Source: a virus
Reading direction: 5' to 3' (one strand)
Virus record (IMG/VR): IMGVR_UViG_3300042549_007395
Coordinates: 1-32,242 of that record
Length of the DNA stretch: 32,242 nucleotides
This document shows positions 1 through 32,242 of the stretch, in pieces. The notes under the pieces were generated by a model. The model worked only from the letters and a program-made list of their open reading frames with translations. It did no database searches and was not told where the DNA came from. Position numbers and translations under genes: made by a program. Every line of letters begins with the position of its first letter. Within the stretch, counting starts at the first letter, position 1.

Positions 1-17
1 GGGTCCGTCACCTAGCA

Positions 18-54
18 GCCAAAAGAAGCGAAAAGGTGCGTTTTTTGTTTTGGC
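18..54. repeat. Imperfect inverted repeat upstream of the first gene
   Basis: GCCAAAA at 18-24 is mirrored by TTTTGGC at 48-54, with A-rich and T-rich arms between them that could partly pair. It lies just upstream of the small terminase gene, where lambda-like phages often keep packaging or cos-associated sites. It could also be a weak terminator of whatever gene lies to the left, since a run of six T follows. Function is a guess. Confidence 0.3.
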
Positions 55-57
55 ACT

Positions 58-81
58 TTGACACTCGCCCGGGAGGTGATG
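58..81 (+). promoter_or_regulatory. Leader repeat copy 1 (TTGACAC ... GGGAGGTG-ATG)
   Basis: TTGACACTCGCCCGGGAGGTG ends directly at the ATG at 79. It contains the Shine-Dalgarno-like GGGAGG and belongs to a leader family also found at 2656, 9863, 10428, 11866, 13013 and 13446. The TTGACA resembles a -35 box, but a matching -10 would fall inside the gene, so a translational or other role fits better. Confidence 0.6.
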
Positions 82-819
82 ACGGGGAAAAAAGCGGGGG
101 CAGGGGATGATCCCGAGGCGGTGGCGTCGACGGTGGCGCGGAGTCGCACGGGGCTGGCCCGGCCGCTCGAGGCGTACGCGGCGATCTACGGGGTGAGCGC
201 GCGGACGGTGAAGCGCTGGCGCGAGATCGGCGGGGATGCGGGCGATGAGGTGCCGCTGGATTCCGCGGAGGAGATGCTCGCGTGGTGGACGCGGAACATG
301 AAGCAGCGGGTGCCGGCCGGAATTAACCAGGCGGTGGTCAAGATCCGCAAGGCCCCGCGTCCGACCGTGGAGCTGGAGCTGCCGGTGATGAACGCCGCGG
401 CGCCGCCGATGCCATCGGAGAAGGCTGGCCCGGTGGATCCAGAGCAGCCGGTGACCGAGGAGGAGCTGGGACTGGATCAGACGTTGCGGAGGTTATGCGA
501 AGCGGAGGTGCGGCTCAGCCGTAAAGCACAGGAGCCCGGCCAGACGAAGCCCTGGCTGGATACCGTGGCGCGCATGGGCACGGTGGCGGAAAAACTCCGG
601 GAGGAAAACGAGCGCCTCGGGAAGCTCGTGCCGCGGGAGTGGGCGGAGCAGGCGATCCATGATTTCCACCGCCCGGTGGAGCGCGAGATGCGCGGCCTCT
701 ATCGGGCGATGTGTGAGGCCCTCGGCCTGCCGCCCTCGCCTGACCGTGAGGCCGCATGGAATGCGGAATGCGATAAGCTGTTTTCCCGCTTCGGGGAGGA
801 GGTGCTCAGATGGCGATGA
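79..819 (+). CDS. Terminase small subunit candidate (DNA-binding)
   Basis: The position directly upstream of a GpA-type large terminase and a helix-turn-helix-like stretch near residues 35-50 (YGVSARTVKRWREIG) suggest the DNA-recognition subunit of the packaging motor, like lambda Nu1. The protein is 246 aa, longer than Nu1 (about 180 aa). The middle is Pro-rich and the second half is charged and probably helical. I chose ATG 79 over the in-frame TTG at 58 because the leader repeat with its GGGAGG sits immediately before it. The gene overlaps the terminase large subunit by ten bases, implying translational coupling. Its coding strand is G-rich, unlike the C-rich late genes that follow. The assignment rests mainly on context and the HTH. 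Confidence 0.65.
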   Translation: MTGKKAGAGDDPEAVASTVARSRTGLARPLEAYAAIYGVSARTVKRWREIGGDAGDEVPLDSAEEMLAWWTRNMKQRVPAGINQAVVKIRKAPRPTVELELPVMNAAAPPMPSEKAGPVDPEQPVTEEELGLDQTLRRLCEAEVRLSRKAQEPGQTKPWLDTVARMGTVAEKLREENERLGKLVPREWAEQAIHDFHRPVEREMRGLYRAMCEALGLPPSPDREAAWNAECDKLFSRFGEEVLRWR

Positions 820-2678
820 CCGCCAGCCAGTCCGCGGTGGTGGGGGAGTGGGTGGCCGGCGTCCTCGCGGGGATCTACGCGCCGGAGCCGGATGAGGAAA
901 TATGGCAATGGGCAGAGCGCACCCTGCGCATCCCCGGCACGGAGAACGAGGAGCTCTCCGGCATGCTCTGGACCAGCACCCTCACGCCCTACGTGCGGGA
1001 GGTCATGGAGTGGGTGAAGCGCCCAGGGAAGGGAGAGTTCTGGATCAGGAAATCCAGCCAAGTCGGTCTCACCATGGCCGTGCTCATCATCATCTGCTGG
1101 ATGATCGTCCACCGCCCCGGCAACGTGGCCTATGCCATCGACTCCATCGACGAGGCGCGGAAAATTTCCCGCGTCCGGCTGAAGCGCTGGATCGAGGACA
1201 ACCGCCTGCTGGAGGACATGGGCGAGGACAGCGACAGCCTGAACAACCTCACCTATTACCTCCGCGGCATGACGGTCTACATGCTCGGCGCGTTCTCGAA
1301 GGGTGGCTGGGCAAACAAGTCCATCACCCTCTTCATCCTCGATGAGCTCGACAAGCACCCCTACATCGAAGGCGAAGGCACCACCGTCACCCTCGCGCGC
1401 GAGCGCTGCAAGCGCCCGAAGAACGCCAAGATCATCGGCTTCGGCACCCCGGGTGAAACCAACCAAATCTCAAAGGAATTCGCCCACGGCACGCAGGAGG
1501 AAATCCGCATTCCCTTCCCGTGCTGCGGCCATGAGCAAGCGCTGAAATGGCCCGCCCTTACCTTCGGCACCAAGGAATTCCGGGACCTCGCGGACGCCTA
1601 TGACCTGGAGAAAGTCCGCGCAGATGCCTACTTCAAGTGCGAGCTCTGCGGCGGCCGGCTGCTGGACCGCCAGAAAAGCAAGGCCCTGCAATCCTACCGG
1701 GCCGTGGCCACGAATCCAAAGCCCACCCCCGGCATCCGCTCCCTGCATGTCTGGGATGCGTACTCCCCATTCGTCTCCTTCGGAGAGTTGGCCGTGGAGT
1801 GGATCAATGCCCAGGGGGATCCAGAGCTCATGGAGCGCTTCCTCCGCGGCCGCCGCGGCGAGCAATACGAGCGCACCGGGCGCACCCTGAAGCACGAGGA
1901 CATCCTCGCCTGCCGCGGTGCCTACCCGCGCGGCACCATTCCCTTCGTGCCCGTCCTCCTCACGCAGGAGGTGGACATTCAGGGAGACGTCCAGAAGTCC
2001 GTGAAGCTCGCCTTCGATTCCGCTGGCAGTTGCTACGTGGTGGATTGGTTTGTCTCCCTGGTTCTCAGCGAGGCCGTGGATTGGGCCTATGAACCCGTGC
2101 AGGGCCCGGACGGCCCGCTCTACGTGCGCACCGGTCTCATCGATGAAGGCCACCGCCAGAGTGATGTGCACATGGCCTGCCTGGATCACCTCCCGCTCTT
2201 CTGGCCGGTGAAGGGCCGCGGCGGCGTCCAGGTGCGCGAGACCATCGGCACCAGCTTCAAGTGGGTGGCCGCCGCCGGTGAGGAGATCTGCACCTACCAC
2301 ATCGCGGAGGATCAGTTCAAGTGGCGCCTCCTCCTCATGATCAGCGACCGGGAAAAGCGCCAACGCCGCGGCGACCGCCTCCTCTGGCTGCCCGCCGATG
2401 TGGATGATGATGATGACTTCGTCGCCGAGCTCTGCCACGAGCGCCCCGTGAAAAAGAAAAACTCCCTCGGCAAAGAGCGCTGGGAGTGGGAGAAGACCGG
2501 GCCCAATGACTTCTGGGACTGCCTGAAATACGGTCTGGCGAACTGGGACATCATGGTCCCCGCCCTGGTGCAGGAGGGCATGAAGCCCCCGCTGCCCCAG
2601 CGCCCGCCCGGCCGCGCCGCGGATCCATCGGAGCCACCATCCACCTCCGGCGCTTTTGACACTCCGCCGGAAGAGTGA
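810..2678 (+). CDS. terL: Terminase large subunit, GpA family
   Basis: ATP-driven packaging motor and nuclease that cuts concatemers and threads DNA through the portal. The 622 aa length fits lambda gpA (641 aa). Visible features in order: a Walker A-like loop KSSQVGLT at residues 81-88, Walker B LFILDELD at 174-181, a cysteine pair CCGH near 238 and CELC at 277-280 that could bind zinc, and the nuclease-type EVDIQGD around Asp389. The tail is Pro-rich. The start ATG 810 follows GGGGAGGAGGTG with good spacing; an alternative ATG at 816 overlaps the upstream stop. The stop overlaps the next start as GTGATGG. The family call is firm. Confidence 0.95.
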   Translation: MAMTASQSAVVGEWVAGVLAGIYAPEPDEEIWQWAERTLRIPGTENEELSGMLWTSTLTPYVREVMEWVKRPGKGEFWIRKSSQVGLTMAVLIIICWMIVHRPGNVAYAIDSIDEARKISRVRLKRWIEDNRLLEDMGEDSDSLNNLTYYLRGMTVYMLGAFSKGGWANKSITLFILDELDKHPYIEGEGTTVTLARERCKRPKNAKIIGFGTPGETNQISKEFAHGTQEEIRIPFPCCGHEQALKWPALTFGTKEFRDLADAYDLEKVRADAYFKCELCGGRLLDRQKSKALQSYRAVATNPKPTPGIRSLHVWDAYSPFVSFGELAVEWINAQGDPELMERFLRGRRGEQYERTGRTLKHEDILACRGAYPRGTIPFVPVLLTQEVDIQGDVQKSVKLAFDSAGSCYVVDWFVSLVLSEAVDWAYEPVQGPDGPLYVRTGLIDEGHRQSDVHMACLDHLPLFWPVKGRGGVQVRETIGTSFKWVAAAGEEICTYHIAEDQFKWRLLLMISDREKRQRRGDRLLWLPADVDDDDDFVAELCHERPVKKKNSLGKERWEWEKTGPNDFWDCLKYGLANWDIMVPALVQEGMKPPLPQRPPGRAADPSEPPSTSGAFDTPPEE

Positions 2679-2680
2679 TG
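2656..2680 (+). promoter_or_regulatory. Leader repeat copy 2
   Basis: TTGACACTCCGCCGGAAGAGTG leads into ATG 2678. This copy is embedded in the last codons of the large terminase gene, so it is read as protein and also serves as the leader of the next gene. It contains the SD-like GGAAGAG. Spacing from TTG to ATG is 22 bases, as in copy 3. Confidence 0.6.
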
Positions 2681-2983
2681 GCCGATGAACGCTTACTTGC
2701 CCCGATCCGTCGCTTCTGGAGCGATGAGCAGGTGGCCGTGAATTATGAGGCGATCTTCCGCGCCTACCACGCCCGGCTGGAGAAGGTCACCATCATCACC
2801 CAGAAGGGCAACGATGGCGAGAACGCCACCGCCCAGGTGGTCATCCAGTCCGCCGATTATGAGAAATGGCTGGAGGCCCTTGAGGCCCGCTCTCAGGAGA
2901 TCGACGCCACCACCGGTGGCGAGAAGCCCCTGCTCCCCGGCGTGGAGCATGTCGATTTTAGCCGCAGAAATGTGAGGACCTAA
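2678..2983 (+). CDS. Small head protein in the gpW position (connector candidate)
   Basis: A 101 aa protein between the large terminase and the portal, which is where lambda encodes the head-tail joining protein gpW. The sequence is helical and charged (RLLAPIRRFWSDEQ, then YEAIFRAYHARLEKV), with a patch of beta-forming residues in the middle (VTIITQKG). I see no diagnostic motif, so the gpW link rests on position and size. Start choice: ATG 2678, with GTG 2675 as an in-frame alternative; the leader repeat supports ATG. The stop TAA overlaps the portal ATG (TAATG), so the two are probably translated together. Confidence 0.55.
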   Translation: MADERLLAPIRRFWSDEQVAVNYEAIFRAYHARLEKVTIITQKGNDGENATAQVVIQSADYEKWLEALEARSQEIDATTGGEKPLLPGVEHVDFSRRNVRT

Positions 2984-4461
2984 TGGCAAAAAACCGCAAA
3001 AATTTCCGCCGCAGTCACGCCCAGCAGCATGCCCCCGCCATGGCCGGCGCGGACAGCGCATGGCTTAGCGGCTTCGATGGCGCCAACCACTCGCCCGCCC
3101 GCGGCCGCATCTGGTTCCCGGAGCTGGAGACCCGCCGGGAGTTGGACAGCTTTTCCCGCCAGGAGCTCGTGCGCCGCGTGCGCTTCCTGCATGCCAACGT
3201 CGGCTTCACCCGCGGGCTGATCCGCAACTCCGCGGACATGCTCGGCTGGCTCACCCCGCAGGCCAAGACCACGGACAAGGAATGGCGCCGGGATGCGGAG
3301 CGCGCCTTCACAGACCGCTGCATGACGGCCGGCCTCTTCGATGTGAACGGCAAGTTCGACTTCCACAGCGCCCAGCCGATGCTCAACCGCGGCCGCTTCA
3401 AGGACGGGGACATGCTCACCGTGCTCACAGAGTGGGGAGACCGCGGTGCCGCCTTCGCGTTTTACGAGTCCCACCAGCTCGCCAACCCGAAGGACACCAA
3501 GGACCAGAACTGGCAGGACGGCGTCCTCACCACCCCCGGCGGCCGCCACCTTGCCTATGGCCTGCGGGATTCCCGGCGGGATGAGGTGGTGGTGGTTCCC
3601 GCCAGCAGCTGCATTTACTACGGAGATTTTGAGTGCCCTGGCCACGTCCGCAGCATCCCGCCCCTGGCGCATGCGGTGAACCACGCCATCGATATCACCG
3701 AGACCTGGGGCTTCACCAAGAAGGCGATTAAAAACGCCAGCCTCCTCGGCACCGTGGTTGAGCCGGAAGCGAACAGCTCCCCGCGCGCCCGCCAGGGGAT
3801 GACCGGCGCCAGCCGCATCGAGACCGGAGAGACCGCCCGCTTTGCCATGTCGGAGGTCTGGGATGGCGGCCAGAACGTCCGGCTGAATCCCGGGGATAAG
3901 ATCAAAGTGGTCCAAGACTCCCGCCCCTCCCCGGAGTCTCAGGAATTCAACGAGACGCTGGTGCGGGATATCTCCGTCGGCTGGGGTCTCGCGCCAGAGG
4001 TGACCTGGCAGATGGGCCGCATGACGGGCCCCGGCGTCCGCTTCGTCCTGGACATGGCCGCCCGCTGGGTGGAGGTCCGCCGCAAGCCGCAGGAAGCGTG
4101 GGCCCGGAAGATCTGGAATTACGTGATCGCCAAGGAGATCGCCGCCAAGCGCCTGCGCCTGCCCACGGATGGACGCTGGATGGATGTCACCTTCACCGCC
4201 CAGCGCTCCCTCACGATTGACCGCGCCAAAGAGTCCCGCTCCCGCCTCGATGAGATCGATGCCGGCGTGGGCACGTGGGAATCATGGGAGGAGATCGATG
4301 GCATCGACTGGGAAGAGCGCACCCTCCAGCGCATCCGGGAGGTCAAGTTCGCCGCCGATGCCTGCGAGGCCGAGGGGCTCCCCTATTCCCGCGTTTTCCC
4401 CACCCGCCAGGGCGCCGCGCCCGCCGCCCCCGCGGAAGAATTCCAGCCACCTGCACCATGA
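2983..4461 (+). CDS. Portal protein, lambda gpB family
   Basis: The portal forms the dodecameric ring at the capsid vertex through which DNA enters and to which the tail joins. The 492 aa protein has the lambda-family layout: an N-terminal section with LVRRVRFLHANVGFTRGLIRN at about 63-83, a central part with FHSAQPMLNRGRFKDGD near 127-143, and a C-terminal part with VGWGLAPEVTW and a conserved tryptophan-rich helix. The C-terminus ends in an Ala/Pro-rich tail. It overlaps its neighbours on both sides (TAATG upstream, ATGA downstream), so it is part of one head operon. Lambda gpB is 533 aa and partly processed. The family call is strong; the exact ring structure is inferred. Confidence 0.92.
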   Translation: MAKNRKNFRRSHAQQHAPAMAGADSAWLSGFDGANHSPARGRIWFPELETRRELDSFSRQELVRRVRFLHANVGFTRGLIRNSADMLGWLTPQAKTTDKEWRRDAERAFTDRCMTAGLFDVNGKFDFHSAQPMLNRGRFKDGDMLTVLTEWGDRGAAFAFYESHQLANPKDTKDQNWQDGVLTTPGGRHLAYGLRDSRRDEVVVVPASSCIYYGDFECPGHVRSIPPLAHAVNHAIDITETWGFTKKAIKNASLLGTVVEPEANSSPRARQGMTGASRIETGETARFAMSEVWDGGQNVRLNPGDKIKVVQDSRPSPESQEFNETLVRDISVGWGLAPEVTWQMGRMTGPGVRFVLDMAARWVEVRRKPQEAWARKIWNYVIAKEIAAKRLRLPTDGRWMDVTFTAQRSLTIDRAKESRSRLDEIDAGVGTWESWEEIDGIDWEERTLQRIREVKFAADACEAEGLPYSRVFPTRQGAAPAAPAEEFQPPAP

Positions 4462-5321
4462 GCCAGTCCCTCAAATATCCCCGCATCGCCGCCCGCCTCT
4501 ATGAGGAGCCGTGGGCCATCATGCCCGCCCAGTACGCGCAGATCTGCCAAGCCTTTGAGGCCGCCCGCCTGACCCCTGAGCGCATGGCCGCAGAAGATCC
4601 CGTGGGCCCCGCGCGCACAGATGCGGAAGGCCGGCTCACCGGCCAATACGCCCACCCGCAGATCGAGGTGATCGATGGCGTGGCCCTGGCCACCGTGCAC
4701 GGCACCCTCGGCCGCGGCCTCTCAGCCCTGGACATGTCGTGCGGCGGCTATGACACCGGCCTCCTCAGGGAGCAGCTCGCCAACATCGCGGAGGATGCCA
4801 CCATCCACACCCTGGTGGTGGACTTCGATTCCCCTGGCGGCATGGTCGCCGGCACGGCGGCCGCCGCCGCGGCCATCCGCGCGGTCTCCGCGGCCGGCAA
4901 GCGCGTCATCGCCTACGCCTCCGGCAGCTGCGCCTCCGCCGCCTACTGGCTCGCCTCCGCGTGCGATGAGATCCATGCGGATCCAGACGCCATTGTCGGC
5001 AGCATCTCCACCATCACCTCCGGCGTGGACAGCTCCCGCTCATGGGAGGCGGCCGGCATGGAGCTCAAGCTCTTTGCCACCGGCAAGTTTAAGGCCACCG
5101 GCATGGCTGGGAAGGCATGGACCGCGGAAGAGGAGGAGAACATCTGGCAGCGCATCCGCCAGCTGGATGCGGAGTTCAAGGGCTTCATCGCTGAGCGCCG
5201 CGCCCTCTCCGCAGATCTCATGGAGGGACAGTGGTGGTATGCCCGCCACGCTCCCGCCGGCCTCATCGATGGCCAAGCCGATTCCCTCCAGAGCCTGCTG
5301 GAAAACATCCTCACCGCATGA
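4458..5321 (+). CDS. S49-family head maturation protease (lambda gpC-like)
   Basis: Serine protease of the SppA/S49 type, expected to cleave scaffold and capsid proteins during head maturation. The 287 aa protein shows VDFDSPGGMVAG at about 121-132 and the nucleophile motif SGSCASAAYW at 155-164 with Ser160. It also shows ATGKFKATG at about 207-215, where Lys210 or Lys212 would be the general base of the Ser/Lys dyad. I chose ATG 4458, which overlaps the portal stop as ATGA; a longer in-frame reading to 4275 would lie inside the portal gene. Unlike lambda gpC, I see no separate scaffold start inside the gene. A scaffold candidate lies elsewhere, at 9885. Confidence 0.9.
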   Translation: MSQSLKYPRIAARLYEEPWAIMPAQYAQICQAFEAARLTPERMAAEDPVGPARTDAEGRLTGQYAHPQIEVIDGVALATVHGTLGRGLSALDMSCGGYDTGLLREQLANIAEDATIHTLVVDFDSPGGMVAGTAAAAAAIRAVSAAGKRVIAYASGSCASAAYWLASACDEIHADPDAIVGSISTITSGVDSSRSWEAAGMELKLFATGKFKATGMAGKAWTAEEEENIWQRIRQLDAEFKGFIAERRALSADLMEGQWWYARHAPAGLIDGQADSLQSLLENILTA

Positions 5322-6187
5322 TCCTTTACCTCGACCGCATCGGCAAAACCCTCCGCCTGACCACCGCCCCCTCCGGGGCCGCGGCGCTCAAGACTGAGTC
5401 CCTCAAGGTAGGGGATGCCGTCACCGTCACCGTGGAAGTCCGCCGGGAGGGCGTGCTGGAAAACATCCCCGGACTCGTGGAGATGGTGGTACCCGTAAAA
5501 GCTGGATATGCCGATTCGGACGCCCTCCTCGCCGTGGCGAACGACTGGACCCCCGCGGCCACCGGCATCTATCAGGCCCCCCTGGTGCTGGATGATTCCG
5601 CCATGCGCGCCGCCATTGCCGATCTCCCCTCCCTGGCGTGTGTCAGTGAGCTCACCCTCACCGATGAGGATGGCGGCCCCGTCACCACGCCCACCTTCAA
5701 AGTGGCCTTGGCCAATGACGTTTGGCGCGGAGACGAGGGCACGCCCAGCGCCATCAACGCCCTTCTGGAATTTGAAGACGATGCGGCCAAGCTCGCGGTG
5801 GCCACCACCCCGCGCATCGGCCAGCTCGTCCGCATCACCGGCGAGGCGGACCGCATCGAGCAATTCCTCGGCGGGGACGCGAGCGAGCAGACCAGCTGGC
5901 TGGTGCTGCAAAATACGGTGGACCTGACAGTCACCAACTACTCCGGCTCGGATGTTACGGTGAACGGCGTGACCTGCGACACCGATGAGACCACCAACGT
6001 GGGCTGGGTCAACCCGGCAGCCGTTAGTTATATCGCGCCAGATGGGGGGACGATGAATAGCCAGGCGGATGACTCATTTGATTGCGCCTGCGCCAGCGGA
6101 ACCAATTTCAGCACTGGCGGAACCTTTGCCCTGCCGTTTGCGACAAAATCACGCAGCGCCGTGACCCTATCTATTGGAGGAGCTTAA
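5318..6187 (+). CDS. Virion protein candidate, first of the fibre module
   Basis: A 289 aa protein whose N-terminal half looks beta-rich (LYLDRIGKTLRL, VTVTVEVRREGVL) with a middle section rich in short Asp/Gly turns. The C-terminal half, rich in Thr, Asn and Gly, includes TVTNYSGSDVTVNG and resembles a fibre or baseplate domain. I do not recognise a named family. Because it precedes two fibre-like genes without a gap, a baseplate or fibre-attachment role is likely. The start ATG 5318 overlaps the protease stop (ATGA). The final 200 bases look less GC-rich than the protease gene, marking the approach to a compositionally different segment. Confidence 0.5.
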   Translation: MILYLDRIGKTLRLTTAPSGAAALKTESLKVGDAVTVTVEVRREGVLENIPGLVEMVVPVKAGYADSDALLAVANDWTPAATGIYQAPLVLDDSAMRAAIADLPSLACVSELTLTDEDGGPVTTPTFKVALANDVWRGDEGTPSAINALLEFEDDAAKLAVATTPRIGQLVRITGEADRIEQFLGGDASEQTSWLVLQNTVDLTVTNYSGSDVTVNGVTCDTDETTNVGWVNPAAVSYIAPDGGTMNSQADDSFDCACASGTNFSTGGTFALPFATKSRSAVTLSIGGA

Positions 6188-6190
6188 ATC

Positions 6191-6514
6191 ATGGCCGACG
6201 ACAAAATCACATGGGGCGAGAGCTACGACCTGAGCGTCACCGCTGCGGATTCGGACGGTGACCCATTGCCGCTGGATGAGACATGGCAGGCCGCGGCCCG
6301 CGTCATCCTTGAGCGGACGGGGCGCGAGGTCGAGACCATCGCCCTGGTCATCGCTGACGGCGCTGCCGCCGGGTCGATAGATACGCGGGCGGATGGATAC
6401 GCGCCGGGTCTCTATGCCTACGACGTGCGCCTAACCGATCCAGACGGCAACGACTACTGGAGCGAGCGGGTGCGCCTCACTCTCGCCAGCCGTGTTACGC
6501 CCGCCAGCCTATGA
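6191..6514 (+). CDS. Small Ig-like/baseplate-type protein
   Basis: A 107 aa beta-rich protein. ITWGESYDLSVTAADSDGDPL at the N-terminus and the regular alternation of short strands to YDVRLTDPDGNDYW near the C-terminus are typical of the small sandwich domains that precede phage fibres (BppU-type N-terminal domains have a similar look). A GGAGGAG at 6177-6183 gives it a strong ribosome-binding site. The stop overlaps the fibre gene start (ATGA at 6511), so the two are coupled. It may be an adaptor linking the fibre to the tail. Function is inferred from fold impression and position. Confidence 0.5.
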   Translation: MADDKITWGESYDLSVTAADSDGDPLPLDETWQAAARVILERTGREVETIALVIADGAAAGSIDTRADGYAPGLYAYDVRLTDPDGNDYWSERVRLTLASRVTPASL

Positions 6515-8256
6515 GTCACATCGCGACAATCACCGTAACAGCAACGCGCAGCGGCTCGCCCTCCGCGCTGGTCATTAACCGCGGCCCGGTCGGGCCAATG
6601 GGTGCCTCAGCCTATGAGCAAGCAGTGGCGGCAGGCTACGAGGGGACGCTGGAGGAGTGGGTTGATAGCTCGGAAGGCGCGCGCCTCGGTGCCGTCGCCG
6701 CCGCGGATGCCGCCTTCGCGTCTGCCGAGTCTGCCGCAGATTTTGCGTCTTCCGCTGAGTCTTTTGCCGCAGACGCCGAGTCGTCAGCTAGCAATGCCGC
6801 CGATCTTGCGAGTGAGGCATCGGTTAGTTCAGCAGATGCCGGTGATTTTGCAGCAGCCGCCAGCGCATCCGCTGATGCTGCGGCCCTATCGGAAACCAAC
6901 GCCGGTCTGTCCGCAGCCTCTGCCGCCTCGGCTGCCGCCTCCGTGATTACCGGTGCCTCGACCAAGACCACTCCGATTGACGCCGACTCGGTCGCCATCG
7001 TCGACTCGGCAGCCGGTAGCGTGGTCAAGCGTACCTTGTGGAGCGACATCAAGGCCACGCTAAAAACATATTTTGATTCGCTTTACGCGGCTGCCAGCCA
7101 TGTCCATTCCGCTGCAACCACTTCGGTTGCCGGATTCATGTCCACTTCGGACAAGACCAAGCTCGACGCAATCACAGGCACAAACACAGGGGACCAAGAC
7201 CTGAGTGCGTATGCCACAAAGGACGGCTCTGAGACGCTCACCAATAAGACGCTTGTCGCTCCTGCTATTGGGGATGCCACAGGAACAAGCATCGCTCTAT
7301 CCTCAGGGACACTGACAACGTCCACACCAAGCACTCTCAGTCAGGTATGGAATGCTGCAGGAGTCGCGTTCTCAGCTCTTAGAATCAATGCCACAAATAC
7401 GGCTAGCGCAACCACATCCTCGTTGACGGACTGGCGGCTTGATGGCGCGTCCGTCGCACGTATTCGAAGAGACGGAGCCATGGAGTTTGGTCCAGCTAGT
7501 GAGAATACACGTATATTTAGATCGCAGGCGTTTTACCTCACGTGCAACGTGAACAACAACACGATTTGGCAAATCGACTCGAGCAACAACTTTTGTTTTA
7601 ACGGGGGGCTATGCCTTACTGTGGCTAGAGATGCGGTTCTTTACCGCATTGCTGCAGGCGTGGTTGGCGTTGGGACCACTACAGGCGGGAACGTAGGTGG
7701 CACTGTTCACGCAAAAACTTTTAGCGGAGGTGGGACTAACAACTCGGTCAACCTTCTTGCTACTGGAACGGGAATTGTTGATATTGGAGGCGGGGCATCA
7801 ATACGACTTCTGAATACTGGTGCTAGCGCCATATCGGCGGGTTTGGTATTCGCTAAGGACGAGTATGGTAACGCCACGGTGACAATCACCAACTCACAAT
7901 CCACTGCAATAGCCGGATCTGGACTTATAATGCCTAGTGACAGGCGCATATCTTGGTCAGACAATGCAGGAACCGGAGGCGGAAGCCGCGACGTTTGTAT
8001 TTCGCGGGTGTCTGCAAACGTCTTAGGGGTCGGCATTGATACAAGCGGAAGCACCACCGGCAGCATTGCGCTAACGAATTTGACGGCCTCTGGGTTCGTA
8101 AAGGCTGGGTCATTCACTGTCGCCACGGTTCCAAGTGCCAGCACTTCTGGAGCGGGAGCGATGATCTACGTCTCGAACGAATCGGGAGGGGCAACCATCG
8201 CATTCTCTGACGGCACAAACTGGCGGCGCGTAAACGACCGCTCAATCATTTCCTAA
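6511..8256 (+). CDS. Tail fibre / receptor-binding protein
   Basis: The 581 aa protein is built like a trimeric phage fibre. It starts with a short beta region, then a collagen-like GPVGPMGASAYEQAV and EGTLEEWV segment at about residues 27-53. A long Ala/Ser-rich stretch follows (about 54-148) with heptad-like spacing. The motif GSETLTNKTL, widespread in phage fibres, appears near residue 235. The body is a Gly/Thr/Asn/Ser-rich beta region, and the C-terminus (AMIYVSNESGGATIAFSDGTNWRRV) resembles a common fibre tip domain. It should contact the cell surface. The DNA is visibly less GC-rich and uses more A/T-ending codons than the flanking head genes, which suggests that it was exchanged separately. 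Confidence 0.8.
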   Translation: MSHIATITVTATRSGSPSALVINRGPVGPMGASAYEQAVAAGYEGTLEEWVDSSEGARLGAVAAADAAFASAESAADFASSAESFAADAESSASNAADLASEASVSSADAGDFAAAASASADAAALSETNAGLSAASAASAAASVITGASTKTTPIDADSVAIVDSAAGSVVKRTLWSDIKATLKTYFDSLYAAASHVHSAATTSVAGFMSTSDKTKLDAITGTNTGDQDLSAYATKDGSETLTNKTLVAPAIGDATGTSIALSSGTLTTSTPSTLSQVWNAAGVAFSALRINATNTASATTSSLTDWRLDGASVARIRRDGAMEFGPASENTRIFRSQAFYLTCNVNNNTIWQIDSSNNFCFNGGLCLTVARDAVLYRIAAGVVGVGTTTGGNVGGTVHAKTFSGGGTNNSVNLLATGTGIVDIGGGASIRLLNTGASAISAGLVFAKDEYGNATVTITNSQSTAIAGSGLIMPSDRRISWSDNAGTGGGSRDVCISRVSANVLGVGIDTSGSTTGSIALTNLTASGFVKAGSFTVATVPSASTSGAGAMIYVSNESGGATIAFSDGTNWRRVNDRSIIS

Positions 8257-8257
8257 T

Positions 8258-8716
8258 ATGCCAAACCTATACGAACTCCTAATTCGCGGAAAATCCGACG
8301 GCACAATCGCAGGCTCTCATGTCGTCTACTTTGACGAGTCTGGGCGCACTGGCGAGACGCGCCCAATCGCCCCAGAAGACTGGCCAGAGGTCGCGCAGGC
8401 AGTCAATGCGGCGCTATCCGCTGAAATCGCGTCCCTCCAAGCGCAGCTTGCCGCCCGCCCAGAATCCGAGGAAGTTCAGACGGAAGCATCATCAGGCGGC
8501 GTTACCCCGCGCCAGTTCCGCCTCGCTCTGCTAGGAATCGGCATCAGCCCCGCCGCCATCTCGGCCATGCTGGCAGGCAATGAATCCGCACTCATCGAGT
8601 GGGAGTTCGCCCAAGAAGTGCGGCGAGATCATCCCCTGGTTGAATCCCTGCGCCTCGCCCTCGGGAAAACCTCCGAGGAGGTGGATGCGGTTTTCTCCTC
8701 CGCGGCTGCGATCTAG
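8258..8716 (+). CDS. Fibre-associated protein (assembly or cap candidate)
   Basis: A 152 aa protein starting two bases after the fibre stop. Its N-terminus (residues 1-40) is a short beta-rich domain and the centre is a helix (NAALSAEIASLQAQLAARP). The last 65 residues (VTPRQFRLALLGIGIS through IEWEFAQEVRRDHPLV) match a C-terminal pattern I recognise from many small proteins encoded next to phage fibres. In those contexts such proteins are annotated as hypothetical or fibre-assembly proteins. A chaperone or fibre-partner role is the natural reading, but no mechanism can be read from the sequence. Confidence 0.6.
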   Translation: MPNLYELLIRGKSDGTIAGSHVVYFDESGRTGETRPIAPEDWPEVAQAVNAALSAEIASLQAQLAARPESEEVQTEASSGGVTPRQFRLALLGIGISPAAISAMLAGNESALIEWEFAQEVRRDHPLVESLRLALGKTSEEVDAVFSSAAAI

Positions 8717-8744
8717 CGGCCGATTTGACAGCGCGGGGGAGTAC

Positions 8745-9080
8745 GTGAGCAGAATTAAATCTTTCCTTGCCGCCATCGCCGCGCTGGCGGCCACGCTTGC
8801 TGCGCTGGATCTCACCGGGATCATTGCCCTGATGCCGCAGGAGGTGGCCAAGTGGGTGGTGATCGTGCCGAGTGCCGCGGCTGCCGTGGTCCACTTTGCC
8901 CAATCCTTGAGAGAGAACCTGGACAAGTATGGGTTGGCCATCGCCATCAGTGCGGCGCTCTTCCTTCCCTCCTGCGCGGGGCTGAGCTTCACGGTGAGCT
9001 CTCCATGGGGAGACGCCAGCAGCCAGGACGGTGGCCCGCTGAGCATCACCCCGCGGCCTATCATCATTCCGGCCAAGTAA
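8745..9080 (+). CDS. Holin-like membrane protein with an internal lipobox
   Basis: A 111 aa protein with three hydrophobic stretches: about 7-29 (FLAAIAALAATLAALDLTG), 34-54 (AKWVVIVPSAAAAVVHFAQ) and 64-76 (LAIAISAALFLPSC). The last one ends in LFLPSC, a good lipobox for lipid modification and cleavage before Cys. A Pro/Ser/Gly-rich tail follows, as in Rz1-type outer-membrane spanins. A start at GTG 8745 with GGGGGA just upstream fits. Directly ahead of the endolysin, the first two helices suggest a holin. The combination may be a holin fused to a lipoprotein. A separate Rz1-like start inside the gene (TTG just before LAIAIS) is possible but has no clear SD. Confidence 0.55.
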   Translation: MSRIKSFLAAIAALAATLAALDLTGIIALMPQEVAKWVVIVPSAAAAVVHFAQSLRENLDKYGLAIAISAALFLPSCAGLSFTVSSPWGDASSQDGGPLSITPRPIIIPAK

Positions 9081-9644
9081 ATGGACGCCGGGCAGATCAA
9101 GGAGATCCAACGCCGGATCGGCACGACCACGGATGGATTCTGGGGTCCCAAGTCGGAGGCCGCCGTGCGCGTTCACCTGCGCTCCCTGATGCCCAAGAAG
9201 AACCCGTGGCCCGCCACGGATCAGGCCAGTCTCACCGCCTTCTATGGGGAGCCCGGTGACGAGTCCCAGCTGGTCTTCGCGGATGTCTCCGGCCTCGGGC
9301 TGAAGTACGATGTCGTGCCCGTGCACCGCATCCGCTGCCACGCCAAGGTGGCGGATTCCCTGGTGCGCGTGCTGCGCGCTGTGAGCCAGGGCCCGGACCG
9401 CCACCTCCTCCAGCTTTATGCCGGCGTGTACAATAACCGCCTGATGCGCGGCGGCTCACTGCCCAGCCTGCACGCCCGCGGCGCCGCCATCGACATCGAC
9501 CCCGGCGCCAATGCCAACGCCACCCACTGGCCAAGCAAGGCGACCATGCCGCTGGCCGTCATGGAGTGCTTTGCCCGGGAGGGCTGGCTCTCCGCCGGCG
9601 CCATGTGGTCCCGTGATGCCATGCACTTTCAAGCCACCCTTTGA
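9081..9644 (+). CDS. Endolysin, M15 peptidase type
   Basis: Cleaves peptide cross-links of peptidoglycan at the end of infection. At the N-terminus, residues 1-35 (IKEIQRRIGTTTDGFWGPKSEAAV) look like a peptidoglycan-binding domain of the PG_binding_1 kind. The C-terminal 70 residues carry the zinc-ligand pattern of the M15/VanY family: SLHARGAAIDIDPG with His131 and Asp138, and MHFQ with His182. The 187 aa length is typical for a two-part phage endolysin. ATG 9081 follows the stop of the preceding gene without a gap (TAAATG). There is no signal peptide, so it needs the adjacent membrane protein for export. The family call is strong. Confidence 0.88.
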   Translation: MDAGQIKEIQRRIGTTTDGFWGPKSEAAVRVHLRSLMPKKNPWPATDQASLTAFYGEPGDESQLVFADVSGLGLKYDVVPVHRIRCHAKVADSLVRVLRAVSQGPDRHLLQLYAGVYNNRLMRGGSLPSLHARGAAIDIDPGANANATHWPSKATMPLAVMECFAREGWLSAGAMWSRDAMHFQATL

Positions 9645-9655
9645 ACCCTCCATTA

Positions 9656-9856
9656 ATGATCGAACTCCCCGTTGCATGGATCCTTGGGATCATCGGCACC
9701 CTCGGCACCGTCATCGCCGGGCTGGCCAGTCTGCTCTGGTCCGTGGTGAAGAACCGCATTGCCGCCCAGGATACCATCATCGCCGGGCTGAGATCAGACA
9801 TTGACCGCATGAGCAAAGGCTGCGGCGTGGAGGCCTGCCACTGGCGCCAGCGGTGA
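9656..9856 (+). CDS. Small membrane protein of the lysis cassette
   Basis: A 66 aa protein with one transmembrane helix (about 5-28) followed by a short charged helix and the cysteine-bearing end KGCGVEACHWRQR. Similar one-helix proteins with a GCG..EC.W ending occur in many phages near lysis genes. A spanin-like or holin-helper role is plausible, but the sequence does not decide. I chose ATG 9656 (MIELPVAW) over the upstream TTG 9641, which would overlap the endolysin. Confidence 0.6.
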   Translation: MIELPVAWILGIIGTLGTVIAGLASLLWSVVKNRIAAQDTIIAGLRSDIDRMSKGCGVEACHWRQR

Positions 9857-9862
9857 GAGGTT

Positions 9863-9887
9863 TTGACACTCCCGCGGAGGAGTGATG
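9863..9887 (+). promoter_or_regulatory. Leader repeat copy 3
   Basis: TTGACACTCCCGCGGAGGAGTG ends at ATG 9885; it is the closest match to copy 2, differing mainly in the GGAGGAG core. It lies in the short gap after the small membrane protein gene and sets the start of the scaffold candidate. Confidence 0.6.
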
Positions 9888-10424
9888 ATCAATAAAGCAT
9901 TCCCCTTTTTGTGCCGCCAAGTGGCTGAGAGTGATCTGGCCGATGCCGGCGGTGCCGCCGCTCCGGCTGCTGTGGCGGAAGCCACCGCCGCAGAAGAGGC
10001 GCCAGCTCCTGCCGCACCCGTCGCCAAGCTCTCCATCCTTGAGCGTGCGCACGCCGCCGTGGCTAACAAGCAGGACTTGCTGGCCGGCGCACGCGCCGCG
10101 GAAGAACGCGCCGCCGGCGCTGAGGTCGCCCTGGCTGCCACCGCCGCCGAGCTCGCCGAGCTGCGCGCCCGCCTCGATGTGCTGGAGACTGAGCGCGCCG
10201 AGCTGGACACCGTCCTCTCCGCCACCCGCGCAGAGGTGAGCACCGTGGAAGGCGCCGCCGCCACCCAAGTCGCCGCGCTCGGATTTGAGGCCGCCGCCCT
10301 GCCGCATGCGGAAGCCAAGGCCGAGAGCCTGGAGGAAGCCCTCGCCGAGCTCGCCGCCTGCACCGATCCGCAGGCCAAAGCCGTGATGGCCCGCAAGGTC
10401 CGCGCTCTGCGGTCCGCCCGCTGA
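9885..10424 (+). CDS. Coiled-coil protein, scaffold candidate
   Basis: A 179 aa protein of very low complexity: an Ala/Pro/Glu-rich N-terminal half followed by a long predicted helix (about 65-170) with heptad-like Leu/Ala spacing (LAELRARLDVLETERAEL). Ala makes up a large share. Immediately upstream of the major capsid gene, in a phage that has a separate S49 protease, this profile fits an internal scaffold that is degraded during maturation. A head-decoration or capsid-associated role is also possible. The start at ATG 9885 is supported by the leader repeat; a GTG three bases upstream is in frame. Confidence 0.55.
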   Translation: MINKAFPFLCRQVAESDLADAGGAAAPAAVAEATAAEEAPAPAAPVAKLSILERAHAAVANKQDLLAGARAAEERAAGAEVALAATAAELAELRARLDVLETERAELDTVLSATRAEVSTVEGAAATQVAALGFEAAALPHAEAKAESLEEALAELAACTDPQAKAVMARKVRALRSAR

Positions 10425-10427
10425 AAT

Positions 10428-10448
10428 TTGACACCGCACCGGAAGATA
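10428..10448 (+). promoter_or_regulatory. Leader repeat copy 4, displaced from the capsid start
   Basis: TTGACACCGCACCGGAAGATA matches the leader family, including the SD-like GGAAGA. However, the start codon position is ATA instead of ATG, and the capsid start lies 33 bases further on, in another frame, behind an A-rich leader. This looks like a leader that was disconnected from its start codon. Confidence 0.5.
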
Positions 10449-10480
10449 CCGCCGCCCAAAAAATTCAAAGTTAAAAACTT

Positions 10481-11431
10481 ATGCCGACCCTGACCACCAC
10501 CGAAATCCTCACGCTGACTCTGGACTCGTTCAAGCAGCGCGTTCCTGAGCTCGCGATGCTGACGCTGGACTCCAGCGCCAGCCAGATGAAGCTGGGCCAG
10601 AGCGCCATTGCTCACATCCGCAGCGTCCCGACCGTGGGCGATTATGACGAGGATGCCGGCGGCTACTTCAACGATTCCGTGGAAGGCCGCAGCCTCCTCA
10701 CGGACGTGGAAGTGACCATGGACGCGCACAAGCACGTCACCCTTTCGCTCTCCCACCTCAACGCTCTGGGAGACCAGAAGATCGACATGGAGACCGGAGA
10801 TGCCGCCTACGCCCTGGGCAAGCACATCGTGGACAGCGTGTTGGCCAAGGCCGCCGCTGCCGCCAACGTCACCCAGGTCACCACGGCCACCATCGCCAAC
10901 ACGGACAAGAGCGTCCTTGGCTCGGTGCGCAAGGCGATGAACCAGCGCGGCGCGCTGACCAACCTGCGCTATGGCTTGGTGAACTCGGACTTTGCGGAGG
11001 CCCTCTCGGAGGATCCACGCATCGAGTCCCGGGACTTCGCCGGCCGCCAGATCGAAGGGGACGCCCTCTTCGAACTCCTCGGCGTTTCCGGCTTCTCCCG
11101 CATCCGGGAGTATCCGGGCTTGCCAACCACCGGCAACCTCACCGCGCTCTTCTTTGATCCGCGCCTCATGGTGGTGAAGACCGCCCTGCCGAATGACTCC
11201 AGCGAGTTCGCCGCCCAGATGGGCATCCCGAACATCGCCAGCGTGGAGATCGTCCAGGACCCGGAAACGGGCCTTGCGCTCATGGGCATCAAGCACATGG
11301 AGCCGGGCACGCTGAAGGCGTTCATCACCCTCACCCTGCTCTTCGGCTCCAGCGTTGGCGCCCAAGGTGGCTCCGCCGGTGCCCGCACCGACTACGCCGG
11401 CCACCGCGTCCGCAGCGCCACCCCGGCCTAA
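10481..11431 (+). CDS. Major capsid protein
   Basis: Expected to form the icosahedral shell. The 316 aa protein has the features of HK97-fold coat proteins related to the P22-like coat group: a helical N-terminus, a strand-rich section with DVEVTMDAHKHVTLSLS at about 76-92, a central helix (residues about 105-130) and a strand-rich C-terminal half. The most likely start, ATG 10481, follows an A/T-rich leader (AAAGTTAAAAACTT) and not a clear SD. The gene directly follows the scaffold candidate, the usual scaffold-capsid order. The capsid role is inferred from fold features, position and length. Confidence 0.85.
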   Translation: MPTLTTTEILTLTLDSFKQRVPELAMLTLDSSASQMKLGQSAIAHIRSVPTVGDYDEDAGGYFNDSVEGRSLLTDVEVTMDAHKHVTLSLSHLNALGDQKIDMETGDAAYALGKHIVDSVLAKAAAAANVTQVTTATIANTDKSVLGSVRKAMNQRGALTNLRYGLVNSDFAEALSEDPRIESRDFAGRQIEGDALFELLGVSGFSRIREYPGLPTTGNLTALFFDPRLMVVKTALPNDSSEFAAQMGIPNIASVEIVQDPETGLALMGIKHMEPGTLKAFITLTLLFGSSVGAQGGSAGARTDYAGHRVRSATPA

Positions 11432-11472
11432 CCTCCGTGCCCCGCGCAGAAAACTCCACCCGTTAAGCCACC

Positions 11473-11787
11473 ATGTTCCTAGTCATCGGATTCAGCGAGA
11501 TCAAGAAAGGCGCGCCGGTTTGCCTCTATGCAGGCAACGACGCAGAAGCCGCTACCGCGGTTTACGATTCCCCAGGAGCAGGCGTGGCACGGGTGGAGTT
11601 TTTCCGCCACCCCGGGCCGACTCGCCGCCGATTCATCGAGGCATCCGCCCCGGTGGTCGCGGCGCCGGCCGCCCCGCCGGAAGCACCCGCGGAAGTGGAA
11701 GTGGAAGTGGAAGTGGATGCGGAGGCCCCGGCCGCCGTGGACGCGGAAGCTCCGCAGGAAGCCGCCCGCCCGCGGCGCTCCCGCTGA
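11473..11787 (+). CDS. Small protein with Glu/Val repeat, unknown
   Basis: A 104 aa protein between the capsid gene and a strong terminator. Residues 1-55 are ordered-looking (IGFSEIKKGAPVCLYAG, VARVEFFRHPGP), while the second half is Ala/Pro/Glu-rich with EVEVEVEV at about 74-81 and ends in RPRRSR. The repeat is coded by four perfect GGAAGT hexamers at 11691-11714, which can change in number by slippage. Its place after the coat gene would suit a head decoration or head-completion protein, but this is not proven by any motif. Confidence 0.5.
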   Translation: MFLVIGFSEIKKGAPVCLYAGNDAEAATAVYDSPGAGVARVEFFRHPGPTRRRFIEASAPVVAAPAAPPEAPAEVEVEVEVDAEAPAAVDAEAPQEAARPRRSR

Positions 11788-11813
11788 ATTGATTTCTTGT
11801 TGTGTATTGGGAA

Positions 11814-11846
11814 GGCCGGCCGCGCGAAAGCGTGGCCGGTCTTTTT
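11814..11846 (+). terminator. Rho-independent terminator after the capsid block
   Basis: A 12-bp stem, GGCCGGCCGCGC (11814-11825) with GCGTGGCCGGTC (11830-11841), closes a GAAA tetraloop and is followed by TTTTT at 11842-11846. It includes two G-U pairs. It would separate the abundant capsid transcript from the tail-completion genes. Confidence 0.85.
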
Positions 11847-11861
11847 GTTTACCCTCCTGCT

Positions 11862-11888
11862 GATTTTAGACACCCGCCCCCAAGCATG
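11862..11888 (+). promoter_or_regulatory. Leader repeat copy 5 (TTTTAGACAC type)
   Basis: GATTTTAGACACCCGCC is identical over 17 bases to the start of copy 6 at 13009-13025, then runs into CAAGC-ATG. It lies just past the terminator, so it is the only transcription- or translation-signal-like sequence available at this gap. Confidence 0.6.
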
Positions 11889-12197
11889 GACGCGGATGAT
11901 TTAGCAGCATTTGACGAGCGTGCCTCCGCCGTGGGAGAGGCTCTCTGGCCCGCCACGGTGGTGATCGGCGGCAGCCAGTATGCTGCCAGCGCCACGGAGC
12001 CCCGCCAGCGGGACATCCTCACGGATGGCGGTGAGGAGGTGCAGGGAGAAGAGTGGGTGGTGCGTGTCCGCAAGTCCCAGCTCCCGGTCCGCCCCCCGCG
12101 GAACATCGCCCTGCTGGGGCTGGAGCGGCGATGGATCATCCGGGAAGTTTCCGGGACTCTGGGCGCCTGCTGGATTCTCCGCTGTGAGCACTACTGA
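11886..12197 (+). CDS. Head completion / connector protein candidate
   Basis: A 103 aa protein with a helical N-terminus followed by beta-rich segments (PATVVIGGSQYAAS, EEWVVRVRKSQLPV, RRWIIREVS). The strand-rich second half and the position after the capsid and before the tail-completion genes match the small connector or stopper proteins such as lambda gpFII. No family motif is visible. Start at ATG 11886, directly behind the leader repeat; a longer in-frame reading upstream would run through the terminator and is rejected. Confidence 0.5.
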   Translation: MDADDLAAFDERASAVGEALWPATVVIGGSQYAASATEPRQRDILTDGGEEVQGEEWVVRVRKSQLPVRPPRNIALLGLERRWIIREVSGTLGACWILRCEHY

Positions 12198-12203
12198 GCC
12201 GCC

Positions 12204-13007
12204 ATGAGAATCACCTGCAGCATGGATGGCATGGAGCGCCACCGGGAGCGCATGAAGCAAATGGCCGCGGATGCCCCGAAGGGGATGGTGGCCGCCCTGG
12301 CGGAGGAGGCCCGCGCCATCTGCATCGAGTACGGCCGCGCCAGCTGGCCGCGCGGCCTCGGGGAAGAGATCGGCCAGAAGCAGCTCAAGAAGATTGCCGG
12401 GAAGGTCCGCAAGGTTTTCGCCTCCCGTGCCAAGCCCTGGCAGATCTACCTGATGCTGCGCGCCGTGAATCTGGATTACGCCTTCAGCTACTGGCGCTTT
12501 AAGCTGAAGGGAGACCCCCGGGGAATGGCCGGCGTGCTGCGCAAGGCGGGCCTCCCCACCGGAGTGTCCGCCTCCGTCTACCAAGCCGTGCGCCGCGCTG
12601 GGGCGCTCTCGGCACCCCGCAGCCTGGGCACGGAAGGGGAGATCCTTAAATTCATCCGCGCGGAGCAAAGCCGCGTGGGCCTCGCCAAAGCCGGATTTTA
12701 TCTGGCAGGCCGCGCCCTGGGCGGACGCCTCCGCGTTTCCATGCGGGATCTGGCCGGGAAGCGCAAAAGTTTGGAGGTGTTCCCCAGCTATGTGCGCAAG
12801 CTCGCCACCCGCAATGGCTCGGCCGGCGGCGCCCGCGTGGCCCAGGACAAGGACCGGGTGAGCATCACGATTTTCAGCCGCGTGAGCTATGGCCCGCGCG
12901 CGCTTCCTGCCGAGGACTACTCCGCCGCCACCGCGGAAGGCCGCGCCCGCTATCGCAGGAACGTGGAGGCCACCCTCAAGCGCACCCGCCAGCGCATCTA
13001 TCGCTGA
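12204..13007 (+). CDS. Tail completion protein candidate (gpZ/gp10-like position)
   Basis: A 267 aa, highly basic protein with many Arg and Lys residues, mainly helical. Stretches include IGQKQLKKIAGKVRKVF and a C-terminal RARYRRNVEATLKRTRQRIYR that would sit well against DNA or the connector. It lies between the connector candidate and the tail-terminator candidate, the place of the lambda Z/U pair or HK97 gp10. I do not recognise its sequence. ATG 12204 is 6 bases behind the previous stop. Confidence 0.45.
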   Translation: MRITCSMDGMERHRERMKQMAADAPKGMVAALAEEARAICIEYGRASWPRGLGEEIGQKQLKKIAGKVRKVFASRAKPWQIYLMLRAVNLDYAFSYWRFKLKGDPRGMAGVLRKAGLPTGVSASVYQAVRRAGALSAPRSLGTEGEILKFIRAEQSRVGLAKAGFYLAGRALGGRLRVSMRDLAGKRKSLEVFPSYVRKLATRNGSAGGARVAQDKDRVSITIFSRVSYGPRALPAEDYSAATAEGRARYRRNVEATLKRTRQRIYR

Positions 13008-13008
13008 G

Positions 13009-13035
13009 GATTTTAGACACCCGCCGGAAAGCATG
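13009..13035 (+). promoter_or_regulatory. Leader repeat copy 6 (TTTTAGACAC type)
   Basis: GATTTTAGACACCCGCCGGAAAGC-ATG. Seventeen bases are identical to copy 5. It directly follows the stop of the tail completion candidate. Confidence 0.6.
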
Positions 13036-13449
13036 AATGCGCCGTTGGATTTTTGCGAGGCCGTGCGGGCCCACCTCCTGCTCAACCGTCCCGCGCAGTG
13101 GGAAGAGACCATGGAGATCCGCGCCATGCAGGATGCCGCCCCGGTGGAGCGCCCCTTCGTGGTATGCACCGCTCTGGAGAATGACGGCCCGCACCCGCGC
13201 GTGCGCCTCATGGAGGTGGAGATCCAGCTCCACGCTCGGGAGATGGCGGACGAGGCCCTGCCGGATGCCGCCCCGTTTCTGGATGCCGTCGCCGCCGTCT
13301 GGCCGGACCCCGCATTTTCCGCCGCCCTGGAGCTCATGGGATACAAGCTGATTAAAATCCTCCCAAGGCCCGCAGGTTGGGAGCGGGATGGAGCCTCCCG
13401 GGCGCTCAACGTGACCTCCGCGTGGCGCGTCCACCTCCGGGAAATTTGA
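13033..13449 (+). CDS. Tail terminator candidate (gpU-like position)
   Basis: A 138 aa protein, close in size to lambda gpU (131 aa), which caps the tail tube and joins it to the head. The N-terminus is a helix (FCEAVRAHLLLN), followed by strands and helices in the order seen in small tail terminators, ending in NVTSAWRVHLREI. The location between the basic tail completion protein and the tail tube candidate supports the call. Start at ATG 13033 is supported by the leader repeat; an upstream in-frame reading would overlap the preceding gene. Confidence 0.5.
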   Translation: MNAPLDFCEAVRAHLLLNRPAQWEETMEIRAMQDAAPVERPFVVCTALENDGPHPRVRLMEVEIQLHAREMADEALPDAAPFLDAVAAVWPDPAFSAALELMGYKLIKILPRPAGWERDGASRALNVTSAWRVHLREI

Positions 13450-13467
13450 CACCCCCGGGAAAGCATG
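13446..13467 (+). promoter_or_regulatory. Leader repeat copy 7
   Basis: TTGACACCCCCGGGAAAGC-ATG, overlapping the last codons of the tail terminator candidate. TTG to ATG is 19 bases, the shortest spacing of the family. Confidence 0.6.
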
Positions 13468-13869
13468 CCTGCCGTCGATGCAATTTTAAGACATGGTGCC
13501 CTCCCTGAAGCGTCCGAGATGGTCGACGAGCCCGATATCCTCGTGCAGTCGCTCACCATCACCCCGGCCCGGGAGAAGAAGTTGTTCAAGGGACCTAACA
13601 AGGCCACCCAGGGAATTCAGCTGACCGACCCCACGATCTCCTTTGCGTTCAAGGGGATCATCTCCACCGCCGCCGGACTGGCGGACCAGCACCCCGGCAC
13701 CGTCATCGCGGAGCTCGCCAACTTTGCGGACACCATCCACGGATTCGATCCCGGAGATGGCATCATTCTCTACGAGGACCCCAGCCGTGAGTACGGCCTG
13801 GATGATCCCGCCATGGTCAGCTTCACGGCTACCCAGTATCCCTTCGTGGAAGCTGCGCCCGCCCCATAA
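13465..13869 (+). CDS. Tail tube protein candidate
   Basis: A 134 aa protein, beta-rich (LVQSLTITPAREKKLF, TISFAFKGIIS, GIILYEDPS), compact and with a short Ala/Pro-rich end. It lies between the tail terminator candidate and the tail chaperone and tape measure genes, and it is followed by the strongest terminator of the region, as expected for an abundant tube protein. It is shorter than the lambda gpV (246 aa). No sequence motif is decisive. Start at ATG 13465 with GGGAAAGC upstream. Confidence 0.6.
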   Translation: MPAVDAILRHGALPEASEMVDEPDILVQSLTITPAREKKLFKGPNKATQGIQLTDPTISFAFKGIISTAAGLADQHPGTVIAELANFADTIHGFDPGDGIILYEDPSREYGLDDPAMVSFTATQYPFVEAAPAP

Positions 13870-13890
13870 CCGGCCGCGGTTTTTCATAGC

Positions 13891-13920
13891 CCCCCCGCGA
13901 TGATCTCGCGGGGGGTTTTT
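13891..13920 (+). terminator. Strong rho-independent terminator after the tail tube gene
   Basis: The 10-bp GC stem CCCCCCGCGA (13891-13900) with TCGCGGGGGG (13906-13915) has a TGATC loop and is followed directly by TTTTT at 13916-13920. It would reduce transcription into the chaperone and tape measure genes. Confidence 0.9.
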
Positions 13921-13924
13921 CTTT

Positions 13925-13942
13925 AGAGCGATTTACTCCATG
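13925..13942 (+). promoter_or_regulatory. GAGCGA-type leader 1
   Basis: AGAGCGATTTACTCC-ATG; no clear SD. One of four leaders with GAGCGAKTWA, also at 14724, 28495 and 29621. Confidence 0.35.
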
Positions 13943-14704
13943 AGTGCATTCATCAGCGCGTCCACCAAGGACACCCGCTTCGCCGCCGCCCTCGGCACCC
14001 TCGGCGTACCCGTGGAGGTCAAGGTATCGCTCGATGAGCGCACCGGCACCCGCGTCACCCGCTTCCACCTCGGCGTCTCCGCCGTGGATCGAAAAGACTG
14101 GCAGAGCAAGAAGCTCATGGCCGCATGGACCAGTGGCCGCCTGCTGGCCGAGATGCCCGCCCACCCGTTCTGCGTGTGCATGCTCGGATTCGCGAACCGC
14201 ATGGCGCTGCTGGACTGCGCCAACAAAGGCGCCCGCCTTGACCACGTCCGCATCCCCGGCACGGAGGTCTATGCCTACCGCCGCGGAGACACCGGCCTGC
14301 CCGGCCTGCCGGCTGCCGGGGCCGCCGCCCTCCGCACCGGGGACCTGAAGCTCGCCACCGCCCTGGCCACCGTGGGTCTGCCCGTGGTCGCCATCGATGG
14401 GGAGCCCGGGCGCCTGCGCTTCACCTTGCCGCGCTACGGCCCGGCCAGAGCGGATGGCCTGCCCCGTGTGGACGGCCTCGCCCTCATGGAAGCGTGGCGC
14501 AGGAACAAGGAGGAGATCCCCTGGGAGGATCCCTTCGCCCAGGTTTCCCGCGCCCTGCACAACCGGGAGCGCCTCCTCGATGTGATCCACCGGGAGGTGG
14601 AGCTCGTCATGATCCGCAAGCCGCGCAGCATGCGCAGCGCCGTGGTCCGCGCAGATGCCACCCCCGCCGCATGGGATGCCGTGAAGCGCCACTTCGACGC
14701 CTGA
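13940..14704 (+). CDS. Two-repeat tail-region protein, unknown
   Basis: A 254 aa protein that I do not recognise. It appears to be duplicated internally: DTRFAAALGTLGVPVEV near residues 10-26 resembles DLKLATALATVGLPVVAI near 135-152, each followed by a short strand and a helix. It may therefore consist of two similar domains, with a longer helical C-terminus (PWEDPFAQVSRALHNRERLLDV). It lies between the tail tube candidate and the tail chaperones, so a tail role is likely. Its start has no SD but a GAGCGA leader. Confidence 0.5.
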   Translation: MSAFISASTKDTRFAAALGTLGVPVEVKVSLDERTGTRVTRFHLGVSAVDRKDWQSKKLMAAWTSGRLLAEMPAHPFCVCMLGFANRMALLDCANKGARLDHVRIPGTEVYAYRRGDTGLPGLPAAGAAALRTGDLKLATALATVGLPVVAIDGEPGRLRFTLPRYGPARADGLPRVDGLALMEAWRRNKEEIPWEDPFAQVSRALHNRERLLDVIHREVELVMIRKPRSMRSAVVRADATPAAWDAVKRHFDA

Positions 14705-14723
14705 GCCCTCTGATTTTCCAAAC

Positions 14724-14739
14724 GAGCGATTAAACGATG
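14724..14739 (+). promoter_or_regulatory. GAGCGA-type leader 2
   Basis: GAGCGATTAAACG-ATG, 13 bases from GAGCGA to the start. A related TTTTCCAAAC precedes it at 14714-14723. Confidence 0.35.
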
Positions 14740-15264
14740 AGCGAAAAAAAAACCAAGAAGCCCGCCCCGGTGGTATACGATGACCAGCCGGAGGAGCAGA
14801 CCCGCAGCGCCCCCACCCGCAAAGCGCCTCCCGGCCCCGTCAATGACTTGGATGACCCAAAGGACGAGCGGGAGCGCCTCGCCGCATTCGATGGGGAGTT
14901 TTCATGGAAGGGCACGCGCCTCATTGCCCTGCCGATCAGCCGCAAGGCCACCTTCCTGCAGCACCGCGTGGCCATGGGTGCGCCCCCCCTGGAGCGCGTC
15001 CTCGCGGATGTGGACGCGTTCCTCCTCGATGCCCTGCGCATCATCTACCTCTGCGCCGTGGACCCCGCGGAATGGATCATTGACCGCGGCAATGCGCAGG
15101 CACTGCAGACCCGCATGGATGCCTGGGCGGACAAGCATGTCCTCCCCGGGGAGGAGGTCTCCGCCACCCTGCTCGGCTTCCAGCTGTACTCTGCAAGCCA
15201 CCGCAACCGCCACGACACCGCCCCATCCACCAGCGCGCCGCATGGCGATGATCTGGGAAACTAG
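14737..15264 (+). CDS. Tail assembly chaperone, gpG-like
   Basis: A 175 aa protein with a disordered, charged N-terminus (about 1-45) and a helical core (DAFLLDALRIIYLCAVDP, RMDAWADKHVL). The gene sits directly upstream of a second frame that continues after a slippery heptamer and directly before the tape measure, exactly like lambda G. G-type chaperones bind the tape measure before the tube polymerises. The stop TAG at 15262-15264 follows GGGAAAC immediately. Start at ATG 14737 has no clear SD. Confidence 0.8.
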   Translation: MSEKKTKKPAPVVYDDQPEEQTRSAPTRKAPPGPVNDLDDPKDERERLAAFDGEFSWKGTRLIALPISRKATFLQHRVAMGAPPLERVLADVDAFLLDALRIIYLCAVDPAEWIIDRGNAQALQTRMDAWADKHVLPGEEVSATLLGFQLYSASHRNRHDTAPSTSAPHGDDLGN

Positions 15265-15500
15265 CGTTCCCGGTTTTCGAGGCGCAGTATGTGATCGTGC
15301 TGGCCTCCAAAACCGGGTGGACCGAGGACTTCATCCGCTGGCACCTCCCGCTCACCCGCGGCTGGGCGTACTACCACGCCGCCCGCGTCATGGAAGGGGA
15401 GCGGTGCCGCTGGCCCGGCCGCCCCAGCGCCGTGGCCAAGTGGGTGGATAAGGTGCGCCTCTGGGTAAATAGACACGCCACCAAAAGAGAACATGGCTGA
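14737..15500 (+). CDS. Tail assembly chaperone fusion, gpGT-like (-1 frameshift product)
   Basis: Reading through the -1 slip at G GGA AAC (15255-15261) joins the 175 aa G-type protein to a 79 aa C-terminal extension ending at TGA 15498-15500, 254 aa in total (lambda gpGT: 279 aa). The extension reads VFEAQYVIVLASKTGW then TEDFIRWHLPLTRGWAYYHA, with the typical T-domain look (TGW..I...lPL.RG..YYHA). The frame shift is to the -1 frame and stays open to the tape measure start, with which it overlaps by eight bases. In lambda the ratio of both products is needed for tail length control. The heptamer differs from lambda GGGAAAG by one base. Confidence 0.82.
15255..15261 (+). promoter_or_regulatory. 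Slippery heptamer for -1 programmed frameshift
   Basis: GGGAAAC read as G GGA AAC, followed by the zero-frame stop TAG. After slipping, the codons are GGG AAA CTA GCG. The same position in lambda G-T has GGGAAAG. I see no strong downstream hairpin; the adjacent stop codon may itself favour the pause. Confidence 0.8.
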
Positions 15501-17739
15501 GACGATCAAAACCATTCTGGAAGCGGACGCATCGGGCTATGTCCGCCAATTTGAGCGCGCCAGCAAGGCGAGCGCGGGCTTGCACAAGGAGGCCACCAGC
15601 AGCTTCAAGGGCATCGCCGCCGCCGCCGGGGGCATGCTTGGCGCTGGCCTCGCCATTGGCGCAGTGGTGGGTCAATTCAATTCCCTGCGGGAAGAGTTCG
15701 ACCGCGTGGGCAAGCTGGCCACCCGCTTGGATCTTCCGGTGGAGGATGTGCAGGTGCTCTCCCAAGTGGCCATCGATGCCGGCACGGACATGGAGAAGCT
15801 GGCCAACGGCCTGCAGAAAGCACAGATTGCCGCGCTGGAAGCAAGGGATGGCACGGGAGCCGCCGGCGCCGCATTCCGCACCCTGGGCATCGATGCCGGG
15901 GAGTTTGCCCAGGCAAACGCAGTGGACCGGATGAAGGCCCTGGCGGAAGGTTTCAAGGGCGTCGGCAATGAGGCGGAGGCCACCCGCGCCATCGTCAAGG
16001 TGATGGGCTCCCGCGTGGCGCTGGACTTGATCCCCGCGCTGAAAGGCGGCGCTGAGTCCGTGGATAAAATGCGCAATAGCCTGCGCGTCCTCAGTGAGCA
16101 AGACATCCGTTCCATCGAGAAAATGAACGATGACATGGATCTGCTCGCCAAGAACTTGCAGGTGGACATGGCCAGCGCCATCGCCGCGATCACTCCAGAA
16201 ATCAGCGCCGTGGTCAAACTCCTCGGGGATGCCCTCCGCGGATTTGCGGTTCTCCGGGATGGAGCCGCTGGCGGCGTGGGTGTCGGTGCAAAGTCGGATT
16301 TCGACGGCGCGGCCATTTTGGCAAAGATGGCCCAGGTGGAGGCCCAGCGCCTCCATCTGCAAAAGAACCTATTGGTTCTCTCAAGCATCCCACTGCTGCG
16401 GTTCTCAAACCCGGCTCTGGCCGCGGCCAAGGGGATCTCAGACGCTGACGCCGCACTGGGGAAACTGAAGGAGCGCCTGCAGTCCCTCTCTGGTGAGGAT
16501 CAAGCGATGGCCACCTTCATCAATGGCGTCGGCCAGCTCAGCGCCATGAAGCTCCCCGAGGAGGAATTCCAACGCCGGGTGGCGGCCCTGGAGGCCCAGC
16601 GGGATGCCTCCCTTGCCGCGGCCAAGGCGGAACGGGAACGGCTGCAGGCGGAGAAAGATGCGGCGGCCGCAGCGGTTCAGGCGGCCGCGGATGAAGAGGC
16701 GGCAATCCAAAAATTGGCGGAGATCAGGGAGAAAGCGCAGGACGCATTCCGCAAAGGAGAGCTGGCGGGGCTTGATCAGGAAACCGCTCTTCACGTCCGC
16801 CGGCGCCAGCTCGAAGAGCAGGCCGGTGGCGGCGCGGTTTCCAGTGATGGCATGCGCCAAAAATTTGAAGCGGCCACCACGCCGGCGGACGCTGAGCGCA
16901 CGCTCGCCCTCTACCAGCAGCTGGTGGATCTGGAGAAAGATGAGGCCCGCCTCGCCACTGAAACGCTCAAGGCCAAGGAAGACATCACCAAGGAGCTGGC
17001 CAAGCAGGCCGAGGAAGAGGCGAAAAACGCCGCGCTTCAGAACGCCGCGCGCCAGGAGGCCGCCGGAGAAATCGCCGCCCTCCAGATCGAGCGCGCCGGA
17101 GACAAGGAAAAAGCGGATGCCCTGCGGGAGGAAATGCAGATCCGCTCCCAAGCGCTGGAGCTCGCCAAGCAGACCGGCTTGGCAGAGGATGAAGCGCTCA
17201 AGCTGCTCCATGAAAAGCAGCAGCTCCAGCAGGCGATCAATGACGCCAAGCTCGCCGAGGCCGGTGCCAAGTTCACCGGTGAAATTGGCGAAGAAGTCCG
17301 CGCCCTGCAGATGGAGCTCGGTGGCCGCAAGGACCTGGCCGATGCTCTGCGCGCCGAGGTCCAGCTGCGGGCCAAGGCCAAAGACGTGGCCGCCCAGACA
17401 AACATCACCGAGGAGGACGCACTCAAACTCCTCCAAGAAAAGGCCAAGCTCCAGAAGGAAGTGGATAGCATGGTGGATGGCCGCCGCGCCCGCCGCCGCG
17501 GGCTGCTCAATCAAGAGCAAACCGAGGAAGCCCGCCTGGCCCGCCGCAGCAAGGCCGACCGGGACCGCGAGGGCGCAGACCCCAAGGGCCTCCGCGCGGA
17601 AGAAGAGCGCCGCCGCGCGGCCCAGCGGGAGATGGAGAAACAAGCCAAGGAAGCCGCCGATCCCGCCAAGTTTTGGACCAAGTCCCTCGATCTGCAGGAG
17701 GAGATGCTGAAAGTATTCAAAGGCCTCGGCATCGTTTAA
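15493..17739 (+). CDS. Tape measure protein
   Basis: A 748 aa tail-length ruler. At about residues 40-60 a glycine/alanine-rich hydrophobic segment (AAAAGGMLGAGLAIGAVVG) is followed by long helices, with RLDLPVEDVQVLSQVA near 80 and many Lys/Glu/Ala heptads in the second half. Residues about 524-597 and 600-668 form an approximate tandem repeat (GEIAALQIERAGDK and GEEVRALQMELGGRK), each ending in an LKLL.EK motif. At about 0.15 nm per residue, an estimate from other siphophages, the tail would be near 110 nm. The start ATG 15493 overlaps the frameshift product, as is common. Confidence 0.9.
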   Translation: MAETIKTILEADASGYVRQFERASKASAGLHKEATSSFKGIAAAAGGMLGAGLAIGAVVGQFNSLREEFDRVGKLATRLDLPVEDVQVLSQVAIDAGTDMEKLANGLQKAQIAALEARDGTGAAGAAFRTLGIDAGEFAQANAVDRMKALAEGFKGVGNEAEATRAIVKVMGSRVALDLIPALKGGAESVDKMRNSLRVLSEQDIRSIEKMNDDMDLLAKNLQVDMASAIAAITPEISAVVKLLGDALRGFAVLRDGAAGGVGVGAKSDFDGAAILAKMAQVEAQRLHLQKNLLVLSSIPLLRFSNPALAAAKGISDADAALGKLKERLQSLSGEDQAMATFINGVGQLSAMKLPEEEFQRRVAALEAQRDASLAAAKAERERLQAEKDAAAAAVQAAADEEAAIQKLAEIREKAQDAFRKGELAGLDQETALHVRRRQLEEQAGGGAVSSDGMRQKFEAATTPADAERTLALYQQLVDLEKDEARLATETLKAKEDITKELAKQAEEEAKNAALQNAARQEAAGEIAALQIERAGDKEKADALREEMQIRSQALELAKQTGLAEDEALKLLHEKQQLQQAINDAKLAEAGAKFTGEIGEEVRALQMELGGRKDLADALRAEVQLRAKAKDVAAQTNITEEDALKLLQEKAKLQKEVDSMVDGRRARRRGLLNQEQTEEARLARRSKADRDREGADPKGLRAEEERRRAAQREMEKQAKEAADPAKFWTKSLDLQEEMLKVFKGLGIV

Positions 17740-17757
17740 CCCCAGAAAAACCACCCC

Positions 17758-18522
17758 ATGGAAGACGTTATTTTTTACGGCACGCTGCCTTTCCAGCAAG
17801 GCCGGCCGAAAACCTCCCGCGGCGCCCGCGGGGAGCTGGATGCCCTGACGCTGGAAATGGTCGCCAATCCCGAGGACTGGGAGGACCAGCTCGCCGCGGA
17901 AGGCATCGTGGAATTTGAGAAGCTGGAAGGCTGGCATTCCATGTGGGTCCAGACCCTGGCGGAAGAGGGAGAGACGGATGCCGTGACCGTGGTCAGCATC
18001 TCCGCGGTGGGCCTCCTGAAGCCTGGAGAGAAGCGCAAGCGCACCATTAAGGTGGAGGGTCAGGAGTACTCCGTGGGCCCGACTGAGCGCACCGTGATCG
18101 TGACCGTGGACGCAGAGAAAAAGGTGGACCCCGCCACGGATGCGAAACTCCCCGGCATCGTGCGCCGCCGCGTGCCAAAGCTCGATAGCCTGGGGGAGGT
18201 GGAGAATCTGGTCTACTACACCCCCGCCGGCAGTGGCCCCCGGTGGAGTATCGGGTATTCCTCCATCTCTGTGGCGGACCGCTACTTCGTGACCACGAAG
18301 CCCTCCACCACCGCACCCGGAAACGCCATGACCCCGCCAAACCCGCCGTTGGTTGGCTTCAGCTCGCTCTCTTCCTACGGCAGCGCGACCCGCAAGAATT
18401 ACCCGAGCGGATGGATCCTGACCTCCCGCAGCAGCGAGGAGATCGCCCGCGTGAGCGACGCTGACGGCCTCTGGATCGTCGAGGACGTGTTCGATTTCCG
18501 CCCCTCATCATTCCCTGAGTAA
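17758..18522 (+). CDS. Distal tail-region protein, unknown
   Basis: A 254 aa, beta-rich protein starting 18 bases after the tape measure stop. Sections such as DAVTVVSISAVGLLKPGEK and ERTVIVTVDAEKKV alternate with short turns, and the C-terminus is Ser/Pro-rich with WILTSRSSEEIARV. In lambda the distal tail and tip proteins follow the tape measure, so a distal tail or baseplate role is likely. I see no recognised family and no enzyme motif. The gene is followed within three bases by the next one. Confidence 0.5.
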   Translation: MEDVIFYGTLPFQQGRPKTSRGARGELDALTLEMVANPEDWEDQLAAEGIVEFEKLEGWHSMWVQTLAEEGETDAVTVVSISAVGLLKPGEKRKRTIKVEGQEYSVGPTERTVIVTVDAEKKVDPATDAKLPGIVRRRVPKLDSLGEVENLVYYTPAGSGPRWSIGYSSISVADRYFVTTKPSTTAPGNAMTPPNPPLVGFSSLSSYGSATRKNYPSGWILTSRSSEEIARVSDADGLWIVEDVFDFRPSSFPE

Positions 18523-18525
18523 ACC

Positions 18526-19209
18526 ATGGACGTGCCACTACCCAGAGCAGGGGGCGCTGGAGGCATCCTCCTCAAGCCCGCCACCTATGAAAAACTCCGT
18601 GCCGCGGCCGAGGAAGCCCGGCTGGTGCCTGACCCCCAGCAGTTCGAGACCCTCGCCCGCCCAGGCGGGAAGCGCATGTTTCGCTTGCGGCCGCAGGGGG
18701 ACACCTCCATCTCCACCTCCCCAGCCGGCGGTGGAGGATCCACGCCCGGCCCCTTCGAGCCGACCGTCTCCGTGGCCCCGCCGCCGGAAAGCGAGGAGGA
18801 ACCCGCAGAGCCACCGCCCGTGGAGTACGAGGTCACCGTCACCCCTGGCGTCCTCGCGTCCTACTTCGGCACCGAGGTGGAAGTCACCGGCCTCGACACC
18901 GCGCACCCCGCCGTGGCCGAGGATCTCGTCTACTTGGAGATGGAGCTCAACTCCTACGGCACCACCATCCTCTCCGTTGACGTCATCGTGGGCCCCGCCT
19001 GGACCCTCTGGCCCCAGCGTGCCGAGTTCGCCAATAACCCGTATCCGGGCATCTGGGCCCAGAGCAAAGGCTGGATTCCCCTGGGCCGCGTGGAGGTGGA
19101 CTCCGAGGGCGCCGCCACCATCGCCGCCCCATGGAAGAGCGGGAACATGGTGCTTCTCACCGCCGGCATCAACGGCAAGCTGGCCTACATCATGGCCCCC
19201 GGAAACTGA
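18526..19209 (+). CDS. Tail-tip-region protein with Pro-rich linker, unknown
   Basis: A 227 aa protein in two parts: a short helical N-terminus (about 1-60), a Pro/Ser/Gly-rich linker (about 65-100) and a beta-rich C-terminal domain beginning at EYEVTVTPGVLASYFG. The C-terminal domain has aromatic-rich loops (WTLWPQRAEF, YPGIWAQSKGWIPLG). The linker could separate an attachment part from an exposed domain. The stop overlaps the next ATG (TGATG). Confidence 0.5.
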   Translation: MDVPLPRAGGAGGILLKPATYEKLRAAAEEARLVPDPQQFETLARPGGKRMFRLRPQGDTSISTSPAGGGGSTPGPFEPTVSVAPPPESEEEPAEPPPVEYEVTVTPGVLASYFGTEVEVTGLDTAHPAVAEDLVYLEMELNSYGTTILSVDVIVGPAWTLWPQRAEFANNPYPGIWAQSKGWIPLGRVEVDSEGAATIAAPWKSGNMVLLTAGINGKLAYIMAPGN

Positions 19210-20087
19210 TGATCGCCCTCCCGCGCATTTTTTACCGCAGCCCTATCGGCCCCGCTGGTGATCCCGAGGGAGCCGCCAGCCAGCGCCCCAGAGGGGTCGG
19301 CCCTATCGGCCGCGCCGAGTACTTCTCCCTCGTCTACGGGGTCAGGAAGTGGCGGATCTCGGGAGTGGACACCACCCTGCTGCCCTATGAGGAAAGCCCC
19401 GGCTGGAATCCAGACAGCTTTGAGCGTGGCACATGGGAAGTTGAGATCACCCCGCAGAAGACGGTCTACCTTGGAGAGGAGCCGAATCCCACTTACGATC
19501 CCACCAGCCCCACAGACCCAGAGGATCCCGACTACGTCGAGGAGTGGGCCACCGAGTTCATCCCAGTCTATGAGCTGGTTCCCATCGAACAGGGCGAGGA
19601 GTTCAAAGCATACGAGGCGGACGCATACCCAAACAGTTCGCTCTCACTGCCCACATCAAACCAGCCATCCGGCTGGCTCTGGGAGGGATTTGTTCCGGTC
19701 TACGGGGACGACGGAGGGACGTGGGAAATATTTGTTCGGGTGATGGCCTCATGGGCGGCAAGCCCCTCCGCATTCACCGGCGCCGCAGCGGATCACTACA
19801 CCACAGACGCCGAGGAGGCCTTCTGGTTTCCGTTTGTCATTCAGATCAGTTCAAACAGCCGCCCTCCGATCCCCGTGTGGGAGAACACCGGCACCTCCTC
19901 GGTGGAGGATGCTACCACTGGCACCCTGACAATCGGCGCCACCGAACTCTCCATGCACTTCAGGATCACTAACAGCGCAAGTTTCCAACTTCCCGGCCAC
20001 TACCGCGTCGCCAACGCCGAGGCCATCGAGTGGTGGAGCTACGGCGGGCGCGTGAATACCGAGACCGGCGCCCAGGTTTTGCCATAG
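19209..20087 (+). CDS. Third tail-tip-region protein, unknown
   Basis: A 292 aa protein, acidic and aromatic-rich, with many Trp, Tyr and Pro residues (GWNPDSFERGTWEVE, PSGWLWEGFVPVYGD, EAIEWWSYGGRV). It is the last gene before attP, the position taken by host-specificity genes in lambda, yet it is far shorter than lambda J (1132 aa). A glycan- or receptor-contact role would fit its composition, but this is inference. I used ATG 19209; a longer in-frame reading upstream would overlap the previous gene by 78 bases. Confidence 0.5.
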   Translation: MIALPRIFYRSPIGPAGDPEGAASQRPRGVGPIGRAEYFSLVYGVRKWRISGVDTTLLPYEESPGWNPDSFERGTWEVEITPQKTVYLGEEPNPTYDPTSPTDPEDPDYVEEWATEFIPVYELVPIEQGEEFKAYEADAYPNSSLSLPTSNQPSGWLWEGFVPVYGDDGGTWEIFVRVMASWAASPSAFTGAAADHYTTDAEEAFWFPFVIQISSNSRPPIPVWENTGTSSVEDATTGTLTIGATELSMHFRITNSASFQLPGHYRVANAEAIEWWSYGGRVNTETGAQVLP

Positions 20088-20096
20088 GTGTGAATT

Positions 20097-20105
20097 GGGT
20101 GTAAA
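20097..20105 (+). repeat. Arm-site-like repeat, copy 1 (GGGTGTAAA)
   Basis: GGGTGTAAA at 20097-20105, preceded by TT; the same nine bases recur at 20247-20255 and 20257-20265 on the other side of the tRNA-like core. The arrangement matches arm-type integrase sites flanking an att core. Confidence 0.55.
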
Positions 20106-20139
20106 CCTCCCGGCCAGCCTTGTTTTTGTTGTACCTATT

Positions 20140-20177
20140 GGGGGTGCGGATGGGTTCGATTCCCATCACCCGCTCCA
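20140..20177 (+). other. attP core: 3' end of a tRNA (probably tRNA-Gly)
   Basis: A T-arm (ATGGG, TTCGATT, CCCAT, at 20150-20166) is followed by CACCCGC, T and CCA ending at 20177, so the acceptor strand, discriminator U and CCA are all present. The 5' half of a tRNA is missing. U as discriminator and CACCCGCTCCA match bacterial tRNA-Gly. Such a fragment next to an integrase is the usual phage attachment core; on integration it restores the host tRNA. Because tail genes lie to the left and the integrase to the right, this is attP and not a prophage end. Confidence 0.7.
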
Positions 20178-20246
20178 TTTTCCTTCTGGTTTCAAGGGGG
20201 ATGCGTGAGAAATTAGGGATAAAAGAGGCTGTTAAAGAAATGTTTT

Positions 20247-20265
20247 GGGTGTAAATGGGTGTAAA
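20247..20265 (+). repeat. Arm-site-like repeats, copies 2 and 3 (GGGTGTAAA)
   Basis: GGGTGTAAAT-GGGTGTAAA-TGG: two copies spaced ten bases apart, one helical turn. The second ends in the A of the integrase start codon, so integrase bound here could block its own translation or transcription. No SD is visible. Confidence 0.55.
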
Positions 20266-21611
20266 TGGCACCGCGGAGGAAAGATTTCAGGAGCTTGGGG
20301 GATGATGTCCCAACGCCCAAAGGAGGCAGTGGTGGAGGTGACGGATCAGAGGTGGAGGTGGTGAGCTATGGGGCGGCGGAGGTGAGGTTGTATGCGCGGG
20401 CGGATGGCGCCACGGCGTTGTCCTGGCGGGAGGGCGGTCGAGCGAGGAGGACCACGCGGGCGGATCGGGATAAGGCGTTGCGGTGGGCGGCAAAAAAAGT
20501 AAGGGAGCTTGAAAAGTCGACGGGTGCGCGCTGGGTGACGCCGGCGTCGGCGGAGCGGCTGCGGGCGTTTGAGAAGCTGGTGGTGGGCACCGAGGGGGAG
20601 CCGGTGGCGGATGCGGCCGGGAGGCTGCTGGTGGATCTGCAGCGGGCGCGCGAGGTGCTGGGTGGTTCGTTGTCCAGGGTGCTTGAGGCGTGCCGGTGGT
20701 TCGCGGATCAGGGCCCGGGTGCGGTGGTGGCGATGACGCTGGAAGCCGCTGTGGAGGCGTTCCTGCTGGAGTATGCGCGGCACCATCCAAGCGAGACGCT
20801 GCGCCCGGTGCGCAGCGAGTTGCGTTCCCTCCTTCCGGCGGAGGGGAGTGGCGTGCTCCTCGGGGTCTCGCTGGAGGTGCTGGATGCGCATGTCCGCAGG
20901 CTGGTGGATGGGGAGGAGCGGCCGGCGGATCGCACGGTGGGGAACCGGATCGCGCATTGGACGCTCTTTTTCAACCACGCGCAGGCGCGGGGATGGTGGC
21001 CGGAGGGGCGGCGCCATCCGGCGATGCTCTTGAAGCGGCCGCGCAAGAAGGATCGGCCGGTGGGGATTTTTTCCCCGGAGGAGGGGGAGAAGTTGCTCCA
21101 GCTGGTGCTGGCGGAGCAGCCGCAGAATTTAACCTACGTTCTGATGGCCGGCTGGCTGGGCCTGCGGCCAAGCGAGTGCGCGCGGGTGGGCTGGGATGCG
21201 TTTGATTTTGAGGCCGGCCATGTGCACCTGAGCCAGGCGGTGGTCCAGAAGACGCTGCGCGAGCGGTGGGTGCCGTTGTGTCCGGCCCTGGTGGAGATCT
21301 TCCGGCATGTGCAGGCGCGGCCGCATTTGTTCACGCCGCCGCACTGGCGCGCGAAGAAGGGGCGGGTGTGCCGCAGTCATGCGCAGGAGCATGTGTCCGC
21401 CTTGTTCCGGGCGGCCGGCGAGCGGTGGGAGCCGGATGTCCTGCGCCATAGCCGGGTAACGTACCGGCTGCAGGTGCTCGGAGGGGATGTGGACCGCGTG
21501 GCGGAGGAGAGTGGCAACTCGCCCGAGGTGGTGCGCTCGGACTACAAGCGGCCTATCCGCCCGGGCGAGGGGGAGAGGTGGTTCGAGGTGCTCGGCCGGC
21601 TGGTGCTTTAA
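20265..21611 (+). CDS. int: Tyrosine recombinase integrase
   Basis: Catalyses attP x attB recombination. The 448 aa protein has a DNA-binding N-terminal half and a catalytic C-terminal half. Catalytic features are GLRPSECARVGW with Arg301, LRHSRVTY with Arg394 and His395 (usual LRHT), GNSPEVVRSDY where the common GH is GN, and Tyr427. The core lysine is not assigned. The start ATG 20265 sits in arm-like repeats without an SD, which suggests autoregulation. The gene begins 88 bases after the tRNA-like core and is followed by a control region, so it is probably transcribed apart from the early operon. Confidence 0.92.
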   Translation: MAPRRKDFRSLGDDVPTPKGGSGGGDGSEVEVVSYGAAEVRLYARADGATALSWREGGRARRTTRADRDKALRWAAKKVRELEKSTGARWVTPASAERLRAFEKLVVGTEGEPVADAAGRLLVDLQRAREVLGGSLSRVLEACRWFADQGPGAVVAMTLEAAVEAFLLEYARHHPSETLRPVRSELRSLLPAEGSGVLLGVSLEVLDAHVRRLVDGEERPADRTVGNRIAHWTLFFNHAQARGWWPEGRRHPAMLLKRPRKKDRPVGIFSPEEGEKLLQLVLAEQPQNLTYVLMAGWLGLRPSECARVGWDAFDFEAGHVHLSQAVVQKTLRERWVPLCPALVEIFRHVQARPHLFTPPHWRAKKGRVCRSHAQEHVSALFRAAGERWEPDVLRHSRVTYRLQVLGGDVDRVAEESGNSPEVVRSDYKRPIRPGEGERWFEVLGRLVL

Positions 21612-21615
21612 AAAC

Positions 21616-21631
21616 TACGCAAATTTGCGTA
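21616..21631. promoter_or_regulatory. Palindromic operator A (TACGC-N6-GCGTA)
   Basis: TACGCAAATTTGCGTA, a perfect inverted repeat (flanked by C and G to make 18 bases), directly after the integrase stop. Its half sites and spacing equal those of operator B. Confidence 0.65.
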
Positions 21632-21637
21632 GATAAT
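21632..21637 (+). promoter_or_regulatory. Possible -10 element between operators A and B
   Basis: GATAAT lies between the two operators. No good -35 is visible at the expected distance upstream (TTTAAA is nearest). A regulator bound to either operator would cover the promoter. Confidence 0.3.
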
Positions 21638-21647
21638 TCTTGCGCTC

Positions 21648-21663
21648 TACGCGGTAGTGCGTA
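21648..21663. promoter_or_regulatory. Palindromic operator B (TACGC-N6-GCGTA)
   Basis: TACGCGGTAGTGCGTA, with the half sites of operator A and a different centre. Centre-to-centre distance to A is 32 bases, about three helical turns. Confidence 0.6.
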
Positions 21664-21674
21664 AGGTGCTCCCA

Positions 21675-21689
21675 GTTGCACGACGCAAC
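21675..21689 (+). repeat. Small inverted repeat in the 98 aa gene leader
   Basis: GTTGC-ACGAC-GCAAC forms a five-base-pair hairpin in the leader between operator B and ATG 21720. It may act in RNA; function unknown. Confidence 0.3.
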
Positions 21690-21719
21690 GACCAACCGAA
21701 ACCAAACGATCCGATCACC

Positions 21720-22016
21720 ATGAAAACCACCCAAGCCACCCGCCGCAGTTTCAACGCCGCCGTCCTTGCTGTGCTGTCCTCCGATAGAGACAGTTGGCCT
21801 AGCCCAGTCATCTACGCCGAGGAGGTTGATGGTGAAATGAGGTTCGGAGCCTGCAACCAGCCGGCCCTTGGCGGCGATGAAATCGTCTGGCTGTGCGTTG
21901 AGGGGGATTCTTTCGGGGATCTCACTGGAGACCATCAGGCGGACGCTGACGGCATCGAGGCCAACTGCTACGACCAAGCCGTAAGCGACACGCTGGAAGC
22001 TGCCGATCTTGCCTAA
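21720..22016 (+). CDS. Small protein behind the double operator, unknown
   Basis: A 98 aa protein (start ATG 21720, MKTTQATRRSFNAAV). A mixed basic N-terminus is followed by an acidic body with SDRDSWPSPVIYAEEV and DEIVWLCVEGDSFGDL. No motif is recognised. Its leader is A/C-rich without an SD. Because it lies directly behind two matching operators, it is the first gene of a controlled transcript, perhaps a regulator or an anti-host protein. A 21-codon in-frame extension upstream (to 21657) would run through operator B and is rejected. Confidence 0.5.
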   Translation: MKTTQATRRSFNAAVLAVLSSDRDSWPSPVIYAEEVDGEMRFGACNQPALGGDEIVWLCVEGDSFGDLTGDHQADADGIEANCYDQAVSDTLEAADLA

Positions 22017-22022
22017 CCACCG

Positions 22023-22045
22023 CCGCCGGGTTCGATCCCCGGCGG
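22023..22045 (+). ncRNA. tRNA T-arm-like hairpin
   Basis: CCGCCGGG (22023-22030), loop TTCGATC (22031-22037) and CCCGGCGG (22038-22045) form an 8-bp stem with the canonical tRNA T-loop sequence. AACCA follows at 22048-22052. It sits between two genes with no other tRNA parts and has no T-run, so it is not a terminator or tRNA by itself. It could be a stray tRNA remnant or a T-arm mimic in the mRNA. Confidence 0.4.
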
Positions 22046-22075
22046 TTAACCACCCAAATCAAACCAGACAAAACA

Positions 22076-22324
22076 ATGAGAATCACATTAGGTCACCCAG
22101 CTAGCTCCTACGGCGTCCCTGTCATCCTCTCCGATGACGGCGCGCTTATGGATTACGCACCCGGCATTCGGGCGCTGCGCGAAAAACTCAGCCTATCCAC
22201 CCAGGCGCTTGCCGATCTCTGCGGGGTCAGCCGGCGCACGGTGGAGGGCTGGGAGCAGGGTCGCCTTCCGAGTGCTGGAGCGCTCAATGTGATGGGTGCG
22301 CTTTTAGATGGATACTCTGCCTGA
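22076..22324 (+). CDS. HTH (Xre-type) transcriptional regulator
   Basis: An 82 aa protein with a helix-turn-helix of the Cro/Xre kind in its C-terminal half: IRALREKLSLSTQALADLCGV at about 32-52, then SRRTVEGWEQGRLPS to residue 67. The N-terminus (about 1-30) may pair in a dimer. It lacks any peptidase domain. It follows the 98 aa gene behind the double operator and could be the protein that binds there. Leader is A/C-rich (AACCAGACAAAACA) without an SD. Confidence 0.8.
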   Translation: MRITLGHPASSYGVPVILSDDGALMDYAPGIRALREKLSLSTQALADLCGVSRRTVEGWEQGRLPSAGALNVMGALLDGYSA

Positions 22325-22354
22325 TGGTTTGCGCGCGCGGCTCCCTGGTGTTAG

Positions 22355-22804
22355 ATGGTGGGGATGCAGGCAATGGATGCGATGACGGTGGAGCAGGCGG
22401 TGGCAATCCGCCGCTGTGGCAAGGAGCCGGATCTGCGCTGGACGCGCAGCGAGGCGGCGGCGTGGTTGGATTATCTGCTCTTGGTGCGCGAGGCGCAGCT
22501 GGCGGCGCGGGTGCCGGTGGGTCCTCCGGCATTCCCTGGTGCGCAGGCCCGGGTGCTGGAGACGATCTCGGCGGGCTTGATGACGCTGGCCTTCTTGCTG
22601 GCCTTTGTGCCGCTGGGGGTGCCGGTCTGGGTGGTGCTGGGTTTCCTTTTGCTGGCGGCCGGCGGGCTGGGGGTCTGCGTGGCGGTCCAGGGGGCTCTGG
22701 GCAGGGGGCTGTGGATCGTGGCTTTTGCCTGGGTGATCATGCCGCTCATCACGGGCGGCATCGCGGTGGTGGTGGAGTGTGCGGCGTGGAGCGTTCTGGG
22801 CTAG
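22355..22804 (+). CDS. Membrane protein with three helices, unknown
   Basis: A 149 aa protein with a soluble N-terminal part (about 1-65, charged and helical, WTRSEAAAWLDYLLLVREAQL) and three hydrophobic segments near 70-88, 90-110 and 118-138. No family is recognised. In an immunity region, a membrane protein of this kind may exclude superinfecting phage or help lysogeny, which is inference only. Start choice is uncertain: ATG 22355 or ATG 22364; both are weakly supported. It converges on the minus-strand repressor gene. Confidence 0.55.
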   Translation: MVGMQAMDAMTVEQAVAIRRCGKEPDLRWTRSEAAAWLDYLLLVREAQLAARVPVGPPAFPGAQARVLETISAGLMTLAFLLAFVPLGVPVWVVLGFLLLAAGGLGVCVAVQGALGRGLWIVAFAWVIMPLITGGIAVVVECAAWSVLG

Positions 22805-22814
22805 GCGCGGGCAC

Positions 22815-22845
22815 AAAAAACCGGGGCTCCGTGGGGGAGCGCCGG
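22815..22845 (-). terminator. Terminator downstream of the minus-strand repressor
   Basis: Read on the minus strand, CCGGCGCTCC pairs with GGAGCCCCGG (one mismatch) around the loop CCCAC, then TTTTTT follows. It lies 118 bases past the stop of the minus-strand gene. On the plus strand there is no T-run. Confidence 0.7.
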
Positions 22846-22962
22846 TGATGATGGCAGTTTGGGGGAGGGTTGGGATTTAGTTTTTTCTGAAAGCGGTGCG
22901 GGGGCAGTAGGTGCAGGGGTGGAAGGGAAGGGGACGCCCGGGGGTTTGCGGGGGAGGCGCCC

Positions 22963-23388
22963 TTATTTTCCCAAACCGTTGCCGTATTCCCGGCGGGTTT
23001 CTTCTCCGGCGCTGGGGGGCAGGGCGTGCAGGGGGGCGAGGGTCTCGCTCTGGTGGTGATCGGCGGCGAGTCGGTCGAGGCCTTGCATGGCCCATTCCCG
23101 GATGATCATGCCAGCGTCCAGGGCCGCTTGGTTCCAGGTGTCCATCTGCTGGCTGGTGGGCTGCAGGACGATCTTTTCCAGATCGGGAGCATGGCCGGAG
23201 GTGCGCGCGGCCTCGGCGGCCTCGATGGCGCTGGACATGGCGGCATGGATCCGCGGGGAGAGTTTCTTGCTCCGGGGTGCCAGGGCTTCCCGGACGGATG
23301 CCTCGCTGTAGCCGCTGGCCTGGGCCAGCCAGACGCGGTCTTTGCCGAGCTGTATCAGCCTTTTGTCGATGTCATCCGAGGGGATCAT
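22963..23388 (-). CDS. Phage repressor candidate, HTH type
   Basis: The only minus-strand gene in the window, opposite the early operon, the usual place for a prophage repressor. The 141 aa protein has an N-terminal DNA-binding-like domain: DDIDKRLIQLGKDRVWLAQASG (about 5-26) then YSEASVREALA, the helix-turn-helix order of small phage repressors. A helical middle follows and a C-terminus without the LexA/CI peptidase signature (no Ser/Lys dyad context). Induction therefore would not use RecA-stimulated self-cleavage. Its promoter should lie in the operator array at 23430-23488. Confidence 0.72.
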   Translation of the reverse strand: MIPSDDIDKRLIQLGKDRVWLAQASGYSEASVREALAPRSKKLSPRIHAAMSSAIEAAEAARTSGHAPDLEKIVLQPTSQQMDTWNQAALDAGMIIREWAMQGLDRLAADHHQSETLAPLHALPPSAGEETRREYGNGLGK

Positions 23389-23429
23389 GGCGGGACGCTA
23401 GCAGGCAGGGCGGGGGAAGAAAAGAAAAA

Positions 23430-23488
23430 TTCGCTACTCAAGCGAAGTTTTCGCTTCACAAAGGCGAAATATTCGCTAATCCTTCGCT
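23430..23488. promoter_or_regulatory. Divergent operator array between repressor and early genes
   Basis: Six half sites of TTCGCT/AGCGAA type lie at 23430, 23441, 23450, 23463 (GGCGAA), 23472 and 23483. Two inverted pairs, AGCGAA-N3-TTCGCT (23441-23455) and GGCGAA-N3-TTCGCT (23463-23477), have centres 22 bases apart. Single TTCGCT half sites stand 15.5 bases outside each pair. This is the layout expected for cooperative repressor dimers controlling divergent promoters. Confidence 0.72.
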
Positions 23489-23489
23489 T

Positions 23490-23729
23490 ATGTCCGAGAG
23501 GGAAACAAAATGTGAAGAGGTGGCCGCGGCGCAGGAGCCGCGCGCGGCGGTGGTTTTTGACCCGAGTGCGCTGTCTGCGCGGAGTCTGACGCTGATTTTG
23601 ATCCGCGCCCAGGAGTGGGGGTGCAGCCCCTCGGTGGCGATGTCCCGCTTGCTCGATGAGCTGGCGATGAAGCGGCGGGCCAATCGCCTGCGGGAGCGCG
23701 GGGTGCATGAGGCGCCGGCGGAGGGCTGA
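23490..23729 (+). CDS. First early gene, small regulator candidate
   Basis: A 79 aa protein starting 2 bases after the operator array, divergent from the repressor, where lambda-like phages place cro. The middle and C-terminus are helical (SALSARSLTLILIRAQEW, SVAMSRLLDELAMKRRANRLRE), basic at the end. The two-helix arrangement could be DNA-binding, but I see no clear HTH. The upstream AGCGAA-rich array leaves no room for an SD, so the transcript may be nearly leaderless. Confidence 0.5.
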   Translation: MSERETKCEEVAAAQEPRAAVVFDPSALSARSLTLILIRAQEWGCSPSVAMSRLLDELAMKRRANRLRERGVHEAPAEG

Positions 23730-23757
23730 GGGATTTCCCCACCTGATTTTACACAAC

Positions 23758-23994
23758 ATGAAAGCACAAGTGAATGAGTTGGCCGCGGGTTTGACGCCGC
23801 GGATTTTCGGGGCTCTGAGGGCGCGGGCGGCCAAGCGGTTCCGGGAGGCGGATGCGTTGCTTGATGAGCGGCGCCAAGAGCTCTTTGACGATGGGCGCGC
23901 GGTGCTCTCCCGGCGGGCGGATCAGAGGCTGGCCCGTGGCATCTTCCTGCTGGAGGTGGAGCGTTTGGCCATGTCGGAAGGGGGTGGGCTGTGA
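23758..23994 (+). CDS. Small basic helical protein, unknown
   Basis: A 78 aa, Arg- and Ala-rich protein, mainly helical (GALRARAAKRFREADALLDE, RRADQRLARGIFLLEVERLA). It starts at ATG 23758 behind a TGATTTTACACAAC leader without an SD. The stop overlaps the next gene's GTG (GTGA at 23991). It may bind DNA or partner with the next protein. Confidence 0.5.
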   Translation: MKAQVNELAAGLTPRIFGALRARAAKRFREADALLDERRQELFDDGRAVLSRRADQRLARGIFLLEVERLAMSEGGGL

Positions 23995-24281
23995 GCATCG
24001 CCGCGACTGCCGCGAGCGAGTTGGTGAAGCGCGTGGATGTGGCGAGGTTCATGCGGCTGAGTGCGGAGGAGGTCACGCGGATGATTGATCATGATGATCT
24101 TCCGCATGCGCGGGTGCCTGGGCCGACGCGCTTGGTGTACCGGATCTTCCTGCCGGATCTGCATGGGTGGCTGTGTGAGCGCAGCCAGGTGAGCCCCCGG
24201 CTGGGGGATTATGTGGAGTTCAAGCGGGCGTTTTTCGCCGCGCAAAGGGTGCGCAAGCCGCGCGCTGCAAACAAAAAATAA
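23991..24281 (+). CDS. Excisionase/MerR-like small DNA-binding protein
   Basis: A 96 aa protein with a winged-helix look of the excisionase/helix_turn_helix_17 type: VKRVDVARFMRLSAEEVTRM (about 13-32), then DHDDLPHARVPGPTRLVYRIFL and DLHGWL at 57-62. Such proteins control excision by binding next to att or regulate early genes. Starting from GTG 23991, it overlaps the previous stop (GTGA). The C-terminus is basic (RVRKPRAANKK). As an Xis candidate it is separated from int by the immunity region. Confidence 0.6.
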   Translation: MSIAATAASELVKRVDVARFMRLSAEEVTRMIDHDDLPHARVPGPTRLVYRIFLPDLHGWLCERSQVSPRLGDYVEFKRAFFAAQRVRKPRAANKK

Positions 24282-24285
24282 GATC

Positions 24286-24591
24286 ATGGGGTACTATATT
24301 AAAAACAAACGGGGCACGGGTGTGGTTTTGCGTTCTGGCCAGGGGGTGGTGGATCACTGGGATCTGCGTGCCGCGGCGGATCTGCGGCGGCGGGGTGAGC
24401 TGGCGGTGCTCCTGGCCTGTCTTTGGGTCCTCGGGGCGGTGCTGCCTGCGGTGGTGGCGGTGGAGGTGCTCAGCGGCTGGGTGAGGGTGGCGGCCTTGGT
24501 GGCTCTGGCGGCGCATGCGTTGGCGATGAGCCTGCGCTGCATGTTGCGGGCGGGCCGGGCCTTTGCCCAGGCGGACAGTTATCTGGGTTGA
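24286..24591 (+). CDS. Small two-helix membrane protein, unknown
   Basis: A 101 aa protein, start ATG 24286 (MGYYIKNKRGTGVV), with a soluble N-terminus of about 40 residues and two hydrophobic helices near 46-64 and 67-86. A short charged tail follows. No family recognised. It resembles small phage membrane proteins with exclusion or host-takeover roles; this is speculation. Confidence 0.5.
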   Translation: MGYYIKNKRGTGVVLRSGQGVVDHWDLRAAADLRRRGELAVLLACLWVLGAVLPAVVAVEVLSGWVRVAALVALAAHALAMSLRCMLRAGRAFAQADSYLG

Positions 24592-24611
24592 AACGCGAGC
24601 ACTGAAAAGCG

Positions 24612-24884
24612 ATGAGCGAGAAGCAAGACAAGGCGCCGCAGCTGCGGGTGTATGAGGTGGAGACGGGCGGAGACGCGCGCGTGCGGGTGACTCTGGAGGC
24701 GTGGGTGGATGATTCCGTGCCGGCGCCTCTGGAGGTGCCGGTGTGGCTGCGGGTGGACTGCAGTGACGAGCTGGCGCGCAAGGCGCTGGCGCGGGTCAAT
24801 GTGGATGCGCCCGGGGCCCTGCTGCTGCCGGGCAAGCCGTTCATTTTTTACGGTGAGCGTGCGGTGGAGGAGGTGGGCGCGTGA
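24612..24884 (+). CDS. Small early protein, unknown
   Basis: A 90 aa protein, beta-rich (LRVYEVETGGDARVRVTLEAWV) with a helix near 50-62 (SDELARKALARVN). No motif is recognised. It starts at ATG 24612 behind AAACGCGAGCACTGAAAAGCG, distantly like the GAGCGA leaders. It overlaps the next gene by four bases (GTGA). Confidence 0.5.
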   Translation: MSEKQDKAPQLRVYEVETGGDARVRVTLEAWVDDSVPAPLEVPVWLRVDCSDELARKALARVNVDAPGALLLPGKPFIFYGERAVEEVGA

Positions 24885-25111
24885 GTGAGGGTTTCATGAT
24901 GAACGTGGTGCTCTATGGGGGAGCGCTCGATGGGCTGGAGATGCGGGTGCCGGTGGACCGGCCGGTGGTGCTGGTGCCTCATGGCTGCGAGGTGCTGGCC
25001 TATGGCGAGGCGTTCCGCAGTGAGCGGGCCGGCGGTGCCTGGGTGTACGAGTTCCTCCGCTGTGTGGGCGTGCGCTTGGGTGCTCCAGAGGAGAAGGGGG
25101 GCGGCGAGTGA
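24881..25111 (+). CDS. Small phage protein, DGLEM type
   Basis: A 76 aa protein. LYGGALDGLEMRVPVDRPVVLVP is like the GG.LDG..... motif found in many short phage proteins of unknown function. The C-terminus has YEFLRCVGVRL. It starts at GTG 24881 in a GTGA overlap and ends in another GTGA overlap, so it is coupled on both sides. Function unknown. Confidence 0.55.
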   Translation: MSEGFMMNVVLYGGALDGLEMRVPVDRPVVLVPHGCEVLAYGEAFRSERAGGAWVYEFLRCVGVRLGAPEEKGGGE

Positions 25112-25344
25112 GCGGCTTGGGAAGCCTCGCCGTGCCACCGGCACCGGCTGCGGCAAGCCCGCTGTGGATCGATGCGGGCAAGTGGTTGCCGGCGTCTCCG
25201 CACTGCGTCTTGGCCACGGATCTGGAGGCGCACTTCATCGCCTGCTGTCTGGACGGGGAGTGGAGCAATGCGTGGACCGATGAGGTGATTGACTCCGTGG
25301 TGACCCACTGGATGGAGCTGCCGGTGCTGCCTGAGGAGGGCTGA
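25108..25344 (+). CDS. DUF551-like small protein
   Basis: A 78 aa protein whose C-terminal part fits the DUF551 pattern: W.....KLP at the beginning (WIDAGKWLPASPHCVLA) and THWMELPVLP at the end (usual HWMPLPE.P). DUF551 proteins are common in phages and of unknown function. The gene starts at GTG 25108 in an overlap with the previous stop. Confidence 0.6.
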   Translation: MSGLGSLAVPPAPAAASPLWIDAGKWLPASPHCVLATDLEAHFIACCLDGEWSNAWTDEVIDSVVTHWMELPVLPEEG

Positions 25345-25371
25345 TTTTTCAAACAAACAACGACCGCCCGA

Positions 25372-25707
25372 ATGAAAACAAGACATGTGCAGGAGCTATG
25401 TGTGGAGCTGTGGGATCGGCGGGCCAGTGGGCGCGCTTTACCCGAGCCGATCGTGCTGACCCGCGGGCTGTATCGGGCGGTGGCGCAGGATCTGGCGGAG
25501 CTGGAGAGCTATGACCCGGAGGGGGATGCGCGGGTGTTGTGGCTCTCCGAGCTGGCGCGCTCAGTGGCCAGGGTGGGCGCCCAGGGGAGGCGTCCGCGGG
25601 CCAGCGAGGCGGTGGAGGCGGTGGCTGCCTTTTTGCTCGGCCGGGAAGAGTTGCTGGTGCCGTGCGGCAAGGATCTGGCGGCCGGCGTGGAGGGGGGTGG
25701 CTGGTGA
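25372..25707 (+). CDS. Small helical early protein, unknown
   Basis: A 111 aa, largely helical protein (YRAVAQDLAELESY, VLWLSELARSVARV) without a recognised family. It starts at ATG 25372 after a TTTTTCAAACAAACAACG leader that resembles the leader at 28485. The stop overlaps the next GTG. Confidence 0.5.
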   Translation: MKTRHVQELCVELWDRRASGRALPEPIVLTRGLYRAVAQDLAELESYDPEGDARVLWLSELARSVARVGAQGRRPRASEAVEAVAAFLLGREELLVPCGKDLAAGVEGGGW

Positions 25708-25910
25708 AGGGCCCACTGCCAAAGTACGAGCGGCCGGTGGGCCGGCGTGAGCTGCCGCGGAGGCATGCGGAGGGTGGCTCTGCCATCCGCCGGGCGTGTG
25801 ATGCTTTTTGGCAGGACCGCGGGATGGATCCTCCGGGGTGGGAGTGGGGTGCGGATCGGGCGGCGGAGGCCGCAGAGGATCTCCGGGGAGAAGGGGGCGG
25901 CGATGAGTGA
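25704..25910 (+). CDS. Very small early protein, unknown
   Basis: A 68 aa basic protein (YERPVGRRELPRRHAEGGS, then IRRACDAFWQDRGMDPPGW) with start GTG 25704 overlapping the previous stop as GTGA. A Trp/Pro-rich centre and an acidic end follow. No function can be read. It overlaps the next ATG (25903) by eight bases, so it is probably part of a coupled chain. Confidence 0.45.
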   Translation: MKGPLPKYERPVGRRELPRRHAEGGSAIRRACDAFWQDRGMDPPGWEWGADRAAEAAEDLRGEGGGDE

Positions 25911-26634
25911 CGAGGCCCACATGGAGGCGGCACGGCGCCATGCGGATGCCTGCGCGATTCTGCCGTGGCATCCGCTGCAGCCGGATGAGGCGTTGATGGC
26001 CGCGGAGGAGGAGAGCTGGGAGAGTGTCGACCGGAGGGCGGATCTGCAGGAGAGCTTGATGTGCTACCTCTTCGCGGATGGCGACCCGGAGCGGTGGCAG
26101 AATGTGGCGCTGCGGGGGCTGGCGGTGATCCGCCACTGTGCGCCGAGTCTGCTGGTGGGCCGCTCGATGCGGGAGGTGGAGCGCATCAGGGATGCGTCTG
26201 AGGTGCGTCAAGCGGGCGGGCTGGAGGAATTCCTGGGCGTGTGCCGGGAGGAGGAGGGTGGCGAGGTGCTGCGCAGGATCATGGGATACTTTTTCCCTGG
26301 CACGCGCCGGGAGTGGCTGCTGGAGGGAACGCAGCGGGTCTATCTACTGGCCCGGGCGTATCAGCCGCACCTGGTGACGGTGGGCCGGCGGGAAATGTCC
26401 TATGAGGACATGGCGCGGGTGTTCGACGGTGACCCGCTGGCGACGAAGGGGGCACGGGGGAAGGCGCGCAGCCGGTGGAGTGCGCGTGCGCAGAGGGTGC
26501 TGGTGCTGCCTATCGAGGAGGCGGGCGGCACGGTGAAGCTGCAGTTCGGCAAGAGCGCGGGGACGCGGGAGAAGTACCGGGCGGCGGCCACGGGCAACGA
26601 GCACCGGAAGGGGAAGCGGAAGCGCAGCGAGTGA
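25903..26634 (+). CDS. Early protein before the ParB-like gene, unknown
   Basis: A 243 aa protein, helical, with a basic C-terminal tail (NEHRKGKRKRSE) and a section resembling a helix-turn-helix near 165-190 (EMSYEDMARVFDGDPLATKG). It ends 16 bases ahead of the ParB-like gene and may be a DNA-binding partner or replication protein. No family is recognised, so I leave it unnamed. ATG 25903 is preferred to further upstream in-frame starts because it overlaps the previous stop. Confidence 0.5.
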   Translation: MSDEAHMEAARRHADACAILPWHPLQPDEALMAAEEESWESVDRRADLQESLMCYLFADGDPERWQNVALRGLAVIRHCAPSLLVGRSMREVERIRDASEVRQAGGLEEFLGVCREEEGGEVLRRIMGYFFPGTRREWLLEGTQRVYLLARAYQPHLVTVGRREMSYEDMARVFDGDPLATKGARGKARSRWSARAQRVLVLPIEEAGGTVKLQFGKSAGTREKYRAAATGNEHRKGKRKRSE

Positions 26635-26650
26635 GAAGAATTTCAACGAT

Positions 26651-28027
26651 ATGAAAAAGACGATCAAGGAAGAGGAGCCGAAGGGGGAGAGCAACAAGCT
26701 GCTGATGCTGGTGTGCCCGAGCATGCTGCGGGAGCACCCGCAAAACCGGAGATTTGAGGAGTCCGGTGAGCGGTGGGAGCAGATGGTGGAGAGTGTGCGG
26801 CGCCACGGGGTGATCACGCCGCCGACCATCCGCATGGTCAAAGAGGGGGATGCGGGCGCTTACCAGATTTTGGCGGGGCACCGGCGGAAGGCAGCGGCGG
26901 TGGCTGCCGGCCTTGATCGTGTGTTGTGCGTGCTGCATGACATGGATGACCGGCAGGCGGCGGAGTTCGTGCTGCTGGAGAATCTGCAGCGGGAGGATCT
27001 GGATGCCTACGAGGAGGCGCGCGGGGTGCGCGGGCTCATGGATGACTGCGGCAAGACGGCCGAGGAGGTGGCCGAGGCGATCAGCCGGAGCGTGCGCTGG
27101 GTGAAGAGCCGCCAGCTGCTGCTGGATCTGCCTGAGGAGGTGGTGACGGCGGTGCGCAAGCCGCGCGGTGATGCGGGCCATCTGTCCATGGGTGCGGTGG
27201 AGGAGATCCTGCGCGTGCCCGAGGAGTGGCGTGCGGAGGCGGTGCAGCTGGTCCTCCACCCGGATCTGGAGGCCGGCGTGCTCAACGAGGAGCAGAGCCG
27301 CGAGGTGCTGCGCCGCTGCCTGCTGGAGCCGAAGCGCCGGGAGGCGGAGTGGGAGGCTAACCGGGAGGCGATGGTCAAGGCGTGGCGCGGGGTGCTGCAG
27401 GGGCATTTGCACGGGGAGGAGGATGGCCTGCTGGTCATCGCGGCGGCGTGGGGTGAGCGCGAGCGCATCGCCCGTGAGGGTGAGGGTGCGCTGGAGCGGG
27501 TGCGGCTGGCTGAGCAGTCCACGGAGGCGCCGGAGGGGCTGCTGTGGCTCCACCTCGCGGTGCGCCACGGGATGGCGGTGCGGCTGGTGCCGGATGATTC
27601 CGCGGAGATGAGCCGCCCGGTGGTGGATGCTGCGCTGCTGCGCCAGGCGGAGAGCGCCCGTGCGGATGGGGGTGAGCCGGCGTGGCTGGTGACCAAGCGC
27701 CGCAGCGTGCTGCGCGAGGAGGGCGTGGAGCGTGCCCTGGGCGTGCTGGATGGCAACGGGGAGGTGGACTTCGATGAGGAGGAGCGCCCGGTGGATGCTC
27801 TGACTCAGACGATGGAGCGGCATGCGTGGTGCAATCTGACGGGGGTGCATGCGTTTCTGGCGCAGGCCCGCTTGATCTTTGCCGCGGAGGGGGAAGACGG
27901 GGTTTTGAATGCGGATCCATCAGTGCCGGCGTGGGCGGAGGAGCAATTTGCATTCCTGGGAATCGAGGCGTGCGAGTGGGTGTTGTCCCTGGCGGCGAGT
28001 GCGCAGGCGGAAGGGGGGGCGAAGTGA
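26651..28027 (+). CDS. ParB/Spo0J-like DNA-binding protein
   Basis: A 458 aa protein with the ParB N-terminal core: a strand region with MLREHPQNRR near 25-34, ILAGHRRKAAA at 73-83 (the GERR box, which has GHRR here) and LLENLQREDLDAYEEA at 108-123. A helix-turn-helix at about 135-158 (KTAEEVAEAISRSVRWVKSRQ) follows. The family binds specific DNA sites and, as CTPases, can slide along DNA; some phage members have nuclease activity. Without an ATPase partner (ParA) nearby, partition is not implied. The second half is long, acidic and unassigned. The stop overlaps the next gene by four bases. Confidence 0.8.
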   Translation: MKKTIKEEEPKGESNKLLMLVCPSMLREHPQNRRFEESGERWEQMVESVRRHGVITPPTIRMVKEGDAGAYQILAGHRRKAAAVAAGLDRVLCVLHDMDDRQAAEFVLLENLQREDLDAYEEARGVRGLMDDCGKTAEEVAEAISRSVRWVKSRQLLLDLPEEVVTAVRKPRGDAGHLSMGAVEEILRVPEEWRAEAVQLVLHPDLEAGVLNEEQSREVLRRCLLEPKRREAEWEANREAMVKAWRGVLQGHLHGEEDGLLVIAAAWGERERIAREGEGALERVRLAEQSTEAPEGLLWLHLAVRHGMAVRLVPDDSAEMSRPVVDAALLRQAESARADGGEPAWLVTKRRSVLREEGVERALGVLDGNGEVDFDEEERPVDALTQTMERHAWCNLTGVHAFLAQARLIFAAEGEDGVLNADPSVPAWAEEQFAFLGIEACEWVLSLAASAQAEGGAK

Positions 28028-28392
28028 ATGGCTTTTTCGATCCCTCCGGCACGGAGGCCAGGGTGTGCGTGGACATCGCGATGCGCCAGCAGCTGGGCCT
28101 GGCGAAGTATGGCACCACCGTGGAGGGCAATCCGCTGCCGCTGCGGGATTGGCTGCGCCATGCGTACGAGGAGACGCTGGACTGTGCCATCTATTTGAAG
28201 CGGGCCATGCAGGAGCTGGACAGTGAGCCGCTGCTGGGGATGCCGGAGGACACGGCGCTGGCCCGCGGGATCTGGGAGCAGATTTACCCGGAGCGCACGC
28301 CTTGGGAGGGGCTGGAGGAGTCTGCGAGGGAGGAGTGGCGGCGGTTCGCCCGGGTGGCTGCCCGGGTGATCAGCGCCCAGGGGAGGGGATAA
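28024..28392 (+). CDS. Conserved small phage protein, KYGTT type
   Basis: A 122 aa protein starting at GTG 28024 in an overlap with the ParB-like stop. AKYGTTVEGNPLPLRDWLRHAYEETLDCAIYLKRAM near 25-60 matches a conserved phage pattern of unknown function (KYGTT...NPL.LR.WL.HAYEE..D...YL). The C-terminal part (IWEQIYPERTPWEGL, RRFARVAARV) also resembles such proteins. A nucleotide-metabolism link has been suggested for similar sequences, but I cannot confirm it here. Confidence 0.6.
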   Translation: MNGFFDPSGTEARVCVDIAMRQQLGLAKYGTTVEGNPLPLRDWLRHAYEETLDCAIYLKRAMQELDSEPLLGMPEDTALARGIWEQIYPERTPWEGLEESAREEWRRFARVAARVISAQGRG

Positions 28393-28398
28393 CGATCA

Positions 28399-28481
28399 GC
28401 CCCCCGCCTTGGTAGCGGCCCCGGTGAACCTACTCAAAACAGTGGGCTTACGGTCAAACGGGATCACCGCGGGCGGGGGGT
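28399..28481 (+). ncRNA. Possible folded RNA upstream of the primase gene
   Basis: The 119-base gap before the primase gene holds nested complementarity. CCCCCCGCC (28400-28408) can pair with GGCGGGGGG (28472-28480), CGGTGA (28422-28427) with TCACCG (28464-28469), and CCTACT (28429-28434) with AGTGGG (28441-28446) around a CAAAAC loop. The internal sequence between the stems is unpaired. A T-run is absent, so this is not an ordinary terminator. Whether it is a riboswitch-like control element or a coincidence of GC-rich DNA is open. Confidence 0.4.
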
Positions 28482-28492
28482 AAATTTTCAAA

Positions 28493-28512
28493 CTGAGCGA
28501 GTAACAACAAGA
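28493..28512 (+). promoter_or_regulatory. GAGCGA-type leader 3
   Basis: CTGAGCGAGTAACAACAAGA directly precedes or overlaps the ATG at 28512; the identical 20 bases recur at 29619-29638. A TTTTCAAA (28485-28492) stands before it. No SD is visible. Confidence 0.6.
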
Positions 28513-29591
28513 TGGCGGGAGAATGGATAGAGGGGAAGGCGCGGGAGTGCCTGGGAGTGTTCGGCGGGAGCTGGGCGGAGCTGGGCGGCGGCATCCTGCA
28601 GGGGCGCTGCCCGGGTGAGGCGGCGCATACGAAGGGGGGCGCGGAGACGGATGCGCGGGTGTTCCTGACGTTTGGCCCGAATGGTGAGAAGCCGGGGTGC
28701 TACTGCCTGCACAGTAGCTGCAAGGGGCTGCTGGATGGGATGAATGAGGAGTTCCGCAACCGGATCTTTGCCAAGGATGGCAGGCCGGAGGGTGGCGGCG
28801 GGCCGCGGCGGAATGAGGGAGTGGTGGAGCGTGCGCCAAAGGCGCGGGAGGCGTGGATTCCTGAGTACTCCGAGGGGAAGCTGCGGGGGCTCGTCCGCGG
28901 GGTGGAGCCGGTGGGGGAGACGTGGTTCATGGAGCGCAGTCCGGTGGATGTGCGGGGTCTAACGCCGGGGGAGTACCTGGAGCATGTGTTCCCGGAGGGG
29001 GACCGGGTGCTGGTGTTCGCCTCCTTCTTTTCCCAGGGGGAATATTTGTGGCAGGTGGGCAAGGGTGGATTCCGCCTGGCGGATGAGCGTGGTGTGCCGG
29101 CGGTGCGCTCAAAGCTGCCGCTCGATGGGGGCAAGGAGGGGGTGTGGTATCTCTGTAATCCGGTGGACGGGCAGTGGCATGCCAATCCGCGGCGGGCGGG
29201 GAAATATTCCCGGCGGTCTGAGGAGGCGGTGACGGCGTGGCGCCATCTGGTGCTGGAGAGTGACTGCGCGCCGGAGGCGCTGTGGCTGAAGTTCCTGGCC
29301 ATGGCGCCGCTGGGCATCGTGGCGATCTACTCCAGCGGCGGGAAGAGCTGGCACGCGCTGGTGCGGGTGGACCAGCCGGACAAGGCGAGCTTTGACGGGC
29401 TGCTGCGGGACTCGATCAAGCGGAGCATCCCGCTCATCGGTGGGGATCCCGGTGCGATGACTCCGGTGAGGTTGACACGGCTGCCCGGATGCACCCGTGG
29501 CGGCCGGGAGCAGCGGCTCATCTACCTGCACCCGCGGGCGACGGTGGACGGTGTCCCGATCCGGGACATGGCCAGGGTGCGCAGCGTGTGA
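28512..29591 (+). CDS. Primase, zinc-finger plus AEP-type catalytic domain
   Basis: Synthesises replication primers. The 359 aa protein has an N-terminal zinc-binding motif, Cys33-x5-His39 with Cys63, Cys65 and Cys70 (CHC2-like), and a C-terminal archaeo-eukaryotic primase domain with LESD at 248-251, SSGGKSWHALVRV with His281, and PVRLTRLPGC with Arg320/Arg323. The layout fits D5-like phage primases, in which the helicase is a separate protein; here it is the next gene. The acidic pair in ESD, together with His281, would form the metal site. The start has a GAGCGA leader instead of an SD. Confidence 0.8.
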   Translation: MAGEWIEGKARECLGVFGGSWAELGGGILQGRCPGEAAHTKGGAETDARVFLTFGPNGEKPGCYCLHSSCKGLLDGMNEEFRNRIFAKDGRPEGGGGPRRNEGVVERAPKAREAWIPEYSEGKLRGLVRGVEPVGETWFMERSPVDVRGLTPGEYLEHVFPEGDRVLVFASFFSQGEYLWQVGKGGFRLADERGVPAVRSKLPLDGGKEGVWYLCNPVDGQWHANPRRAGKYSRRSEEAVTAWRHLVLESDCAPEALWLKFLAMAPLGIVAIYSSGGKSWHALVRVDQPDKASFDGLLRDSIKRSIPLIGGDPGAMTPVRLTRLPGCTRGGREQRLIYLHPRATVDGVPIRDMARVRSV

Positions 29592-29618
29592 GGCGGCCGG
29601 CGCGGGGGAAGTGAGAAT

Positions 29619-29645
29619 CTGAGCGAGTAACAACAAGAAGACGTG
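29619..29645 (+). promoter_or_regulatory. GAGCGA-type leader 4
   Basis: CTGAGCGAGTAACAACAAGA repeats leader 3 without a mismatch and is followed by AGAC-GTG. It lies in the 51-base gap between the primase and the helicase gene. Confidence 0.6.
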
Positions 29646-31256
29646 AAGGAAAAGAACGCGGGAGCGAGACAATTTCAGGAGCTGGGCAAGATGGCCGGGC
29701 TGAAGGTGGCGGATGCGGATGGGGCGCCGGTGGTGACCATCGCGAAGGATCTGAATGTGACGGCGAAGCGCCTGGGGGAGATCGTGGCGCGGCTGGATCT
29801 CTATGAGATGAACGGGGAGCAGATGTTCTTCGACCACCGGGGGCAGATGCGCCCGATGAGCGGGAAGAGGTTCTGCACGTGGATCGGCAACCACGTGGTG
29901 ATGGCGGAGAAGTTCGACAAGGAGAGCGGTGAGGCGGTGCCGGGGATGCTGGGGATGGATGCGGCCGCGGTGGTGCTGGAGGCGGAGAATTTCCGCCGCG
30001 GGGTGAGGGTGCTGGCGGGGGTGAATCAGGTGCGCTGCCCGGTGCTGAGGGAGGATGGCCAGCTGGATCAGCTGCCCTGGGGATACGATGAGCAGACGCA
30101 GACGTACACGGTGCCAGGCGGGCTGGAGTATGCGCTGGACGTGGATCTGGAGGCGGCGAAGGGCCGCTTTGCGCGGGAGTTCGGCACGTTCCCGATCACG
30201 GATGCGCGGAGTTTCTCGGTGCAGGTGGCGGGGATGCTCGCGCTTTTCATCCGCCACCTGCCTGGGGGCTCTGGCCTGCGCCCGGGCCTGCTGTGGTATG
30301 CCAACAAGCCCGGGAGTGGGAAGAGCGTGCTGGCGAAGGCGTGCCTATACCCGGTGCTGGGCACGGCCGCGGCGGCGAAGATGAAGAAGAATGAAGACCT
30401 GGACAAGGAGCTGGAGGCCTTTGCCCGGGCGTCGGTGCCCTACATCTTCTTGGATAACATCTACGGGGGGATCCAGAGCGCGAGCATCGATCAGATGCTG
30501 ACCTCCGAGGAGTCCACGGGGCGGGCCATGGGTGGGCACGGGGTGTTCACGGCGAAGAACACGGCGCTGCTGCTGGCGACGGGGAACCAGATCGAGCTCA
30601 ACGATGACGCGCTGCGGCGTTTCATGTTGGTGGATCTCTTTGAGAAGGGGGACCCGGAGGCGCGGGTGGTGGAGACCCCGCTGAATGATGCGCGGATGAA
30701 GCGCCCGGAGTGGCGCATCTCGATGCTGGAGGCCTGCTGGGCTCTGGTGGCGAATTGGCACGAGAAGGGCATGCCGGCGGGGAGCGTCTCTCTGGCGAGC
30801 TTTGAGGCCTACTCGGCGGTGCTGGGCGGCATCGTGGAGGCGGCTGGATACCCGCCACCGTTCGCCAAGGCGGAGCTCCCGGATGCGAAGAGCCCAGGGA
30901 AGGCGGAGTTCGAGGAGCTCATGGCCGGCATTCTGGCGGAGATGGAGGGCGTGGAGGAGAAGGATTTTTCCTTGGAGGACATCGCGCGCATCGCCCGGGC
31001 GCTGCAACTCTACCAGAAGCAGGTGGGCACGCAGGCGGAGGGTATCAAGCTGACCATCAAGGAGGATGGCCTCAAGGCGGAGGAGCGCAGCCATGCGGAG
31101 GACTGCGGCTATATGACGCCGGCGCACCGGTCCAGCTTCGGCAAGAAGATCACCAAGGAGATCGGCAGCGAGCCGGTGGTGGGTGGCGTGAGGATGGAGT
31201 TTGGAAAGCGCACCCAGAGCCGCAAGGCGACGTTCACCGTGAAGGTGCTGGGGTGA
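29643..31256 (+). CDS. P-loop replicative helicase candidate (D5/DUF927-type ATPase)
   Basis: A 537 aa protein with Walker A NKPGSGKS at 221-228, Walker B-like YIFLDN at 267-272 and ATGNQIEL near 319-326, followed by DDALRRFMLVDL, the order of superfamily III-like ATPases. Together with the primase just upstream it should form the replication module, unwinding DNA for the primase. The N-terminus (about 1-200) is of unknown role, with a winged or DNA-binding look at 30-60. I use GTG 29643; ATG 29691 is in frame and has AGGAG upstream, so the N-terminus is uncertain. Confidence 0.75.
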   Translation: MKEKNAGARQFQELGKMAGLKVADADGAPVVTIAKDLNVTAKRLGEIVARLDLYEMNGEQMFFDHRGQMRPMSGKRFCTWIGNHVVMAEKFDKESGEAVPGMLGMDAAAVVLEAENFRRGVRVLAGVNQVRCPVLREDGQLDQLPWGYDEQTQTYTVPGGLEYALDVDLEAAKGRFAREFGTFPITDARSFSVQVAGMLALFIRHLPGGSGLRPGLLWYANKPGSGKSVLAKACLYPVLGTAAAAKMKKNEDLDKELEAFARASVPYIFLDNIYGGIQSASIDQMLTSEESTGRAMGGHGVFTAKNTALLLATGNQIELNDDALRRFMLVDLFEKGDPEARVVETPLNDARMKRPEWRISMLEACWALVANWHEKGMPAGSVSLASFEAYSAVLGGIVEAAGYPPPFAKAELPDAKSPGKAEFEELMAGILAEMEGVEEKDFSLEDIARIARALQLYQKQVGTQAEGIKLTIKEDGLKAEERSHAEDCGYMTPAHRSSFGKKITKEIGSEPVVGGVRMEFGKRTQSRKATFTVKVLG

Positions 31257-31270
31257 GAATGGGAGACTTT

Positions 31271-31675
31271 ATGAGCAACAACAAGAGAGACACCGTGGAG
31301 CTGCTGCGCGAGTTTAACGACTGGCGCAGGGGCGTGAATGAGGATCAGGCCATGCCGGATGTGACGGCCGTGGGCGTGGCCATCGATGAGATCTGCGAGG
31401 AGGTGGTGCAGGCCAGGGGGCGCATCACCGAGCTGGAAGAAGAGCTTGAATCGCACGCATGGGAGATTAGCCCGGCGATGGCGCAGGCGACGATTGACGG
31501 CCTCAATGCCGCCCTCAACGAATCCAGCGCCATCGCCGAGAGGCTGGGTGCCGCACTTCTGGAGGTGAGTCTGCTAAAGCAAGATCTCGAAGAAATAAGC
31601 GAGATTATCACCAAGGGCGGAACCACGGACGAAGTTTTGCGGTTTATTGCCGGTGGAAAAGAGGTGGCGGAGTGA
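31271..31675 (+). CDS. Conserved small phage protein, LLREFNDWRRG type
   Basis: A 134 aa protein that begins NKRDTVELLREFNDWRRG, a pattern frequent in phage proteins of unknown role. The middle is helical with two long helices (EICEEVVQARGRITELEEELES). I chose ATG 31271 with GGGAG six bases upstream over GTG 31253, which would overlap the helicase stop. The stop overlaps the next GTG (GTGA). Confidence 0.6.
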   Translation: MSNNKRDTVELLREFNDWRRGVNEDQAMPDVTAVGVAIDEICEEVVQARGRITELEEELESHAWEISPAMAQATIDGLNAALNESSAIAERLGAALLEVSLLKQDLEEISEIITKGGTTDEVLRFIAGGKEVAE

Positions 31676-31959
31676 GTGCGGAAACTACCCCTAGAATCTA
31701 CCGCGTGGAGCTAACCTATCAGGTCTATGTTTTCGCCGAAAGCGAACGGGAGGCCATAGACTGGGCGCGGTTCAATGAGCGTCATGAGGAGCCGGAGAAC
31801 GAGCACGCAAAGCCAATCAACTCCACCTCCGAGGTTGACCGAGAGTGGCTCCATTGCCTGCCATATGGCTCGGGCCACCTGACCGCCGGGGAGAGGACAA
31901 TCAGCGCCATCCTGCGCGAGCAGGAACAAGCAGCCCGTGGGGAGGAGGTGGGGGAGTGA
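31672..31959 (+). CDS. Small early protein, unknown
   Basis: A 95 aa protein from GTG 31672. The N-terminus has a short strand and a helix (RVELTYQVYVFAESEREAI), and the end is acidic (ARGEEVGE). No family. The 3' end carries a 19-base stretch (31933-31951) that recurs in the next gene and contains GGAGGAGG as SD for its successor. Confidence 0.5.
   Translation: MSAETTPRIYRVELTYQVYVFAESEREAIDWARFNERHEEPENEHAKPINSTSEVDREWLHCLPYGSGHLTAGERTISAILREQEQAARGEEVGE
31933..31951 (+). repeat. Gene-junction repeat, copy 1
   Basis: GCCCGTGGGGAGGAGGTGG is identical to 32112-32130. Both copies lie just before a stop and a GTG start and supply the SD. They code for ARGEEV at the end of each protein. Confidence 0.65.
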
Positions 31960-32138
31960 AGCCTAGAAAAATGCACTTGCGGGTCATCGACCGAAACCCA
32001 AAGGCAAAAGCTCAATTCTCTATCCGTTGCGGCAACTTCAACGTGTCTTGGACACGGCACACCACCGGGAGGATTGACGATGTGACCTGCCTGCGCTGTC
32101 TCAAGTTAGACGCCCGTGGGGAGGAGGTGGCGAAGTGA
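31956..32138 (+). CDS. Small Cys-rich phage protein, unknown
   Basis: A 60 aa protein starting at GTG 31956. CGNFNVSWTRHTTGRIDDVT followed by CLRCLK suggests a small zinc- or metal-binding knuckle; VTCxxCLK endings are common in short phage proteins. It ends ARGEEVAK, almost the end of the previous protein. Confidence 0.55.
   Translation: MKPRKMHLRVIDRNPKAKAQFSIRCGNFNVSWTRHTTGRIDDVTCLRCLKLDARGEEVAK
32112..32130 (+). repeat. Gene-junction repeat, copy 2
   Basis: Identical to 31933-31951; precedes GTG 32135 as its SD. Confidence 0.65.
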
Positions 32139-32242
32139 GGCGCATCCTGAAATGGTTGTTCCGCTGCCGCCACAAGTGGGAAGCCAATATCTACGACGGG
32201 TGGGAATGTGTGGAAGAGCGCTGCATTAAGTGCAACGCCCAC
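32135..32242 (+). CDS. Small Cys/His phage protein, cut by the window end
   Basis: Thirty-six codons are visible from GTG 32135, which overlaps the previous stop (GTGA). The visible part reads LFRCRHKWEANIYDGWE, then VEERCIKCNAH, with Cys/His pairs that could bind a metal; short phage proteins with C.H.W and C..C are common. The reading frame is open to the last base, so the C-terminus lies outside the window. Confidence 0.5.
   Translation, partial: MRRILKWLFRCRHKWEANIYDGWECVEERCIKCNAH

Follow-up and report, generated by a model that had tools for sequence, protein, structure and literature searches.

The locus

The window analysed here is a complete virus record from IMG/VR, 32,242 bp in length. 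In it, a predicted repressor gene and early genes diverge from each other with putative operators between them (Table 1). The intergenic region measures 101 bp and separates the 141-aa gene, which starts at 23388 on the minus strand, from the 79-aa gene, whose ATG lies at 23490 on the plus strand. A second small protein of the XRE-type helix-turn-helix (HTH) class is encoded at 22076-22324, between the integrase and the repressor and on the strand opposite the latter.

Table 1 Features of the divergent regulatory region
Feature	Position	Strand	Sequence	Remarks	Dyad match
141-aa protein, predicted repressor	22963..23388	-		N-terminal HTH (434/Cro type) and C-terminal helical module
O1	23421..23435		AAAGAA-AAA-TTCGCT	Left half degenerate, right half perfect; de novo dyad search	10/12
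O2	23441..23455		AGCGAA-GTT-TTCGCT	Perfect 15-bp dyad; overlaps proposed -35	12/12
Proposed early-promoter -35	23454..23459	+	TTCACA	Placed by alignment with TTGACG in relatives L052/L065
O3	23463..23477		GGCGAA-ATA-TTCGCT	In proposed -35/-10 spacer of early promoter	11/12
Possible O4	23474..23488		CGCTAA-TCC-TTCGCT	4-bp overlap with O3; right half is TTCGCT at 23483-23488	10/12
79-aa first early protein	23490..23729	+		Small, helical

Exact copies of TTCGCT or AGCGAA occur five times within 59 bp, at 23430 (+), 23441 (-), 23450 (+), 23472 (+) and 23483 (+). An earlier note on this DNA had listed six half-sites; the remaining one, GGCGAA at 23463 (-), carries one mismatch. On re-counting, the half-site positions, the 3-bp centres, the 22-bp spacing of the two central dyads (O2 and O3) and the distance of 15.5 bp from the outer half-sites (23430, 23483) to the nearest dyad centre all proved correct. 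The order of the half-sites was given there as TTCGCT/AGCGAA and has to be inverted: each dyad reads AGCGAA...TTCGCT. The array does reach the start of the early gene, as had been stated, since its final half-site ends at 23488. It was also said to fill the intergenic region, which is incorrect, as about 32 bp adjoining the repressor start are devoid of sites. Likewise, the array had been described as symmetric. Along it the half-sites are oriented forward, reverse, forward, reverse, forward, forward, and it is therefore not symmetric: the two outer copies (23430 and 23483) have the same plus-strand reading, TTCGCT, and two-fold symmetry needs AGCGAA at 23483.

Architecture of the putative operators

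A de novo dyad search of the intergenic region resolved 15-bp sites of 6-3-6 architecture, with the centres of O1, O2 and O3 lying 20 and 22 bp apart. The three dyads share one consensus, from which the left half of O1 has degenerated. Because this search recovered 23421-23435 at 10/12, the half-site at 23430, previously regarded as single, is the right half of a third 15-bp operator, AAAGAAAAATTCGCT, whose left half is worn. The related phage L065 has a like site at the same position (AAAGAA-AAT-TTCTGT, 11/12). A possible fourth site ends just upstream of the early ATG; its orientation runs counter to the claimed symmetry, and no equivalent was seen in the relatives L065 and L072. In addition, the 17-bp pairing TTCGCT-N5-AGCGAA (23430-23446) may be an alternative binding unit.

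The clustering of half-sites is genuine and goes far beyond what chance would produce. When the 101-bp intergenic region was shuffled 20,000 times with its dinucleotides preserved, a single shuffle held a 6-mer five times (exact copies, with at least three different letters in the 6-mer), and elsewhere in the record such a five-fold 6-mer occurs in no stretch of that length. The dyad search was unsupervised: it derived the lengths of half-site and centre from the sequence itself and picked AGCGAA with a 3-bp centre. The resulting three-dyad score of 50 was reached by none of 3,000 shuffles, of which the highest scored 34. These exact-copy and dyad statistics replaced one based on the most frequent 6-mer with one mismatch, which was weak (4/3,000 for the window).

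Outside the window, the exact motif was matched 31 times in viral contigs, against about 29 matches expected by chance on a rough estimate. Several of these matches are copies of the same few unrelated segments, and no viral contig with an exact match encodes a relative of the repressor. Two unrelated phage contigs (L034:5091-5192 and L035:3469-3570) contain AGCGAA-N3-TTCGCT dyads with identical half-sites inside GGGG/CCC-rich repeats; no repressor relative was found in either.

The predicted 141-aa repressor

The N-terminal domain of the 141-aa protein, modelled with AlphaFold2 and compared by Foldseek, resembles the 434 repressor, 434 Cro and C.Esp1396I with probabilities of 0.98-1.00 and E-values of only 0.1-0.4. 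As a single sequence the protein has no Pfam match. The profile of its family, searched against PDB/Pfam, retrieves the XRE domain 3bs3 (E=1.1e-5). Fold prediction and family profile place the protein among HTH repressors of the cI/434 kind.

In the AlphaFold2 model, the C-terminal part comprises a strand-like stretch followed by two predicted helices. For this module, profile searches yielded a weak match to TacA1 in 2 of 11 members (best E 0.031) and a CopG-type chain, 7ak7 (E=0.5), which weakly suggests a ribbon-helix-helix-like module. A domain search detected no S24 peptidase in the 141-aa protein. In the translations of relatives L074-L082, L084, L086 and L087, an S24-like C-terminus follows the same HTH and middle module. 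The presence of the S24-like domain in some relatives and its absence from the window repressor and others suggest that SOS-type induction was lost or gained within one family.

A proposed early promoter

Since a sigma-70 scan called no full promoter in the intergenic region, we infer the -35 element of the early promoter from related phages. The hexamer TTCACA, which overlaps the end of O2, aligns with TTGACG in L052/L065, and in relatives the positions of TTGAC concentrate 50-79 bp from the start of the repressor gene. O3 falls in the spacer downstream, and the -10 candidates (TAATCC, AATCCT) are poor. By this alignment the operators would overlap the -35/-10 region of the early promoter.

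Relatives and conserved geometry

No relatives were recovered when the 141-aa, 79-aa and integrase proteins were searched directly, and a three-row repressor profile had no matches among genome contigs. Related phages were reached through searches with the helicase and the terminase, followed by a whole-genome profile search; a Verrucomicrobiales MAG with a related terminase served as the centre of the order-wide profile search. Repressor relatives in related phages include G001 (41% identity) and G005 (29%), with further matches in G016 and G017. In G001 (L052:2850-3130, L003), GAACATCGAACGTCGAACATCGAA repeats through several reading frames ('SNIEHRTSNVE'). By profile, the repressor family is present in 99 of 387 Verrucomicrobiales genomes, in addition to the related phages. 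In many relatives about 100 bp separate the repressor start from the early ATG, and a small protein similar to the 79-aa protein often follows.

The earlier note would have taken a motif not conserved between related phages as a refutation, a criterion that calls for care. The letters change; the geometry is what has been kept. Counted from the repressor start, 6-3-6 dyads occupy positions 33/53/75 in the window, 33/52/74 in L065, 21/51/73 in L072 and 11/54/74 in L089. In the closest relatives, O2 lies 51-54 bp from the repressor start and O3 20-22 bp beyond it. O2 and O3 fall in a stretch of close alignment between the window, L052/L065 and L072, where the half-sites read AGCGAA, ACAGAA and GTAGAA, respectively. 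Other letters are likewise found at the O2 position in L066, L067 and L089; in L089 (TTATCA) and L066 (TTACCG) O2 lies at 53-54 and O3 20-21 bp further. Among 21 lineages, a count that leaves out the window, the O2/O3 pair (position 50-55, spacing 19-23) ranked in the top two pairs in six, against 0.88 expected (P=1.6e-4); as the lineages share ancestry, this number measures conservation of the layout and not independent invention. No significant dyad set was seen in many of the more distant relatives (L085, L093-L096, L112, L119 and L122).

By inspection, closely similar repressors have like half-sites (ATTTAC in L064/L068, TACACC/TGCACC in L086/L091). Across 16 lineages the correlation between recognition-helix and half-site similarity is weak (Mantel r=0.15, p=0.07), and the C-terminal module does as well. 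A layout that is kept while its letters change is the pattern expected for an immunity operator diverging between phages.

A putative lysis-lysogeny switch

The operator region of a divergent repressor within an immunity region, as originally proposed, is the best reading of the array: the neighbouring gene encodes a predicted HTH repressor, and closer relatives carry dyads at the same places in intergenic regions of equal length. Quite likely, the array serves a temperate Verrucomicrobiales phage as the early operator region of a lysis-lysogeny switch of the lambda type, bound by the 141-aa repressor. In the scheme that follows, we infer the identity of the binding protein, the order of filling, cooperativity, the promoter positions and bistability. 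Dimers of the 141-aa repressor would bind O1, O2 and O3 through 6-bp half-sites with 3-bp centres. Occupancy of O3 and O2 would cover the rightward promoter from -35 to -10 and silence the 79-aa gene together with the early genes downstream. O1 is the weakest of the three and lies nearest the repressor gene, whose expression it could tune, and the additional half-site at the ATG may add occupancy over the transcription or translation start. Cooperative occupancy and a two-state switch, which the earlier note had predicted, are plausible.

The main alternative is that the array is bound chiefly by the 79-aa protein, as a Cro-like or ribbon-helix-helix factor, with the 141-aa protein as partner or co-repressor. 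The 79-aa family occupies the first early position in many relatives, and the weak structural neighbours of its AlphaFold2 model (pLDDT 71) are ribbon-helix-helix antitoxins and CopG, with hits to CopG, FitA and MazE. Short direct and inverted repeats, typically arrays of short half-sites, are bound by ribbon-helix-helix proteins, omega and MetJ among them. However, these Foldseek matches all have E>3 and nothing reliable emerged, nor did domain and profile searches assign the protein to a family. Moreover, the dyads are kept in L075-L084 (tested in L075), where the first early gene is unrelated to the 79-aa gene, and dyads with 3-bp centres and half-sites about one turn apart suit an HTH dimer. 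We consider this alternative unlikely; the 79-aa protein itself is a candidate Cro-like protein or antirepressor.

A role in replication or partition, with the half-sites as iterons or as a parS-like site for a ParB-like protein, has very little probability. The half-sites are indeed repeated in a short stretch, and the early region of the phage includes a gene for a ParB-like protein carrying ParB_N and ParB HTH domains (26651-28027), but parB is 3 kb away, the array is situated over a promoter-like region with divergent regulatory genes on either side, and the arrays of relatives sit at the repressor gene. Equally improbable is an RNA hairpin or attenuator formed by TTCGCT-ACTCA-AGCGAA (17 bp): a weak terminator-like hairpin was found on both strands over the first two half-sites (23430-23446; 2 found against 0.1 expected), yet its stem has six pairs, three of them G-C, and it accounts for just two of the half-sites, leaving the O2 and O3 dyads and the conserved spacing unexplained.

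Returning to the repressor-operator reading, a switch of the ordinary lambda on/off kind is the most likely form. Rather doubtful, in our estimate, is a more specific version in which a repressor family combining a 434-type HTH with an oligomerisation module that resembles ribbon-helix-helix proteins, whether or not S24 is present, determines the operator spacing (20-22 bp between 15-bp sites), phages lacking S24 induce through the small early protein as an antirepressor, and the start-codon half-site acts as a fourth control point.

In the literature searched, no lysogeny switch has been described for phages of Verrucomicrobia. The locus and its relatives would form a family of switches whose spacing stays constant as the letters of the half-sites diverge. 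They offer a natural data set on the evolution of operator specificity and on heteroimmunity between Verrucomicrobiales prophages.

Comparison with known systems

The layout had been held to differ from that of lambda OR, which is not supported. In lambda OR, the -35 of PR lies at the edge of OR2 and OR1 between -35 and -10; the sites are 17 bp long and spaced by about 23-24 bp. With three operators of 15 bp, whose centres are separated by 20 and 22 bp, and a -35-like hexamer at the O2/O3 boundary, the region follows the lambda OR plan with shorter sites. Both systems place three dyad operators between a divergent repressor and the first early gene with centres about two DNA turns apart, and, on the promoter placement inferred here, a -35 at the edge of the middle operator with the next operator in the spacer. 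In contrast to lambda, the window has the smaller site length and spacing and an extra half-site at the early ATG, its repressor lacks the self-cleaving S24 domain, and its first early protein is not recognisably Cro.

In the Lactococcus phage TP901-1, CI combines an N-terminal HTH with a C-terminal oligomerisation domain and the divergent early gene encodes MOR (PMC4941734, PMC7250872). The window repressor is similarly built of an HTH and a C-terminal module, and the early gene of TP901-1 encodes a second regulator. Operator placement and the oligomerisation domain of TP901-1 differ from those of the window.

The predicted N-terminal fold and HTH are shared with the repressor and Cro of phage 434, although identity is only 23-30% over about 55-65 residues and the half-sites differ.

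The cI-cro intergenic region of Staphylococcus phage phi11 also contains three 15-bp operators, not all of which are reported to be bound by CI, and its early gene is Cro (PMC3991615). The window thus resembles phi11 in having three 15-bp operators between divergent regulators, in a phage whose host belongs to an unrelated phylum.
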